Under the pieces are notes generated by a model. That model saw nothing but the letters and a program-made list of their open reading frames with translations. It ran no database searches and was not told the origin of the DNA. Positions 1 through 64,000 of a DNA stretch of 64,000 nucleotides are shown piece by piece; within the stretch, counting starts at the first letter, position 1; each line of letters opens with the position of its first letter. The stretch comes from Blautia faecicola. GTDB taxonomy: Bacteria > Bacillota > Clostridia > Lachnospirales > Lachnospiraceae. Position numbers and translations under genes: made by a program. Location: the NCBI RefSeq assembly GCF_004123145.1, contig NZ_SDKC01000001.1, positions 27,501 to 91,500 of the forward strand, written 5' to 3'.

Positions 1-2020
<2,020 letters not shown>

Positions 2021-2089
2021 AAGCGGTCAACCGCAGGAAGTAGGAAGTGGATGTTGTGTGTATGCAGTTTTGAAGGTACATGATCAGAT

Positions 2090-2163
2090 GGCCCAGTGGC
2101 TCAGTTGGTTAGAGCGCCGCCCTGTCACGGCGGAGGTCACGGGTTCGAGTCCCGTCTGGGTCG
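2090..2163 (+). tRNA. tRNA-Asp (GTC)
   Basis: The acceptor arms GGCCCAG and CTGGGTC pair with one G-T, and the anticodon loop CTGTCAC carries GTC. The T-loop TTCGAGT is standard. It starts about 70 bases after the 23S end and is the first gene of a seven-tRNA array. Confidence 0.97.
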
Positions 2164-2220
2164 TTCACACAGAGCATGAATGACCAGTAGTTCAAGAATT
2201 GCAAAGTGTGTAAAAATAAT

Positions 2221-2293
2221 GGGATCTTAGCTCAGCTGGGAGAGCATCTGCCTTACAAGCAGAGGGTCACAGGTTCGAGCCCTGTAGGTCCCA
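2221..2293 (+). tRNA. tRNA-Val (TAC)
   Basis: The acceptor arms GGGATCT and AGGTCCC pair, with one T-G. The anticodon stem TCTGC/GCAGA encloses a loop with TAC at 2254-2256. No CCA is encoded. Confidence 0.97.
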
Positions 2294-2302
2294 TTTTTTT
2301 AA

Positions 2303-2375
2303 GCCGATGTGGCTCAATTGGCAGAGCAGCTGATTTGTAATCAGCAGGTTATCGGTTCGAGTCCGATCATCGGCT
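2303..2375 (+). tRNA. tRNA-Thr (TGT)
   Basis: Acceptor arms GCCGATG and CATCGGC pair perfectly, the anticodon is TGT in a CTGAT/ATCAG stem, and the discriminator is T. It lies 9 bases after tRNA-Val. Confidence 0.97.
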
Positions 2376-2426
2376 TTGTATTGAGAAATCAATACAATAT
2401 CGTACAATTGAATATGCGATATTTTT

Positions 2427-2508
2427 GGATGGATTCCCGAGTGGCCAAAGGGGACAGACTGTAAATCTGCTGCAAATTGCTTCGGTGGTTCGAATCCACC
2501 TCCATCCA
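2427..2508 (+). tRNA. tRNA-Tyr (GTA)
   Basis: This is a class II tRNA of 82 bases with a long variable arm. Acceptor arms GGATGGA and TCCATCC pair, and GTA sits at 2461-2463. A partial second copy of its 3' end lies 50 bases downstream. Confidence 0.97.
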
Positions 2509-2557
2509 GTTGGATAAAGGTAGTTCAGAGTTAAAATTGTTGAAATGATAGCAAAAA

Positions 2558-2579
2558 GGCTCGAATTCACCTCCATCCA
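2558..2579 (+). pseudogene. tRNA-Tyr 3'-end fragment
   Basis: The T-arm and acceptor 3' strand of the adjacent tRNA-Tyr recur here with two substitutions (GGCTCGAATTCACC against GGTTCGAATCCACC, then CTCCATCCA). There is no matching 5' half, so this cannot fold as a tRNA. It looks like the scar of a partial tandem duplication or of integration at the tRNA 3' end. Confidence 0.8.
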
Positions 2580-2607
2580 TTATCACTTTAAGTGATGTTA
2601 ATTCTAT

Positions 2608-2681
2608 CGCGGGATGGAGCAGTCTGGAAGCTCGTCGGGCTCATAACCCGAAGGTCGCAGGTTCAAATCCTGCTCCCGCAA
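2608..2681 (+). tRNA. initiator tRNA-fMet (CAT)
   Basis: It begins with the unpaired C1-A72 and has three consecutive G-C pairs in the anticodon stem (GGG/CCC around CTCATAA), both diagnostic of the bacterial initiator tRNA. The anticodon is CAT. Confidence 0.96.
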
Positions 2682-2685
2682 TTTC

Positions 2686-2758
<73 letters not shown>

Positions 2759-2761
2759 TAT

Positions 2762-2834
2762 GGGGTATTAGCTCAGTTGGTAGAGCACTTGACTTTTAAT
2801 CAAGTTGTCCGGGGTTCGAATCCCCGATGCCTCA
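2762..2834 (+). tRNA. tRNA-Lys (TTT)
   Basis: Acceptor arms GGGGTAT and ATGCCTC pair with wobbles, and the anticodon stem CTTGA/TCAAG encloses TTT. It is the last tRNA of the array and is followed directly by a terminator. Confidence 0.96.
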
Positions 2835-2842
2835 TTAAATAG

Positions 2843-2873
2843 CCGCTTTCATGGAATGTGAAAGCGGTTTTTT
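2843..2873 (+). terminator. intrinsic terminator of the rRNA-tRNA operon
   Basis: The stem CCGCTTTCA/TGAAAGCGG is followed by six T. It begins 8 bases after tRNA-Lys. Confidence 0.92.
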
Positions 2874-2910
2874 GTTGCATTGGAATTAGATTTTATTATG
2901 AATATAAAAA

Positions 2911-2945
2911 GAAGTAGAATGATATATCATTTTACTTCTTTTTGT
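2911..2945 (+). terminator. second terminator-like hairpin
   Basis: GAAGTAGAATGATA and its near complement TATCATTTTACTTC form a long stem followed by a T-rich tail. It may be a back-up terminator, and also works on the other strand. The rest of the interval to 3060 is AT-rich with no visible gene. Confidence 0.7.
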
Positions 2946-3069
2946 TATGTAAATAATGAATGAAGGGTTAAACTTATGTGATATTTTAGAAATACCTAGG
3001 CATGATATATGTTTCTTTAGTCAGTATAGCATTTTAAATGGGTATTGGGGAGAAAATATAAAATATTAG

Positions 3070-3132
3070 TTTGGAAATCAAAAAGATTTTATTGACAAAG
3101 TGAGAAACTTATATTATACTTTGAAAGTCAAA
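3070..3132 (+). promoter_or_regulatory. FAS-II promoter with FabT-type boxes
   Basis: A near-consensus promoter is visible: TTGACA at 3092-3097, a 17-base spacer, and TATACT at 3115-3120. The palindrome TTTGA-AAG-TCAAA at 3120-3132 starts on the last base of the -10 element. A one-mismatch copy, TTTGG-AAA-TCAAA, lies at 3070-3082, upstream of the -35. TTTGANNNTCAAA is the box bound by the MarR-family regulator FabT in streptococci, and this position fits repression. The match is seen in the sequence; binding by a FabT orthologue is inferred. Confidence 0.8.
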
Positions 3133-3186
3133 ACATTAGAAACTTAAACTATTGAAAATAAGAAGAGCGTGTAAAGGAGAAAAAAG

Positions 3187-3420
3187 ATGTTAGAAGAAAT
3201 GAGAGAGATGATCGCAGAACAGCTGAACTGTGAGGAGAGCAGTATTACAGAAAGCACTTCTTTTAAGGATGATCTGGGGGCGGATTCGCTGGATCTGTTT
3301 GAACTGGTGATGGCACTGGAAGAGAAGTATGAGGTTGAGATCCCGTCTGAGGAACTGGCTGAGCTGACAACGGTTGGTGCAGTTATGGAATATCTGAAGA
3401 ATAAAGGTGTGGAGGCGTAA
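3187..3420 (+). CDS. acpP: acyl carrier protein
   Basis: A 77-residue acidic protein with the phosphopantetheine attachment motif GADSLD; the serine is residue 34. It carries the growing acyl chain for all the FAS-II enzymes encoded downstream, in the cytoplasm. Length and motif match type II ACPs. The ATG follows GGAGAAAAAAG at a normal distance. It is the first gene of the operon, directly after the FabT-type promoter, with fabK 41 bases downstream. The organism could have another ACP elsewhere, but this position marks it as the fatty-acid one. Confidence 0.97.
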   Translation: MLEEMREMIAEQLNCEESSITESTSFKDDLGADSLDLFELVMALEEKYEVEIPSEELAELTTVGAVMEYLKNKGVEA

Positions 3421-3461
3421 TCCACACTTTTTCTGAAAGCAGGGAAGGAGACAGAAAGCAG

Positions 3462-4385
3462 ATGAAGACAAGAGTAACAGAACTTTTACAGATTGAATAT
3501 CCGATAATCCAGGGCGGTATGGCATGGGTAGCGGAGCATCATCTGGCAGCTGCGGTATCAGAGGCAGGCGGATTTGGTCTGATCGGTGCGGCAAGTGCAC
3601 CGCCGGAGATTGTCCGGGAAGAGATCCGGAAGGCAAAAGAGCTGACGGACAAGCCATTTGGTGTGAATATTATGCTTCTGAATCCGAATGCTGATGAAGT
3701 GGCGAAAATTGTAGTGGAGGAAGGCATTCAGGCGGTTACGACAGGTGCCGGTAATCCGGAAAAATATATGTCGATGTGGAAAGAAGCGGGCGTAAAGGTG
3801 ATTCCGGTTGTCGCTTCGGTAGCGATGGCGAAGCGAATGGAACGATACGGCGCGGATGCGGTAGTGGCTGAGGGTATGGAAGCCGGTGGGCATATCGGAA
3901 ATCAGACGACAATGGCACTGATTCCGCAGATCGTAGATGCGGTAAACATCCCGGTGATCGCGGCAGGTGGTATCGGAGACGGACGGGGAATCGCAGCTTC
4001 TTTTATGCTGGGTGCAGAGGGCGTGCAGATGGGAACCCGTTTTGTGGTGGCTGATGAGTCGATTGTCCACGAGAATTATAAAAACAGAATCGTGAAGGCA
4101 AAAGATATCGATTCTGTGGTAACCGGTCAGAGTACCGGTCATCCGGTGCGCTGTCTGAGAAACCAGATGACGAAAGAATATATCAAAAAAGAGCAGGAAG
4201 GCGTACCGTTCGAGGAACTGGAACGGATGACGCTGGGATCGCTTCGAAAAGCAGTGATGGACGGCGATATTTTAAACGGCACAGTGATGGCAGGACAGAT
4301 CGCCGGGCTGGTAAGTAAGAGACAGAGCTGTAAGGAGATTTTGCAGGAGATTATGGGCGAGGCTGAGAAGTTGCTGCACTGTTAA
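3462..4385 (+). CDS. fabK: enoyl-ACP reductase II (FMN, FabK)
   Basis: FabK reduces trans-2-enoyl-ACP in the last step of each elongation cycle, using FMN and NAD(P)H. The 307-residue TIM-barrel protein opens with the family signature around YPIIQGGMAW. It has EAGGHIG at about 141-147, carrying the conserved histidine, and phosphate-binding glycine loops (AAGGIGDGRG, GVQMGTRF). It lies between acpP and fabD as in Streptococcus pneumoniae, which separates it from general nitronate monooxygenases of the same fold. No fabI is present in the window. A second, more distant paralogue closes the operon at 11913. Confidence 0.93.
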   Translation: MKTRVTELLQIEYPIIQGGMAWVAEHHLAAAVSEAGGFGLIGAASAPPEIVREEIRKAKELTDKPFGVNIMLLNPNADEVAKIVVEEGIQAVTTGAGNPEKYMSMWKEAGVKVIPVVASVAMAKRMERYGADAVVAEGMEAGGHIGNQTTMALIPQIVDAVNIPVIAAGGIGDGRGIAASFMLGAEGVQMGTRFVVADESIVHENYKNRIVKAKDIDSVVTGQSTGHPVRCLRNQMTKEYIKKEQEGVPFEELERMTLGSLRKAVMDGDILNGTVMAGQIAGLVSKRQSCKEILQEIMGEAEKLLHC

Positions 4386-4402
4386 AATAAGAAAAATAAA
4401 AA

Positions 4403-4447
4403 GTGGCGATAAAAATAACAAGTATGGAAACATAATTTTGTCGCCAC
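4403..4447 (+). other. inverted repeat between fabK and fabD
   Basis: GTGGCGA at 4403-4409 pairs with TCGCCAC at 4441-4447, with further A/T pairing inside. No T-run follows on the plus strand, so it is more likely an RNA-stability or processing hairpin, or a weak attenuator, than a terminator. Confidence 0.5.
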
Positions 4448-4478
4448 AAAAATTTAAATAAATACTTTGAAAATCAAA
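4438..4478 (+). promoter_or_regulatory. internal FabT-type box and possible promoter before fabD
   Basis: TTTGA-AAA-TCAAA at 4466-4478 is a perfect TTTGANNNTCAAA palindrome. It shares ATACTTTGAAA with the acpP promoter. A weak promoter, TTGTCG-17-AATACT (4438-4466), places the box at the same offset from the -10 as upstream of acpP. This suggests a second controlled start for fabD and downstream genes. Confidence 0.6.
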
Positions 4479-4497
4479 TTATAAAAAGGAGACATTC

Positions 4498-5427
4498 ATG
4501 AGTAAAGTGGCATTTGTATTTCCGGGGCAGGGTGCACAGTATGTGGGAATGGGGAAGGATTTTTATGAGCAGATTCCGGTATCCAGGAAAGTGTATACGA
4601 TTGCATCCGAAGTGACCGGGTTGAATCTTCCGGGGCTTTGTTTTAAAGAGAATGAGCAGATTGATATCACGGAATATACGCAGATCGCCATGCTGGCGAC
4701 GGAGGCGGCGATGTTGGCGGCTTTACAGGAAAAGGGTGTGAAGGCGGATGTAGCTGCCGGACTGAGTCTGGGAGAGTACGGAGCCATCCTGACGGCTGGA
4801 GCGATGTCTCTGGAGGATGTTTTCCGGGTGGTAAGACAGAGAGGAATCCTGATGCAGAAAGCAGTACCGACCGGTGGAGCTATGTGTGCGGTTCTTGGAA
4901 TGGATGGCGAGAAGATTGCGAAAATCTGTGAGGAGACGGAAGGGATCGTTTCAGTAGCCAATTATAACTGCCCGGGACAGATTGTGATTACTGGAGAGGA
5001 AGGGGCAGTTGCAGCTGCAGCTGAAAAGTTGAAAGAGGCGGGAGCGAGAAGATGTATCCCGTTGAAGGTCAGCGGTCCATTTCATTCGGAAATGTTAAAA
5101 GGAGCAGGGGAAAAGCTTGCGGGAGTGCTTGTGGATGTGGAACTGAAAGAATTTTCCATGCCGTATGTTACGAATGTGACGGCAGATTATGTGACAGATA
5201 TTTCTGAGATTAAGGAACTGCTTGGCAGACAGGTGTATTCTTCGGTAAGATGGCAGCAGAGCGTGGAGAGGATGATCGCGGATGGTGTGGATACCTTTAT
5301 CGAGATCGGGCCGGGAAGAACGCTGACGGGATTTTTGAAGAAGATTAATAAAAATGTAACGGGATTGCATATCGAAAAAGTGGAAGAGCTGGAGAAGGTT
5401 GTAAGGCTGTTGTGTGACAAGCAGTAA
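4498..5427 (+). CDS. fabD: malonyl-CoA:ACP transacylase
   Basis: FabD moves malonyl groups from CoA to ACP, supplying the two-carbon donor for elongation. The 309-residue protein begins with the family motif [10 protein letters not shown]. It has the nucleophile in GLSLGEY (Ser90) and the catalytic histidine in VSGPFHSEM (about residue 200). The C-terminal [11 protein letters not shown] segment is typical. The ATG follows AAAAGGAGACATTC. It is part of the FAS-II operon, with a FabT-type box just upstream and fabG about 75 bases downstream. Confidence 0.96.
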
Positions 5428-5504
5428 TTTTCGCATTGATGCATGCAACGAGTTATAAGCTACGTTTACACGGAAAGGTAATGAGTACGGTGAAAGGAGC
5501 AGCG

Positions 5505-6242
5505 ATGGAGAAAAAGGTAGCACTGGTGACAGGGGCGAGCCGGGGGATTGGGAGACAGATCAGTCTTACTCTGGCAAAAGAAGGAATGTTTGTGGTTGTC
5601 AATTACTGTGGATCGGAAGCACGGGCAAAGGGCGTGCTGGAAGAAATCCGGGAAAATGGTGGTGACGGATGTATTTATCAGTGTGATGTGGCAGATTATC
5701 AGCAGACGGAAGCAATGGCAAGGGATCTGATTAAAACGTATGGTCATGTGGATGTGCTGGTGAATAATGCGGGAATCACGAGAGATAATCTGATCCTGCG
5801 GATGAGTGAAGAGGAGTTTGATGCGGTTGTGGAGACGAATCTGAAGGGATGTTTCCATACGATCCGCCATCTGTCACGGTATTTTCTGAAGCAGAGGAGT
5901 GGAAAAATCATCAACATCGCATCGGTTTCCGGCGTGCTGGGAAATGCAGGGCAGGCAAATTATGCGGCATCGAAGGCAGGAATTATCGGGCTTACGAAGA
6001 CGGTGGCGAGAGAACTGGCAAGCAGAGGGATTACAGTCAATGCGGTGGCTCCGGGATTTGTCCATACGGAGATGACGGAGGTACTTTCGGAGCAGGTGAA
6101 AGAGGCAGCAGTAGCACAGATCCCGCTGGGGAGATTTGGAGAACCGGAGGATATCGCGAATGTGGTGGCATTTCTGGCGTCTGAGAAAGCGGATTATATT
6201 ACCGGGCAGGTCATCTGTGTAGATGGCGGTATGGTGATGTAA
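5505..6242 (+). CDS. fabG: 3-oxoacyl-ACP reductase
   Basis: FabG is the NADPH-dependent short-chain dehydrogenase that reduces beta-ketoacyl-ACP. From the chosen ATG the protein has 245 residues. It shows TGASRGIG for cofactor binding, NNAG, an active-site serine in IASVSG, YAASK with the catalytic Tyr and Lys, and the C-terminal ICVDGGMVM. An in-frame ATG exists at 5436, but GAAAGGAGCAGCG directly precedes 5505 and homologues start at [14 protein letters not shown], so 5505 is used. The gap of about 190 bases before fabF is unusually wide for this operon. Confidence 0.95.
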
Positions 6243-6346
6243 AAGCAGATAGGATGCTGCAAAGGCATACGATTGTTTACATAATATAGATGTGAACCGT
6301 TGGCAAAATAAGATAAATTATCTGGACTGACAGTATGGAGTACATA

Positions 6347-6373
6347 TTGCTGACTGGCAGTAGTAGTTATAAT
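6347..6373 (+). promoter_or_regulatory. possible internal promoter before fabF
   Basis: TATAAT at 6368-6373 is preceded by TTGCTG at 6347-6352 with a 15-base spacer. The -10 is consensus but the spacing is short. It lies in the widest gap inside the FAS operon and could add transcription of fabF and the acc genes. Confidence 0.35.
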
Positions 6374-6435
6374 GTGGCAGAAAATATGTGCCGGACAAAG
6401 CTAACGGGAAGAAAGAGAAGGACAGAGGAGCGATT

Positions 6436-7671
6436 ATGAGACGAGTAGTTGTGACCGGAATGGGTGCTGTGACACCGATTGGGATTGGTGTGGAGGCATT
6501 CTGGGAGAATGTGAAGAAAAAGACACTGGGATTTGGTGAGATTACCCGGTTTGATACGACAGATTATAAAGTACACATTGCTGCGGAAGTGAAAGATTTT
6601 GCAGGGAAAAACTATATGGACTTTAAGGCAGCAAAGAGAATGGAGTTGTTCTGCCAGTATGCGGTGGCTGCAGCAAAAGAGGCGTTTGAACAGGCGGGAC
6701 TGGATATGGAAAAAGAAGATCCGTTTCGCGTGGGATGTTCCATCGGATCGGGAATCGGAAGTCTGCAGGCAGCAGAAACAGCATGTCATAAAATTGCGGA
6801 GAAAGGACCCTCCAGAGTAAACCCACTTCTGGTTCCACTGATGATCTCCAACATGGCAGCAGGGAATGTTTCGATTCAACTGGGGCTGAAAGGAAAAAGT
6901 CTGAATGTGGTAACCGCGTGTGCAACGGGAACCCATTCCATCGGAGAGGCATATCGCAGTATCCAATGTGGAGATGCGGATGTGATGCTGGCAGGCGGTA
7001 CGGAAGCAAGTATCTGCCCGGTTGGTGTGGCAGGTTTTACCGCACTGACAGCACTTTCTACGGTAGATGATCCGGAGAAGTGTTCGCTGCCATTTGACAA
7101 AAACAGAAGCGGATTTGTCATGGGAGAAGGTTCCGGCGTGGTTGTTCTGGAAGAACTGGAGCATGCGAGACAGAGAGGTGCGAAGATTCTCGCAGAAGTT
7201 GTGGGATACGGTGCAACCAGTGATGCGTATCATATTACCTCTCCGGCAGAGGACGGTTCCGGGGCTGCGAAAGCGATGGAACTGGCGCTGGAAGAAGCAG
7301 GAGTAAAAAAAGAGGAGCTGATGTATATCAATGCACATGGAACTGCGACGCATCACAACGATCTGTTCGAGACGAGAGCAATCAAAAAGCTGTTCGGAGA
7401 GCATGCGTATGAGATGAAGGTAAATTCTACAAAGTCTATGGTAGGACATTTGCTGGGCGCTGCCGGGGCTGTGGAATTTATTACCTGTGTGAAAGAAATC
7501 GAGGATGGATTTATTCATGCAACGGCGGGGTACACGACACCGGACGAGGAAATGGACTTGAATTATGTGGCAGGTGACGGTGTAGAAGAAAATCTGGAGT
7601 ATGCACTTTCGAATTCACTGGGATTTGGTGGACATAATGCGAGTATTCTTGTGAAAAAATGGGACATATAA
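6436..7671 (+). CDS. fabF: 3-oxoacyl-ACP synthase II
   Basis: FabF condenses malonyl-ACP with acyl-ACP. The 411-residue thiolase-fold enzyme has the Cys-His-His triad: Cys162 in TACATGTH, His301 in NAHGTAT and His338 in SMVGHLLGAAG. The start is the ATG at 6436 (MRRVVVTGMGAVTPIG), preceded by AGAGGAG; an upstream in-frame GTG would add residues that homologues lack. No fabH (KAS III) is in the operon, although it heads the corresponding streptococcal operon. Initiation must therefore be encoded elsewhere. Confidence 0.96.
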   Translation: MRRVVVTGMGAVTPIGIGVEAFWENVKKKTLGFGEITRFDTTDYKVHIAAEVKDFAGKNYMDFKAAKRMELFCQYAVAAAKEAFEQAGLDMEKEDPFRVGCSIGSGIGSLQAAETACHKIAEKGPSRVNPLLVPLMISNMAAGNVSIQLGLKGKSLNVVTACATGTHSIGEAYRSIQCGDADVMLAGGTEASICPVGVAGFTALTALSTVDDPEKCSLPFDKNRSGFVMGEGSGVVVLEELEHARQRGAKILAEVVGYGATSDAYHITSPAEDGSGAAKAMELALEEAGVKKEELMYINAHGTATHHNDLFETRAIKKLFGEHAYEMKVNSTKSMVGHLLGAAGAVEFITCVKEIEDGFIHATAGYTTPDEEMDLNYVAGDGVEENLEYALSNSLGFGGHNASILVKKWDI

Positions 7672-7822
7672 GAACCAGCGGAAGAGAATTTGTGTGGCTG
7701 TTAAAAAAATAGTGTGATGAAAAATAGAAAAATCGGTTCATGTATGAACAGACGAAAAAATGACAGAAAAGGTTGAAGAATTGTGTGTATAGTGAGAATC
7801 ACAAAAAAGAGGAGAATAAGAA

Positions 7823-8290
7823 ATGGAATTTGAAAATCTTCTGACATTGATTAAAACAGTTTCCGGGTCGGAGTTGACTTCTTTTACCATGAAAGACGGC
7901 GATCTGAAGATCTCTATGGGAAAGGAAAAACAGGTGGTCGTGGAGCAGACCGGGATGCAGGTGATGCCTGCAGTGGCAGGAAACTCAGATACAGTATCGG
8001 CCGGTTCTGGCAGTTTTAATGGGAAGCAGGAGCAGCAGGAGGAGTGCCAGCCGGAAGGAAAGACAGTAAAGGCTCCTCTGGTGGGAACCTTTTATGCGGC
8101 TTCGGCACCGGATGCGGAAGCATTTGTCAGCGTGGGTGATACAGTGAAAAAGGGACAGACTCTGGGAATCATCGAGGCGATGAAGCTGATGAATGAGATT
8201 GAGAGTGAGTACGACGGAGTGGTAAAAGAGATTCTGATTGAGAACGGACAGATGGCAGAGTATGGACAGCCTTTATTTGTTATCGGGTAA
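7823..8290 (+). CDS. accB: biotin carboxyl carrier protein of acetyl-CoA carboxylase
   Basis: This carries biotin between the biotin carboxylase (AccC) and carboxyltransferase (AccDA) sites. The 155-residue protein has an N-terminal conserved helix, a flexible Gln/Gly/Ser-rich linker at about residues 60-85, and a C-terminal biotinyl domain. The modified lysine lies in IEAMKLMNEI. The RBS GAGGAG lies 10 bases before the ATG. Length and domain order match bacterial BCCPs, and the neighbours (fabF before, fabZ after) follow the streptococcal gene order. Confidence 0.95.
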   Translation: MEFENLLTLIKTVSGSELTSFTMKDGDLKISMGKEKQVVVEQTGMQVMPAVAGNSDTVSAGSGSFNGKQEQQEECQPEGKTVKAPLVGTFYAASAPDAEAFVSVGDTVKKGQTLGIIEAMKLMNEIESEYDGVVKEILIENGQMAEYGQPLFVIG

Positions 8291-8343
8291 TGACTGAAAA
8301 TACCTGAAAACCATATGTTTGTGTGCAGGAGGTAACAGAGTTT

Positions 8344-8772
8344 ATGTCAGTGTTAACAACAAAAGAAATCATGGATATTATCCCACACCGGCATCCGTTT
8401 CTTCTGGTGGATACCATAGAAGAACTGGTACCGGGGGTACGGGCAGCAGGAAAAAAATGTGTGACATATGATGAGTATTATTTCCGTGGACACTTTCCAC
8501 AGGAGCCGGTGATGCCGGGAGTGCTGATCATCGAGGCACTGGCGCAGGTGGGTGCGGTATGTATCTTAAGCTGTGAAAAGTTCAAAGGAAAGACTGCTTA
8601 TTTTGGTGGGATTAACAACTGTCGATTTAAGAAAAAGGTGGTTCCGGGGGATGTTTTGATGCTGGAGACGGAACTGATCAAACAGAAGGGACCGGTTGCG
8701 ATTGCAAGAGCAACAGCTACGGTAGATGGAAAAGTGGCAGCAACGGCAGAACTTACAGTAGCCATTGGATAG
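8344..8772 (+). CDS. fabZ: 3-hydroxyacyl-ACP dehydratase
   Basis: FabZ dehydrates 3-hydroxyacyl-ACP to enoyl-ACP. The hotdog-fold protein has 142 residues, with the catalytic histidine in PHRHPFLLVD and the glutamate in MPGVLIIEALAQ. A GTG at 8323 is in frame, but it lies before and partly inside the AGGAGGT ribosome-binding site (8327-8333), so the ATG at 8344 is chosen. This is the only dehydratase in the operon. No separate FabM- or FabN-like isomerase for unsaturated fatty acids is seen in the window. Confidence 0.95.
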   Translation: MSVLTTKEIMDIIPHRHPFLLVDTIEELVPGVRAAGKKCVTYDEYYFRGHFPQEPVMPGVLIIEALAQVGAVCILSCEKFKGKTAYFGGINNCRFKKKVVPGDVLMLETELIKQKGPVAIARATATVDGKVAATAELTVAIG

Positions 8773-8782
8773 GAGAACAAAC

Positions 8783-10126
8783 ATGTTTCGGAAAATATTG
8801 ATTGCAAACAGAGGAGAGATCGCGGTGCGGATCATCCGTGCCTGCAGAGAGATGGGAATCGCTACGGTAGCAGTTTATTCGGAGGCAGACCGGGAAGCAC
8901 TGCATACCCAGCTGGCAGATGAGGCTGTTTGTATCGGACCGGCAGCGGCGACAGACAGTTATCTGAATATGGAGCAGATTCTGAGTGCATGTATCGCAAC
9001 AAAAGCGGATGCGATACATCCTGGATTTGGTTTTTTGTCAGAGAACAGCCGGTTTGTGGAAATGTGTGAAAAATGTAATATTACGTTCATCGGACCGACT
9101 GCGGAGATGATGGACAAGATGGGAAATAAATCGCAGGCAAGGTTGACAATGATAGAAGCCGGTGTTCCGGTGGTTCCGGGAACAAAAGAACCGGTCTATG
9201 ACGCAAAACGGGGAGCAGCTATGGCAGAAGACATAGGATACCCGGTGATGATCAAGGCATCTTTCGGAGGCGGTGGAAAAGGGATGCGGATTGCCTTCGG
9301 ACCGGACGACTTTGAGGAGAACTTTCAGGTAGCCCAGTTAGAGTCAGTACGTGGATTCGGAGATAACACCATGTATATCGAAAAATATGTACAGGAACCG
9401 AGACATATAGAGTTTCAGATCATGGCAGATAAGTTTGGAAATGTTGTGCAGTTCGGAGAACGGGACTGTTCGATCCAGAGAAATCATCAGAAGATGATCG
9501 AAGAATCTCCCAGTGTGGCACTGACACCGGAACTTCGCAGACGGATGGGTGATGCGGCAGTGCGTGCAGCAAAGGCTGTACATTACGAAAGTGCCGGTAC
9601 CATTGAATTTTTACTGGATAAGGATAAAAATTTTTATTTTATGGAAATGAATACACGGATCCAGGTGGAACATCCGGTGACAGAAATGGTTTCCGGCGTG
9701 GATCTGATGAAAGAGATGATCCGGGTGGCAGCAGGGGAACCACTCTCAGTAAAACAGGAAGATATTCACCTGCAGGGACATGCGATGGAATGCAGAATCA
9801 ATGCAGAGGATCCTGCTCATCATTTTCGGCCGTGTCCGGGAGTCATCGAAGCAATCCATCTGCCTGGTGGAAATGGTGTACGGATCGATACGGCAGCCTA
9901 TAACGGGTATGAGATTCCGCCATTTTATGATTCTATGATAGCGAAAGTAATTGTGCATGGAAGAACCAGACAGGAGGCCATCGATAAGATGCGCAGTACG
10001 CTGGGAGAACTGATCATAGATGGTGTGACAACCAACGTGGATTTTCAGTATGAGATATTAGATAATGAGGATTTTCAGGCGGGAGAGATCACAACGGATT
10101 TTATCCCGATGCATTTTAATCTGTAG
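8783..10126 (+). CDS. accC: biotin carboxylase subunit of acetyl-CoA carboxylase
   Basis: AccC carboxylates biotin on AccB using ATP and bicarbonate. The 447-residue ATP-grasp enzyme begins [17 protein letters not shown]. It contains the glycine-rich ATP loop [11 protein letters not shown] and the active-site region [16 protein letters not shown]. The ATG at 8783 follows AGGAG, which overlaps the fabZ stop; a longer in-frame reading from 8765 is less likely. Length is typical of stand-alone AccC. Confidence 0.97.
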
Positions 10127-10164
10127 GACAGAAAACCTGTCCGGGCAGACAGGAGGTTTTAACT

Positions 10165-11904
10165 ATGGCGAAATTAAAACATATGTTTAAAAAGACGGCA
10201 GTTCTGTTCCGGGACAGAGAAGACAGGAATCAGGAAAAAAAAGAGCCATCGGCACCGGAAGGATTGTGGCTTAAGTGTCCGAAATGCGGAGAAGTAGTAT
10301 ACCGGGATGATGTAAAAGCACATGGATATGTATGCCCGAAGTGCGAGGGATATTTCCGGATCGGAACCAGAACCAGGATCCGCATGGTTGCAGACACAGG
10401 AACATTTCAGGAGTGGTTTACCGATCTGGAAACGGAAAATCCGCTGGAATATCCGGGATATGAAGAAAAGATTGCAAATCTGCATGAGAAGACAAAACTT
10501 CATGAAGCAGTTACTGTGGGAAAATGCATGGTGAATGGTCTGGAGACAGTACTTGGTGTCTGCGATGCCCGTTTCCTGATGGGAAGCATGGGGTATGTCG
10601 TAGGTGAAAAAATTACGAGAGCTTTTGAACGGGCGACGGAAGAAAAACTGCCGGTGGTACTGTTTACCAGTTCCGGTGGAGCCAGGATGCAGGAGGGAAT
10701 CGTATCTCTGATGCAGATGGCAAAAACCTCTGCGGCGATCCGGAAACACAGTGAAGCAGGTCTTTTTTATCTTCCTGTACTGACCGATCCGACTACCGGC
10801 GGGGTGACGGCAAGTTTTGCGATGCTTGGAGATGTGATCCTGGCAGAACCGGGGGCACTGATCGGATTTGCAGGACCGAGAGTGATCGCGCAGACCATCG
10901 GACAGAAACTGCCGGAGGGATTTCAGAGGGCAGAATTCCTGGTGGAAAAGGGAATCATCGATGGTGTGGTGGAAAGGCAGGAATTGAAGGAGACTGTGTG
11001 GAAACTTTTGAAGATTCATCAGGATTCCATGCAATATATCCACTATGGGAAGACACAAAATGTGGAAAACTTCCCGGAAATCAGGAGCAGTCGTGGAAAA
11101 GCAGGGACAGACGGAAAAAGTGAGCTGACGGCGTGGGAGCGTGTGGAAATTTCGAGAAGTAAGGAGCGTCCAACGACGCTTTCGTATGTGCAGCAGATCT
11201 TTGATGAATTCCTGGAACTTCACGGTGACCGGGCGTTTCGGGATGACGGAGCGGTGATCGGTGGAATCGCGATGTTTAGTGGTCAGCCGGTGACGGTGAT
11301 CGGGCAGCAGAAGGGAAAGAATGTGAAGGAAAATATTTACCGCAACTTCGGTATGGCTTCCCCGGAAGGTTACCGGAAGGCGCTTCGTCTGATGAAACAG
11401 GCGGAAAAATTCGGACGGCCGGTGGTTACGTTTGTGGATACGCCGGGAGCCGCCTGTGGGATCGAGGCAGAAGAACGCGGACAGGGCGAGGCAATTGCCA
11501 GAAATCTGCTGGAAATGTCAGGGATCCGGACGCCGATGGTCAGTATTCTGATCGGAGAAGGCGGCAGCGGCGGCGCACTGGGACTGGCAGTGACGGATGA
11601 AGTCTGGATGATGGAAAATGCAACGTATTCCATCCTGTCGCCGGAGGGATTTGCCTCGATTCTGTGGAAAGACGGGAAACGGGCAAAAGAGGCTTCGGAA
11701 GTGATGAAGATCACGGCGAAAGATCTGAAAAATCTGCGGATCATCGAAAGAGTGATCCGGGAGCCGGAACCGGCGAATGAGGAGAATCTACCGGAGATTG
11801 CAGAAGAGATCCGGGAAGATCTGGATGGATTTTTGCGAAAAAGCAGTCAGAAGACGAGAGAAGAGATTGTGGAAGAACGGTACGAAAGATTTCGCCGGAT
11901 GTAG
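10165..11904 (+). CDS. accDA: acetyl-CoA carboxylase carboxyltransferase, beta-alpha fusion (AccD-AccA)
   Basis: This single 579-residue chain contains both carboxyltransferase subunits. The N-terminal half is AccD, with the zinc ribbon CPKC...CPKC (Cys38, 41, 57, 60) and the crotonase-like [10 protein letters not shown] segment. After a hydrophilic linker at about residues 290-312, the AccA half runs from [12 protein letters not shown] to the end, with [16 protein letters not shown] and GEGGSGGAL. Most bacteria encode these as two genes. No stop or frameshift separates the halves here. It lies directly after accC, and the fused protein would form a homo-oligomeric carboxyltransferase transferring CO2 from biotin to acetyl-CoA. 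Confidence 0.95.
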
Positions 11905-11912
11905 GAGAGAAA

Positions 11913-12959
11913 ATGAAAGCGTTAAAAATAGGAGAACTTACAGCCAGAATCCCTGTGATCCAGGGTGGGATGGGTGTCGGCATCAGTCTTTCCGGGCTGG
12001 CGGGAAGTGTAGCAGCCTGCGGTGGCGTGGGTGTGATTTCCACGGCGCAGATCGGGTATCGGGATCCGGAATTTGAAAAGGATCCGATCGGTACGAATCT
12101 GCGGGTGATCGGGGAAGAGATCCGAAAAGCCAGAGCGATTGCAAAGGGTGGAATCCTGGGTGTGAATATCATGGTGGCGACGAGGCAGTATGCGGAGTAT
12201 GTAAAAGCTGCTGTGAAATCCGGGATTGACCTGATTATTTCCGGTGCGGGACTTCCGATGGATCTGCCGAAACTGGTTGCGGGAAGTAAGACGAAGATTG
12301 CACCGATCGTATCCACGGTGAAGGCGGCGAGAGTGATCTGCCGCTTTTGGGATCATCATTACCAGCGGATGCCGGATCTTGTGGTGATCGAAGGACCGAA
12401 AGCCGGAGGACATCTTGGATTTTCCAGAAAGCAGCTGGAGGAATTTACCCCGGTAACCTATGATCAGGAGATCAGGGGAATTCTTGCCGAAGTGAAAAAA
12501 TATGCGGACAAGTATGGAAAAGAGATTCCGGTGGTTGTGGCAGGAGGGATCTTTACCAGAGAAGATATGCTTCATGCAATGGAACTGGGAGCCGACGGCG
12601 TACAGATGGGAACCCGGTTTGTGACAACCTGGGAATGTGATGCCTCCGAGGCGTATAAACAGACCTATCTGCATGCAAAGAAAGAAGATATTGTGATCGT
12701 GGACAGCCCGGTAGGAATGCCGGGACGGGCGATACGAAACCGGTTTTTGGAGGAAAAAGAAAGCAGGCGAGAGTCAATTAAAAAATGCTATCAGTGTATC
12801 GCTACCTGTAATCCGGCGAACACACCATACTGTATCACCAGAGCGCTGGTGCATGCAGCAAAGGGTGAGACGGATGATGCACTGCTGTTTTGCGGGGAAA
12901 ACGCATGGCGGTGTGAGAAAATGGAAAATGTGGCGGATATTATGGCAGAATTTGCCTGA
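11913..12959 (+). CDS. FabK-like flavin enzyme / nitronate monooxygenase family protein with Cys-rich tail
   Basis: A 348-residue TIM-barrel flavoprotein of the FabK/nitronate monooxygenase superfamily, seen from PVIQGGMGVGIS, GPKAGGHLGF and GVQMGTRF. It starts 8 bases after accDA with a good RBS (TAGGAGAG), so it is co-transcribed with fatty-acid synthesis and is followed by the operon terminator. Unlike the operon's own FabK it has a C-terminal cluster at Cys292, 295, 299 and 307, with two more at 327 and 334. That arrangement could bind a metal or Fe-S cluster. Its substrate is unknown; a second enoyl reductase or a redox repair role are both possible. Confidence 0.75.
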   Translation: MKALKIGELTARIPVIQGGMGVGISLSGLAGSVAACGGVGVISTAQIGYRDPEFEKDPIGTNLRVIGEEIRKARAIAKGGILGVNIMVATRQYAEYVKAAVKSGIDLIISGAGLPMDLPKLVAGSKTKIAPIVSTVKAARVICRFWDHHYQRMPDLVVIEGPKAGGHLGFSRKQLEEFTPVTYDQEIRGILAEVKKYADKYGKEIPVVVAGGIFTREDMLHAMELGADGVQMGTRFVTTWECDASEAYKQTYLHAKKEDIVIVDSPVGMPGRAIRNRFLEEKESRRESIKKCYQCIATCNPANTPYCITRALVHAAKGETDDALLFCGENAWRCEKMENVADIMAEFA

Positions 12960-12990
12960 AAGAAAAAATAAAGAAATATAAATGCAGTAA

Positions 12991-13030
12991 GACGTGTGGA
13001 AAAGAAAAAGATTTTCCACGCGTCTTTTTT
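12991..13030 (+). terminator. terminator of the FAS-II operon
   Basis: GACGTGTGGAAAA pairs with TTTTCCACGCGTC, followed by six T. It lies 30 bases after the last gene of the operon. Confidence 0.92.
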
Positions 13031-13041
13031 CTCGTTGTATT

Positions 13042-13078
13042 GCATATCAACAGTTGGTCCGGTGAACCAATTTTGATT
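13042..13078 (+). promoter_or_regulatory. palindromic operator, copy 1
   Basis: The core at 13052-13072 reads AGTTGGTCC, then GGTGA, then ACCAATT, inside TGCATATCAA...TTTTGATT. An almost identical block stands at 42341-42377, upstream of the LacI gene. Both are in intergenic DNA just after an operon terminator. Here the core lies about 90 bases upstream of the likely rhaM promoter, so an activator or a distal operator is possible. The cognate regulator is not identified. Confidence 0.7.
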
Positions 13079-13163
13079 GCGTGCATGATATAAGAATCAT
13101 GGATCGGACAGGTCAGAAAAATATTAAAAAAGTATGTAAAATTCTGAAAAAACAGAAATCTCA

Positions 13164-13192
13164 TTGCCGGAAATCTGGAAAAAGAATATAAT
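13164..13192 (+). promoter_or_regulatory. promoter of the rhaM-GH5-GH2 operon
   Basis: TTGCCG at 13164-13169, a 17-base spacer, and TATAAT at 13187-13192. The poor -35 fits dependence on an activator. Confidence 0.6.
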
Positions 13193-13245
13193 AAAAGGCA
13201 GAATACAGGGGAAATATATGGGGTATTTATCATGGAGGTGCAGTA

Positions 13246-13557
13246 ATGATCAAAGGGTTTAAGATGAAATTGTTTCCGGGAATGGAAGCAGAGTACGAGA
13301 GACGGCATAACTTGTTATGGACGGAGATGAAGGAAATGATTCACGAACACGGGGGTAAGAATTATACGATTTTTCTGGACAGGGAGACGCTGACATTGTT
13401 TGGTTATATTGAGATTGAAGATGAGGCGCTCTGGGCGAAAGGCGCGGACACGGCGATCAACCGGAAATGGTGGGATTATATGGCGGATATCATGGAGACA
13501 AACCGGGATAACAGCCCGGTGAGCGTGGATCTGAAGACGGTGTTTCATCTGGATTAG
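13246..13557 (+). CDS. rhaM: L-rhamnose mutarotase
   Basis: RhaM interconverts the alpha and beta anomers of L-rhamnose. The 103-residue protein matches the family along its length: the RRHN motif near residue 21, NYTIFLD, the WW pair in NRKWWDYM, and NPDN-like DNSPVS before the end. The ATG follows GGAGGTGCAGTA. It heads an operon with GH5 and GH2 hydrolases. No rhamnose isomerase, kinase or aldolase is in the window, so this gene probably handles rhamnose released by the GH78 enzymes encoded nearby. Confidence 0.9.
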   Translation: MIKGFKMKLFPGMEAEYERRHNLLWTEMKEMIHEHGGKNYTIFLDRETLTLFGYIEIEDEALWAKGADTAINRKWWDYMADIMETNRDNSPVSVDLKTVFHLD

Positions 13558-13640
13558 TACAAAGGACAGATGCAGGAGAGAACAGCCGAAGCGGAAAGAA
13601 ACGGCGTTGGCTGTAAAAATTAGAAAACAGAGGAATAAGA

Positions 13641-15335
13641 ATGAATAAATTTTCAAGAGACAGAGTAAAAGGTTTTCTTCATACGGACGGAAGACGGATG
13701 GTAAACGGAGATGGAAAAACCGTTGTTTTGCGTGGCTGGGGCATGGGAAACTGGATGAATCCGGAAGGATTTATGATCGGTGGTGTGCCGTTGTTTGTGG
13801 AAAATGCGGATTTTAACGATTTTGCCCTGCCGAGACGGTTTGAGCGCGGAAGAACGATGGAGACAACGGTTCGGGAACTTTGCGGAAGCTGGTATGCCAG
13901 AGATTACTGGATCCGTTGGGCGAAAAATTATGTGACAGAGGAAGATATCCGGTTGATGGCAGAGATGGGATATAATTCGGTACGTCTGCCGATCAGTTCC
14001 AGACTGTTTTTGGCGGAAGAGCCGGAGATTATCTGGGTGGAAGAAGGATTTGCCATTCTGGATCAGGTGCTGGATTGGTGCGAAAAATATAAGATTTACG
14101 CGATCCTGGACATGCATGGAGCACCGGGCGGACAGTCAGCGCTGGCATGTGATGATGGACTGGATAACCGGCCACATATGTTTACGGAGCCGGAGAGCAG
14201 GGAGCGTGCGATCCTTTTGTGGGAAGAATTTGCCAGACGGTATGCCGACCGGTGGATCGTGGGTGGATATGATCTGATCAATGAGCCGCTTTCCGGTCCG
14301 GACTGCGCGTATCTGATTCCGGAACTGGGGAAATTTTATGATGAACTGATTCCAAGGATCCGAAAATACGATAAAAACCATATGCTGACGCTGGAGGGCG
14401 CGGTATTTTCGATGGATATGGATATTTTTGATCATGAATATGATCCGGAGTGCCATAACTGGTGCATGCATACGCATTTTTATCATTTTTCACCGGAGGT
14501 AAGGGATCTGTACCGTTTTCTGGATTCCTCGGTGCGGTGCAATGTGCCGATCTGGATCGGAGAGGGTGGCAGTGAACCGGTGGATAACAGTATTTACTAT
14601 GAGATTGCGGCGACCTTTGATATCGGATACTCAATCTGGACCTGGAAATCCGCGGACGATCCGAAAGGAGAAGGCTCCGGTGTGGTAAGATATCAACTGC
14701 CGAAGGACTGGGAACCGGTGCGTGCCTATATCCGAAACGGAGGTCCGAGACCGTCTTACCGGGAATCTCAGAAAATCATGGATGAGATGCTGGAAAATAT
14801 CCGAATGGAACATTGTTCTGTGTGGTGGGAGAAGAATTATTATAATCTTCGCCAGCCCGGTATTACGCTTCCGGCAGTCGGATTTGATGAGGGAAGCGAG
14901 AAGGCAAATGGATGGAGATTTGGCAATCCATTTGGCTACCGGACAGAAACAGGGATGAAAATGGTACTGAAACCGGGTGTAAAACCGCCGAAACATGTGG
15001 TGGTTCCTACGAGAGAGGAGATCCGTCCGTCAAATCCGCTTACTGATCTGTGTCTGGAACTGCGGGCAGGAGAACAGGCTTCATATACGATCCGTGATGT
15101 GGAAAAGACCTGTAACGTAACCGCAAAGCTACGCTCAGTGGACGGACAGGAAGGCAGAGTGAAAATACTCTGTACGTCACTGGATGGAAATGTGCAGGAA
15201 CGGGAACTTATGGTGAAGGGAACAGAGACAGCCGGATATGAGCTGGCAGTGCTGGAAGCAGGCGCCGAATGGGTGATAACGGTTGTTATGGAAGCCGGAA
15301 GCATGCAGATGGATGAGATTACATTTGCGAGATAA
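13641..15335 (+). CDS. glycoside hydrolase family 5-type enzyme
   Basis: A 564-residue retaining glycosidase of clan GH-A. The catalytic barrel covers about residues 10-390. Its acid/base is Glu215 in DLINEPLSG, the nucleophile is Glu308 in PIWIGEGG, and the conserved histidine lies in DMHGAPGG. About 170 residues follow that look like a beta-sandwich, possibly carbohydrate-binding. No signal peptide is present, so it acts in the cytoplasm on imported oligosaccharides. Substrate cannot be read from the sequence; beta-glucans or beta-glycosides are usual for the family. It is 83 bases after rhaM and 20 bases before the GH2 gene. Confidence 0.85.
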   Translation: MNKFSRDRVKGFLHTDGRRMVNGDGKTVVLRGWGMGNWMNPEGFMIGGVPLFVENADFNDFALPRRFERGRTMETTVRELCGSWYARDYWIRWAKNYVTEEDIRLMAEMGYNSVRLPISSRLFLAEEPEIIWVEEGFAILDQVLDWCEKYKIYAILDMHGAPGGQSALACDDGLDNRPHMFTEPESRERAILLWEEFARRYADRWIVGGYDLINEPLSGPDCAYLIPELGKFYDELIPRIRKYDKNHMLTLEGAVFSMDMDIFDHEYDPECHNWCMHTHFYHFSPEVRDLYRFLDSSVRCNVPIWIGEGGSEPVDNSIYYEIAATFDIGYSIWTWKSADDPKGEGSGVVRYQLPKDWEPVRAYIRNGGPRPSYRESQKIMDEMLENIRMEHCSVWWEKNYYNLRQPGITLPAVGFDEGSEKANGWRFGNPFGYRTETGMKMVLKPGVKPPKHVVVPTREEIRPSNPLTDLCLELRAGEQASYTIRDVEKTCNVTAKLRSVDGQEGRVKILCTSLDGNVQERELMVKGTETAGYELAVLEAGAEWVITVVMEAGSMQMDEITFAR

Positions 15336-15355
15336 CAGATAGGAGGGCAAAAAGT

Positions 15356-17737
15356 ATGCAACGTATTGGGTTAGACAAAAACTGGGATTTTTATGAGAGT
15401 GATGAGAGCATGAGCTTCGTATTTGCCACACCGCCGAGTCAGAAGGTGGATCTGCCGCATGATTTTATCGTGGGAAAACCGAGAAGTGCAGATGCACCGG
15501 GTGGACCGGCAAACGGATATTTCGGAAACGGGGAAGGTGTGTATAAGAAGACGCTGGATATCCCGAAAGAGTGGGAAGGAAAGAAGGTCATTCTGGATAT
15601 CGACGGGGCGTACATGAATCTGGAAGTGCTGTTGAATACGACATTGCTTGCGATGCATCCAAACGGCTATATTCCGTTCCAGGTGGATCTGACACCGGCG
15701 CTTCGTTTTGACGGGAAGAAAAACAAACTGAAACTGATCACCCAGAGCAGACAGCCGTCAACCCGTTGGTACAGTGGCGGCGGACTCTACCGTGATGTAT
15801 GCCTGTGGGTGGGAGGTCCGATCTGTGTGGAGCCGTGGAATGTGTTCGTGACCACACCGGAAATTGGTGAAAAAGAAGCGGTGGTAAATGTGGATACCGT
15901 GATCACCGGAACCGATATCGAAGAGACCGTGGACTATCGGTGTGAAATCCTGGACGCCGGTGGAAAAGTTGTCGGAAAAGTGGAGAAAACCATGCAGGTA
16001 TGTGGAAAACAGAAGGAGAATGTACAGGTGACTGTGGAAAATCCTTCGCTTTGGGATCTGGAGCATCCGTATCTGTATACCTACCGTATTACCGTCAGCA
16101 AAGACGGAGAAGTTACGGATCAGGCGGAAGATACTTTTGGTATCCGAAAGATTGAAGTGGATGCGGTCAACGGATTCCGGCTGAATGGAAAGAAGATGAA
16201 CCTGAAGGGCGGCTGTATCCATCACGATAACGGATTCCTTGGTGCGTGCGCATACCCGAAAGCGGAAGAGAGAAAGATTCAGGTTCTGAAAAAAGCCGGC
16301 TACAATACTGTCCGCATCAGTCATTATCCGCCGTCCATGGCGATGTTAAAGGTATGTGACCGCGTCGGTATGCTTCTGATGGATGAGGCATTTGATGTGT
16401 GGCGGCTTGGCAAGATGCCGTTGGACTATCATCTTTATTTTGAAGAGTGGTGGGCGAGAGATATCGAATACATGGTACGCCGTGACCGGAATCACCCGTG
16501 TGTGATCACATACTCGATCGGAAATGAGATCACAGAGCGTGATGGTGGAAACGACGGAGCAGAGTGGTCGAGAAAACTGGCTGCAAAGGTTCGTGAATTT
16601 GACAGCACCCGTTTTGTGACTTCTGCAATCTGCGGCGTATTTCCGGAGCCGGAAGTGGAAGATGATGAGGAGGACAGCGCCGGAACCAACTTTGACCTGA
16701 ACCTGATGCAGGATAATTCGGTGTGGAATAAGGCAACAGAAAATTACTGTAAACCGCTGGATATTGTGGGATATAACTATCTGAGAGATGTTTATGAGGA
16801 GAGCCATGAACTGTTCCCGGAACGTGTGATGATCGGAACGGAGACACATTCATTTACCACTTACGATTATTGGAAAAAAGTAGAGGAACTGCCGTATGTG
16901 ATCGGTGACTGCATCTGGGCAGCTGTGGATTATATGGGTGAAGTCGGTGTCGGTAAGGTATACTGGGAAAATGCACATGAGGACTTTAATTTTATGGCAC
17001 CATACCCGTGGAGAACATCCTGGCAGTCGGATATTGATCTGACCGGAGAACAGCGACCGCAGTCGGTGTATCGTGAGATCATGTGGGGAAATACGAAGAA
17101 GTCCGGTATTTACACCACGCATCCGAAACACTTCGGAGAGAACTTCCGGGGAACAGACTGGCATTGGTATGATGTCAATGACTGCTGGTGTTTTGCGGAT
17201 GAATGGCTTGGAAGACCGGTGAAAGTGGATGTATACGGAGCAGGAGATGAGGCGGAATTCATTCTGAACGGAAAGAGCCTGGGAAGAAAACCGATCGAGA
17301 AACTGATGGCTTCCATGGACATTCCTTATGAACCGGGAATTCTGGAAGGGATTGTCTATAAAGATGGAGCAGAGATTAGCAGAAGTACACTGGTGACACC
17401 AGAAGAGGCAGCAGTACTGGAACTGATTCCGGAAGAAAAAAGCTTTGTGGCAGACGGCAAGGATCTGGCTTATGTCAGGGCAACTCTGAAAGATGCAGAC
17501 GGAAACCGTCTGACGCAGGATGAACGGGAGATTCAGGTAGAGACAGACGGTGTAGGAACCTTCCTGGCAGTGGGAAGCGGCAATCCATGCACGGAAGACC
17601 AGATCACAGATACCAAGTGTCATCTGTATCGCGGAACCGCAATTGTGATCCTGAAGAGCAAAGAGGCAGGAGAGACGAAGATTACGGTGAAAGCGGACGG
17701 CGTTGCGGCTGGAAGCTGTGTGGTAGAGGCAAAATAA
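15356..17737 (+). CDS. glycoside hydrolase family 2 (beta-galactosidase/beta-glucuronidase-like)
   Basis: A 793-residue GH2 enzyme. The N-terminal jelly-roll sugar-binding domain spans about residues 1-155 (VDLPHDF, STRWYSGGGLYRDV), followed by an Ig-like domain to about 265 and the TIM barrel to about 590. The acid/base is Glu391 in SIGNEITE and the nucleophile Glu496 in IGTETHS. Two more Ig-like domains end the protein. There is no signal peptide. It is the last gene of the rhaM operon, followed by a strong hairpin at 17789. Exact sugar specificity (galactose, glucuronate or another beta-sugar) cannot be decided. Confidence 0.9.
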   Translation: MQRIGLDKNWDFYESDESMSFVFATPPSQKVDLPHDFIVGKPRSADAPGGPANGYFGNGEGVYKKTLDIPKEWEGKKVILDIDGAYMNLEVLLNTTLLAMHPNGYIPFQVDLTPALRFDGKKNKLKLITQSRQPSTRWYSGGGLYRDVCLWVGGPICVEPWNVFVTTPEIGEKEAVVNVDTVITGTDIEETVDYRCEILDAGGKVVGKVEKTMQVCGKQKENVQVTVENPSLWDLEHPYLYTYRITVSKDGEVTDQAEDTFGIRKIEVDAVNGFRLNGKKMNLKGGCIHHDNGFLGACAYPKAEERKIQVLKKAGYNTVRISHYPPSMAMLKVCDRVGMLLMDEAFDVWRLGKMPLDYHLYFEEWWARDIEYMVRRDRNHPCVITYSIGNEITERDGGNDGAEWSRKLAAKVREFDSTRFVTSAICGVFPEPEVEDDEEDSAGTNFDLNLMQDNSVWNKATENYCKPLDIVGYNYLRDVYEESHELFPERVMIGTETHSFTTYDYWKKVEELPYVIGDCIWAAVDYMGEVGVGKVYWENAHEDFNFMAPYPWRTSWQSDIDLTGEQRPQSVYREIMWGNTKKSGIYTTHPKHFGENFRGTDWHWYDVNDCWCFADEWLGRPVKVDVYGAGDEAEFILNGKSLGRKPIEKLMASMDIPYEPGILEGIVYKDGAEISRSTLVTPEEAAVLELIPEEKSFVADGKDLAYVRATLKDADGNRLTQDEREIQVETDGVGTFLAVGSGNPCTEDQITDTKCHLYRGTAIVILKSKEAGETKITVKADGVAAGSCVVEAK

Positions 17738-17788
17738 GAAGCAAGGTTTGCTTGATACAGGCATAAAATAGTAGTTTTTGATTACGGA

Positions 17789-17835
17789 AAAATGCGACTA
17801 ATCTAAAATCAGATATTAGGTTAGTCGTATTTTTG
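17789..17835 (+). terminator. terminator after the GH2 gene
   Basis: GCGACTAATCT pairs with AGGTTAGTCG, flanked by A-run and T-run, so it can work in both directions. Confidence 0.85.
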
Positions 17836-17907
17836 TTCTGATAAAAGTTACATAAAAACGGGATTTGTATAAGTACATAACGAGGGTTGAGGGACAACGT
17901 TTTGGTA

Positions 17908-17935
17908 TGGACAGATCTGTGAATTCTATTATAAT
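17908..17935 (+). promoter_or_regulatory. promoter of the alpha/beta hydrolase gene
   Basis: TGGACA at 17908-17913, a 16-base spacer and a consensus TATAAT at 17930-17935, 34 bases before the start codon. Confidence 0.65.
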
Positions 17936-17968
17936 AGATTTTATAGAACAGCAGTCGGGAGGAATAGC

Positions 17969-18973
17969 GTGGAGAGATTAATTTTAAGTGAGCAGGGTTA
18001 CCGGGAGCAGATGGAAAATGTTGTGGAACCGTATCTGGATATCCGCAAGTCCGTGCTGTGGCCGGAACGGGAAGAGGGGAAGAAAATCTACTGTGAGCGG
18101 TATCTGGCGGATAGTCCGAAGGGTGTGGTGATGATTTCCCATGGATTTACGGAAACTGCGGAAAAATATAAAGAAGTGATCTATTATTTTGTAAAAAAAC
18201 AGTATCATGTGTATCTGCCGGAATATTGTGGGCATGGAAGAAGTTATCGGTTGATACCGGAGAGTTCGCTGGTGCATGTGGACGATTATCAGCGGTATGT
18301 AGATGATTTTCTGTATGTGGCAAAGATGGCAACAAAAGAAAATCCGGGACTTCCGGTATTTTTATATGGACATTCCATGGGTGGAGGTCTGGCGGCAGCG
18401 GAGGCAGCGCAGGAGCCGGAACTTTTCAGGAAAGTGGTGCTTTCCTCCCCGATGATTCGTCCGGATACCGGAAATATCCCGTGGCCGGTGGCAAAACAGA
18501 TCGCTTTCGGTGCGTGCCAGCAGGGAAAAGGAGCGGAATATGTAGTCGGACAACACCCGTATGAGGGACGGGAAAACTTCGAAAACAGTTCTTCCACCTG
18601 CAAGGTGCGTTTTGAATATTATCAGGATAAAAAAGAGAAGGAACCGTTGTTTCAGACAAACGGAGCGTCCTACAGCTGGCTGTATCAGGCGGGACGGCTG
18701 AACCGGTACTTGCAGCGGAAGGCGTGGAAGAAGATTCAGGCTCCGGTGCTGATCTTCCAGTCGGCGGAGGACCATCTGGTGTCAAAACCGGAACAGGTGC
18801 GGTTTGTAGTAAAACTTGCCAGACGGGGACTGACCTCGGGAACCATGATCATCGTGCCGGGAACGAAACATGAGATCTACGGATCCGGAAGCCGGATCCT
18901 GCGGGGGTACTGGAAACGGATTTTTGCGTTTCTGGAAGAACCGCAGGTGGAAAAGAATGGTTCGGGAAAATAA
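17969..18973 (+). CDS. alpha/beta hydrolase, lysophospholipase/monoacylglycerol lipase-like
   Basis: A 334-residue serine hydrolase. Visible motifs are the oxyanion-hole HGF in MISHGFTE, the nucleophile elbow GHSMGGG (Ser136), an aspartate in QSAEDHLVS and the histidine in PGTKHEIYG. This arrangement fits the PldB/monoacylglycerol lipase group, which cleaves acyl esters. It starts with GTG after GGGAGGA, and no ATG is better placed. There is no signal peptide or membrane segment. Two small genes follow closely and are probably co-transcribed. The physiological substrate is not known. Confidence 0.85.
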   Translation: MERLILSEQGYREQMENVVEPYLDIRKSVLWPEREEGKKIYCERYLADSPKGVVMISHGFTETAEKYKEVIYYFVKKQYHVYLPEYCGHGRSYRLIPESSLVHVDDYQRYVDDFLYVAKMATKENPGLPVFLYGHSMGGGLAAAEAAQEPELFRKVVLSSPMIRPDTGNIPWPVAKQIAFGACQQGKGAEYVVGQHPYEGRENFENSSSTCKVRFEYYQDKKEKEPLFQTNGASYSWLYQAGRLNRYLQRKAWKKIQAPVLIFQSAEDHLVSKPEQVRFVVKLARRGLTSGTMIIVPGTKHEIYGSGSRILRGYWKRIFAFLEEPQVEKNGSGK

Positions 18974-18985
18974 TAAAGATACAGG

Positions 18986-19255
18986 ATGCTCATGTTGATC
19001 GTTGTGATCCTGGGACTGGCAATATTATACGCAGGTCTTCGAACACATTACAGCGTGGGAATTTCTCAGATCTGGATTGCCGGGATCCTGTTCTGGCTGT
19101 CGTTTCTGGGATTGATTACGACAATATCCGACAATTTATTTTGGGATGCAGACACCGGAATTTTTCTTGCGGTAATGGTTTGGTTCGAATCTATCATCTG
19201 GATGGTGATTCTTGGAATCAGGGTGATTGTGCTGAAGATAAAGAACCGGCGATAA
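18986..19255 (+). CDS. small three-helix membrane protein
   Basis: An 89-residue protein, very hydrophobic, with three predicted transmembrane stretches at about residues 2-14, 27-44 and 55-80 and a basic C-terminus (KIKNRR). It starts 12 bases after the hydrolase stop, with only a weak purine-rich RBS; a second ATG at 18992 is an alternative start. I do not recognise the family. Position between the hydrolase and the PHP gene suggests translation as part of one operon. Confidence 0.6.
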   Translation: MLMLIVVILGLAILYAGLRTHYSVGISQIWIAGILFWLSFLGLITTISDNLFWDADTGIFLAVMVWFESIIWMVILGIRVIVLKIKNRR

Positions 19256-19288
19256 CAGGTTATAAAAAACAGAAAGGAAAATAAAAGT

Positions 19289-19936
19289 ATGAGATTAGAG
19301 ATGCATGCACATGACTGTGAAGTCAGCCCGTGTGCAGTGATTAAAGCAAAGGAACTGGTAGACGGATATAAAGAGGCCGGATATGACGGAATCGTGATCA
19401 CCAATCATTTTGACAAGGGGATCATGCACCTGTGGGGTGAGACGACAGAGGAGCATTATCAGACTTATCTTCGCGGGTATGAGCTGGCAAAAGAAGAGGG
19501 AGAACGTGTAGGTCTGAGGGTGATCCTCGGTATGGAGATCCGTCTGGAATGCGGACCGGAGGATTATCTGGTATACGGCGTGACAAAGGATTTTATCCGG
19601 GAGCATATGGACATCTGTGGCTGCAGTCTGCAGGAATTATATGAGATCTGTGAGGAAAATGGATGTGTCCTGATACAGGCTCACCCTTTCCGGGAATACT
19701 GTCAGATACAGAATCCGAAGTATCTGCATGGTGTGGAGAGAAACTTTAATTCCGGACATGACAACCATAATGAAAAACTGGACGCATGGCTGAAGGAACC
19801 GGGAAGAGAGCACCTGATCATAACCCGGGGAAGCGACTGCCATGAGATTCCTCAGGTGGGACTGGTAGATTTTGTGATAGATGAGGATGTGAAAAACAGC
19901 ACGGAACTGGTACAGGTGTTAAAGAAGCTTGTATGA
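19289..19936 (+). CDS. PHP-domain phosphoesterase
   Basis: A 215-residue stand-alone PHP protein. The metal-ligand motifs are MHAHDCE at the N-terminus, VITNHFD, QAHPFRE and RGSDCHE near the C-terminus. Such proteins hydrolyse phosphoesters or nucleotides using two or three metal ions. Length is that of a minimal PHP domain without a polymerase partner. The RBS AAAGGAAAA precedes the ATG. The substrate is unknown. Confidence 0.85.
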   Translation: MRLEMHAHDCEVSPCAVIKAKELVDGYKEAGYDGIVITNHFDKGIMHLWGETTEEHYQTYLRGYELAKEEGERVGLRVILGMEIRLECGPEDYLVYGVTKDFIREHMDICGCSLQELYEICEENGCVLIQAHPFREYCQIQNPKYLHGVERNFNSGHDNHNEKLDAWLKEPGREHLIITRGSDCHEIPQVGLVDFVIDEDVKNSTELVQVLKKLV

Positions 19937-20006
19937 AAACCATAGCGGAGCAAGATAAAAATTCTGTTAATGTAAATAGTATACATATATAAAGGAGAAG
20001 AACACG

Positions 20007-22046
20007 ATGGAGATTATAAATGGCGAAAGACTGGTATTGGGGACTTGTTATTATCCGGAACACTGGGACGAAAGCCTCTGGCGAGATGATCTGAGAAGAA
20101 TGCTGGAAAATGGTATCGAAGTGATACGAATCGCAGAATTCGCATGGAGTAAGATCGAACGGTATGAAGGTGTATTCAACTATGATTTCTTTGACAGATT
20201 TCTGGATGTAGCTGCTGATATGGGTATGAAAGTGATCTTTTGTACCCCGACGGCTACACCGCCGGCCTGGCTGACTGAGAAATATCCGGAAGTTCTGAAT
20301 GCAAACATGGACGGTGTTCTGTACCGCCATGGCGGAAGAAGACATTACAACTACAACTCTCCGAAATATCAGGAACTGACCAGAATTATTGTGGAAAAAT
20401 CTGCATCTCATTATGCAAAACATCCGGCAATCATCGGATGGCAGATTGATAATGAGCTTAACTGTGAGAAAAATGAGTTCTATTCTGAGAGTGATACCAT
20501 CGCTTTCCGCAAATTTCTGATGGAAAAATACGGAAGTATTGATGCACTGAACGAAGCATGGGGAACGAACTTCTGGAATCAGACATACAACAGCTTTGAG
20601 GAAGTGTATGTGCCGAGAACCACTCTGAGCAACAACACCAACCCTCATGAAGTATTGGATTATACCAGATTCGTATCTGACAGCGCATGCAGATTCGCAA
20701 AAATGCAGAGCGATATCATCCGCAAATACATCAAACCGGGTGATTTTATCACCACCAACGGTCTGTTCGGCAACCTGGACAACCAGAGAATGACAAACGA
20801 GAGTCTGGATTTCATCACATATGATTCTTATCCGAACTTTGCTTATTGTCTGGATGCGTACAACAAGGATAACTTCCTGAAAGACCGTATGTGGAGCCGT
20901 AACCTGTCTGAGGTTCGTGCGGTATCCAAAAACTTCGGTATCATGGAACAGCAGTCCGGAGCCAACGGATGGAATACCGGTATGGCAGCTCCGACTCCGA
21001 AGCCTGGACAGATGACCCTGTGGACCATGCAGAGTGTGGCACATGGTGCAGACTATGTCAGCTATTTCCGCTGGAGAACCTGTACTTACGGTACTGAGAT
21101 TTACTGGCATGGTATCCTGGATTATTCGGGAAGAGACAACCGGAGACTGGCAGAAGTCAAATCGGTTCATGAGAAATTCCAGAAACTGTCTGAGATTGCA
21201 GGCTCCAAGTATGAAGCAAAAGTTGGTTTCCTGAAAGACTATGACAACGCATGGGACAGCCAGCTGGATGTATGGCATGAAAAAGTAGAGTGGAAGAGCC
21301 AGCTTGGCATCTTCGAAGCTGCACAGAGAACCCATACACCGATGGATTATATCTATCTGCGCGACGATGTAACCGCAGAAGACCTGAAACCATATAGCGT
21401 ACTGTTCTACCCGCATCCGGTACTGATCTCAGAGGAGAGAAAAGTCGTACTGGAAGAGTATGTAAAGAATGGCGGCTGCCTAGTTCTGGGCTGCAGAAGC
21501 GGATACAAAGATATGTACGGCCGTTGTGTTATGGACAAACTGCCGGGCAAGTTTGCCGAGATGAGTGGTGTGGATATTCCGGAATACACACTGGTATCCC
21601 CGGACAACAAAGATATCGTGATCGACTGGGATGGCACGAAGCTGGAAGCTGCTGTATTTAACGATCAGCTGGTAGCAGTGGGTGAACATGCAGAAGTTCT
21701 TGGAAGATATGAGAACTGTTATTATGCAGGAGAACCTGGACTGATTAAGAATACTTACGGAGAAGGAACCGTATATTACTTCGGCGCAGCATTCTCAGAG
21801 AAAACAGCAGAAGTATTCCTGGAGAAACTGGGTGTGAAAGATCCACACAACGCAAAACTGGAGATCCCGGAAACCTGCGAACTGGCTGTAAGAAAGAAAG
21901 ACGATACCGAGTATTGCTTCGTTCTGAACTACAAAGACGCAGAAGCCGAGATCCATGTCAAAGAAGAGATGACGGATCTGTATACAGGGGAGAAAGTGAG
22001 CGGTACAGTTGTGCTGAAACCGTTTGAGGTCAGAGTGTTGAAATAA
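20007..22046 (+). CDS. beta-galactosidase, glycoside hydrolase family 42
   Basis: A 679-residue GH42 enzyme that releases terminal beta-galactose. The barrel begins with GTCYYPEHW. The acid/base is Glu150 in WQIDNEL and the nucleophile Glu314 in IMEQQSG. The trimerisation domain (about 400-610) and a small C-terminal beta domain follow. No signal peptide is present. The ATG follows AAAGGAGAAGAACACG. Codon use is richer in AAC/TTC/ATC than in its neighbours, typical of high expression. A stem-loop follows the stop. It is a single-gene unit about 70 bases after the PHP gene. Confidence 0.93.
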   Translation: MEIINGERLVLGTCYYPEHWDESLWRDDLRRMLENGIEVIRIAEFAWSKIERYEGVFNYDFFDRFLDVAADMGMKVIFCTPTATPPAWLTEKYPEVLNANMDGVLYRHGGRRHYNYNSPKYQELTRIIVEKSASHYAKHPAIIGWQIDNELNCEKNEFYSESDTIAFRKFLMEKYGSIDALNEAWGTNFWNQTYNSFEEVYVPRTTLSNNTNPHEVLDYTRFVSDSACRFAKMQSDIIRKYIKPGDFITTNGLFGNLDNQRMTNESLDFITYDSYPNFAYCLDAYNKDNFLKDRMWSRNLSEVRAVSKNFGIMEQQSGANGWNTGMAAPTPKPGQMTLWTMQSVAHGADYVSYFRWRTCTYGTEIYWHGILDYSGRDNRRLAEVKSVHEKFQKLSEIAGSKYEAKVGFLKDYDNAWDSQLDVWHEKVEWKSQLGIFEAAQRTHTPMDYIYLRDDVTAEDLKPYSVLFYPHPVLISEERKVVLEEYVKNGGCLVLGCRSGYKDMYGRCVMDKLPGKFAEMSGVDIPEYTLVSPDNKDIVIDWDGTKLEAAVFNDQLVAVGEHAEVLGRYENCYYAGEPGLIKNTYGEGTVYYFGAAFSEKTAEVFLEKLGVKDPHNAKLEIPETCELAVRKKDDTEYCFVLNYKDAEAEIHVKEEMTDLYTGEKVSGTVVLKPFEVRVLK

Positions 22047-22056
22047 GGGTGTGAAA

Positions 22057-22087
22057 AGAGGCGGTGGAAAGAAATCCATCGCCTCTT
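22057..22087 (+). terminator. stem-loop after GH42
   Basis: GAGGCGGTGGA pairs with TCCATCGCCTC around a short AAGAAA loop. There is no T-run, so termination would be inefficient; it may act in mRNA protection. Confidence 0.5.
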
Positions 22088-22162
22088 GAAAAATAAGATA
22101 GACAAAAAAATCAGCAGGTGTTAAGATAACTGCAAAGCATACGATTTCCATTCATTGAGAAA

Positions 22163-22243
22163 TTCAATTATCATTTCTAAAAACATATCTTGATTTCATA
22201 TTCGGAGAAGTCTCAATGCTTTTATATTTTCAAAAATCAGCAG
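22163..22243 (+). repeat. leader sequence shared with 47960-48030
   Basis: The stretch from ATTCAATTATCA through AGTCTCAATGCTTTT to CAAAAATCA recurs, with gaps and substitutions, at 47960-48030. Here it stands upstream of the Rpn-type gene. It is probably the conserved left end of that kind of element. Confidence 0.55.
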
Positions 22244-22295
22244 TGAGATTGCTTCATGGACGGATAATCAGAATATATTCATCTTATATGAAAAG

Positions 22296-22326
22296 ATCTC
22301 CTGCGCAAAAACAAAAAGGAGGAGAT
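22296..22326 (+). promoter_or_regulatory. hairpin sequestering the Rpn ribosome-binding site
   Basis: ATCTCCT at 22296-22302 is the exact complement of AGGAGAT at 22320-22326, which overlaps the Shine-Dalgarno sequence of the next gene. Such a stem would limit translation. Confidence 0.5.
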
Positions 22327-22328
22327 TG

Positions 22329-23297
22329 GTGGGAAAAAAGGATACCATAACCAAAAATTACATGAAGGAGAACAGGGTTTTCGCGGATGCCTTCAATTAT
22401 TTACTGTACAATGGGCAGCAGATGATTCAACCGGAAAAACTGAGGGAAATCGACACAACAGAAATGGCGATTCTGCAGGGTGGTGATCAGAAACATCAGG
22501 ATTCGGAAACGGTACAAAAATATAGGGATATATTGAAGAAAACCGTAGTGAAGGAGGATGGGGAGACGGTGTATCTTCTGCTTGGTGTTGAAAATCAGAC
22601 GGATATCCATTATGCGATGCCAGTAAGAAATCTGATCTATGATGCGCTTCAGTATGGAAAACAGGTAAGTGATATTACGGCAGAAAACCGAAAGACAGGG
22701 AAGAAAAGATCAGGTGGAGAGTATTTATCTGGGTTTTATAAAGAAGATAAGCTCACGCCGGTAATCACGCTGGTGATTCATTTCGGTACGGAGTTATGGG
22801 ACGGACCGGAATCATTACATGAAATGCTGCGTGTAAATGATAAAAAAATACTGGATTATATTCCGGACTATCGAATTCATCTGATCGATCCCGCACGTTT
22901 GACAAAAGAGCAGCTGGAACTGTTTCAGACGAGTCTTCGAGAAGTGCTGGGATGCATAAAATATGCAAAAGATAAAGAAAGATTAAAGGAATATATAACA
23001 GAAAATACTCGAATGTATATGGAAAATGCGGCGGCGCAGGTAATAAAAGCGATAACAAATACACCGATTACAATATCAGAAGAAGAGGAGGAAATTAATG
23101 TGTGTCAGGCAGTAGATGAAATGATTGAAGATGGAAGAGCAGAAGGCAGAGCAGAAGGAGAACTTTTTGGTTTCATTAAGGCGTATACAGGACTTATAAA
23201 GGATGGCCTGCTCTCCGTGAAAGAAGCCGCTTTGCGAATGCACATGACGGAAGAAAAATTTGTAGAAGAGATGGAAAAAGTGAATGAAAAGTCCTGA
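22329..23297 (+). CDS. Rpn-family recombination-promoting nuclease / PD-(D/E)XK transposase-like protein
   Basis: A 322-residue protein of the Rpn family, DNA endonucleases linked to RecA-independent recombination. The nuclease core is at about residues 90-130, with LLGVENQTDIHYAMPVR followed by NLIYDALQY. The C-terminal region has the GRAEGRAEGE repeat and a helical tail usual in the family. A GTG at 22329 is used, 6 bases after AGGAGG; a TTG three bases earlier is possible. It interrupts the run of carbohydrate genes. Its leader recurs at 47960-48030, which supports mobility. Confidence 0.8.
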   Translation: MGKKDTITKNYMKENRVFADAFNYLLYNGQQMIQPEKLREIDTTEMAILQGGDQKHQDSETVQKYRDILKKTVVKEDGETVYLLLGVENQTDIHYAMPVRNLIYDALQYGKQVSDITAENRKTGKKRSGGEYLSGFYKEDKLTPVITLVIHFGTELWDGPESLHEMLRVNDKKILDYIPDYRIHLIDPARLTKEQLELFQTSLREVLGCIKYAKDKERLKEYITENTRMYMENAAAQVIKAITNTPITISEEEEEINVCQAVDEMIEDGRAEGRAEGELFGFIKAYTGLIKDGLLSVKEAALRMHMTEEKFVEEMEKVNEKS

Positions 23298-23311
23298 AAG
23301 ATATTCCGGTT

Positions 23312-23341
23312 TTGACGGAAACGTTGTACACTGGGTTATAA
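23312..23341 (+). promoter_or_regulatory. possible promoter of GH78 gene 1
   Basis: TTGACG at 23312-23317, an 18-base spacer and TTATAA at 23336-23341, about 45 bases before the start codon. Confidence 0.4.
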
Positions 23342-23384
23342 GAGAAACTGTACAAATGCAGTAGTTATTGGGAGGTAGAAAGCT

Positions 23385-25541
23385 ATGGAGTTTCAGGCAA
23401 AATGGATCCGGACTTCGGAAGAGACCGGTGGGGTGTGTCCGGTTTTTCGAAAGGGATGGAAGACAGAAAAGAAGGTAGAACGTGCGACGTTATATCTGAC
23501 GGCGCTGGGCGTGTATGAGGCGCATCTGAATGGAAAACGAGTTGGAAAGTATGTGCTGGCGCCGGGGTGGACGGCTTATGATAAAAGATTGCAGTATCAG
23601 GAATATGATATTACAGATCTGTTGAGAGAGGAGAATGAACTGACCGTAACACTCGGAAAAGGCTGGTTTCGTTCGCCGATGCCCGGATGGCAGGACACAC
23701 CTGACAAGCTGCAAAGAATAGGGCGTCCGGGAGGTATTCTCGGAGGAGTGCATATTGTATACATGGATGGAAGTGAAGAAGTAATCGTAACGGATCAGAG
23801 CTGGATATGGGGAGAAAGCAGGATTCGTTTCAGTGAGATTTACGACGGGGAGTTCTGTGATGACACTTTTGTGACGAAAGAGTGGAATACAGTAAAAGAA
23901 TTCGCATGGTCAAAAGAGATTCTGATTCCGCAGGAAGGGGAAGAGATCCGGGAGCAGGAAGTGGTGGCGGCAAAATCTGTTTTCCGCACACCGGCAGGAG
24001 AAATGGTTGTTGATTTCGGGCAGGAAATCACCGGATATGTGGAGTTTACCGTGGACGCTCATGCAGGTGACAGGATCCATATCCTTCATGGAGAAGTTCT
24101 GGATGCAGAAGGAAATTTCTACAATGCAAATTACAGAAGTGCAAAAGCGGAGATAACTTATATCTGCAGCGAGGGAACACAGACCTGGCATCCGGCGCTG
24201 ACGTTCTTTGGTTTCCGATACCTTTTACTGGACGAATTTCCGGGAGAAGCAACGCCGGAACAGTTCCGGGGAATCGCGGTGTATTCCGATATCCGAAAGA
24301 CAGGAGAAATCCAGACTTCGGATCCGGCTCTGAATCAGCTGATCTCCAATATTTTCTGGGGACAGAGAGATAACTTCCTGGATGTGCCGACCGACTGCCC
24401 GCAGCGTGACGAACGGCTTGGATGGACCGGGGATGCGCAGGTATTTACCAAGACTGCAAGCTATAATTTTGATGTGGAGCGATTTTTTACGAAATGGCTG
24501 CATGATCTGGCAGCGGATCAGATGGAGAATGGCGCAGTCGGTCATGTGGTTCCGGATTATCTGGTTGGCGGAAATGCCAGTGCCGCCTGGGCGGATGCGG
24601 CAACGATCTGTCCGTGGCAGATTTATCAGACATATGGCAATCCACAGATCCTGAAAGATCAGTTTACCAGCATGAAAAAGTGGGTGGATTATGTGACGAA
24701 TCACACAACAACCCCATGTCTGTGGACTGGTGGAGAACACTTCGGCGACTGGCTCGGTCTGGATGCACCGCAGGGAAGCTATAAGGGATCGAGCAGAGAA
24801 GATTTTATCGCTTCAGCATTTTATGCACATTCGACAGAACTTGTGGTAAAGGCAGGGCATGTGATCGGGGAAGATGTGACGGCATACGAGGCGCTTCATG
24901 AAAACATCGTGGAGACCTTCCGAAACACTTATCCGGACTACCGGACACAGACGGAACATATTCTGGCGGTGCAGTTCGGACTGGCGGAGGACTGTCAGAA
25001 AACAGCAGATGCACTGGCACAAATGATCCGAGATGACGGCTGCCAGATGCGGACCGGATTCGTTGGAACGCCGTATATTCTGCATGTACTGAGCAATTAC
25101 GGACATACGGATCTTGCCTATACACTGTTATGCAGAAAAGAATATCCGTCCTGGCTGTATGCCGTGGGAAAAGGTGCGACAACGATCTGGGAACATTGGG
25201 ATGGCATCATGGAAAACGGGGAGTTCTGGAGTACTGATATGAATTCATTTAACCACTACGCATACGGCTCTGTGGCAGACTGGATCTATGAACAGGCGGC
25301 AGGTATCCGGGTAGTGGAGGAACATCCGGGATTTGAAAAAGCGTGGATCCAGCCAAAACCGGGAGATCAGCTGGAGTGGCTGGGAGCATCGATTGAGACC
25401 AGACACGGAAAGATCAGCTCCCGGTGGACGCACACAGACGATGCGATCCGGTACGAGATCGTAACACCGGTTCCGGCACAGATTGTGATCGGAGAAAAAG
25501 AATATGCTGTGGAGCCAGGAAAGTATATTTTCTGGGAATAA
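23385..25541 (+). CDS. alpha-L-rhamnosidase, glycoside hydrolase family 78 (1)
   Basis: A 718-residue inverting enzyme that removes terminal alpha-L-rhamnose from plant glycosides or pectin fragments. N-terminal beta-sandwich domains occupy about residues 1-310 (KWIRTSEE, LGKGWF). The (alpha/alpha)6 barrel follows and carries the family motif DVPTDCPQRDERLGWTGD at 333-350 (Glu343 as likely acid). A later WEHWDG supplies the second acidic site, and a C-terminal beta domain ends the protein. It has no signal peptide. The ATG follows GGGAGGT. It shares its role with the second GH78 gene at 45494 but is clearly diverged from it. Confidence 0.92.
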   Translation: MEFQAKWIRTSEETGGVCPVFRKGWKTEKKVERATLYLTALGVYEAHLNGKRVGKYVLAPGWTAYDKRLQYQEYDITDLLREENELTVTLGKGWFRSPMPGWQDTPDKLQRIGRPGGILGGVHIVYMDGSEEVIVTDQSWIWGESRIRFSEIYDGEFCDDTFVTKEWNTVKEFAWSKEILIPQEGEEIREQEVVAAKSVFRTPAGEMVVDFGQEITGYVEFTVDAHAGDRIHILHGEVLDAEGNFYNANYRSAKAEITYICSEGTQTWHPALTFFGFRYLLLDEFPGEATPEQFRGIAVYSDIRKTGEIQTSDPALNQLISNIFWGQRDNFLDVPTDCPQRDERLGWTGDAQVFTKTASYNFDVERFFTKWLHDLAADQMENGAVGHVVPDYLVGGNASAAWADAATICPWQIYQTYGNPQILKDQFTSMKKWVDYVTNHTTTPCLWTGGEHFGDWLGLDAPQGSYKGSSREDFIASAFYAHSTELVVKAGHVIGEDVTAYEALHENIVETFRNTYPDYRTQTEHILAVQFGLAEDCQKTADALAQMIRDDGCQMRTGFVGTPYILHVLSNYGHTDLAYTLLCRKEYPSWLYAVGKGATTIWEHWDGIMENGEFWSTDMNSFNHYAYGSVADWIYEQAAGIRVVEEHPGFEKAWIQPKPGDQLEWLGASIETRHGKISSRWTHTDDAIRYEIVTPVPAQIVIGEKEYAVEPGKYIFWE

Positions 25542-25568
25542 CAAACATAGGCAGAAAAACATATAAAA

Positions 25569-25596
25569 CAGGAAGCGAAAATTTTTTCGCTTCCTG
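25569..25596. terminator. bidirectional terminator-like palindrome
   Basis: CAGGAAGCGAAAA pairs with its complement TTTTCGCTTCCTG between the converging GH78 and XRE genes. It can serve both transcripts. Confidence 0.7.
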
Positions 25597-25609
25597 AAGT
25601 AAAAATCAT

Positions 25610-25921
25610 TTATTTTTTAGAGAGAGCCAGTATAATAGCTGTTAAATGAGCAAGGGTCTCTTTATCTATTTTAGTCAATGCTTCCAATAATTGCCGTGTA
25701 GTATCCGGCGATTCATTGTCATAATCAAAAAATTCTTTTGGAGTAATTCCCAAATATTCACAGATGTAGAAAAAAACTGTCATAGAAGGTAAATTATGTC
25801 CGTTTTCAATATTGTTGATGTACCCTGCATTTTGTCCAAGTGAAAGACTCATATCTCTGGCAGAGGCTCCTTTTTCCTGTCGAAGAGCACTAAGTCGTTT
25901 GGCAAAGTCTTCTTCTTGCAT
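25610..25921 (-). CDS. XRE-family helix-turn-helix regulator
   Basis: A 103-residue protein with an N-terminal Cro/CI helix-turn-helix at about residues 7-62 (KRLSALRQEKG...GYINNIENGHNLPSM). A short helical C-terminal part may dimerise. It is divergent from the PP2C-kinase operon across a 378-base AT-rich gap that holds repeated TATCCGA motifs, so it may control that operon or itself. The RBS GGAGGT lies 12 bases before the ATG. No effector domain is visible. Confidence 0.85.
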   Translation of the reverse strand: MQEEDFAKRLSALRQEKGASARDMSLSLGQNAGYINNIENGHNLPSMTVFFYICEYLGITPKEFFDYDNESPDTTRQLLEALTKIDKETLAHLTAIILALSKK

Positions 25922-26299
25922 ATCAGTGTATCACCTCCATACATAACCCAAATATAAATATAGCATTTAATATGACAGATATCCGATTGAAGAAGTAAAT
26001 ATCCGAATATTAGAAGCAAGTAGCTATATTTTACACCATACAAAAACTTAAATGTCAGATTTGACACGACATTGATAGTATTATCATTTATTAAACAGGA
26101 TATTCGGAAAGGGTTAATAAATATAAAAAATAAATAAAATTTACCTGTCGGATAAAAGCATGGGAAAATCCTTAAAGATATAATGCTTAATCTGATATAA
26201 TTTAAATAATAATTGATTAAACATGATAATATAAAGAAGTCGAAACAGATACCTGAATATAGAAGAAACAGGAGAAAGGAAGATACAAAGGATAAGAAT
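25922..26299. promoter_or_regulatory. divergent control region of XRE gene and PP2C-kinase operon
   Basis: This AT-rich interval contains ATATCCGA at 25980-25987 and 26000-26007. The inverted form TCGGA occurs in GATATTCGG at about 26099-26107 and in GTCGGATA at about 26147-26154. TATAAT boxes lie at 26179-26184 and 26196-26201. The repeated TATCCGA element is a candidate operator for the adjacent XRE regulator. No protein gene is seen in it. Confidence 0.5.
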
Positions 26300-27088
26300 A
26301 TGAGATATCTTATGGCAGATCATACGGATGTAGGGATCAAAAAAAAGACAAATCAGGATTCTTACATGATAAAAGAAGCACAGACAAAACTTGGAAGAGT
26401 ATTTTTCTGTGTTTTGTGTGATGGTATGGGCGGATTGGCAAACGGAGAATTAGCCAGTGCCGCCGTGATACGTGCGATGGAGCAATGGTTTGAGACAGAT
26501 TTTCCTCAGATACTCCGGCAGGTCACGGATGTTGAGGAGATTCTGGAAAAAGTAAAAAATAACTGGTATGGAACTGCGAATGTACTGAATCTGCAGCTGG
26601 CACAGTATGTGGAAGGAACCGGTAAGCGGATGGGGACTACGATTGTTGCGCTGCTCATGATAAAAAATGAATATTTTATCATGAATGTTGGAGATTCCAG
26701 GGCGTATGCGATCAGCAATCAGGTATATCAGCTGACGAAAGATCAGAGCCTGGTGCAGCAGCAGATTGATCTGGGACGGGTTCGTCCGGAGGATGCGGAA
26801 AGACATCCGCAGAGAAATGTTTTGTTACAGTGTATCGGAGCATCGGAGGAGGTTCTTCCTGATTTTTACCGGGGAACTGTTTTGCCGGGAACCCTTTTCC
26901 TTTTGTGCAGTGATGGATTCCGGCATGAGATCAGTGAACAGGAGTTATTTATGCAGTTAAATCCTTCCGGATTGGTGAATGAGGAAAGAATGAAAGAACG
27001 GCTTGTATATCTGACAGAACTGGTGAAGTCCAGAAGGGAGATGGATAATATCTCTGCTGTTGCGATCAAGGCTGTGCAGGAGGGGTGA
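26300..27088 (+). CDS. PP2C-family protein Ser/Thr phosphatase
   Basis: A 262-residue metal-dependent phosphatase, the partner of the kinase encoded next. Metal-binding motifs are seen at DVGIKKKTNQDS (residues 10-21), CDGMGGLANGE (Asp41), SDGFRHEIS and the C-terminal DNISAVAI. The ATG at 26300 (MRYLMADHT) is preceded by AAAGGA. An earlier in-frame codon at 26213 would add a lysine/arginine-rich leader not seen in homologues. Its stop overlaps the RBS of the kinase gene, so the pair is translationally coupled. Confidence 0.92.
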   Translation: MRYLMADHTDVGIKKKTNQDSYMIKEAQTKLGRVFFCVLCDGMGGLANGELASAAVIRAMEQWFETDFPQILRQVTDVEEILEKVKNNWYGTANVLNLQLAQYVEGTGKRMGTTIVALLMIKNEYFIMNVGDSRAYAISNQVYQLTKDQSLVQQQIDLGRVRPEDAERHPQRNVLLQCIGASEEVLPDFYRGTVLPGTLFLLCSDGFRHEISEQELFMQLNPSGLVNEERMKERLVYLTELVKSRREMDNISAVAIKAVQEG

Positions 27089-27090
27089 AG

Positions 27091-28890
27091 ATGCTGGAAA
27101 TAGGATCCGTCATAGATGGAAAATACAAGATACTGAACCAGATCGGTCAGGGTGGAATGAGTGTTGTATATCTGGCATTGAATGAACGCGCCAATAAGAC
27201 ATGGGCGATCAAAGAGGTCAGAAAAGACGGTGTACAGGATTTTGCCACAGTCAAACAGGGACTGATCGCGGAAACCGATACGTTAAAGAAACTGAATCAC
27301 AAATATTTGCCAAGTATCATCGATGTTATTGATGATGAGGATACGTTCCTTATTGTTATGGACTATATTGAGGGAAAATCTCTGAATAAAGTCCTGAAAG
27401 AAAGCATGGAACAGACCGGACTGCCGATCGGGATTGAAGATGTGCTCTCCTGGGGGATTCAGCTGTGCGATGTGCTGAATTACCTGCATACGAGGGAACA
27501 GCCGATTGTGTACCGTGACCTGAAACCATCGAACATTATGTTGCGGCCGAACGGTGAGATCACACTGATCGATTTTGGTACTGCAAGAGAATTTAAAATA
27601 GAAAATATAGAAGATACCACGAGTCTCGGAACGCCCGGTTATGCGGCACCGGAACAGTATGGAAGTCAGAATCACAAGGGAAAAGCCCGTCCACAGAGCG
27701 ACATTTACTGTCTGGGAGCAACACTGCATCATCTGATTACCGGACGGAACCCGGCGGAATCGCCGTTTCATTTTCTGCCGATCACGCAGTGCCGGACAAC
27801 GCTTCTGGAGGAGACGCCGAGAGAATTCCGCAATGAACTGCTCGGACTTGAAATGATTCTTACCAAATGTACACAGCAGGAGCCGGAACAGCGGTATCAG
27901 AACTGTGCACAGCTGCAATATGATCTGGAACACCCGGAAGAACTGGGACTGCCGTACAGACGGAAACTGAAAAACAAGATGCTTGCATTTTCTGCAAGTC
28001 TGGCACTGGCGGCTGTGCTGGGAGCAGGATCTCTGACCGGCGCGGCACTGGCAAAGAACACAGAGACATCCGGGTACGACTACTATGTGGAGAGCGCACA
28101 GACAGCATCGACACAGGAGAAACTCATCTGTTATAAAAAAGCGATTGCGCTGAATCCGGAAGCGGAAGATGCGTGGCTGGGACTGGTGAATGCCGTCGGG
28201 GAAGACAATACATTCACCTCCGAGGAGGAAAGCTACATTCTTTCTATATTAAGTTCCCGGGACAACGGAAGAACGAAAGACAATAAAACACTGTTTCAGA
28301 AAAATGAGGCGGGATATGTACGGTTTGCCTATAACATGGGCATGCTCTATTACTATACGGAAGGAACCGGACAGAACAAAGCATCTGCCGGAGGTTGGTT
28401 TGATATCGTAAGCAAGGCAGATCTGAACAGTCTGGATCTCGGCGAGGATGAAGATAAGAAGACCGCATGGAAGACGAGATCGGATATTCTGGGTAAGATC
28501 AGTGCGTATAACAGTAAGATCGGACAGACAAACCAGGCGGGGGACGCGCAGGTTTCCTATAAAGATTACTGGGAAGATCTGATGGCTCTGATGAGTGATG
28601 ATATCGCGGGACAGGATAATGTGATCACAGAACTTCGTCTGTACAACGAGATCGTATATCAGATTTGTACCCATTATGATGCATTCCGGGAAGCAGGTCT
28701 TACACAGAATAAGATGCAAGAAGCACTTGACCGGATCACGGAAGCGGTAAATGCGGCGGACGTGACAGACAATCCGGTGGCAAAGGAACTGAAAGAAAAT
28801 ATTCTGGATGCTGCCGTTCTCGGAGAAAAGCAGATTCAGGCAATGTTTGCGGCAAATGCGGTAACACCTTCTGAAGGAGGTGAGGAATGA
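27091..28890 (+). CDS. transmembrane Ser/Thr protein kinase with non-PASTA outer domain
   Basis: A 599-residue Hanks-type kinase. The kinase domain spans residues 13-285, with the glycine loop IGQGGMSVVY (18-27), Lys41 in AIKEV, the catalytic Asp143 in YRDLKPSN and the metal-binding Asp161 in DFGTAR. A single membrane segment at about 298-321 is followed by 275 outer residues. These are helical and TPR-like, beginning CYKKAIALNPEAEDAWLGL, in place of the PASTA repeats of the usual cell-wall kinases. ATG 27091 is preferred to GTG 27085 because AGGAGG lies 6 bases before it. It would phosphorylate cytoplasmic targets, probably including the FHA partners. Confidence 0.92.
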   Translation: MLEIGSVIDGKYKILNQIGQGGMSVVYLALNERANKTWAIKEVRKDGVQDFATVKQGLIAETDTLKKLNHKYLPSIIDVIDDEDTFLIVMDYIEGKSLNKVLKESMEQTGLPIGIEDVLSWGIQLCDVLNYLHTREQPIVYRDLKPSNIMLRPNGEITLIDFGTAREFKIENIEDTTSLGTPGYAAPEQYGSQNHKGKARPQSDIYCLGATLHHLITGRNPAESPFHFLPITQCRTTLLEETPREFRNELLGLEMILTKCTQQEPEQRYQNCAQLQYDLEHPEELGLPYRRKLKNKMLAFSASLALAAVLGAGSLTGAALAKNTETSGYDYYVESAQTASTQEKLICYKKAIALNPEAEDAWLGLVNAVGEDNTFTSEEESYILSILSSRDNGRTKDNKTLFQKNEAGYVRFAYNMGMLYYYTEGTGQNKASAGGWFDIVSKADLNSLDLGEDEDKKTAWKTRSDILGKISAYNSKIGQTNQAGDAQVSYKDYWEDLMALMSDDIAGQDNVITELRLYNEIVYQICTHYDAFREAGLTQNKMQEALDRITEAVNAADVTDNPVAKELKENILDAAVLGEKQIQAMFAANAVTPSEGGEE

Positions 28891-29447
28891 TGACAGTAGT
28901 AGCAACAGCTGTGCAGGGATTTGAAGAGAAATACGTCTTTTACAGAAATATTTTTCTGTACTGCGGAATTGCGGCACTGGTTTTTTTGGCAATTGCCATC
29001 ATTTTATTCTTCGCATTGCGAATTCCGCAGGTCTTCGGTGAACTGACTGGAAGAACTGCGCGGAAAGCAGTGGAGGAAATGGTCAGCGGGCAGACACCGA
29101 CCGTGAGGAAAAAGACCGCTAAAAAAACAAAAAGAAAGACAGACACAAAGCGGCCGGAAATCGAAGCCGGGCAGAAAAAACAGATCTACAGCGATCTGAT
29201 CGGAGAAAATGACACACCGGTCCGGCTGGTCACACACGATGACATACCAACGCCAACTCTGATGCCGATGAGAGAAGAAGAAACAGAGATGCTGGACAGA
29301 ACTGTGGCAGAAGGCGAGACAGAAGTACTCGAAACGGTTTCTTTAGAAGTGGGCGAACCGGAGACGGATGTATTACACCATGATGTGGACTTCGTGGTGA
29401 TACGGAGTCTCGTGGAGATTCATACGGATGAGGTAATCGGGATATGA
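28887..29447 (+). CDS. single-pass membrane protein of the kinase locus
   Basis: A 186-residue protein with one transmembrane helix at about residues 22-45. A strongly basic segment follows (KKTAKKTKRKTDTK, about 72-86), then an acidic C-terminal half rich in Glu, Thr and Val. That half contains several threonines next to acidic residues (for example EEETEML, EGETEVLETV, EPETDVL), which resemble phospho-acceptor sites for FHA partners. The start overlaps the kinase stop. I do not recognise a family. A role as a kinase substrate or adaptor is an inference from context and composition. Confidence 0.7.
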   Translation: MMTVVATAVQGFEEKYVFYRNIFLYCGIAALVFLAIAIILFFALRIPQVFGELTGRTARKAVEEMVSGQTPTVRKKTAKKTKRKTDTKRPEIEAGQKKQIYSDLIGENDTPVRLVTHDDIPTPTLMPMREEETEMLDRTVAEGETEVLETVSLEVGEPETDVLHHDVDFVVIRSLVEIHTDEVIGI

Positions 29448-29932
29448 GAAAGAGAAAACGGAAAACTTTAAAATATATGAGATTATCGCTCCTTTGTTTC
29501 GGACTTCATGCCTGCTCCCTTTTTCTGGAGCCGTTTGCAATCAATGGAGAAAATGAAATGACGACTGCGGGGTATGCACTTGGAGGAATCTTCTGGGCAT
29601 CGCTTCTGGCGGGGACAGTTCTTTTTGAAATCTGTCGGAGGAACCTGTCAGGAGATGCCGGTTACCGGGAGTGGAAACAGAAGAAGGTTCCGGGAATCTT
29701 TGGATTCTTTCGAACCAAGGCAGCACGGATTGTGGATCCGATTCTGTTACTGTCAATGGTCATCACCATCGTGAACAATCTGACGGGAAACATCCCGGAG
29801 GGGCTTCTTCTGGTGGTTCTGGCTGTTATGGTATTCACTTTTTATCTGCACATGATGGTAAATGGCAGAGTTTACAGATATATGACACTAAGTGAAAGGA
29901 AGGAAAAGAAAAGTGAAAACAAAGAAAATTAA
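29444..29932 (+). CDS. polytopic membrane protein of the kinase locus
   Basis: A 162-residue protein with about four predicted membrane segments (near residues 13-30, 42-62, 98-112 and 118-138) and charged ends, basic at the N-terminus and Lys/Glu-rich at the C-terminus. It overlaps the preceding gene by 4 bases, and its end overlaps the start region of the giant surface protein gene, so these genes are tightly coupled. I do not recognise the family. Confidence 0.7.
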   Translation: MRKRKRKTLKYMRLSLLCFGLHACSLFLEPFAINGENEMTTAGYALGGIFWASLLAGTVLFEICRRNLSGDAGYREWKQKKVPGIFGFFRTKAARIVDPILLLSMVITIVNNLTGNIPEGLLLVVLAVMVFTFYLHMMVNGRVYRYMTLSERKEKKSENKEN

Positions 29933-32900
29933 GAGGGTACTGGCATTTTTCCTGGCAGTGGTCTTCGCCTTTTCTACCTGTATGACGGCAAGTCCGTATA
30001 CGGTACAGGCAACGGAGGAGCCGAAGCTTTCGGTGAATGTAACCCTGGGGGATGGTGTATCGACAGAGGATCTGATTTTTGATGGTCTGAATCTGGAATT
30101 TACGGACAGAAATGATCAGGAAATAGGAAGTATCAGTATTGCGAAAGAAGATCTGGGAACAACAAAAACTACAGAGATTTTGTATTCTAAAATTTCTGAT
30201 ATCAGCAATATTATAATCACGGATACAAAACAATTATATACTGTGTCTACATCAGAAGCGGATTTTGATGATGAAACGCATACAATGGCGCTGGAAATTC
30301 AGAGTTTCAGTGTGAATACAAGTGAGAACAGCATCTCAGGAGCAGACAGTGTATATGCAGAGGATACAAATTCCTTTTCTGTACAGGGAACATGGGGATC
30401 ATATATTGACGAATGGGTAATTGAAGATAACACTGCAAAAGCGGAATTTTCAGATGGTAAGAATACGAATACAAGCTGTGTAATTAAAGCAGCAAATGGA
30501 AATGAAACAGCATTTACCCTTATAGCCAAAGCAAAGGGAAATGAGATTGCAAGAAAACAGATAGATGTTATCCGGAAAGACACAAATCTTGAGGTGACGT
30601 GTAGTAATGAGTTACAGTCATGGGGCACTCCGGTAAAAGTTACTTTTAAACTGACTTCTAACGGACAGGCAGTTGCGGGAAAACAGATTCAATATCAGTA
30701 TATAGACGGAAAGAACAATCAGATAACAGGAACGTGCCCGGAACTGACAAATGAAGAAGGTGTGACAACTGCGGAAATTACCTTAAATAGTTATCAGAGC
30801 ACAGTTGAGGTGACCGGAAGTTTTGCAGGAGATGAGGTATATAAAGACTGTAAGAATTCTGATACATATAGGCCGAATAAGGAAGAAGGAACTATGGAGT
30901 TTGACAGAGAAAACAGTCCTGTTGAACAGTTAGAACTGACTTATGGAACGGATGCTACAGAACTTACGATCAAATTACAACATAAAACGGATAATATTGA
31001 GGAACCTTTTAGTTCTATTAATATTAACTATACAGCGGATTCAAATATCAGTGTAACTTCGAATCCGGAGGAGAGAACACTGACAATTACACCGCTTAAA
31101 GTTTCAGATGAAGAGATTCCGGTAACAATTGATGCAGAAACAGAAAGTTATACGTTTACAAAAACAATCTATGTAAAAGTAAAACCGTATCCACTAGCTG
31201 TGAAAGAAGGAAGTGTTCATGTTTTTGCGCCTGGAAAAGCAAATCTGGAAAATGCGGTTGAAGATGTGAAAATCTACGATGGCACATCAACGGTAGATGT
31301 AAAAGCAACGTTAGTAGATGCACAAGTAAAAGGTATAACTCCGACAACGGAAACAAAAGACGAGATTAAATTATTTCAGGAGATTGTTTTTGGAGGCTAT
31401 GACAGCAAACTGAAAAATGTTCAGGGTGAGGAAGAGAAACAGAATATGACGTTTGCTCCGAAAAATCTCAGTACGGTATCAAATTTGCGGGAAGATCTGA
31501 AAACAAATTATAAGATCGAGGAAGTGGAAATGGAGGTTCCGCTGACGATTCAGAAACGCACACTGAAGCTTGGTGTGCGAGGTGTAAGCAGAGGATTCCG
31601 TGATCTGAAATATGTGTATGAAAACGAAGAGGAGACAGAGGGGAAAGATCTGAAAGACCTGAATCTGGTTTTTGCAACCGGTTTTGTGAACGGACAGGAT
31701 GAAAACACATTAAAGGTAGAAGGTTTTAAGTTTCCGAAGGTAGTGGATACAACAGCTACGGATCTGACAGAGGAAAATGTAAAGGAAAAGGATACGGCAG
31801 AATACGGTAAACATACAGGCGCTTTAGTGTTGCAGGAAGAAGATCAGATAACAAATCCGACAAACAACTACAAATTTGATCTGACAGCAACCGGAACACT
31901 GGAAATTACAGGAGAAAAAGACGCTGCTGGGTATCTGTCTGTTGATAACATTAATAGTACCCATGCATATGAAGCAGGTGGAAAGCGTTACTATGGAAAG
32001 AATGAAAATGGAAAGAATGCAACGGTTCAGTTTTCTAAAACTGGTGGATACAACAGGGTTTACTGGGTCAATGGAGACGATAAAACGGATGTCACGGATT
32101 CCGGTCTGGAAATGAAGGAAAATAACGACATCAACCGTTCTTTTTATCTGACAAAAGAGGATGAAAGTGGAAAGGTTCTTGCAAAAACGCAGGACTTTAA
32201 ACTTCAATTTATATACGATGCAGAGCCTCCAGAATGTGGCATTACGTTTGATAAAGATACAAAAAATGTAGTTCGTAACATAGAACAAGCAGTTACTTTT
32301 GGATTTTATAAAAAAGATACAATAGAAGCAAATGTGACACTCAGTGATACGCAATCAGGTGTGAATGAAATGTCTTACCTTGTAGTAAATACTTCTGAGG
32401 ATAAAAATCACTATTGGGAATTGTTGACAACGGAAGAGGACTATGAAACTGCGCTAAGTAAAGTGAAGTTCGAGAGTGGGGAAGGATTAAAAACATCTGG
32501 AAAAGAAAACTCATGGACAATTAAAAATATTGGAAAATTGAAAGGGGGAGAGGACCTCGAATGTAACAATTATATTGTCTTTGTAAAAGCAGAAGATAAT
32601 GTAGGAAATGTAAAAATCTACGGATCTAACGGTGTCGTTCTGGAAAATAACACACAAGATATTTCAGTAACCTACAAAGAGACCCCAGAGAAAAATGATG
32701 ATGGTAAAAATGGCAAATATGAGGATAAAGATGTGGTCTATTATACGGGAAATGTCACTTTGCATATGCAAGCATATGAAAGTGGATCTGTTTACTCAGG
32801 ACTCACACAGATGGGATATCAGGTGTCTAATATCGATGGAAAAGGTAACAAGACCACAAACGAATTCGTTTCCTATCCAGAAGATAAACAATTTCCTAAG

Positions 32901-35900
32901 AATGTAACACTCGAAAAGCTGAACAATTATCGCAAAATCGAAGAGGATCTGTACTTTGAAAGTGATAAAGATAGCTCTCAGGTGATTACGGTTATTGCAC
33001 CAGCCAGTGAGACGAAAGATAATGCAGGAAATACTATGGAAAACGATGCAGTCCATACCCTGGTTATTGATTCTAAGCCACCGACAGTTGAAGCCCAATA
33101 TACACAGAAAAATCTGAATGAAAATAACGAACATTGTTTCCGAAATGAAAAATATGCAAACAGCGATGTGACTTATACCGTCACAGTGACGGAACGCTTT
33201 TTAACAGACATAAAAGTTTGCATTAACGGAAAAGCTTATTCGTTTGATGAACTGAAGAAAAATAAAGAGAGTCTCGGTATCAAAGAAATAACAAAAGATG
33301 AACTGCCGGATATTACCAAAACAACGGATCAGACAAAGTATGATTTTAGTATTGTATTTAATAAAGATGGTAAATATAAAGTAAAGACAATTGCAACGGA
33401 TGCAGCAGGGAATACGGGGTATGATGCTGGAGACATTGATGAAAATAATAACATCGGATTCGAATTTATCATCGACACCGTAGCACCAACCCTTGATCTT
33501 ACTTACACAGCCAAACAAAACAACACAGAAACCCAGCTTGCACTGGATCCGAAATATGACTGGTTTGCAGCGAACAATGCAACAGCAGGTGACAACGGTA
33601 CGATCGGTATTACGGCTGTTCTGATCGAAGAAAACTTCTCAGCTGAATTTGCAGACATCTCTGTGGAAGTGACAGACAGTACCGGGGCTGCAGTTGATAT
33701 TACAGATTATAAAAATGCTGTAACGAAGGCGGTCAAAACACAGGAAAGATGGACAGAGAGCAATACGGATGAGGGCAGAAAATATACGCTCACACTTCCG
33801 GAGATCGCAGTGGATGCAAATTATAAAATCACCTATACCTGCACAGACCTGGCGGGTAATTCGTTAAAACCGATTACGCATCATGTGACACTGGACCGTA
33901 AGAATCCGGAAGGAGAAGTAAAAGCAGAAGATCTGGAGAATAACGGATCATCGGCGCAGATCTGGAACAGTTTAATAGAAACCATTACCTTTGGATACTT
34001 TGGAAAGAACAATGTGCGGGTATCTATGGCAAGCCAGGATGCGACTTCCGGAGTGGAATCCACACAGTATCTGAAATCAGCAGATGGACTGACAAGAGAA
34101 GAACTGGAAAACCGCACGGACTGGACTTCGTATGTTTCCGGTCTGTCGTATGCGGCAAACCAGCACCTTGTAGTATATGAAAAAGTTACTGACAAAGTGG
34201 GCAATACAGAATACTTCAGTACCGATGGAATCATTGTTGACAATACCAGTCCGGTACCGGTTGTTACGATCACACCGACCAGTCCGGGATGGGGAAAAGG
34301 CGTTTACAGCGCAGGCGATCATCCGGGATTCAGTATTCGTGTGGAAGATCCGATTGTAAATGACGCGTATGCCGGATTGAAAAAGATCACCTATCGGATC
34401 GAGAACGGAACGACCGGATATGTGGAAAGCAATACACTGGCAGATGAAAATACCGGTTTATCCAAGGCGGCACACCAGAAAGTATGGACCGGTCAGGTGT
34501 CGATTGATCCGAATATGTTCTATTCCAATGATGTGAAAGTCAGTGTGTACGCGGAAGACTGGTCAGCGAACAGCGTGACATCACAGCCGCAAACGCTCAA
34601 AGTTGATAACAAAGCACCAATTGTAAGTTTCAGCTTTGATAAGAGCGATATACATAATGGAAAATATTACAAAAACGATAAGACACTGACGATCACGGTA
34701 GATGAGAGAAACTTCGATGAGTCCTATCTGCCGAGAGTAACTTCCACCACGGGAGGCGGATACAGTATCAGCGGATGGAGCCATAACGGAGAGCTCCATA
34801 CCGCAACCGTTACGTTCTCCGGTGACAGTGATTATACGGTAAGTTATGACTGTTCCGATCTTGCAGGAAACAAATCCAACACCGAAAATCTGGAAGAATT
34901 TACGGTGGATAAGACCGTTCCGGTTATCAAAGTTTCTTATAACAATAACAGTGCGCAGAACGGCAATTACTACAAAGAGGCAAGAACAGCGACCATTACC
35001 GTAACCGAACACAACTTTGACCCGTCAAAGATTACCGTGTCCACGACGGCTTCCGCAGGCGGTGCACCTTCCATCGGCGGATGGGCAAACAGTGGAGATA
35101 CACATACCGCCAATGTGGTATTTAACCATGATGCAGATTATACCTTTACCGTCAGCGGACTGGATCTTGCGGACAACAAAGCCGCAGATTATGCACAGGA
35201 TAAATTTACTGTGGATCTGAAGAATCCGGAAGTGAAGATCACCGGTGTAAAAGACAAATCGGCAAACAACGGTATGGTAGCCCCGCGGATCAGTATCTCT
35301 GATACGAACTTTATTGCAAGTGGCGTAAAGATCACACTGAAGGGTGTCAATAAAGGAGAAATCAAGATTGATTCTCTGGCAAGTATCTCAAGCAGTGCAA
35401 CCGGCATGAATGTCATCTTTAAGGATTTCCCGGAGGGTATGGATGATATCTATACGCTGACTGCGAAAGCAACCGATAAAGCAGGAAATGAGACAAAATC
35501 TTCGATCACATTCTCTGTAAACCGTGACGGTTCTACCTATGAACTTGGCAGCGGTACAAAAGCGCTGGTTGACAAGAAATATACAAACAAACCGCAGGAT
35601 CTGGAAATCACGGAGATTAACGTAGATGATCTGACAACGATCGAGATCACCTACAGTCTGAATGGAAAAATCGTTACCCTGAAAGAAGGCGAAGATTACA
35701 CCATCACAAAATCCGGCGAAGAAGGACAGTGGAAGAAATATCTGTACCGGATCAAAGCTTCTTGTTTTGAAGAGGAAGGCAATTATGTGATCAATATCTA
35801 CTCTGAAGATGCGGCACATAACTCTACCACCAACAAGACAAAAGCAAAGACGATTGCATTTACCGTAGATAAGACCGCGCCGACGATGGTTGTATCCAAT

Positions 35901-36314
35901 CTGACCGACAGAGGCCGTTATAAAGAAAACGTGCATGAGTTCACCCTGAATGTGAAAGATAATATCTTCCTGGCTTATGTGGAAGTATATCTGGACGGGG
36001 AACTGTTCAAACGTTTTGAGGAAGATGAGATTGCGCAGCTGAACGGAGAACTTCCGGTAGATATTGCCAGCAGCAACCAGTATCAGACCATCGAACTGGT
36101 ATCGTGTGACAAAGCCGGTAATATCTCGAAAGAGGTATACGATCCGGAGACCAATGCACAGGTGCCGGCTTCTTACCGGGTACTGGTAACACAGAACAGC
36201 TTTGTACAGTTTATCAACAACACCCCGTTACTGGTCAGCGTGATCGTGATCATCGTTGCTATCGCAGGGCTGATCGTTGTACTGGTGAAACGGAAGAAAG
36301 ACAAAGAGAAATAA
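29913..36314 (+). CDS. giant membrane-anchored surface protein with Ig-like repeats
   Basis: A protein of about 2133 residues. A Sec signal peptide covers about residues 1-33 (basic KTKKIKR, hydrophobic core, likely cut after VQA). A C-terminal membrane helix (PLLVSVIVIIVAIAGLIVVL) ends in KRKKDKEK, so it is anchored in the membrane; no LPXTG is present. The body is a series of bacterial Ig-like domains. At least eight boundaries of the type VDKTAP/IDTVAP occur, together with DLAGN/DKAGN turns and YYK...NFD repeats in the C-terminal third. GTG 29913 is chosen because GGAAGG lies 9 bases before it. The 5' half is markedly more AT-rich than the 3' half. An adhesin or wall-spanning receptor is likely. 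Confidence 0.88.
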   Translation: MKTKKIKRVLAFFLAVVFAFSTCMTASPYTVQATEEPKLSVNVTLGDGVSTEDLIFDGLNLEFTDRNDQEIGSISIAKEDLGTTKTTEILYSKISDISNIIITDTKQLYTVSTSEADFDDETHTMALEIQSFSVNTSENSISGADSVYAEDTNSFSVQGTWGSYIDEWVIEDNTAKAEFSDGKNTNTSCVIKAANGNETAFTLIAKAKGNEIARKQIDVIRKDTNLEVTCSNELQSWGTPVKVTFKLTSNGQAVAGKQIQYQYIDGKNNQITGTCPELTNEEGVTTAEITLNSYQSTVEVTGSFAGDEVYKDCKNSDTYRPNKEEGTMEFDRENSPVEQLELTYGTDATELTIKLQHKTDNIEEPFSSININYTADSNISVTSNPEERTLTITPLKVSDEEIPVTIDAETESYTFTKTIYVKVKPYPLAVKEGSVHVFAPGKANLENAVEDVKIYDGTSTVDVKATLVDAQVKGITPTTETKDEIKLFQEIVFGGYDSKLKNVQGEEEKQNMTFAPKNLSTVSNLREDLKTNYKIEEVEMEVPLTIQKRTLKLGVRGVSRGFRDLKYVYENEEETEGKDLKDLNLVFATGFVNGQDENTLKVEGFKFPKVVDTTATDLTEENVKEKDTAEYGKHTGALVLQEEDQITNPTNNYKFDLTATGTLEITGEKDAAGYLSVDNINSTHAYEAGGKRYYGKNENGKNATVQFSKTGGYNRVYWVNGDDKTDVTDSGLEMKENNDINRSFYLTKEDESGKVLAKTQDFKLQFIYDAEPPECGITFDKDTKNVVRNIEQAVTFGFYKKDTIEANVTLSDTQSGVNEMSYLVVNTSEDKNHYWELLTTEEDYETALSKVKFESGEGLKTSGKENSWTIKNIGKLKGGEDLECNNYIVFVKAEDNVGNVKIYGSNGVVLENNTQDISVTYKETPEKNDDGKNGKYEDKDVVYYTGNVTLHMQAYESGSVYSGLTQMGYQVSNIDGKGNKTTNEFVSYPEDKQFPKNVTLEKLNNYRKIEEDLYFESDKDSSQVITVIAPASETKDNAGNTMENDAVHTLVIDSKPPTVEAQYTQKNLNENNEHCFRNEKYANSDVTYTVTVTERFLTDIKVCINGKAYSFDELKKNKESLGIKEITKDELPDITKTTDQTKYDFSIVFNKDGKYKVKTIATDAAGNTGYDAGDIDENNNIGFEFIIDTVAPTLDLTYTAKQNNTETQLALDPKYDWFAANNATAGDNGTIGITAVLIEENFSAEFADISVEVTDSTGAAVDITDYKNAVTKAVKTQERWTESNTDEGRKYTLTLPEIAVDANYKITYTCTDLAGNSLKPITHHVTLDRKNPEGEVKAEDLENNGSSAQIWNSLIETITFGYFGKNNVRVSMASQDATSGVESTQYLKSADGLTREELENRTDWTSYVSGLSYAANQHLVVYEKVTDKVGNTEYFSTDGIIVDNTSPVPVVTITPTSPGWGKGVYSAGDHPGFSIRVEDPIVNDAYAGLKKITYRIENGTTGYVESNTLADENTGLSKAAHQKVWTGQVSIDPNMFYSNDVKVSVYAEDWSANSVTSQPQTLKVDNKAPIVSFSFDKSDIHNGKYYKNDKTLTITVDERNFDESYLPRVTSTTGGGYSISGWSHNGELHTATVTFSGDSDYTVSYDCSDLAGNKSNTENLEEFTVDKTVPVIKVSYNNNSAQNGNYYKEARTATITVTEHNFDPSKITVSTTASAGGAPSIGGWANSGDTHTANVVFNHDADYTFTVSGLDLADNKAADYAQDKFTVDLKNPEVKITGVKDKSANNGMVAPRISISDTNFIASGVKITLKGVNKGEIKIDSLASISSSATGMNVIFKDFPEGMDDIYTLTAKATDKAGNETKSSITFSVNRDGSTYELGSGTKALVDKKYTNKPQDLEITEINVDDLTTIEITYSLNGKIVTLKEGEDYTITKSGEEGQWKKYLYRIKASCFEEEGNYVINIYSEDAAHNSTTNKTKAKTIAFTVDKTAPTMVVSNLTDRGRYKENVHEFTLNVKDNIFLAYVEVYLDGELFKRFEEDEIAQLNGELPVDIASSNQYQTIELVSCDKAGNISKEVYDPETNAQVPASYRVLVTQNSFVQFINNTPLLVSVIVIIVAIAGLIVVLVKRKKDKEK

Positions 36315-36339
36315 AACATCGCAGATAAAAGCAAAGAGG

Positions 36340-36369
36340 CGGGCAGGAGCATGAAAATGCCCCTGCCCG
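36340..36369 (+). other. strong hairpin between surface protein and FHA genes
   Basis: CGGGCAGGAGCAT pairs with ATGCCCCTGCCCG around GAAA, just before the next RBS. No T-run follows. It could reduce read-through or protect the long upstream mRNA. Confidence 0.65.
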
Positions 36370-36390
36370 TTATGAAAAAGGAGACAGCTT

Positions 36391-37089
36391 ATGATCCAGG
36401 AAGACAGAGCATTATGGAAATATATAGTATTTGGACTATTAACCTGTGGAATCTATCCGTTGATCTGGTACTATTCTCTGGGCAATCGTCTGGCAGAAAA
36501 TGCACCGCGCTACGGACTGAATTTTCAGGAAAACGGAATGACCGTTCTTATGTGGCATATCTTCGGTATGCTCTTATGCGGACTTGGCGCTTATATCGCC
36601 ATGAATATTCTGATTAAAAATACGAATGCAATGGCAAAAGCGTATAACGGTGGTCAGAAAAGGGAAGCGGATCAGATAGAAAGCGTTACAGAGGTTCCGG
36701 TAAGAACCGTGTACCAGCAGAACAGTTATACGGAACGCGAAATCACGATGCTGTCTATGGAACAGGCACAAAAGCAGGCAGCGTCACAGATGCCGCCGAG
36801 AGGGGTGCTTTACTTTGTACAGACACAGCAGAGTGTTACCGTAGACAAAGACGAGTTCCGGATTGGTAAAAATGCGGGCATGTCTGATTATGTGATCACC
36901 AACAACAGTTCTGTAAGCCGCCAGCATGCGGTAATCCAGCGAAGAAACGGACAGTTCTTTGTGACAGATCTCGGATCAACGAATGGAACTTTTGTCAACG
37001 AGAAGAGAATCAGCGGTACGGTACAGTTACAGGATGGTGATAACATTCGATACGTGGATGTGATCAGTGTATTCAATATTGTGAGATAG
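36391..37089 (+). CDS. membrane protein with C-terminal FHA domain
   Basis: A 232-residue protein. The N-terminal DUF4234-like part has two membrane helices (about 9-29 and 50-72, with LLTCGIYPLIWYY). A linker of about 75 residues follows, then an FHA domain from about 150 to the end. The phosphothreonine-binding features are visible: FRIGKN, NSSVSRQHAVI and DLGSTNGTFVN. It would dock threonine-phosphorylated proteins at the membrane, presumably targets of the kinase at 27091. The ATG follows AAAAAGGAGACAGCTT. Confidence 0.88.
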   Translation: MIQEDRALWKYIVFGLLTCGIYPLIWYYSLGNRLAENAPRYGLNFQENGMTVLMWHIFGMLLCGLGAYIAMNILIKNTNAMAKAYNGGQKREADQIESVTEVPVRTVYQQNSYTEREITMLSMEQAQKQAASQMPPRGVLYFVQTQQSVTVDKDEFRIGKNAGMSDYVITNNSSVSRQHAVIQRRNGQFFVTDLGSTNGTFVNEKRISGTVQLQDGDNIRYVDVISVFNIVR

Positions 37090-37100
37090 AGGAAATAAAA

Positions 37101-37124
37101 GTGAAAATTAAAGTAATTACTAAG
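37101..37124 (+). pseudogene. 5' stub of an interrupted gene (probable FHA protein start)
   Basis: After GAGGAAATAAAA a GTG opens a frame reading MKIKVITK, which runs directly into the left end of the IS at 37125 and stops within it. The spacing to the upstream FHA gene is that of an operon. It is probably the original start of the FHA gene whose 3' part is at 39009. Confidence 0.4.
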
Positions 37125-38699
37125 ACTTCCCATACCTAAAATGGGATTCGCACCTTGAAAATTCAATATTTGAGCTAACAAAATAGTGATTTATGCCGCT
37201 ACAGCCTTGGAATGGAGTGCAGTTCGCAGATATTCAGGCAGTCTTGCTTCAAAATCAGCAGTAAAAGCAGCCAGCTGTTCATCGCTGAGCTTTAAGATTT
37301 CCTGAAGGCTTGCCATGAAAGCATTCATAAGGATACCAAGTGACCTGCTGAAAGTAATGTCTGCCATTTCATCAACAAGGAAGAAGAACAATTCACCAAG
37401 AGTCCGTTGATCTTCATTTTGGCGTTGTTCCATTGCTAGTAACGTATATCGGGTAAACACAATCGCTACATGAGCTGTCAGTGCATCATAGGATAAACTA
37501 TGGCATTCCCCAATCAGGTTCAGCATAGATTTACAGGTTTTGAAGAAAACTTCGATCTGCCAGCGTTTTCCATAAATGCGGATGATTTCTTTCTCTGAAA
37601 GAGTCGTATCTGTACAGATAAAAGCAAGCCAGTCTTTGCGGTTCGCTTTGTTCCTTACGCATACGATTTTTGCCGGAATTGGATTTTCCTTTCCTACCAT
37701 GCCATCAACAGAAAGCAGATATTTTGATCTGCCACGACGCTTTTTATTCCGGGAATAGATTTCTTTGATATTTAGCTGCTCACCATAGTACGAATATTTG
37801 ATCCGGCTACTTTTCTTAATCATGGCAATCACATCCATACACTTTGAATGAATGGCTGTGATCTGTGCCGGGTTGGAAAACCAGGAATCAAACAGGACAT
37901 AGTCTGCATTCAGTCCTGTACTGAGGGCTGTATCCAGTAATGTCATCATTGCCTCTGGTGCTTTTGTCTGAGCAAGCTTACGTCTTTTTCCTGCAAGTGT
38001 TCTGTGATCAAAATCCTTTACCGGGCCAATGATATTAGTATCCTTTGCGGATGCTAACAGACAGCTGTTCACAGGAATTAGTGTATTTCCATCACTCCAG
38101 CTTAAAGTAAGCATCCGGAAGCCCTTTTTAAAATGCATATCTGTGTGGTCAAAAACTTTTGAACCCAGTTCTGTTTTCTTACAGCTGGTACGGTTGAAAA
38201 GACTGTCATCAATAATGAAGACATTTTTTCTTTCCTGATTTGTCAGATCACGAATGTCATTGTTGACGATGTCGGCTGCAAGAAGAGAAGTAAAACGGAG
38301 CCAGTTTGTTTTTGCAGAATTAAGGAAACGGTAAAAAGTGTTCTTAGAAAAATCTTCCTTAAAAGAGCCGGTTCGTTGCTGCATATACATACTTCTTCCG
38401 ACAAAAATGTTGCTGAGTTTGTAACGAAGCAGAGAAACAGGTGAAATACCTTTTTCTTTCATTCCGTTGCATTTGGCAAGAAGTTTGCCGACATGATGTT
38501 TGGAAAAAAATCTCTGAACACAGTCAATTAAGTTGTTCTCATCGAAATGGTTTTGTAGTATACTGGACATGGCATAAATCTCCTTTGTAAAGATGGTTTC
38601 TAGTCAACTCCATTATACCAAAGTGAACAGGTTTATGCCTTTTTATTGGCTGAAATATTGAATTTTCAAGGTTCAACACACCATATCGGTGTGGGAAGT
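37125..38699 (-). mobile_element. IS4-family insertion sequence
   Basis: The ends match in inverted orientation: ACTTCCCATACC at 37125 and ACTTCCCACACC on the other strand at 38699, then ACCTTGAAAATTCAATATTT subterminally at both ends. Between these conserved blocks each end has a different small hairpin (CCCAT/ATGGG on the left, CACACC/GGTGTG on the right). The element is about 1575 bp and carries one transposase gene on the minus strand. I could not find a clear direct repeat at the flanks. Confidence 0.88.
37191..38570 (-). CDS. IS4-family DDE transposase
   Basis: A 459-residue transposase. An N-terminal DNA-binding region (about 1-100) precedes the DDE domain. The first Asp lies in VFIIDDSLFNR, the second in YVLFDSWFSNP, and the Glu in the family motif YGKRWQIEVFFKTCK. 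This YxxRWxIExFFK signature marks the IS4/IS10-type superfamily. The ATG at 38570 has AAAGGAG upstream. The frame is intact, so the element may still be active. Confidence 0.93.
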   Translation of the reverse strand: MSSILQNHFDENNLIDCVQRFFSKHHVGKLLAKCNGMKEKGISPVSLLRYKLSNIFVGRSMYMQQRTGSFKEDFSKNTFYRFLNSAKTNWLRFTSLLAADIVNNDIRDLTNQERKNVFIIDDSLFNRTSCKKTELGSKVFDHTDMHFKKGFRMLTLSWSDGNTLIPVNSCLLASAKDTNIIGPVKDFDHRTLAGKRRKLAQTKAPEAMMTLLDTALSTGLNADYVLFDSWFSNPAQITAIHSKCMDVIAMIKKSSRIKYSYYGEQLNIKEIYSRNKKRRGRSKYLLSVDGMVGKENPIPAKIVCVRNKANRKDWLAFICTDTTLSEKEIIRIYGKRWQIEVFFKTCKSMLNLIGECHSLSYDALTAHVAIVFTRYTLLAMEQRQNEDQRTLGELFFFLVDEMADITFSRSLGILMNAFMASLQEILKLSDEQLAAFTADFEARLPEYLRTALHSKAVAA

Positions 38700-39008
38700 T
38701 TTAGTTAGTAAGTAAGAAAAAATAATAACTGCTATAGTGGTCATGCTGCTAATTGCGATAGGCTTAGAACTATAGTTGATTGTCAGCAGAGATTAACAAC
38801 TTTTTTGATTTTTATGGAAGTGCTTTGCTTAAAATTAGGACAGACTGCACTGTTTGACTGCCAATTTAGAATCATGGGTCAAATGATTGCGCTTAGGCAT
38901 GGAAGGAATGATATATAGGCTTTTGAAAAAGTAATGACATTAAGCAAAGCGGAAATAATCGACAATCCAGAGCCGGCGTCCAGAATAATTGGAGCATTTA
39001 ATTAGTAT
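38700..39008. other. degenerate non-coding interval right of the IS
   Basis: These 309 bases have stops in all plus frames and no recognisable gene, promoter or hairpin. They lie where the missing N-terminal part of the FHA gene would be expected, but I could not recognise a decayed copy of that domain. Confidence 0.5.
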
Positions 39009-40034
39009 GTGACGAAGATCCTGAATTACTTTAACGATACGGAAGGATTTTCACTGACAGGATTTGAAACACTGATCCGCGAACTGAAAAATCAAAGGGT
39101 ACCGGTACAGAATCCGATACCTCCAATGCGGGAGGCTGAGGAACTTCTGACAGTTCCGCTGGTACAGCAGACACCGAAGGTACAGGAGATACCGCCGGTT
39201 CAGCAGGATACGGCATATGATCCGGGAACCACGATGTTGAATGCAGGAGCGGCACCGGCCGGTGGTTATACACAACATTATGTGAATCCGAACCTTACCC
39301 ACAGCCAGAGTTCGATACCGGTATCCGGTGGAAATATTCCAAAAACCTATCCGGGAACAAAACAGGAGGAGTTTGATAATGTGTCACAGCCGGAACAGCA
39401 GAAAGAAGAAGCACCGGTAAAGGAAAAGAAGGGAATTTTCGGAAGAAAAGAAAAAGGAGAGAAACCACAGAAAACAGGACTCTTCGGGAAGAAAGAAAAA
39501 ACCAAGAGTACAGCTGTTTCAAAAGAGGAAACACCGAACAGACCAAAAAGTTTTCATGGGATAGCAATTCCCGGTTCTGATGTGGTTCCACAACAGGAAA
39601 ATACGGCAACAACGGCGACAGCGATTCCGGCGCAGAATGTATCCATTCCGGTTCATGCAGCGCCGATTCAGAATTTTGGTGATACGGTAGATCTGCAATC
39701 CTATACAAATGCCACACAGCACACAGCAGCTCCGGCAGCGATGAAGAATCCGTGTCTGATCCGCAAGGAAACCAGGGAACAGTTCTTTCTGAAAAAAGAG
39801 GTGAACAGGGTAGGGCGAAGCCGTGAAAATGTGGATGTTTATATTACGGATAATACAAGTATCGGACGGGTACATGCGGTCTTATATCTGCGAAACGGCC
39901 GCTTATATGTGGAAGATCAGAACTCCAGAAATGGAACTTTCTTAAATGGGCATCGGGTGATCGGACAAGAAGAACTTGTGCCGGGTGCGAGTCTGCGTCT
40001 GAGCAATGAAGAGTTTAAGATTACATTTTTATAA
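39009..40034 (+). CDS. FHA-domain protein, probably N-terminally truncated
   Basis: The open frame codes 341 residues. It contains a Pro/Gln-rich linker, a basic stretch with repeated GIFGRKEK/GLFGKKEK, and a C-terminal FHA domain at about 262-341 with NRVGRSRENVDVYI, TSIGRVHAVLYL and DQNSRNGTFLNG. The first 30 residues (ILNYFNDTEGFSLTGFETL) resemble the end of the DUF6382 domain that normally precedes such FHA regions. The frame begins at a GTG without an RBS, 6 bases after a stop. It is probably the 3' part of a gene broken by the nearby IS and may not be translated. Confidence 0.65.
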   Translation: MTKILNYFNDTEGFSLTGFETLIRELKNQRVPVQNPIPPMREAEELLTVPLVQQTPKVQEIPPVQQDTAYDPGTTMLNAGAAPAGGYTQHYVNPNLTHSQSSIPVSGGNIPKTYPGTKQEEFDNVSQPEQQKEEAPVKEKKGIFGRKEKGEKPQKTGLFGKKEKTKSTAVSKEETPNRPKSFHGIAIPGSDVVPQQENTATTATAIPAQNVSIPVHAAPIQNFGDTVDLQSYTNATQHTAAPAAMKNPCLIRKETREQFFLKKEVNRVGRSRENVDVYITDNTSIGRVHAVLYLRNGRLYVEDQNSRNGTFLNGHRVIGQEELVPGASLRLSNEEFKITFL

Positions 40035-40049
40035 AGCATAAGCAAGGGA

Positions 40050-40084
40050 GAATGTCACGAAATGTTATGTGACATTCTTTTTTT
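40050..40084 (+). terminator. terminator after the FHA gene
   Basis: GAATGTCAC pairs with GTGACATTC and is followed by seven T. Confidence 0.92.
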
Positions 40085-40209
40085 GTAAAGAATGAAACCT
40101 GTTGGATACAGGAACATTCTCCATCAAAAAGCAACATCACATATTTCTTTTCTATCTCTTGTCCTGTATAGTAAAGACAAAAGCAGAACGATCATCAGGA
40201 GGAAATACC

Positions 40210-42264
40210 ATGGGATATACATATAACAAAAACTATCTGATAAAAGACGATAAACCCTGGTTCCCGGTCATGGGAGAGTTTCACTACAGTCGTTACCGGG
40301 ATGATCTTTGGGAGGAATCATTGCGGAAGATGAAAGCAGGCGGAGTTACGGTAGTTGCCACCTATGCATTCTGGATCCATCATGAGGAAGAGGAAAGCGT
40401 ATATGATTTTACCGGATGCCGGAATGTTGGAAAGTTTCTGGCTATCTGTAAGAAACTGGATCTTCCGGTGTTCCTGCGGATCGGACCATGGTGCCATGGA
40501 GAAGTGCGAAACGGTGGATTTCCGGACTGGCTGCTGGAAAAACAGATCCCGCTTCGCTGCGATGATTCGGCGTATCTTGCGCTGGCGAGACGGTACTGGG
40601 AGGCGCTGTATCAGCAGGTAAAAGGGCAGATGTATGAGGACAGCGGACCGGTCATCGGGATCCAGATTGAAAATGAATATGGTCATGTAGGCGGTCAGAC
40701 CGGAGAAGCCGGTGAGCAGCATATGCGGACCTTACAGAAGATGGCAAAAGAGATTGGCTTTTGCGTGCCATTGTATACAGCGACCGGCTGGGGCGGTGCG
40801 GTGACGGGCGGTATGCTTCCGGTGATGGCGGGGTACTGTGAGGCACCGTGGGACAGCAGGTTGACGGAACTGGAAGCAAATGAGAACTATGTATTCACCG
40901 GAAACCGAAACGATACACTGGTGGCAAATGATCATCATGTTTCGGAACAGCTGACCTTTGATCCGGCAGAATTTCCTTATCTTACGGCAGAACTTGGCGG
41001 CGGACTGCAGCCTACGGAGCACCGAAGACCGGTTCCGGTAGGAACCGATATCGGAGCAATGTCACTGACAAAACTTGGTTCCGGGGTGGCGATGCTTGGG
41101 TACTATATGTATCACGGAGGAACGAATCCCAAAGGAAAATTCTCTACGCTGGAAGAGAGTAAGGCTACAGGATATCCGAATAATGTATCGGTACTGAGTT
41201 ATGATTTCCGTGCACCGATCCGACAGTTCGGGCAGGTCTCAGATACTTATAAAGAGATTAAGCTGCTGGCACTGTTTGCGAAAGACTTTGGACAGGATCT
41301 GGTGACACTTCCGGCGGAAATCGATCTGGTGGGTGTGGACCCGGAAGACATGCACACGCTGCGTCTGTCCTGGCGGCATGATGACGATCATGGGTATGTG
41401 TTCTTTAATAACTATCAGAGAAAACGCCGGATGGATGCGCATAACGGTGTGACACTGGAAGGCAGATGCAAAGAAGCACCGGTGGAGTTTCCGAAGCTGG
41501 ATCTTTTGCCGGGAAGCTATGGATTTTTCCCGTATCATTTCCGGGAAGGAGACGGGGAACTGCTCTCGGCAAATGCAACACCGCTTTGCAGACTGCGGGG
41601 AGAAGACGGAACATCGTGCGTGGTATTTTACGGTGATTGGGATCCTGCATTTGTGTGGAAGGATGAAAAGCATTTTCCGGTGCTTCATCTGGACCGGGAA
41701 CGTGCACTGCAGGCGTGGACAGTGACGCTGGATCGGGAGTATCTGATCCTTTCGGATGACTATGTGTGGGAGGAAGATGGAAAGCTACACATAGAAGGAG
41801 GGAAGGAGACGGTGATCCGGTGTTATCCGAAACTGAAAGATTTTTCGGTTCTTCCGGATGGTTTCGAAGCGTGTGGTCTGGATCACGAGTTTACCCTGTA
41901 TCGGAGAAGAGAAAAAGCGGAGGATACCAGGGTAACCGTGACAGAAGGAACTGTTGGCGAGGATTCACGGATCTACAACCTGAAAATAACTTCACCGGAA
42001 ACCTGGCGAGATACGATACTCTCTCTGGACTTCGGCGGAGACAAAATAGAGATTTTCCGGGATGGCGAGATGCTCACCGACAGCTACTACACCGGCGAGC
42101 CGGTACAGATCAGCCTGCGCTACTTTGATTTCCCACAAGAATTGCAGGTAAAGATCTACCCCCTGAAAGAAGACGCCCCAAGATTCCTGGAACGCTGGCC
42201 ACAGATGAAAGACGGGTGTGCGTGTGAGTTGTATGGAGTTGGAGTGAAGAATCTGGTGTGGTAA
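40210..42264 (+). CDS. beta-galactosidase, glycoside hydrolase family 35
   Basis: A 684-residue GH35 enzyme. The barrel opens with FPVMGEFHYSRY. The acid/base is Glu156 in IQIENEYGH and the nucleophile Glu261 in YLTAELGGG. Beta-sandwich domains follow from about residue 400. ATG 40210 follows CAGGAGGAAATACC; a longer in-frame reading from 40102 crosses the intergenic region and is rejected. There is no signal peptide. GH35 removes beta-galactose from side chains such as arabinogalactan or pectic galactan, which fits the neighbouring LacI-controlled hydrolase. It ends at a strong terminator. Confidence 0.92.
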   Translation: MGYTYNKNYLIKDDKPWFPVMGEFHYSRYRDDLWEESLRKMKAGGVTVVATYAFWIHHEEEESVYDFTGCRNVGKFLAICKKLDLPVFLRIGPWCHGEVRNGGFPDWLLEKQIPLRCDDSAYLALARRYWEALYQQVKGQMYEDSGPVIGIQIENEYGHVGGQTGEAGEQHMRTLQKMAKEIGFCVPLYTATGWGGAVTGGMLPVMAGYCEAPWDSRLTELEANENYVFTGNRNDTLVANDHHVSEQLTFDPAEFPYLTAELGGGLQPTEHRRPVPVGTDIGAMSLTKLGSGVAMLGYYMYHGGTNPKGKFSTLEESKATGYPNNVSVLSYDFRAPIRQFGQVSDTYKEIKLLALFAKDFGQDLVTLPAEIDLVGVDPEDMHTLRLSWRHDDDHGYVFFNNYQRKRRMDAHNGVTLEGRCKEAPVEFPKLDLLPGSYGFFPYHFREGDGELLSANATPLCRLRGEDGTSCVVFYGDWDPAFVWKDEKHFPVLHLDRERALQAWTVTLDREYLILSDDYVWEEDGKLHIEGGKETVIRCYPKLKDFSVLPDGFEACGLDHEFTLYRRREKAEDTRVTVTEGTVGEDSRIYNLKITSPETWRDTILSLDFGGDKIEIFRDGEMLTDSYYTGEPVQISLRYFDFPQELQVKIYPLKEDAPRFLERWPQMKDGCACELYGVGVKNLVW

Positions 42265-42286
42265 ATGTAAAGATGTAAACTGAAAA

Positions 42287-42333
42287 AAAGGAAAGTTGTT
42301 GATAATATTCTTGTGGCACAACTTTCCTTTTTT
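42287..42333 (+). terminator. terminator after GH35
   Basis: AAAGGAAAGTTGT pairs with ACAACTTTCCTTT, followed by a T-run. Confidence 0.9.
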
Positions 42334-42340
42334 GTTACAG

Positions 42341-42377
42341 TGCATATCAATAATTGGTCCAGTGGACCAATTTTGAT
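42341..42377 (+). promoter_or_regulatory. palindromic operator, copy 2
   Basis: Perfect 10-bp arms AATTGGTCCA and TGGACCAATT flank a central G at 42352-42372, inside TGCATATCAAT...TTTGATTAT. It matches copy 1 at 13042-13078. The core ends 15 bases before the -35 element of the LacI gene, a position typical of an activator or of a repressor that blocks polymerase entry. Confidence 0.75.
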
Positions 42378-42387
42378 TATTATATCC

Positions 42388-42439
42388 TTGCACAGAAAAC
42401 AGATTTGAGATAAAATGTTTAAAAGGTTTAAAATAAACC
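42388..42439 (+). promoter_or_regulatory. promoter and candidate auto-operator of the LacI gene
   Basis: TTGCAC at 42388-42393, a 17-base spacer and TAAAAT at 42411-42416 form the promoter. GGTTTA-AAA-TAAACC at 42425-42439 is a perfect palindrome near the expected transcription start. A related sequence (GTTTA...TAAAC at 43719-43733) overlaps the -10 of the next gene, so both may be bound by the LacI-family protein encoded between them. Confidence 0.6.
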
Positions 42440-42492
42440 GTTGTCAACTGAACTATAAAAACCGTTGTGATGAACAGACAGGGGGCTTCTAC

Positions 42493-43530
42493 ATGAATGT
42501 AAAATCCATAGATATCGCCAGGGCACTTGGCATCTCTAAATCCACTGTATCTCTGGCATTGAATGGAAAACCGGGCGTGAGTGAACAGACACGGCAGGAA
42601 GTCCTCGCATGTAAGAAACAGCTGGAAGAGCATGGGGTAGTGCCGCCGGGAATGTTTTCGAGACAGCCGGAACAAAGAAAAAGACAGCAGATCAAGATTG
42701 TCAAAATTACAAATGGAATGAAAAATATACAGGGAGCTGAGCTGGATCTCTGGACAGATGTGAATCAGGTATTTGAGAAAAATCTGCAAGCAAATGGATA
42801 TTCGCTTGGATTACTGTATGCAGATTTCAGGGAGGAAGATCAGTCCCGCATGATTGCCGAATGTAATGCGGATGATGTGGCGGGTGTAATTATTTTCGGA
42901 ACGGAATTAAAACAGGAAAACAGTCCGTTGCTTGACGGAATCCGAAAACCGTTGGTGATTTACGATGCGGCGCCGGACATTGAAAAATATCCGGTGATTC
43001 TGATCGATAACCGTCAGGGAGTAGAACTTGCAGTGAACGAACTTCTAGCGAAAGGAAATACAGATATTCAGTATCTGTGTAATCCATTACCGATGTATAA
43101 TTATCTGAGCCGGCGCAGAGGTTTTCAGGAAATTATGAAACAGAAGGGGCTGGGAGATGCTTCTGATCGTATCATCAATACGGGAAGCAGTATAGAAGAA
43201 GTTCATCAGATGATGCGAGAGTATCTAAAAACAGCAAAGCTGCCTCAGGCATATATTATGGAGAGTTATCATGTTTCCATGGGAACGATTATGGCAATGA
43301 ATGAATTGAATATTCGTATTCCGGAAGATGTGAGTCTGATCGGTATTGATGCTCTGCCAAGTTTTCTCACCGGAGGCATTGATATGACAAGTATCCGTGT
43401 CCCCCATACAGAAAGAGCATACTGGGCAATACAGTTGTTACTGAAGGAAATAGAACACCCGGTAAAAGAAAAATGTAAGTTGTATACAAATTGTGTGTTT
43501 GTAGATGGTGAAACAGTTAAGAAAAGATAA
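42493..43530 (+). CDS. LacI-family transcriptional regulator
   Basis: A 345-residue repressor. The N-terminal helix-turn-helix (residues 4-24, SIDIARALGISKSTVSLALNG) and hinge are followed by a periplasmic-binding-like sensor domain with VIIFGTE, PVILIDNRQG and DVSLIGIDALPS. ATG 42493 lies after GGGGG; an in-frame codon at 42415 overlaps the promoter and is rejected. It probably controls itself and the hydrolase gene at 43780 through GGTTTA-type sites. The inducing sugar is unknown. Confidence 0.9.
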   Translation: MNVKSIDIARALGISKSTVSLALNGKPGVSEQTRQEVLACKKQLEEHGVVPPGMFSRQPEQRKRQQIKIVKITNGMKNIQGAELDLWTDVNQVFEKNLQANGYSLGLLYADFREEDQSRMIAECNADDVAGVIIFGTELKQENSPLLDGIRKPLVIYDAAPDIEKYPVILIDNRQGVELAVNELLAKGNTDIQYLCNPLPMYNYLSRRRGFQEIMKQKGLGDASDRIINTGSSIEEVHQMMREYLKTAKLPQAYIMESYHVSMGTIMAMNELNIRIPEDVSLIGIDALPSFLTGGIDMTSIRVPHTERAYWAIQLLLKEIEHPVKEKCKLYTNCVFVDGETVKKR

Positions 43531-43539
43531 AAGAGAACA

Positions 43540-43588
43540 GTAAGTGAAAAAGTTCGGATTCCGTGTGGGAAGCTGAACTTTTTTCTTA
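43540..43588 (+). terminator. terminator after the LacI gene
   Basis: AAAAAGTTC pairs with GAACTTTTTT, with GTAAG/CTTAC extending the stem. The last bases overlap the palindromic repeat that follows. Confidence 0.75.
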
Positions 43589-43657
43589 CTTTACAGGAAA
43601 GCAATTTCCTGTAAAGTAAGAAACGCTCCGCGAGGATGTACCGAGGCACGTTCTTAG
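43585..43657 (+). repeat. dispersed palindromic repeat, copy A
   Basis: CTTACTTTACAGGAAA and TTTCCTGTAAAGTAAG flank a GCAA loop (43585-43620), followed by AACGCTCCGCGAGGATG and ACCGAGGCAC. The same module occurs at 61343-61470, where the loop is TTGC, the reverse complement. It looks like a small non-autonomous mobile or REP-like element. Confidence 0.8.
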
Positions 43658-43698
43658 TTCTATGGACAATGAGCAAAGACATATATTTACAGAAAAAG

Positions 43699-43733
43699 TT
43701 GAAAATAAAAATGAAAAGGTTTAAAATATAAAC
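43699..43733 (+). promoter_or_regulatory. promoter with LacI-type site before the apiosidase-like gene
   Basis: TTGAAA at 43699-43704, a 17-base spacer and TAAAAT at 43722-43727. GGTTTAAAATATAAAC overlaps the -10 and resembles the palindrome before the LacI gene. Confidence 0.6.
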
Positions 43734-43779
43734 AAAAAATAAATAAAATAAACATAAATTTAAATAAAAGAGAAAGAAT

Positions 43780-45324
43780 ATGAGAAGATACAATTATGAA
43801 AAACAGGTGGAAAAATGGGATGTTCTGGAAGTGACCGCAGACGGTCATTCCGACAAAAATCCATTTGTAGATTATAAGATTCACGGAACCTTTACCGGAA
43901 AACATGAGACAGTGACCGTGGACGGATTCTATGACGGGGAAGGCGTATACAAAGTAAGATTTATGCCGTCTTTTGCGGAATCGTATACATTTGAAGTGAC
44001 AGGAAGTGCGGTAGACGGGGAAGTTCTGACCGGAGAGTTTCAGGTAACACCGGCGGGCGAGGGAAACCACGGATCGATTCGCGTGGCAAATACCTATCAT
44101 TTTGCCTACGAAGACGGAACGCCTTATTATTCCATCGGCACAACCTGTTATGTGTGGGAGTTACAGTCGGACGAACTGATCGCACAGACGCTGGAAACAC
44201 TGAAAAACAGTGCGTTTAACAAGATTCGTTTCTGCGTGTTCCCGAAACATTATGATTACAACCTGGGGGAACCGCGCTCTTATCCATATGAAGGAACACC
44301 GATGGATTCGAGTGTGCTGACCAAAGAAAACTTTCTGGAATATACCGGAAAGACCGAAGGTAATCACTGGGATTTTGAGAGATTCAATCCGGCACATTTT
44401 CAGCATATTGAAAAATGCATCCTGGCGCTGCGTGACCTTGGCATCGAGGCGGATCTGATTGTGATGCATCCGTATGACCGCTGGGGATTTTCCCAGATGA
44501 CGAAAGAGCAGGATGACCTGTACTGGAAATACGTGATTGCGCGTTTCTGTGCATACCGAAACATCTGGTGGGCACTGGCAAATGAATATGATCTGTTCCC
44601 GAAAAAAACAGTGGAAGACTGGGAGCGTTACGCAAAGATCATCTGTGAGAAAGATCCATACAATCATCTGCGTTCCATCCACAACTGTATCCCGTTCTAC
44701 GATCACAGCAGACCGTGGATCACACACTGCAGTATCCAGAGACAGGATCTGTACAAATCTTCCGAGTATGTCAACGAGTGGAGAGAACGGTACAAAAAAC
44801 CGATCGTACTGGATGAAATCGCATACGAAGGAAATATCCAGCACGGCTGGGGAAATATTTCTCCACAGGAAATGGTGAGACGTTTCTGGGAAGCTGTCTG
44901 CAGGGGTGCTTATCCGGGACATGGGGAAACGTATATGAATGAAAATGACATTCTCTGGTGGTCTCACGGCGGTGTGCTTCACGGAGAGAGTCACAAACGG
45001 TTTGCTTTCCTGCATAAGATCATGTGTGAGACACCGGGAATCGGTCTCTGCCCGTATGAAAAATGTGGCTGGGATGAGGTTTGCGGAACGCCGGAGGAGA
45101 GCACACAGAAACAGAGTCCGGTGAAAGATTATTATCTGTTCTATTACAGCTTCATGCGTCCGTCTTTCCGGGAATATCATTTTGATGATGAGAGCAAATT
45201 CCAGGTCAATGTCATTGATACCTGGAACATGACGATTGAAGACCGCGGAGTATTCAGTGGCAAGTTTAAAGTGGAACTGCCGGGAAGAGAGTATATGGCG
45301 GTACAGATTAAACGGATGAAATAA
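43780..45324 (+). CDS. apiosidase-like glycoside hydrolase (DUF5060/DUF4038/DUF5605 type)
   Basis: A 514-residue protein. The N-terminal beta-sandwich (about 1-95, DUF5060-like) precedes a TIM barrel at about 100-430 and a C-terminal beta domain (DUF5605-like). Glu269 in WWALANEYD and Glu346 in IVLDEIAYEG sit at the acid/base and nucleophile positions of clan GH-A. The barrel resembles the DUF4038/GH140 apiosidase group that acts on apiose in rhamnogalacturonan II. The real sugar is not certain. No signal peptide is present. The gene follows the LacI regulator and a promoter with a LacI-type site. Confidence 0.8.
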   Translation: MRRYNYEKQVEKWDVLEVTADGHSDKNPFVDYKIHGTFTGKHETVTVDGFYDGEGVYKVRFMPSFAESYTFEVTGSAVDGEVLTGEFQVTPAGEGNHGSIRVANTYHFAYEDGTPYYSIGTTCYVWELQSDELIAQTLETLKNSAFNKIRFCVFPKHYDYNLGEPRSYPYEGTPMDSSVLTKENFLEYTGKTEGNHWDFERFNPAHFQHIEKCILALRDLGIEADLIVMHPYDRWGFSQMTKEQDDLYWKYVIARFCAYRNIWWALANEYDLFPKKTVEDWERYAKIICEKDPYNHLRSIHNCIPFYDHSRPWITHCSIQRQDLYKSSEYVNEWRERYKKPIVLDEIAYEGNIQHGWGNISPQEMVRRFWEAVCRGAYPGHGETYMNENDILWWSHGGVLHGESHKRFAFLHKIMCETPGIGLCPYEKCGWDEVCGTPEESTQKQSPVKDYYLFYYSFMRPSFREYHFDDESKFQVNVIDTWNMTIEDRGVFSGKFKVELPGREYMAVQIKRMK

Positions 45325-45337
45325 AGAAAATATAATG

Positions 45338-45388
45338 CAAAAAGAAGAACATTGCGGACTGGTATCGGTCGCAATGTTCTTCTTTTTG
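45338..45388 (+). terminator. terminator after the apiosidase-like gene
   Basis: AAGAAGAACATTGCG pairs with CGCAATGTTCTTCTT, followed by a short T-run. The A-run before it allows action on the opposite strand too. Confidence 0.88.
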
Positions 45389-45420
45389 CATGGTATATCA
45401 ATATTTGTATGGTTCTTGAT

Positions 45421-45466
45421 GACAGTGTGAAATATATGGAAAACTTGGAACAGGTTTCACGCTGTC
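45421..45466. other. inverted repeat between convergent genes
   Basis: GACAGTGTGAAA at 45421-45432 pairs with TTTCACGCTGTC at 45455-45466. It lies just past the end of the minus-strand GH78 gene and may mark the 3' end of its mRNA, though it lacks a T-run. Confidence 0.5.
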
Positions 45467-45493
45467 ATGATAGAAATCTCTGCTGTTTGTGTA

Positions 45494-47764
45494 TCAGGAA
45501 AGCACATAATCCCCGCCTGTATATTCCCGTTCGATTCCGTCCGGGCAGGTTACGATTGCGCGGGTCTGTTCCGGAACGTGGAATTTCAGCGTATATCCAT
45601 GCTTGGCAGAAGCGTCCTTCTCCCAGCGGCAGGTAATCGTTCCGTACGGGCACTTGTGGGAAACTTCCGCAAATGTCAGCTGTTCGCCGATGACAGGTGC
45701 CAGACGGAAGGTTTTATATCCCGGTTCCACCATCGAGAGTCCGCCGATGCAGGTGTAGAGCCAGTTTCCGACAGCGCCGTAGGCATAGTGGTTAAAGGAT
45801 ACCATATCCTGCGGACCGTCATCGGACTGGTTGATCGTACCGTCCGGAAGCAGGGAGTCCCAACGTTCCCAGGAGGAGGTAGCGCCGCACTGGATCGGAT
45901 AGAGCCATGACGGGCAGGTATCCTGGAATAAGAGGTCGTAGGCTTCCTGTACCATTCCCTCATCGGAAAGAGCGGCGAGAAGTTCTGCGGTTCCGACAAA
46001 TCCGGTTCCCAGATGATTGCCACGTGCGCGGATATCGTCCAGCAGATCACGTAGCGCACGCGGACGCTGTTCCGGGAGCAGCAGATCAAAACGAAGCGTA
46101 AGTGCATAGATACTCTGGAAACCGTCGGTGATATGTCCGTCCGGTTCGACAAAAGTATCGCGGAACGCCTGGCAGACCGTGTGGAAAAGTGCGTCATAGG
46201 CGGCGGCATCTTCTGTTTTTCCGAGAATGGCAGCAGCTTTGCTCACAATCTGTGCAGAATGTGCGTAGTATGCGGTGGAAGTCCATTTTGCACAGTCTAT
46301 CCAGTCGTTGATGTCTTTGCCCGGAGCCAGCCAGTCGCCGAGCTGCATGCCGTGTTTCCAGATGTAGCGGGGGCTGTCTTCTTCTACGATATCTGCCAGC
46401 TGTTTTTCCGTTTCCACCCATGCTTTCATACTCTCATACTGCTGTTCCAGAATCGAGACATCTCCGGAAGATTGGTACACTGCCCACGGAACAAGTGTTG
46501 CGGCGTCACCCCAGAGGGCATCACACTGATCAAAATTCTGTGCCCAGAAATCAGAAGTACGGTCATTGATAAAGTTGTTGCTCGGACAGATCCACGGTAC
46601 TACGCCGACTTCTTTCTGAACGATCGCAAGGTCCGCCAGCCATTTTTTCATAAAGGTTGTAATATTCATGTTAAATGCAGCAGTTGGCGCAAATGCGGCA
46701 ATATCGCCGGTCCATCCGCAGCGCTCATCTCTCTGCGGGCAGTCCGTCGGGATATCGACGAAGTTTGCTTTCAGACTGGTGACGATGTTGCGCTGTAACT
46801 GATTAATCCGCTCGTCCGAACAGTGGAAGGAACCGATGCTTTCCATATCGGAATACATTTCGTAGGCACAGATATTTTCTTCAGATACCTCCATACCCTC
46901 CACGGAAATATACTGAAATCCCATATAGCAGAATTCCGGCAGATACTCGTTGACACCCTCTTTGCAGATGTAGGTAAGTGTCTGTTTTGCGGTACGCAGG
47001 TTGCCAGTGTACAGTTTGTCGTTCTGGATCAGTTCCCCGTGACGGATGACGACTTTCTGTCCTTCCTTCGCGGTAAATGGTCCGATCTTTACGATACCTG
47101 CCATATTTCTGCCAAAATCAATAAGGGTAATGCCGTCCCGATCCTGAAAGATCCGTTTTGGTTTCACCTGCTCATGCAGCCTGACCGGAACGCCCTGTAT
47201 CGGAACAAGCGCAGGCGGAACCGTGCCGGTATATTCCGTGGCATTTACAAAAGAAGCGTTGTCTATATTTATACGGGCATCGTATTCTTCACCGTCAAAG
47301 AAGCTGGCGTGTCTGCGCGGACCATCCGTGGTCACCTCAAAAGAAGCATCAGTTCCGATGATCTGCTCGCTGCCGTCGGAAAGCGTGAGATGCAGCTCTG
47401 CCAGGAGCGCACGTTTCTCTCCGTAGCAGTTTTCGTTGTTACAAAGCCCCAGCCGACCGGTATACCAGCCATCGGCAAGTTCGGCCGTCAGAACAAAGCT
47501 GTTTTTCCCTTTCAGAAGAGAAGACACATCGTATTTCTGATATTGCAGCCGGTTATTGTACTCCGTATACCCCGGAGCAAAGTAGGAATCAGAGACTTTT
47601 TCCTGATCCAGAAAAATACTGTATATCCCCAGTGCAGTTGCATAGATCATTGCGTGTTCAACATTTTCAGGTAATGTAACCTGTTTGCGGAAAAAATAAG
47701 GAGCGACTTCACTGTCCCTGTCAACAGCCGCCGGCCCGGTAATCCATTTTGCAGAAAAATCCAT
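45494..47764 (-). CDS. alpha-L-rhamnosidase, glycoside hydrolase family 78 (2)
   Basis: A 756-residue GH78 enzyme on the minus strand. It has the N-terminal beta domains, then DIPTDCPQRDERCGWTGD at about 337-354 (Glu347 as likely acid). SSWERWDSLLPDGTINQ and FNHYAYGAVGNWLY lie in the barrel, and a C-terminal beta domain ends the protein. No signal peptide is present. The ATG at 47764 follows GGGAGGG. Of the plus-strand genes before it and the esterase remnant after it, none is co-oriented. With the first GH78 and rhaM it suggests active use of rhamnosylated plant compounds. Confidence 0.92.
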   Translation of the reverse strand: MDFSAKWITGPAAVDRDSEVAPYFFRKQVTLPENVEHAMIYATALGIYSIFLDQEKVSDSYFAPGYTEYNNRLQYQKYDVSSLLKGKNSFVLTAELADGWYTGRLGLCNNENCYGEKRALLAELHLTLSDGSEQIIGTDASFEVTTDGPRRHASFFDGEEYDARINIDNASFVNATEYTGTVPPALVPIQGVPVRLHEQVKPKRIFQDRDGITLIDFGRNMAGIVKIGPFTAKEGQKVVIRHGELIQNDKLYTGNLRTAKQTLTYICKEGVNEYLPEFCYMGFQYISVEGMEVSEENICAYEMYSDMESIGSFHCSDERINQLQRNIVTSLKANFVDIPTDCPQRDERCGWTGDIAAFAPTAAFNMNITTFMKKWLADLAIVQKEVGVVPWICPSNNFINDRTSDFWAQNFDQCDALWGDAATLVPWAVYQSSGDVSILEQQYESMKAWVETEKQLADIVEEDSPRYIWKHGMQLGDWLAPGKDINDWIDCAKWTSTAYYAHSAQIVSKAAAILGKTEDAAAYDALFHTVCQAFRDTFVEPDGHITDGFQSIYALTLRFDLLLPEQRPRALRDLLDDIRARGNHLGTGFVGTAELLAALSDEGMVQEAYDLLFQDTCPSWLYPIQCGATSSWERWDSLLPDGTINQSDDGPQDMVSFNHYAYGAVGNWLYTCIGGLSMVEPGYKTFRLAPVIGEQLTFAEVSHKCPYGTITCRWEKDASAKHGYTLKFHVPEQTRAIVTCPDGIEREYTGGDYVLS

Positions 47765-47959
47765 AGTAAAAACCCTCCCAAATCTGCGTTTGTGTGTAAT
47801 GTTACTGTCTTTATTATTTTACCAAGAGGAAGGAGCATCGGCTAGTGTCAAGTGCAGAAATTTGTCACTTTTCTAAAACGGAAATAACGGCAAAGTGTTC
47901 GCAGACAAAAATGGTAAACCAAGATATTATGTGAAAAAGCATTATATTTCAAATCTAAG

Positions 47960-48030
47960 GAATTCAAATTATCAAGTCTAAATCCATTCAATTCCATTCA
48001 GGAAATCTCAATGCTTTTCCAAAAATCAAA
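47960..48030 (+). repeat. leader sequence shared with the Rpn locus
   Basis: ATTCAAATTATCA, AAATCTCAATGCTTTT and CCAAAAATCA occur in the same order as upstream of the Rpn gene (22163-22243), with a small internal gap. No Rpn gene follows here. The sequence runs directly into a carboxylesterase fragment. Confidence 0.55.
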
Positions 48031-48049
48031 AAAGCAAAGAGGTTATTTG

Positions 48050-48622
48050 GTGTCTCGAAGCCTGTTCTGTTATATCATTTCTGACAGCGAACTACGGGCA
48101 ACGGTGGAAAAAGTATACGGGGATCATACGGATGATGTGATTACTGCATTTACAAAAGCATATCCGGAGAAAAATGTGCTGGAGCTGTTATCCATCGACC
48201 GTGCGATGCGGGAAGCCTCCGTGCGTGTGGCAAAACTTTTTGCACAGGGATCCGGGAAAGCATATCTGTATAACTTTATTTTTGAATTCCCGTTCCATCA
48301 TGGAAAAACCGCATGGCGCTGCGCGGATATCCCGTTTTTCTTTGGTAATACCGAACTGGTGGAATCCTGTGGAATCCCGGAGGTGGCGGAGAAACTCGAA
48401 GATGAAATCTTCGGGGCACTGTTGCATTTTGCACGGACAGGAGAACCGGGAACGGAGATCCTGCCATGGCCGGCAGTCACACCGGAGGATGTTCCGACGA
48501 TAACGTTCGACCGGGAAAGCCGGGTACGCCATAATTATGATGACGAAGTATCTGCGGAAATCAATAAAGTGCTGCCGCCGTTCAGCTTTGCGGATATGAC
48601 AGGGGAAGATATTCAACATTAA
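48050..48622 (+). pseudogene. type-B carboxylesterase, 3' remnant
   Basis: An open frame from 48011 codes 203 residues, but only the part from about 48050 is a carboxylesterase. It corresponds to the last third of a roughly 500-residue enzyme of the para-nitrobenzyl esterase type (VAKLFAQGSGKAYLYNF, ADIPFFFGNTEL, FARTGEPG). The nucleophile serine and the whole N-terminal part are absent. At the place of the catalytic histidine the sequence reads AWRCADIP with CGC (Arg), one transition away from CAC (His). It is a dead fragment, ending at a good terminator. Confidence 0.8.
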
Positions 48623-48637
48623 AAAATAACAAAAAGG

Positions 48638-48691
48638 AATGCCAATGTTCTTTTGTGAAGAAATTCATGGAAAAACATTGGCATTTTTTTA
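48638..48691 (+). terminator. terminator after the esterase remnant
   Basis: AATGCCAATGTT pairs with AACATTGGCATT, followed by seven T. Confidence 0.9.
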
Positions 48692-48822
48692 TTTAATATT
48701 CCTATTTGACATACCAGATATAGTAGGAACAAAAAAAATACCACGACATATTGATAAAAAATATCGTTATATGAGAAAAGTTCGTTAAAATAACAACAAA
48801 TAAGCGAAAAACAAAATGTTTA

Positions 48823-48877
48823 TTGTGCAAAATGATAAAATGAAGTATAATGGTGATAGTGACATCTGTGCAAAATG
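48823..48877 (+). promoter_or_regulatory. hydrogenase operon promoter with TGTGCAAAATG repeats
   Basis: TATAAT at 48846-48851 has TTGTGC at 48823-48828 with a 17-base spacer. TGTGCAAAATG occurs at 48824-48834, overlapping the -35, and again at 48867-48877, downstream of the -10. The paired direct repeats on both sides of the start suggest a regulator-binding site of unknown identity. The 48692-48822 stretch upstream is AT-rich without genes. Confidence 0.55.
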
Positions 48878-48993
48878 CAAAAACGAGTGACAGCGATATG
48901 GAGGTTGAAACTGCAATTCGCGCAAAACTGTTCAGAGGGGAAACTGAGCAGGTACGGAAAGTTATCGAAAATCAAAAAAGGGCAATGAAGTGA
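48850..48993 (+). CDS. possible 47-residue leader ORF
   Basis: An ATG-started frame runs to a TGA just at the Shine-Dalgarno of hydC (AAAGGAGG at about 48993-49000). The product would be a small charged protein (ending VRKVIENQKRAMK). The ATG overlaps the -10 box, so it could be translated from this promoter only if an internal ATG (for example at 48898) or an upstream transcript is used. Its end position could couple translation to hydC. I do not recognise it. Confidence 0.3.
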   Translation: MVIVTSVQNAKTSDSDMEVETAIRAKLFRGETEQVRKVIENQKRAMK

Positions 48994-49007
48994 AAGGAGG
49001 AAACTAC

Positions 49008-49487
49008 ATGCTGGATCAATCTTATTACCAGAAAACGGATGAGATTATCGAACACTACGGCCGCAAGGCAGCTTCCCTGATTCCGATCATGCAGGATATT
49101 CAGGCAGAATATCGTTATCTGCCGGGAGAACTGCTTACTTATGTGGCAAAAGAAATCGGAGTCAAAGAGGCAAAAGCCTACAGTGTGGCGACATTCTATG
49201 AAAACTTTTCCTTTGAACCGAAAGGAAAATACGTGATCAAGGTCTGTGACGGAACAGCCTGTCATGTAAGAAAATCCATGCCGGTAAAAGAAGCTTTGAT
49301 GAAAGAACTGGGACTCAGTAATAAGAAACACACAACGGATGATATGTTATTTACCGTAGAGACCGTATCCTGTCTGGGGGCTTGTGGACTGGCGCCGACT
49401 CTGACCGTGAATGACGAAGTACATCCGAAGATGACACCGGAAAAAGCTATCGAGCTGTTAAATGAATTGAGAGGAGAAAGCGTATGA
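49008..49487 (+). CDS. hydC: NADH-dependent bifurcating [FeFe] hydrogenase, subunit C (NuoE-like)
   Basis: The thioredoxin-like [2Fe-2S] subunit of the HydABC complex. It passes electrons between the flavin subunit HydB and the hydrogenase HydA in the cytoplasm. Four cysteines bind the cluster in CDGTAC...SCLGAC, counted as 80, 85, 122 and 126 when numbered from this ATG. The ATG at 49008 (MLDQSYYQKTDEI) follows AAAGGAGG at a workable distance; a codon at 48990 overlaps that site. The stop overlaps the hydB start by 4 bases. Length of about 160 residues is normal for NuoE-type subunits. Confidence 0.93.
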   Translation: MLDQSYYQKTDEIIEHYGRKAASLIPIMQDIQAEYRYLPGELLTYVAKEIGVKEAKAYSVATFYENFSFEPKGKYVIKVCDGTACHVRKSMPVKEALMKELGLSNKKHTTDDMLFTVETVSCLGACGLAPTLTVNDEVHPKMTPEKAIELLNELRGESV

Positions 49488-51355
49488 GTATAAATTGCCG
49501 TGAAGATCTGTTAAACAGACAGGCAAAGGTAAATGAAGAAATCAAATCGTATACCTGTCGCGTTCTTGTCTGTTCCGGTACCGGCTGTATCGCATCCGGT
49601 GCTCAGAAAATTTATGAAGAAATGGAAATCCTGTGTCGTGATATCGACGGTGTCACCGTGGAGATGCAGAAAGATGTTCCACATATCGGAGTCATCAAAA
49701 CAGGTTGTCAGGGTCTGTGTGAACTGGGACCTCTGATGCGTATCGAACCATATAACTATCAGTATGTACATGTACAGCCGGAAGACTGTAAAGAGATCGT
49801 GGAGCGCACGATCCTGGAAGGACAGCCGGTAGAGAGACTGTTCTACCGTGATCATGAGACCGTCTGTCCGCATCCGGACGATATTCCGTTCCTGAATCAG
49901 CAGACACGTATCGTTCTGGAAAACTGTGGAAAGATCGACGCAGAGTCGATTGACGAATATATCGCAGCCGGTGGATATCAGGCACTGGCCAAAGCACTTG
50001 GCTCCATGACCCCGCAGGATGTTATCGAAGAAGTTACAAAATCAGGACTTCGCGGACGTGGCGGTGCGGGATTCCCTGCAGGAAAAAAATGGTCACAGGT
50101 AGCCCGTCAGAAAGAAAAAGTACGATATGTGGTGTGTAACGGTGATGAGGGTGATCCGGGTGCGTTCATGGATGGTTCTGTAATGGAAGGTGATCCGTAT
50201 AAGATGATCGAAGGTATGACCATCGCCGCTTATGCAGTAGGTGCAGAAGACGGATATATCTACGTGCGTGCAGAGTATCCATTATCCGTAAAACGTCTGC
50301 GCATGGCGATCGAACAGGCAGAGGCAAATGGTCTGTTAGGTGATCATATCCTTGGTTCGGATGTGAACTTCCATCTGCATATCAACCGTGGTGCAGGTGC
50401 TTTTGTATGTGGTGAGGGATCGGCTCTGACGGCATCCATCGAAGGAAACAGAGGTATGCCGCGTGTAAAACCACCGCGTACCGTTGAAAAAGGTCTGTGG
50501 GAAAAACCGACCGTGCTGAATAACGTAGAAACATATGCCAATGTACCGAAGATCATTCTGGAAGGTGCAGACTGGTTCCGTACCATCGGTACCGAGGGAA
50601 GCCCGGGAACAAAGACATTCTCTCTGACCGGTGCCATTGAAAATACCGGTTTGATCGAAGTGCCTATGGGAACAACACTTCGTCATATTATTTATGATAT
50701 CGGCGGCGGACTCAAGAGTGGTGCTGCTTTCAAGGGCGTACAGATCGGCGGACCGTCCGGCGGATGTCTGATCCTGGATCAGCTGGATGCGCCTCTGGAC
50801 TTTGATTCGGTAAAGAAACTGGATGCCATCATGGGATCCGGTGGACTGGTAGTCATGGATGAAAACACCTGTATGGTAGAGGTAGCCCGTTTCTTTATGA
50901 ACTTTACCCAGCGTGAAAGCTGTGGAAAATGTGTTCCGTGCCGAGAGGGAACCAAACGTATGCTGGAGATCCTGGAGCGGATCGTAGACGGCAAGGGTGA
51001 GATGTCAGATCTCGATGAGCTGGAAGAACTGGCGCACATGGTACAGAGTATGGCTCTGTGCGGTCTTGGAAAGAGTGCACCGCTTCCGGTCATCAGTACA
51101 TTAAACCGGTTCAGGGATGAGTACGAAGAGCATATCCGGGATAAAAAATGCCGTGCGAAAGTCTGTACAGCACTCCGTAAGTTCCATATCAATCCGGAAT
51201 TCTGTATCGGATGTGGAAAATGTGCGAAGAACTGTCCGGCAGGAGCGATTACCGGAGCTATCAAGCATCCGCATCAGATCGACAACGATCTGTGTATCAA
51301 GTGTGGTGCCTGTAAAGATAACTGTAACTTTAATGCTGTATATGTGGAAATGTAG
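49484..51355 (+). CDS. hydB: bifurcating [FeFe] hydrogenase, subunit B (NuoF-like, FMN/NADH)
   Basis: The 623-residue flavin subunit that binds NAD(H) and splits electrons between NADH and ferredoxin. An N-terminal thioredoxin-like [2Fe-2S] domain has Cys30, 35, 75 and 79. The NuoF core carries GLRGRGGAGFPAGKKW and NGDEGDPGAFMDGS for NADH and FMN. ESCGKCVPCREGT binds a [4Fe-4S] cluster. Two ferredoxin-type clusters close the protein (CIGCGKCAKNCPAG and CIKCGACKDNCNF). This domain set is that of HydB rather than complex I NuoF. It is translationally coupled to hydC and followed by hydA. Confidence 0.95.
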   Translation: MSINCREDLLNRQAKVNEEIKSYTCRVLVCSGTGCIASGAQKIYEEMEILCRDIDGVTVEMQKDVPHIGVIKTGCQGLCELGPLMRIEPYNYQYVHVQPEDCKEIVERTILEGQPVERLFYRDHETVCPHPDDIPFLNQQTRIVLENCGKIDAESIDEYIAAGGYQALAKALGSMTPQDVIEEVTKSGLRGRGGAGFPAGKKWSQVARQKEKVRYVVCNGDEGDPGAFMDGSVMEGDPYKMIEGMTIAAYAVGAEDGYIYVRAEYPLSVKRLRMAIEQAEANGLLGDHILGSDVNFHLHINRGAGAFVCGEGSALTASIEGNRGMPRVKPPRTVEKGLWEKPTVLNNVETYANVPKIILEGADWFRTIGTEGSPGTKTFSLTGAIENTGLIEVPMGTTLRHIIYDIGGGLKSGAAFKGVQIGGPSGGCLILDQLDAPLDFDSVKKLDAIMGSGGLVVMDENTCMVEVARFFMNFTQRESCGKCVPCREGTKRMLEILERIVDGKGEMSDLDELEELAHMVQSMALCGLGKSAPLPVISTLNRFRDEYEEHIRDKKCRAKVCTALRKFHINPEFCIGCGKCAKNCPAGAITGAIKHPHQIDNDLCIKCGACKDNCNFNAVYVEM

Positions 51356-51370
51356 GAAGGAGGGTGTCTT

Positions 51371-53062
51371 ATGAGTCATATGATCATCGATGGAAGAAAA
51401 GTTGAATTTACGGATGAAAAAAATGTCCTGTCAGTGATCCGAAAGGCGGGTATCAATATCCCGACACTGTGTTACCACTCCGAGCTTTCCACATTTGGTG
51501 CCTGTCGTCTGTGTACCGTGGAAGATGACAGAGGAAAGATGTTTGCATCCTGTTCGGAAGAGCCGAGAGACGGCATGGTGATCCATACCAATTCCGGACG
51601 TATCAGAAAATACAGAAAACTCATCGTGGAACTGCTTCTGGCAGCACACTGCCGTGACTGTACCACCTGTGTAAAGAGTGGAGAATGTGTTCTGCAGGAA
51701 CTGGCACATCGTCTGGGGGTTGAAAATGTCCGGTTCCAGAATACGAGAGAACAGAGAGAACTGGATCTGAGTTCCCCGTCTCTGGTGAGAGATCCGAATA
51801 AATGTATCCTTTGCGGAAACTGTGTCCGTGCCTGTGAAGAACTGCAGGGTATCGGTGCTCTTGGATTTGCATTCCGTGGTACTGAAGCGATGGTTATGCC
51901 GGCGTTTGACCGGAAGATTTCCACGACGGACTGTGTAAACTGTGGTCAGTGTAGAGTATTCTGTCCGACCGGAGCTATTTCTATCCGAACCAATATGGAT
52001 GAAGTGTGGGAAGCTTTGGCAGATCCGGATGTGCGCGTGGTAGCTCAGGTAGCACCGGCTGTCCGTGTTGCAGTCGGCGACCATTACGGGCTGACCAAAG
52101 GAAAGAGCGTAATGGGTAAGATCGTCAATGCCCTGCACCTGATGGGCTTTGATGAAGTTTATGATACTTCTTTTAGTGCTGACCTGACAATTATGGAAGA
52201 AAGTGCAGAATTTCTGGACAGAATCCAGAAAGGGGAAAAGCTTCCGCTTCTGACTTCTTGTTGTCCGGCCTGGGTCAAATTCGTAACCGATCAGTACAAA
52301 GATTATATTCCGAACCTGTCCACCTGCCGTTCCCCACAGGGAATGCTTTCTGCAGTTATCAAAGAGTATTTCCGGGATCCGGAACATGCACAGGGCAAGA
52401 AGACTGTTATGGTTTCCATCATGCCATGTACTGCGAAGAAGGCGGAAGCTGTTCGTCCAAACAGCTTTACCAAGGGAGAACAGGATACAGATGTTGTTAT
52501 TACAACTACGGAACTGCTTCGTATGATCGATAATTTCGGTCTTGATTTTGCGGTTCTCGAACCGGAAGCTTGTGATATGCCGTTTGGATTCGGTTCCGGC
52601 GGCGGCGTGATCTTCGGTGTGACCGGTGGTGTGACTGAGGCAGTGCTTCGTCGCCTGACCAACGATCACAGCAAGGAAGCGATGCATGAGATCGCAGAGA
52701 GCGGTGTCCGTGGAGAAGAAGGTATCAAAGAGTTCTCTGTAGATTATCAGGGAACCGAAATCAAGATCTGTGTAGCCAGTGGTCTTGCCAATGCGAGAAA
52801 AGTTATGGATCAGGTAAAAAACGGGGAAAAAGAATATCATCTGATCGAGATCATGGCCTGTCGTCGTGGTTGTATCATGGGAGGCGGACAGCCGACCAGA
52901 GCCGGTGACAGAACAAAATCACTCCGTGCGAAAGGTCTGTACAACGCAGATAATACAACGATCATCAAGAAATCCGATGAGAACCCGCTGGTTCAGGAAC
53001 TGTACGCCGGATTATTAAAAGGCAAAGAACATGAACTGTTACATAACGAAAGTTATGAATAA
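51371..53062 (+). CDS. hydA: bifurcating [FeFe] hydrogenase, catalytic subunit A
   Basis: A 563-residue hydrogenase producing or consuming H2 at the H-cluster. Domains in order: a [2Fe-2S] domain (Cys34, 45, 48, 61), the His/Cys-ligated cluster (His93, Cys97, 100, 106), two [4Fe-4S] clusters in CILCGNCVRACE and CVNCGQCRVFCP, then the H-domain. The three signatures are intact: TSCCPAW (297-298), MPCTAKK (353) and MACRRGCIMGGGQP (497, 501), including the proton-transfer Cys297. It lacks the extra C-terminal [2Fe-2S] domain of some HydA proteins. It forms an operon with hydC and hydB. Confidence 0.96.
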   Translation: MSHMIIDGRKVEFTDEKNVLSVIRKAGINIPTLCYHSELSTFGACRLCTVEDDRGKMFASCSEEPRDGMVIHTNSGRIRKYRKLIVELLLAAHCRDCTTCVKSGECVLQELAHRLGVENVRFQNTREQRELDLSSPSLVRDPNKCILCGNCVRACEELQGIGALGFAFRGTEAMVMPAFDRKISTTDCVNCGQCRVFCPTGAISIRTNMDEVWEALADPDVRVVAQVAPAVRVAVGDHYGLTKGKSVMGKIVNALHLMGFDEVYDTSFSADLTIMEESAEFLDRIQKGEKLPLLTSCCPAWVKFVTDQYKDYIPNLSTCRSPQGMLSAVIKEYFRDPEHAQGKKTVMVSIMPCTAKKAEAVRPNSFTKGEQDTDVVITTTELLRMIDNFGLDFAVLEPEACDMPFGFGSGGGVIFGVTGGVTEAVLRRLTNDHSKEAMHEIAESGVRGEEGIKEFSVDYQGTEIKICVASGLANARKVMDQVKNGEKEYHLIEIMACRRGCIMGGGQPTRAGDRTKSLRAKGLYNADNTTIIKKSDENPLVQELYAGLLKGKEHELLHNESYE

Positions 53063-53219
53063 ATTTTAAAATCATATAACTCCTGGAACTATTCCGTATT
53101 TGCATAGGTAGAGGCGACCGGAACTGTTGAATTCTGACAGAACGGATGCTATTATTTTTGAGAAAATATTTCAAAAAGAAAATCTATGAAAAATGTATAA
53201 CGGAAAATCAGGAGGAAAA

Positions 53220-54741
53220 ATGAGAGGACTGTATTCATCCAAGACAGAAATCAGACACAAAATATTTACGGAGATTGCCCGTATGGCATACGAAGAGCAA
53301 TCTCCGGAGGAGGTACTGGAAGAACTTCCATATAAGATCATCCCGGGAGAGGTTGCAACTTACAGAGACAGTATTTTTCTGGAGCGGGCAGTCGTTGGTG
53401 AGCGTCTGCGTGTGGCAATGGGAATGTCGCTGAGAAAAATCACAGAGCATGCGCCAATCTCCAAAGGTGTGGAACCCAGTATTATAGAAGAAAAATATTA
53501 CGAACCGCCGCTTATCAATGTGATCAAATTCGCCTGCAATGCCTGTCCGGAGAAGAGAGTCATGACGACAGAAGGATGTCAGGGCTGTCTGGAACATCCA
53601 TGCGTGGAGGTCTGTCCGAAGAAGGCTGTCCATATGGAAGGTGGAAGATCTCATATTGATGAGTCTTCATGTATCAAATGTGGAAAGTGCGTGGAAGCCT
53701 GTCCGTATAATGCGATCATCAAACAGGAGCGTCCATGTACAAAAGCATGCGGAATGAATGCGATTGGTTCTGATGAATATGGAAGAGCGGAGATCGATCA
53801 GGAGAAATGTGTATCCTGCGGTCAGTGTCTGGTAAGCTGTCCGTTCAGTGCCATTGTGGATAAGGGGCAGATTTTTCAGACGATCATGGCGATAAAGAGC
53901 GAGACACCGGTTTATGCGATTCTTGCGCCGGCGATCGCAGGTCAGTTCCAGGATATGAAAAATACAAAGATCCGTGGCGCTTTTCAGGCACTGGGATTTA
54001 CCGATGTGAGAGAAGTTGCGATCGGAGCGGATCTGTGTACGGTGGAAGAGGCAAAGGATTTTCTGGAAGAAGTTCCGGAAAAACTGCCGTTCATGGCAAC
54101 ATCCTGTTGCCCGTCCTGGTCTATGATGGCGAAAAAACTGTTCCCGGAACAGGCAAAATGCATTTCCATGGCGCTGACGCCGATGGTTCTGACTGCGCGA
54201 CTGATCAAACAGAAAGAACCGGACTGCAAGATCGTCTTTGTTGGTCCGTGTGCAGCGAAAAAAACTGGAGGCAAGCCGGAAGAGTATCCGCAGTTATGTG
54301 GATTTTGTACTGACATTTGAGGAAGTTGCCGGAATGTTTGATGCGAAAGGTGTGGACTGGAAGGATATTCCGGAAGGCGAACCTTTATTCCGTGCAAGTG
54401 CAGATGGACGCGGTTTTGCAGTCAGCGGAGGGGTTGCACAGGCTGTCGTACATGCGATAAAACGGATCGATCCGGAACGGGAAGTCAAAGTGGTCAATGC
54501 AGAAGGTCTGCAGAACTGCAAGAAGATGCTCCAGATGGCGAAAGCCGGTAAGTACAATGGCTATCTGCTGGAAGGAATGGCATGTCCTGGAGGATGTGTG
54601 GCCGGAGCAGGTACGCTGCAGGTGGTAAAAAAAGCAGCAGCAGCGCTGGAAAAGATGAAAGGTGAAGCATCCTTTACAGAATCTTCTGACTCCAAATATC
54701 AGTCAAGACTGGAGAGTCTGGAAAAGTTTGATGTGGAATAA
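53220..54741 (+). pseudogene. second [FeFe] hydrogenase, ferredoxin-type, with frameshift
   Basis: A monomeric hydrogenase of about 506 residues if read through. N-terminal cysteine clusters (CNACPEK, CQGCLEHPCVEVCPKK, CIKCGKCVEACP, CVSCGQCLVSCP) precede the H-domain with TSCCPSW, GPCAAKK and ACPGGC. The frame breaks at a run of seven A (54258-54264): upstream reads ...GPCAAKK then out of frame to a stop at 54320. Skipping one base continues with LEASRKSIRSYVDFVLTFEE to 54741. ATG 53220 is the likely start. It may be a mutation, a sequencing error or slippage. The signatures resemble group B enzymes of unknown function. Confidence 0.85.
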
Positions 54742-54838
54742 CATACAGATACTACAGCTACAGAGAGCAGAATTTTCTGCTCTCTGTATTGAAAAGAAGC
54801 AGGCACAGAAAGTGCAGATATAAGGGAGTAGGTGGAAC

Positions 54839-55078
54839 ATGAACAGAATTGCCGTGATTGGAATTATCGTGGAAGAACCACAGGAAGTCGAGAAACTCAA
54901 CCAGCTGCTTCATGAATATGGAAGTTATATTATAGGAAGAATGGGGATTCCCTACCGGGAGAGAAAGATTCATGTGATCAGCATCGCGATGGATGCACCG
55001 CAGGATACGATCAATGCCCTGACCGGAAAGATCGGAAGACTGGAAGGAATTTCTGCAAAAGCAGTTTACTCGAAATAG
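54839..55078 (+). CDS. TM1266-type iron-only hydrogenase system protein
   Basis: A 79-residue ACT-like protein (RIAVIGIIVEEPQEVEKLNQLLHEY..., IHVISIAMDAP, IGRLEGISAKAVYSK) of the family regularly found in [FeFe] hydrogenase maturation loci. It probably binds a small ligand and regulates, but its role is not established. The ATG follows AAGGGAGTAGGTGGAAC. It is encoded 9 bases before hydE, so it is likely made with the maturases. Confidence 0.88.
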   Translation: MNRIAVIGIIVEEPQEVEKLNQLLHEYGSYIIGRMGIPYRERKIHVISIAMDAPQDTINALTGKIGRLEGISAKAVYSK

Positions 55079-55087
55079 GAGACATGC

Positions 55088-56134
55088 ATGAACAGAGACA
55101 TACTGAGTAAGATCGAACAGGAGCAGATGATCAGCCGTGAGGAGCTGGAAGAACTGCTGACGACAACCGATCAGGAACTGATCGAGGAACTGTACCGGCG
55201 GGCGAGAGCGACAGCCGGGAAATATTATGGAAAAGAGATCTACCTGAGGGGGCTGATCGAATTTACCAATTATTGCAAAAATAACTGTTATTACTGTGGG
55301 ATCCGCTGTGGCAATGAAAAAGCGCAGAGATATCGGCTGACCATGGATCAGATCCTTTCGTGCTGTGAAAGCGGATGGGAACTTGGTTTTCGGACCTTTG
55401 TACTCCAGGGAGGAGAAGATCCTTATTATACCGATGAGCGGATCTGTACGATCACAAAAGAAATCAAGAAACGATATCCGGACTGTGCGGTGACGTTATC
55501 GATCGGAGAGAAAGAACGGGCAAGCTATCAGGCGTATTTTGACGCGGGGGCTGACCGGTATCTGCTTCGGCATGAGACGGCAGATGAGGTGCATTATCAG
55601 AAACTTCATCCGTCACAGATGTCACTGGCACACAGAAAAGAGTGTCTGAGGGAACTGAAGGAGATCGGATATCAGACAGGGTGTGGCTTTATGGTAGGAT
55701 CGCCGGGACAGACGCTGGATACCTTATATGAGGATCTGGTGTTTATCAAAGAACTCCAACCGGAGATGGTGGGAATCGGACCGTTTATTCCCCATCAGGA
55801 TACCCCATTTGCAGAAGAAAAGGCAGGAACGCTGGAAGATACCTTACGGCTTCTGGCAATCATCCGGCTGATTCATCCGATGGTACTGCTGCCATCCACC
55901 ACTGCACTCGGAACGATCCATCCGATGGGAAGAGAAAAGGGAATTCTGGCAGGAGCCAACGTGGTGATGCCAAACCTGTCACCGGTTCAGGTGAGGGACA
56001 AATACACACTGTACGACAATAAGATCTGTACGGGAGAGGAAGCGGCAGAATGTCGCGGCTGTCTGGAACGGCGCGTGGCTGCGGTCGGCTACCGGTGTGT
56101 GACGGATCGCGGAGACAGTGCAATGTGCCGGTAA
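55088..56134 (+). CDS. hydE: [FeFe] hydrogenase H-cluster radical SAM maturase HydE
   Basis: A 348-residue radical SAM enzyme that helps build the dithiomethylamine part of the H-cluster. The SAM-binding [4Fe-4S] motif is CX3CX2C at Cys63, 67 and 70 (NYCKNNCYYC). TFVLQGGED follows as the SAM-contact segment, and the biotin-synthase-like barrel continues to GAN and a Cys-containing tail. The RBS TAGGAGACATGC lies before the ATG. It is followed by hydG after about 80 bases. Confidence 0.95.
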   Translation: MNRDILSKIEQEQMISREELEELLTTTDQELIEELYRRARATAGKYYGKEIYLRGLIEFTNYCKNNCYYCGIRCGNEKAQRYRLTMDQILSCCESGWELGFRTFVLQGGEDPYYTDERICTITKEIKKRYPDCAVTLSIGEKERASYQAYFDAGADRYLLRHETADEVHYQKLHPSQMSLAHRKECLRELKEIGYQTGCGFMVGSPGQTLDTLYEDLVFIKELQPEMVGIGPFIPHQDTPFAEEKAGTLEDTLRLLAIIRLIHPMVLLPSTTALGTIHPMGREKGILAGANVVMPNLSPVQVRDKYTLYDNKICTGEEAAECRGCLERRVAAVGYRCVTDRGDSAMCR

Positions 56135-56215
56135 AAACCGGAAAGCAATACTAATTGGAAAGATTGCGGCGAAATAAAAGACGCAGCCTGACCAAAAAGA
56201 AAGGAAGAGAGACTT

Positions 56216-57637
56216 ATGTATAATCCAAAATCATTGAAAGCCGAGGAATTTATCTCAGATGAAGAGATCAGAGAGACCCTGGCTTATGCAGATGCAAATA
56301 AAGACAACGTGGAACTGATCGACCAGATCCTTGCGAAAGCAAAGGAATGTAAAGGACTGACACACAGAGAGGCTTCTGTGTTGCTGGCTTGTGAGATGCC
56401 GGACAAGATTCAGGAAATGTATGAACTTGCGGCAGAGATTAAAAAAGAATTTTACGGAAACCGGATCGTGCTTTTTGCACCGTTGTATCTGTCCAATTAC
56501 TGTATCAACGGCTGTGTATACTGTCCGTATCATAAAAAGAATACACATATCGCCCGGAAAAAACTGACCCAGGAAGAGATTGTAAAAGAAGTGACAGCTC
56601 TGCAGGATATGGGACATAAACGACTGGCGATCGAGGCAGGAGAAGATCCGGAAAACAATCCGATCGAATATATTCTGGAGTCTATCAAAACGATTTACAG
56701 TATCAAACATAAAAACGGAGCTATCCGCCGTGTGAACGTAAATATTGCGGCGACCACCGTGGAAAATTACCGAAAATTAAAAGAAGCCGGAATCGGAACT
56801 TATATTCTGTTCCAGGAAACATATCACAAAAAGAGCTACGAAGAACTGCATCCGAAGGGACCGAAACACAACTATGCATATCATACCGAAGCCATGGACC
56901 GTGCGATGGAAGGCGGTATCGATGATGTGGGTCTTGGTGTGCTGTTTGGACTGGAACTTTATCGTTATGAATTTGCAGGGCTTTTGATGCACGCAGAACA
57001 TCTGGAAGCTGTACACGGTGTGGGACCGCATACGATCAGTGTACCACGTATCAAACATGCGGACGATATCGATCCAACGGTATTTGATAACAGTATCAGT
57101 GATGACATTTTTGCAAAAATCTGCGCGCTGATCCGTATCGCAGTGCCGTATACCGGTATGATCATCTCTACCAGAGAGAGTCAGGCAGTTCGTGAAAAAG
57201 TACTTCCGTTGGGTGTCTCTCAGATCAGTGGTGCGTCAAAGACGAGTGTTGGTGGATACGATACACCGGAGACGGAAGATGAGGTTACTTCTGCACAGTT
57301 TGATGTCAGTGACCAGAGAACGCTGGATGAGATCGTGCAGTGGTTAATGGGAATGGGAGATATCCCGAGCTTCTGCACCGCCTGTTACCGCGCCGGAAGA
57401 ACCGGCGACCGTTTCATGTCCCTGTGCAAGAGCAAACAGATTCTCAACTGCTGTCATCCGAACGCACTGATGACACTGATGGAGTATCTGCAGGACTACG
57501 CATCACCGAAGACAAAAGAAATCGGTATGAAACTGATCGAAAAAGAACTGGACAATATCCCAAGCGAGAAAGTCCGCAGAATCGCAGAAGAACACCTGCG
57601 GGATATTGAAAACGGACAGAGAGATTTCCGGTTCTAA
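56216..57637 (+). CDS. hydG: [FeFe] hydrogenase H-cluster radical SAM maturase HydG
   Basis: HydG cleaves tyrosine to supply CO and cyanide for the H-cluster. The 473-residue protein has the radical SAM motif CX3CX2C at Cys96, 100 and 103 (NYCINGCVYC). The C-terminal auxiliary-cluster motif is Cys387, 390 and 404 in CTACYRAGRTGDRFMSLC. Both clusters are intact and length is typical. The ATG follows AAAGGAAGAGAGACTT. Confidence 0.96.
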   Translation: MYNPKSLKAEEFISDEEIRETLAYADANKDNVELIDQILAKAKECKGLTHREASVLLACEMPDKIQEMYELAAEIKKEFYGNRIVLFAPLYLSNYCINGCVYCPYHKKNTHIARKKLTQEEIVKEVTALQDMGHKRLAIEAGEDPENNPIEYILESIKTIYSIKHKNGAIRRVNVNIAATTVENYRKLKEAGIGTYILFQETYHKKSYEELHPKGPKHNYAYHTEAMDRAMEGGIDDVGLGVLFGLELYRYEFAGLLMHAEHLEAVHGVGPHTISVPRIKHADDIDPTVFDNSISDDIFAKICALIRIAVPYTGMIISTRESQAVREKVLPLGVSQISGASKTSVGGYDTPETEDEVTSAQFDVSDQRTLDEIVQWLMGMGDIPSFCTACYRAGRTGDRFMSLCKSKQILNCCHPNALMTLMEYLQDYASPKTKEIGMKLIEKELDNIPSEKVRRIAEEHLRDIENGQRDFRF

Positions 57638-57693
57638 AAAGAACAAAGCGACTGTTTGAACGCTGAAATAAGCGGGAAACACAGTCGGAAAAT

Positions 57694-57843
57694 ATGACAC
57701 AGCAGATAGCAACTGCAAAGGCGCAGGGGTTGTTTGCTGTGTCTGTTAGATTTACGCGAGTAAAATTCACGAAGCATATTTTGTCTCGTTACGGAAATGA
57801 TGAGCAGGAGTTTGAGTCTGCACGTTACTATAAAGGTGTGTAG
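57694..57843 (+). CDS. possible 49-residue protein between hydG and hydF
   Basis: An ATG frame codes for MTQQIATAKAQGLFAVSVRF followed by a basic segment and an acidic end (GNDEQEFESARYYKGV). There is no convincing RBS. The DNA holds an imperfect inverted repeat (ACACAGCA at 57697-57704 and TGCTGTGT at 57735-57742), so this may be part of a repeated element rather than a gene. No relative is recognised with confidence. Confidence 0.25.
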   Translation: MTQQIATAKAQGLFAVSVRFTRVKFTKHILSRYGNDEQEFESARYYKGV

Positions 57844-57919
57844 ATTATTGTGAAAATAAGTTTACATAATGTCAAAAAATAAATATGGAAATTACAATTT
57901 AGGAAAAGGAGGAACACAG

Positions 57920-59122
57920 ATGGGAACAACATTACAGGAAACGCCCTCCGGCAACCGATTACATATAGGAATATTTGGAAAAACAAACAGCGGAAAGTCC
58001 GCCTTTATCAATGCATTTTCCGGGCAGGCTGTCTCCATCGTGGCAGATGTAAAGGGAACCACCACCGATCCGGTCTACAAAGCAATGGAGATCGCACCGC
58101 TCGGTCCGTGCGTGCTGATCGATACGGCAGGATTTGACGATGAGGGAGAACTGGGAGCCATGCGTATGGAAAAGACGGCGCTGGCTGCACAGAAAACAGA
58201 ACTGGCACTGATCTTATTTGCATCCGAGGATATGGAAACAGAACTGGAGTGGTTCCGGTATTTTCAGGGAAAAAAGACACCGGTAATCCCGGTAGTAAGC
58301 AAAAGCGATCTTCGTTCTGAGAAAGAAAATCAGACATTTGCAGAAAAACTCAGAGAACAGACGAAAGAGAAAGTCTGCATCGTGAGCGCAAAAACCGGAG
58401 CCGGAATCGCAGAACTGAAAGAGCGGATGATCCGCATGGTTCCCGAAGGCTTCGGCAGCCGGACGATCACCGGAGATCTGGTATCCGAGGGAGACGTTGT
58501 CCTCCTGGTAATGCCCCAGGACATCCAGGCTCCCAAAGGCCGCCTGATTCTCCCACAGGTACAGACGATGCGGGAATTGCTGGATAAAAAATGCATCGTT
58601 CTAAGCGCCACCACCGACAAACTGGTGGAAGCCCTGGAACAGCTGAAAAATCCACCAAAACTGATCATCACCGACTCCCAGGTCTTTGACTATGTCTACG
58701 AACACAAACCGGAAGGAAGCCTGCTCACCTCTTTCTCTGTCCTCTTCGCCGACTACAAAGGCGACCTGGACTACTACAAAGAGGGAGCCAAAAAACTGAT
58801 GAACCTATCCGCCGACTCCCGCGTCCTGATCGCCGAATGCTGCACCCATGCACCACTGAAAGAAGACATCGGCAGAGAAAAGATCCCGCGGATGTTGAAG
58901 AAAAAATACGGCGAAACCCTGGAAGTGACTGTCGTAAGCGGCACCGACTACCCCAAAGACCTGACCCCATACGACCTGATCATCCAGTGCGGCGCCTGCA
59001 TGTTCAACCGCAAATACGTCCTCCACCGCATCCAACAGGCAAAAGACCAGGGCGTAGCAATGACCAACTACGGTGTAGCAATCGCTCAATTAAAAGGTAT
59101 CTTGGATAAAATTGTCTGTTAA
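57920..59122 (+). CDS. hydF: [FeFe] hydrogenase H-cluster maturation GTPase HydF
   Basis: HydF is the scaffold on which the di-iron subcluster is assembled before delivery to HydA. The 400-residue protein has a GTPase domain with Walker A GKTNSGKS at residues 20-27, a switch GTTTDP and DTAGFDD. The C-terminal cluster-binding residues are Cys308-x-His310, Cys357 and Cys360 (CTHA and CGAC). ATG 57920 follows AAAGGAGG; an earlier in-frame ATG at 57869 has no RBS. With hydE and hydG the complete maturation set is present. Confidence 0.95.
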   Translation: MGTTLQETPSGNRLHIGIFGKTNSGKSAFINAFSGQAVSIVADVKGTTTDPVYKAMEIAPLGPCVLIDTAGFDDEGELGAMRMEKTALAAQKTELALILFASEDMETELEWFRYFQGKKTPVIPVVSKSDLRSEKENQTFAEKLREQTKEKVCIVSAKTGAGIAELKERMIRMVPEGFGSRTITGDLVSEGDVVLLVMPQDIQAPKGRLILPQVQTMRELLDKKCIVLSATTDKLVEALEQLKNPPKLIITDSQVFDYVYEHKPEGSLLTSFSVLFADYKGDLDYYKEGAKKLMNLSADSRVLIAECCTHAPLKEDIGREKIPRMLKKKYGETLEVTVVSGTDYPKDLTPYDLIIQCGACMFNRKYVLHRIQQAKDQGVAMTNYGVAIAQLKGILDKIVC

Positions 59123-59218
59123 AGTAAAAACAAAAATACTTTTACAAGTCGATCACTGAAAATTTATTATTATATTACCATGTAGCGTACCTTTTCGTGT
59201 TCCAATACACAGCTCGAA

Positions 59219-59411
59219 GAAGCCGGATGACAGGACAGTCAGAAAGGCGAGCAACACTTTGTGGGCGGTTAGAGGCGATTTTGAGATCCGACACCTACGT
59301 AGACTTTCGCGAGTGTCAGCTGACACTCGTGAATATTAGTCGGAGTTGGTGGCTAGCTCAAAACGCCTCTGCCCACGTTGCCACCTTCTGACTGTCCTGC
59401 CATCCGGCTTC
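59219..59411. repeat. 193-bp near-perfect palindromic element
   Basis: The left arm starts GAAGCCGGATGACAGGACAG and the right arm is its reverse complement with a few gaps. Matching blocks continue inward (GTCAGAA, GCAAC, TGGGC, AGAGGCG, TTTTGAG) to a central AGTGTCAGCTGACACT at 59312-59327. The whole could fold into one long hairpin as RNA or single-stranded DNA. It lies between hydF and rfbF, outside any gene, and has the form of a foldback MITE. Confidence 0.85.
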
Positions 59412-59441
59412 TCCGGGCGTCCGGATGCATTTCCCTCCTAC

Positions 59442-59470
59442 TTGTAAATAAGCCCCCTTTTTGATACAAT
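59442..59470 (+). promoter_or_regulatory. promoter of the rfb genes
   Basis: TTGTAA at 59442-59447, a 17-base spacer and TACAAT at 59465-59470, about 50 bases before rfbF and just after the 193-bp palindrome. Confidence 0.65.
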
Positions 59471-59520
59471 AAATAAAATAAGGCTTTTTATGCCCAACGG
59501 ATCAAATAAGGAGAATGCAT

Positions 59521-60297
59521 ATGAAAGTAGTAATACTGGCAGGCGGTTTCGGTACCCGGATCAGTGAGGAGAGTGTACTGAAACCAAAACCTATGGTGGA
59601 AATCGGGGACAAACCGATTCTCTGGCATATCATGAAACTTTATTCCTACTATGGATATAATGAATTTGTGATCTGCTGTGGATACAAGCAGCATATGATC
59701 AAAGAATGGTTCGCAGATTATTACCTGCACAGCTGTGACGTGACATTTGACTTTACGCAGGGAAATAAAATGACGGTGCACAACAACATCTCTGAACCGT
59801 GGAAAGTAACCCTGGTAGATACCGGACTGAATACGATGACCGGAGGAAGAATCAAACGGGTAAAAGAACATCTGAACGGTGAACCGTTCCTTCTGACATA
59901 TGGAGACGGTGTGGCGGATATCAACATCGATGAACTGGTAAAATTCCATCAGGAGGGCGGCCGCATGGCAACGCTGACCTCCGTACAGCCGATGGGACGT
60001 TTTGGTGCGCTGGATCTGCGGGAAGACGGAGAAATCACAAACTTCAAAGAGAAAAAACAGGAAGACAGCGGATGGATCAACGCAGGATTTATGGTACTTG
60101 AGCCGGAGATCCTGGATCTGATCGAGGGAGATGCGACGGTATTTGAAAAATATCCGCTGGAAGAGGCAGCCAGAAGAGGGCAGTTGGATGCGTACCGGCA
60201 TAATGGTTTCTGGCAGTGTATGGATACGATGAACGAGAAGAAAAAACTGGAAGAAATGTGGAGAAGCGGAAATGCTCCATGGAAAGTATGGGAATAA
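59521..60297 (+). CDS. rfbF: glucose-1-phosphate cytidylyltransferase
   Basis: RfbF makes CDP-glucose from CTP and glucose-1-phosphate, the first step to CDP-3,6-dideoxyhexoses. The 258-residue nucleotidyltransferase begins MKVVILAGGFGTR and has PKPMVEIG, YGDGVADI and NAGFMV. The start at 59521 is chosen over the in-frame ATG at 59515 because AAGGAG lies 7 bases before it, against 1 base for the other. The stop sits 5 bases before the rfbG start. Confidence 0.95.
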   Translation: MKVVILAGGFGTRISEESVLKPKPMVEIGDKPILWHIMKLYSYYGYNEFVICCGYKQHMIKEWFADYYLHSCDVTFDFTQGNKMTVHNNISEPWKVTLVDTGLNTMTGGRIKRVKEHLNGEPFLLTYGDGVADINIDELVKFHQEGGRMATLTSVQPMGRFGALDLREDGEITNFKEKKQEDSGWINAGFMVLEPEILDLIEGDATVFEKYPLEEAARRGQLDAYRHNGFWQCMDTMNEKKKLEEMWRSGNAPWKVWE

Positions 60298-60302
60298 GAG
60301 AC

Positions 60303-61373
60303 ATGAATAATCTGGCATTTTTTAAAGGAAAAAAAGTATTTCTCACCGGACATACCGGATTCAAAGGATCCTGGCTTTCCCGGATCCTGATCCTTGCGGG
60401 AGCCGAGGTGACCGGATATGCGCTGGAAGCGCCAAAAGAGGCAAAGCTGTTTGATACGTTACAGCTGGAAAACAACATGCATTCCGTGATCGGAGATATC
60501 CGCGACCGAGAAAAACTTATAAGTACCATGCAGGAGGCACAGCCGGAGATCGTTCTTCATCTGGCGGCACAGCCAATCGTGCGGGAATCGTATAAAGATC
60601 CGGTGGGAACGTATGAGACGAATGTGATGGGAACGGTAAATATTCTGGAAGCGGTGCGTCAGACGAAAAGCGTAAAATCGTTCCTGAATGTGACAACCGA
60701 CAAAGTCTATAAAAATAACGAATGGGAGTGGGGCTACCGGGAAACCGATGAACTGGACGGGTACGATCCGTATTCCAACAGTAAGTCCTGTTCCGAACTG
60801 GTGACACACAGCTATGAAAAATCCTTCTTAAAAGAAGCCGGTGTGGCGGTGTCCACGGCGAGAGCGGGCAATGTGATCGGCGGCGGTGATTTTGCTCCGG
60901 ATCGGATCATCCCGGACTGTGTGCGCGCAGTTGCAAAAGGAGAGAAAATAGCGGTACGGAATCCACATTCCACAAGACCGTACCAGCATGTACTGGAACC
61001 GCTGGGGGCATACCTGATGATCGCGCAGGCGCAGTATGAAAATCCTGCGTGTGCAGGCTCCTATAACGTGGGACCGGGAGATGACGACTGTATCACCACC
61101 GGTCAGCTGGCAGATCTGTTCTGCGATTCCTGGGGAGGGGACGCCGCGTGGGAAAATCTGTATCAGGGCGGCCCGCATGAGGCGAATTTCCTGAAACTGG
61201 ACTGTTCAAAGATCCGTACCGCATTCGGATGGAAACCGCACTGGCAGGTAGCGCAGGCGGTGAAAGAGACTGCCGTGTGGTATCAGGCATGGCTTGCGGG
61301 GAAAGATATGACCGCATTTACGGATGAACAGATCCGAAAATATTTTACCTTACAGGAAATTGCTTTCCTGTAA
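60303..61373 (+). CDS. rfbG: CDP-glucose 4,6-dehydratase
   Basis: RfbG converts CDP-glucose to CDP-4-keto-6-deoxyglucose. The 356-residue extended short-chain dehydrogenase has the NAD loop GHTGFKGSW, VTTDKVYKN and the catalytic Tyr-Lys pair in YDPYSNSKS. The ATG at 60303 starts MNNLAFFKGKKVFLTG; the RBS is weak, but the spacing to rfbF and the length fit. The last nine residues (FTLQEIAFL) and the stop codon lie inside the palindromic repeat at 61343-61470, so the C-terminus was supplied or replaced by that element. Confidence 0.95.
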   Translation: MNNLAFFKGKKVFLTGHTGFKGSWLSRILILAGAEVTGYALEAPKEAKLFDTLQLENNMHSVIGDIRDREKLISTMQEAQPEIVLHLAAQPIVRESYKDPVGTYETNVMGTVNILEAVRQTKSVKSFLNVTTDKVYKNNEWEWGYRETDELDGYDPYSNSKSCSELVTHSYEKSFLKEAGVAVSTARAGNVIGGGDFAPDRIIPDCVRAVAKGEKIAVRNPHSTRPYQHVLEPLGAYLMIAQAQYENPACAGSYNVGPGDDDCITTGQLADLFCDSWGGDAAWENLYQGGPHEANFLKLDCSKIRTAFGWKPHWQVAQAVKETAVWYQAWLAGKDMTAFTDEQIRKYFTLQEIAFL

Positions 61374-61470
61374 AGTAAAACGCTCCGCGAGGATGCGCAC
61401 TGCGACGTACAATGTAGATGTCGCAAGCGACCGCCGCAGGCGCGAGAATGTGCCAAGGCACATTCTTTAG
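61343..61470 (+). repeat. dispersed palindromic repeat, copy B
   Basis: TTTTACCTTACAGGAAA and TTTCCTGTAAAGTAAAA flank a TTGC loop (61343-61380), then CGCTCCGCGAGGATG, an extra GC-rich insert (TGTCGCAAGCGACCGCC region), and GCGAGAATGTGCC/GGCACATTCTTTAG. It matches copy A at 43585-43657 apart from the insert and the inverted loop. It overlaps the rfbG 3' end. Confidence 0.82.
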
Positions 61471-61543
61471 AAAAAATAAAATGACAGCTGGGAAATGACA
61501 GAAAGAAAATAGAAAAGGATAAATGTGAAAAAGGAAGAAAAAT

Positions 61544-63523
61544 ATGAATAATAATCGAAAGATTCTGTGCGGGGCGGCAGCTTTGCTGGTGTCAGCAGGA
61601 TTCTTTGGAGCATCTTTTCTGATACCGGAACTGTCGGATCACATCAACCGACTGGGCAATGGAAATCTGCTTGTTTATGCTGCCATGTTATTAATATTCT
61701 GCCTGGTATTTCTGGGGGGCATGCTTCTGACAGAACGGTGGGAGCCAGGCACATGGCTAAGCAGAAAAAATAAAAAAGTCAATGAACTGGTATTTGCAGT
61801 ATTGATTTTTTCACAGATGATCTTTTACACCATCGGAGTATCCATGGAAACCGGTCAGGTAGGAAGCGTATCGGAAAAATATGGCTGGCACACACAACCG
61901 TTGCCACTGATGAATCTGCTGTTTTTGGCAGAACTGGTTGTATTTTTCCGGGTGTATGCAAACATACAGATCAGAGAAGAAAAGAATGACTGGATGGTAT
62001 GGCTTATTTATGCAGTTCTGACGATTCTGATATTTTATTGTATGGATACGCCGAATATTTTCGGGCGTGCGGAGGCGGGGGATCATTTTCACGCTCACGC
62101 GTATTATAACTCTGTATACAATGTATATCAGGGCTTGCCTTATACAGATACAATGACAAGTATCTATGGGCATTATGGGCTGTTATTTAAGATACCGATG
62201 AAACTGGTGGGCGGAGATTTCCGGATGTTCGTGCTGATGATCACGGCACTTGGAACACTGGCACACGTCTGTGCATTTCTGGTGCTGGAACTGACGGTGG
62301 AAAGCCGGATCCTCCGGGCACTTGGCGCAGTTGCCGCGGCATTTCCGGTGCTCGGGATGCGGGGCGGTTATTACTGGCAGGTGTGGCCGCATCGGATGAT
62401 CTTTCCGATGATCCTTCTGTTGTATGCGGCGATTTTAATGAAAAAACAGTGGTGGAATGTGTGGACCGGTCTGACCGGATATCTGATCTGTCTGCTGGCG
62501 ATCCTCTGGAACACGGAAACCGGCGTGATTCTTGCCGTGGCATGGATGGCGCTTTTTGTTTCCCGGTGTCTTACCGGGGGAGAATGGCGGATCGGTCTTC
62601 TGATCCGAACCGTACCGGTACACGCGGTCTGTGTGGCTGCATCATTTTTCGGAGCCTATGGAATCGTGAATCTCTATAATCTGTCCAAACACAGTCCGGC
62701 AAATACACTGGGAGAATTCCTGATTCCGTTATTGTCGGATTCTTATATGGTGGATATCCTGCATCTGGATCTGCCGATGTATCCGAGTGCCTATATGGGT
62801 GTGATCGCGCTGTTTCTGATCGGGACAGCGATGGGCATCAGTACCTGGTTTTATGCGAAACAGAAAAATGACGGACAGGTGCAGCTGATCTTTTTCCTGA
62901 GTATCAGTGCACTGGGAAGAATTACATATTACGTCAACCGACCATCCTACCATAACCTGGACTGCGTCAGCCTGTCGGCAGTGATCCTGCTGGCATATCT
63001 GGGGCAGAGGGGAATGACATTTGTTAAGAAAAGAAAATGGAAACACTGGGAAGAGATGGATCTGGCGGGAGTCGTGAACGGTACACTGGGACTTGCCTGC
63101 GCAGCTGCAGTGCTTGCCATGAGTACAGGAACGGTGCTGCAGTTTTCCCAGAACAGTAAGATCAAAGAAAATTATCATAATGTGGGCGAGCTGGAGGCAT
63201 TTGTACAGGAAATTGCAGAAGTGGTTCCGGAAAATACGCATGGTTTCGGGTTAAATGTGGCAGAAATCTACAGTCTGCTTCACTGGAATACCCAGTGCTT
63301 TACCATGGATTTCAGCGATATGGCGGTGATCCCGGAATCCTTACAGGAGTTACAGGAACAGCTGACAGAGGCGGATGCACCGTATGTATTTACCAGTCGG
63401 TCGTCACTGCCTATCTGGGAGCGGAATGATCCGGAGACTTACCAGTGGTTTAGTGAAACGTATGAGCTGGATCAGACCTTCCCGTACTATGAGGAAGAAT
63501 TCCAGTTTTACCGGAAGAAATAA
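61544..63523 (+). CDS. polytopic membrane protein, possible GT-C glycosyltransferase
   Basis: A 659-residue protein with about twelve membrane segments and a C-terminal soluble part of about 140 residues. After the fourth or fifth helix a loop reads AEAGDHFHAHAYYNSVYNVYQG, with Asp and His residues placed like the first outer loop of lipid-linked-sugar GT-C glycosyltransferases. It lies inside the rfb locus, so it may transfer a deoxysugar or process surface glycan. The RBS is a weak GGAAGAAAAAT. I do not recognise an exact family, and the function is an inference. Confidence 0.65.
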   Translation: MNNNRKILCGAAALLVSAGFFGASFLIPELSDHINRLGNGNLLVYAAMLLIFCLVFLGGMLLTERWEPGTWLSRKNKKVNELVFAVLIFSQMIFYTIGVSMETGQVGSVSEKYGWHTQPLPLMNLLFLAELVVFFRVYANIQIREEKNDWMVWLIYAVLTILIFYCMDTPNIFGRAEAGDHFHAHAYYNSVYNVYQGLPYTDTMTSIYGHYGLLFKIPMKLVGGDFRMFVLMITALGTLAHVCAFLVLELTVESRILRALGAVAAAFPVLGMRGGYYWQVWPHRMIFPMILLLYAAILMKKQWWNVWTGLTGYLICLLAILWNTETGVILAVAWMALFVSRCLTGGEWRIGLLIRTVPVHAVCVAASFFGAYGIVNLYNLSKHSPANTLGEFLIPLLSDSYMVDILHLDLPMYPSAYMGVIALFLIGTAMGISTWFYAKQKNDGQVQLIFFLSISALGRITYYVNRPSYHNLDCVSLSAVILLAYLGQRGMTFVKKRKWKHWEEMDLAGVVNGTLGLACAAAVLAMSTGTVLQFSQNSKIKENYHNVGELEAFVQEIAEVVPENTHGFGLNVAEIYSLLHWNTQCFTMDFSDMAVIPESLQELQEQLTEADAPYVFTSRSSLPIWERNDPETYQWFSETYELDQTFPYYEEEFQFYRKK

Positions 63524-63535
63524 AAAGGAAACGAA

Positions 63536-63768
63536 GTAACTATTCAGCAGCCATTATCCTGCGAGGTGTTTTGGCATATTTATGCCAAAATCCCGAGACA
63601 TACAAGCAAAAATGCCATCACCGAAGGTGATTTACGCAAGCAACGAGTCAAAGTCCGTGCTTGCACGGAACCTTGAGGAGTGCCGCGATAACGATAAAAA
63701 CTCGCAAAGCGTGTTTTTATCGTTTAAATGCATTTTTGCTCGTAACTGTGAAGGTACTGAATAGTTAC
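63536..63768. repeat. 233-bp multi-stem palindromic element
   Basis: The ends are perfect 12-bp inverted repeats, GTAACTATTCAG and CTGAATAGTTAC. Inside are TTTTGGCATA/TATGCCAAAA (63569-63590), an 11-bp long-range stem AGCAAAAATGC (63605) with GCATTTTTGCT (63730), and three hairpins within it: ATCACC/GGTGAT, TCCGTGC/GCACGGA and AACGATAAAAAC/GTTTTTATCGTT. The result is a branched cloverleaf-like fold. It may be a MITE or a structured RNA. No protein is encoded. Confidence 0.8.
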
Positions 63769-63797
63769 GAAACGAATATAAAAAAGGAGCAGAAAAC

Positions 63798-64000
63798 ATG
63801 TTTGAAGAAATGACAGAACAGCAGGCGAGAGAACAGATTCTGGAGATGACAAAGGAATACTGCGAAAAATATCACAATCAGAAAAAACCGTATGAAAAAG
63901 GAGACCGGATCCCGTATGCATCTCGTGTGTACGATGCGGATGAGATGGTAAATCTGGTAGATAGTTCTCTGGAATTCTGGCTGACTTCCGGTCGGTTTAC
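63798..64000 (+). CDS. rfbH: CDP-4-keto-6-deoxyglucose 3-dehydrase, 5' part (cut by window end)
   Basis: The first 67 residues match RfbH (E1), the PLP and [2Fe-2S] enzyme that removes the C3 hydroxyl of CDP-4-keto-6-deoxyglucose. Visible are the N-terminal helices and IPYASRVYDADEMVNLVDSS followed by LEFWLTSGRF. The ATG follows AAAAGGAGC. With rfbF and rfbG it completes the route to CDP-3,6-dideoxyhexoses. The catalytic part lies outside the window. Confidence 0.88.
   Translation, partial: MFEEMTEQQAREQILEMTKEYCEKYHNQKKPYEKGDRIPYASRVYDADEMVNLVDSSLEFWLTSGRF

Follow-up and report, generated by a model that had tools for sequence, protein, structure and literature searches.

The window analysed here, 64,000 nucleotides of the Blautia faecicola genome, carries a run of forward-strand genes that begins with a PP2C/PPM phosphatase (TseF-like; 26300..27088, +; PF13672 (PP2C_2), 6.4e-13) and a Hanks-type transmembrane Ser/Thr kinase (TseD-like; 27085..28890, +; PF00069 (Pkinase), 3.1e-44). 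These are followed by H, a single-TM protein with a cytoplasmic tail (TseH/TsdH-like, topology by eye; 28887..29447, +), by a second membrane protein, TM2, with about four hydrophobic segments by eye (29444..29932, +), and by a 2133-aa Ig-repeat surface protein (TseI-like; 29913..36314, +, with another possible start at 29892). ORF calls place these five genes in one overlapping operon with two FHA genes downstream; all five are open and keep their overlaps, catalytic motifs and E-T-x-x-L sites. An XRE-type regulator gene encoding 103 aa (HTH_19/HTH_3 by Pfam; 25610..25921, −) diverges from them. Both the five-gene overlapping unit and the divergent regulator of the preliminary description are thus borne out by the ORFs and domain matches. 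Of the 53 loci with 5 kb or more of upstream DNA, 14 have an XRE-like gene in the 5 kb ahead of the kinase, and the XRE protein may control the operon. A plasmid search using the window DNA gave no match.

A motif check found every kinase motif (GQGGM, AIKE, YRDLKPSN, DFG and APEQ) and every PP2C motif looked for (DGMGG, SDG and DNIS). The AlphaFold2 model of the kinase (mean pLDDT 86.0, alignment of 68 sequences) contains helices only from residue 287 to residue 587, TM included, and the extracellular part is accordingly predicted to be helical. The 50 PDB matches listed for this model are all kinases, none of them informative on the extracellular part. Pfam finds no PASTA repeats in the kinase, and NF033483 covers residues 6-288 only, at 178/450 bits, far under cut-off. 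Among PADLOC models, the kinase, PP2C and XRE proteins match generic entries (best mad6, 4.3e-54; MkoA covers kinase residues 9-521), and at 1e-5 there is no match for H, TM2, the giant protein or either of the FHA proteins. We set aside a reading as a defence system, since PADLOC gave generic kinase, PP2C and HTH matches only.

H has no Pfam match above cut-off and no NCBIfam match. Its tail bears an array of three E-T-x-[VM]-L motifs, at Thr133, Thr145 and Thr160 in the alignment (29280..29375, +), a count reached in 4 of 300 shuffles; relatives carry up to ten T-x-[VIM]-[LIM] sites. Motif counts were taken over 81 of 84 H candidates, leaving out three longer than 360 aa (L085, L143 and L146); the H profile also matches repeats in some FHA proteins, and anything labelled both ways was left out of the H counts. 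The 81 tails hold 1013 Thr, and Leu stands at +3 of Thr in 344 of 1000 cases against 68 expected (×5.0), compared with ×1.2 for Ser and ×0.4 for Ala. The acidic form of the site has 131 instances of [ED]T..L against 5 of [ED]S..L, and the array motif occurs 133 times against 11.4 in shuffles, all of these counts being of sequences and not of independent events. [ED]T..L is absent from 24 of the 81 tails, and T..L from two. DNA tandem repeats underlie the arrays, as in a congener (G002; 42-bp unit, ×7.0) and in [Ruminococcus] torques (30-bp unit, ×6.1). In the second cassette copy of this genome, which lies on contig C2, only one [ED]T..L site is present. The C-terminal segment of H (29391..29444, +) has H-T-D-E-V-I near its end, and in 45 of 81 homologues H[TS]xE falls within the final 16 residues.

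The same pattern recurs in the kinase, whose activation loop reads D-T-T-S-L (27613..27627, +); [DE]T..L is present in 75 of the 76 activation loops that a script found among 96 kinase-labelled proteins. It also recurs in partner FHA proteins, mostly 106-127 residues from the C-terminus and ahead of the FHA domain. At least two pre-FHA copies are found in 30 of 38 HtrA-FHA and 6 of 11 DUF6382-FHA proteins; the sites are absent from two and five of these, respectively. As read from the sequences, the H tail carries a Thr-specific E-T-x-x-L array that is echoed before partner FHA domains and in the kinase activation loop; we found no description of such an array in the open-access PMC literature. 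The Thr-specific sites in the window and its relatives lend support to the earlier suggestion that H is a possible phospho-adaptor. pTXXL appears as an FHA ligand in a title cited in PMC3146460.

The locus had been credited with two FHA proteins. FHA domains are present in both, and the second gene proves to be truncated and the first not to be the usual partner. The first encodes a DUF4234-FHA protein (36391..37089, +; N-terminal DUF4234, PF14018, 1.9e-11; PF00498, 1.2e-20) with SRxH and NGT, in which G-K replaces G-R, likewise in partner FHA examples. Between the two genes lies an overlooked single-copy IS (~37119..38705, −; 65-bp imperfect inverted ends, 78% alike) with a DDE transposase inside (37191..38570, −; Pfam). 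The second FHA gene (TseJ-like remnant; 39009..40034, +; FHA by Pfam, 7.4e-14) has no clear ribosome-binding site. The first 31 residues of its ORF match positions 156-186 of a DUF6382 profile with 188 positions, and stop codons close the frame further upstream; we therefore call it a 5'-truncated DUF6382-FHA gene; longer relatives exist, for example L043 (508 aa, DUF6382 at 14-163). We did not take the IS as the direct cause of the truncation, because 303 bp of stop-containing sequence intervenes (38706..39008, +). This stretch shares the reading frame of the second FHA gene and occurs once in the genome.

The giant protein contains bacterial Ig-like domains (Big_3_3, Big_13 and Big_3_4 by Pfam). 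Its signal peptide and its C-terminal TM with a basic tail (KRKKDKEK), both recognized by eye, agree with the anchored, Ig-repeat architecture proposed earlier, and the tail is common to relatives. None of 54 giant proteins from 80 loci has LPxTG in its last 60 residues. The N-terminal 820 aa model poorly (pLDDT 57.9, 7 sequences), and matching this model to the PDB returned mostly generic Ig chains, from which we inferred no ligand; a reading of the protein's function from its fold was set aside. TM2 has no Pfam or NCBIfam family match and has homologues in 23 of 80 kinase loci. As a family marker it was discarded, since matches came from no more than 12 of 397 genomes and were weak in three of the 12.

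Conservation was counted over the 80 kinase loci that were retained from named genomes. Of these, 70 have PP2C next to the kinase and 73 have an H homologue after it. A giant-protein match occurs in 45 of the 56 loci with at least 8 kb downstream, the label being an Ig-tail profile applied to ORFs longer than 450 aa, so that unrelated Ig proteins may be among the matches; three of the 45 lie upstream of the kinase (L100, L102 and L123). The preliminary description had named failure of homologues to co-locate as one of its refutations. Co-location recurs in dozens of loci and is therefore beyond chance, and on this count the description is not refuted.

Taken together, we put at about even odds that this is a standalone kinase-phosphatase cassette, sharing its D, F, H and I kinds of component with the type VII secretion subtype T7SSe, that acts as a controlled multivalent pThr docking platform for FHA readers. 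The closed kinase, phosphatase and FHA logic put forward earlier is supported as far as sequence goes. In the scheme we propose, the kinase would sense the state of the envelope through its helical extracellular part, become autophosphorylated at D-T-T-S-L and phosphorylate the Thr residues that the cytoplasmic tail of H presents in its E-T-x-x-L array. FHA domains, some of which bind pT-x-x-L, would then dock on the array in several copies, with matching sites ahead of the FHA domain in partners allowing cross-linking or self-inhibition, until PP2C dissolves the cluster. What such a cluster could control is an envelope structure, which in the window would be the giant Ig protein; in relatives a T7SS or Tad machine might come under its control as well. 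With the second FHA gene damaged, the DUF4234-FHA protein would be the likeliest local reader. More tentatively, and with somewhat less than even confidence, the D/F/H/I set may be an independent, exchangeable signalling platform and not a part of any secretion system, in which a kinase-written and phosphatase-erased multivalent pThr-x-x-Leu array at the membrane clusters FHA readers, its length tuned by tandem duplication, and which T7SSs, Tad pili and lone giant surface proteins have adopted as a controller.

T7SSe was described from gene neighbourhoods in a search starting from EssC (Garrett, Higginson, Palmer 2024, PMC11217815), the one article among those consulted that describes it. At the window locus there is no EssC-like ATPase (TseC), the genome's one EssC match lying 585 kb off at C1:650648-655042; there is no WXG100 gene (TseA/TseA2), of which the genome has three matches, one under cut-off, at C1:655-658 kb; and no ubiquitin-like TseB was recognized by eye among the window ORFs. 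The cassette could serve the EssC/WXG100 locus at C1:650-658 kb, an engine elsewhere that is compatible with the docking mechanism. EssC is associated with the kinase in the family (32 of 58 kinase genomes against 60 of 339 others, p 8e-9), and in G001, a congener, EssC lies next to the cassette. However, the genome's EssC locus carries its own PP2C and kinase, and 26 of the 58 kinase genomes have no EssC match, including G292, whose assembly is a single contig bearing two sets of kinase, H and giant protein. The genome's EssC is also only 21-30% identical to the cassette-linked sequences compared, whereas that of G001 is 41-48% identical to six of these (24-39% to the other six). Cassette-linked EssC is nevertheless diverse: the G039 protein shares 32% identity with that of G001 and 30% with that of the window genome, and low identity is therefore not enough to discount the window genome's EssC as a partner. 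On balance we regard a remote engine as unlikely.

We hold it similarly improbable that the locus is an adhesin operon with an ordinary envelope-sensing kinase, in which T-x-x-L serves as a linker motif, for kinase docking or otherwise, and any FHA binding is incidental. Ig-repeat chains are typical of adhesins and stalks, the PDB matches include adhesin pieces among the generic Ig chains, and 18 of the 41 loci with at least 8 kb on each side have no FHA gene. Yet FHA reading would predict both the Thr specificity of the Leu at +3 and the recurrence of the doublet in FHA proteins of two unrelated kinds. FHA-less loci have fewer sites, with a T..L median of 3 (n=20) against 4 with FHA (n=31; p 0.00017) and fewer [ED]T..L (p 0.031), both figures uncorrected for relatedness; L156 and L121 retain long arrays without an FHA gene, and that array length follows FHA gene presence is weakly indicated. 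Least probable is a functionless, decaying remnant of a T7SS-linked locus that has lost FHA partner and engine: the IS, the truncated DUF6382-FHA gene, the lack of an HtrA-FHA gene at the window locus, the congener G002, in which a short FHA fragment behind ORFs resembling transposase by eye is all that is left upstream of PP2C, and the mixing of EssC-linked and EssC-less copies in the window kinase clade would suit it, but the five operon genes are open with their motifs in place, and PP2C, kinase, H and giant protein persist together in 11 of 20 loci fetched from EssC-less genomes of many genera. Catenibacillus scindens DSM 106146 (L078) and Butyrivibrio hungatei (L107/L112) likewise carry the cassette, and no EssC was seen in the DNA examined around it.

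The survey shows that genes assigned to a T7SS subtype as its components are often present at places where no T7SS was found. The docking-platform reading offers a precise, testable code (E-T-x-x-L; Thr, hardly ever Ser; variable number) for possible kinase-adaptor-FHA communication in the Lachnospiraceae, a family common in the gut. If correct, it would constitute a bacterial signalling scaffold with tunable valency, and phosphopeptides would give a direct test of how T7SSe and FHA-bearing Tad loci are regulated.

Among known systems the closest is T7SSe, with the related T7SSd and T7SSj. The preliminary description knew of no characterized system of this make-up; T7SSe and T7SSd loci do have like components, described in the accessible part of that article by prediction and not by experiment (PMC11217815). 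As given there, TseD kinase and TseF PPM phosphatase are matched by the window kinase and PP2C; TseH, with a single TM and a short unstructured cytoplasmic region, by H; and TsdI/TseI, large and Ig-like with a Sec signal and C-terminal TM, by the giant protein, the last two by description with topology, signal and TM judged by eye. TseJ (DUF6382 plus FHA) is represented only by the truncated copy at 39009-40034. TseK is a further single-TM protein, whereas TM2 has about four hydrophobic segments by eye and no other candidate was seen; TM2 and DUF4234-FHA are extras of the window cassette. That portion of PMC11217815 contains no mention we could find of T-x-x-L arrays, HtrA-FHA proteins or EssC-less copies. 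In several genomes, Tad pilus loci have DUF6382-FHA, PP2C, kinase and H behind Tad-type genes, some with a giant protein (Tad genes recognized by eye and through their similarity to L042, L043 and L045); the ORF list for the surroundings of the window locus shows no Tad genes.

PASTA kinases (PrkC/Stk1/PknB) have the extracellular repeats that the window kinase lacks, and sortase-anchored adhesins an LPxTG tail where the giant protein ends in a TM and KRKKDKEK. GarA, OdhI and FhaB are soluble regulators with a motif, ETTSVF, ahead of the FHA domain, the type of phosphorylatable Thr motif that is proposed here. For the first FHA protein of the window (FHA1), the NCBIfam models of FhaB and OdhI score far under cut-off, and GarA and OdhI are among the solved chains it matches. 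Here, by contrast, the FHA domain shares its chain with DUF6382, DUF4234 or an HtrA-like protease part. In Agrobacterium, a switch made of kinase and FHA protein is shown to act on the membrane protein TssL, through pThr14 (PMC3953482, in the part available). The type VI PpkA/PppA/Fha system, as far as that source describes it, likewise combines kinase and phosphatase with a membrane protein to which an FHA protein is recruited by a cytoplasmic pThr, but it uses one site and belongs to another machine and cell envelope, whereas the cassette described here has several sites in an array of variable length.

The locus is real and conserved. The window spans C1:27501-91500 of a 3.74-Mb genome (99.97% complete, five contigs) and has every open reading frame named in the preliminary description: a PP2C phosphatase (26300-27088, + strand) and a Ser/Thr kinase (27085-28890, +), each an ORF with a domain match, followed by the ORFs of the single-transmembrane protein H (28887-29447, +), a second membrane protein, TM2 (29444-29932, +), and the giant Ig-repeat protein (29913-36314, +). 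The phosphatase and kinase have the expected domains and all catalytic motifs searched for. The proposed coupling of these five genes holds, with 4-bp overlaps at the PP2C/kinase, kinase/H and H/TM2 junctions and a start for the giant protein inside TM2. The two FHA genes described are also both present, a DUF4234-FHA gene (FHA1, 36391-37089, +) downstream of the giant protein and a DUF6382-FHA gene (FHA2, 39009-40034, +), but a single-copy insertion sequence between them (about 37119-38705, - strand) had been overlooked. FHA2 is cut at its 5' end, because residues 1-31 align with positions 156-186 of the 188-position DUF6382 profile and stops lie in frame ahead of the ORF. FHA1 keeps SRxH and NGT and has the G-K form, like partner FHA examples; FHA2 keeps G-R, but G replaces S in SRxH. 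Seven tRNA genes cluster at 2089-2835.

Comparison of the window proteins by blastp with the ORFs of 21 loci from this and related genomes recovered the same gene order in several genera, bearing out the suggested co-location; 16 more loci were compared, some overlapping these. Named genomes were then scanned with the kinase alignment, and the best 80 of 510 confirmed relatives were kept, a sample therefore biased toward likeness to the window kinase; hosts listed include [Ruminococcus] torques ATCC 27756, Catenibacillus scindens, Butyrivibrio hungatei, Pseudobutyrivibrio and Faecalicatena orotica. Within these best 80, PP2C adjoins the kinase in 70 loci, H follows the kinase in 73 and TM2 occurs in 23. 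Where at least 8 kb downstream was available (56 of the 80), the giant protein is matched in 45 loci (42 downstream, 3 upstream) and EssC, the type VII secretion ATPase, in 9. Where both flanks reach at least 8 kb (41 loci), there are giant-protein matches in 33, HtrA-FHA in 19, DUF6382-FHA in 7, EssC in 6 and Tad genes in 4, and 18 lack an FHA gene outside EssC. In Butyrivibrio cassettes (L107, L109, L112, L119), H and the giant protein are separated by an ORF of about 623 aa. A further Ser/Thr kinase gene is often located after the giant protein (L074, L080, L082, L087, L104 and others). In congener G002 (L055), a short FHA piece directly before PP2C (at 9165), behind ORFs judged transposase-like by eye, is probably what is left of a partner FHA gene.

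We surveyed 397 family genomes (module kinase at E <=1e-125; EssC at E <=1e-100, with the top two EssC candidates of each genome scored), finding the kinase in 72 and EssC in 92. Setting aside 14 genomes with shorter kinase matches left 58, of which 32 have EssC somewhere (kinase-EssC association, p = 8e-9) and at least 15 have it within 30 kb of the kinase, start to start on the same contig, a lower bound because of contig breaks. The other 26 have no EssC match at E <=1e-100, a cut-off that a weaker EssC would escape. Twenty loci from 19 of these 26 (outside the set: G002, G012, G184, G351, G352, G361, G415) contain H in 20, the giant protein in 16 and PP2C in 15, with all three together with the kinase in 11. 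HtrA-FHA is found in none of the 20, with at least 3 kb of upstream DNA covered in 17; DUF6382-FHA occurs in 7, five of which also have Tad genes; one locus has a different FHA. The one-contig genome G292, without an EssC match, has two kinase-H-giant protein sets, one with PP2C. In a 40-row kinase tree, the window kinase falls in a 100/100 clade of seven. Two of the other members are EssC-linked (G001, G400) and four come from genomes in which EssC was not matched (G252, G002, G153, G095), G400 and G095 being near sisters; linkage to EssC has therefore arisen or been lost at least twice.

The cytoplasmic tail of H is marked by a Thr-x-x-Leu array. Across 81 tails (three candidates above 360 aa were left out), Leu stands at +3 of Thr in 344 of 1000 cases against 68 expected, the observed/expected ratio being 1.2 for Ser, 0.4 for Ala and 0.1 for Asp. 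[ED]T..L is found 133 times, compared with 11.4 in shuffled sequences; with the last 14 residues excluded, it is found 131 times and [ED]S..L 5 times. At least one [ED]T..L is present in 57 tails and missing from 24; T..L is present in 79 and missing from two (L103, L114). Window H has three array sites, and its T-x-[VIM]-[LIM] count was equalled in 4 of 300 shuffles. H in L168 (G292, around 10340) has a variant spelling, repeated T-T-K-L-type sites. DNA repeats under arrays (a 42-bp unit in 7.0 copies, a 30-bp unit in 6.1) suggest that arrays grow by tandem duplication.

Per 1000 aa, [ED]T..L reaches 9.8 in H, 4.0 in HtrA-FHA, 3.9 in DUF6382-FHA and 2.8 in kinases, against 0.66 in 442 other locus ORFs, 0.5 in EssC and giant proteins, 0.16 in PP2C and 0 in TM2. 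The HtrA-FHA and DUF6382-FHA proteins, whose N-termini are unrelated, both have the motif ahead of the FHA domain, mostly 106-127 residues from the C-terminus. Among the 38 HtrA-FHA proteins, 30 have two or more copies and 2 have none; among the 11 DUF6382-FHA proteins, 6 have two or more and 5 have none. [DE]T..L also occurs in 75 of the 76 kinase activation loops found.

FHA domains bind phosphothreonine. From these sequence signals we infer a scheme in which the kinase would write the array on H, PP2C would erase the marks and FHA proteins would read them; multivalency could cluster the readers at the membrane, with a surface or secretion structure as the putative output. Arrays are often kept, only somewhat shorter, in loci without FHA genes, which counts against reading by FHA proteins. 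A paper title in the reference list of PMC3146460 names pTXXL as a ligand of Rad53 FHA2, and in the Agrobacterium type VI secretion system, according to the portion of PMC3953482 consulted, TssL recruits Fha after PpkA-dependent phosphorylation.

Further copies lie elsewhere. Plasmid unnamed1 of Agathobacter rectalis DFI.5.28 (NZ_CP143948.1, 251,725 bp) encodes an Ig-like protein, PP2C, kinase, H with two E-T-T-V-L sites and DUF6382-FHA, and further downstream annotated WXG100, EsxB and TNT-related genes; the 25 kb covered has no EssC annotation. Two genes upstream of the Ig-like protein, the plasmid carries a ribosomal protection gene for tetracycline resistance. The window's own genome has a second cassette on contig C2 (129,504 bp; L007, L039-L041), comprising HtrA-FHA, PP2C, kinase, H and a giant protein that was seen as two overlapping pieces. 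A TraG-type ATPase gene is about 8 kb away and a Mob_Pre relaxase gene is on the same contig, as on a conjugative or mobilisable plasmid. At C1:3360-3376 kb (L008), an FHA protein with a DUF6382-like start adjoins Tad/prepilin-type and rhomboid-like genes (by eye), and no cassette was seen there.

As far as our searches of the open-access literature show, the EssC independence of the cassette and the Thr-specific T-x-x-L array code are new. The closest known system is the T7SSe subtype, which, in Garrett, Higginson and Palmer 2024 (PMC11217815), was set up from EssC gene neighbourhoods and comprises kinase TseD, phosphatase TseF, single-TM TseH, large Ig-like TseI, DUF6382-FHA TseJ, TseK, ATPase TseC, WXG100 TseA/A2 and ubiquitin-like TseB. 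Nearly this full list stands in a single run in G039 (L049/L057): EssC, small ORFs (YukD- and WXG100-like by eye), DUF6382-FHA, PP2C, kinase, H, TM2 and giant protein. The window shares components D, F, H and I, but has neither TseC nor a WXG100 gene at the locus. In its genome, WXG100 and EssC are matched at C1:650-658 kb. Identity between this EssC and the cassette-linked EssC sequences used for comparison, some of them partial, is 21-30%; EssC of congener G001 is 41-48% identical to six cassette-linked sequences and 24-39% to the other six. The region (C1:650-661 kb; L006, L072) is the genome's own T7SS-like locus, with an FHA match in EssC, WXG100 genes and a small ORF judged YukD-like by eye, followed by a further PP2C/kinase pair of a different kind. 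Because TseC and WXG100 are not at the locus, and given these EssC identities, the window falls outside T7SSe as defined while sharing components with it. The locus, with no secretion engine beside it, is largely the non-secretory half of this recently described type VII secretion subtype.
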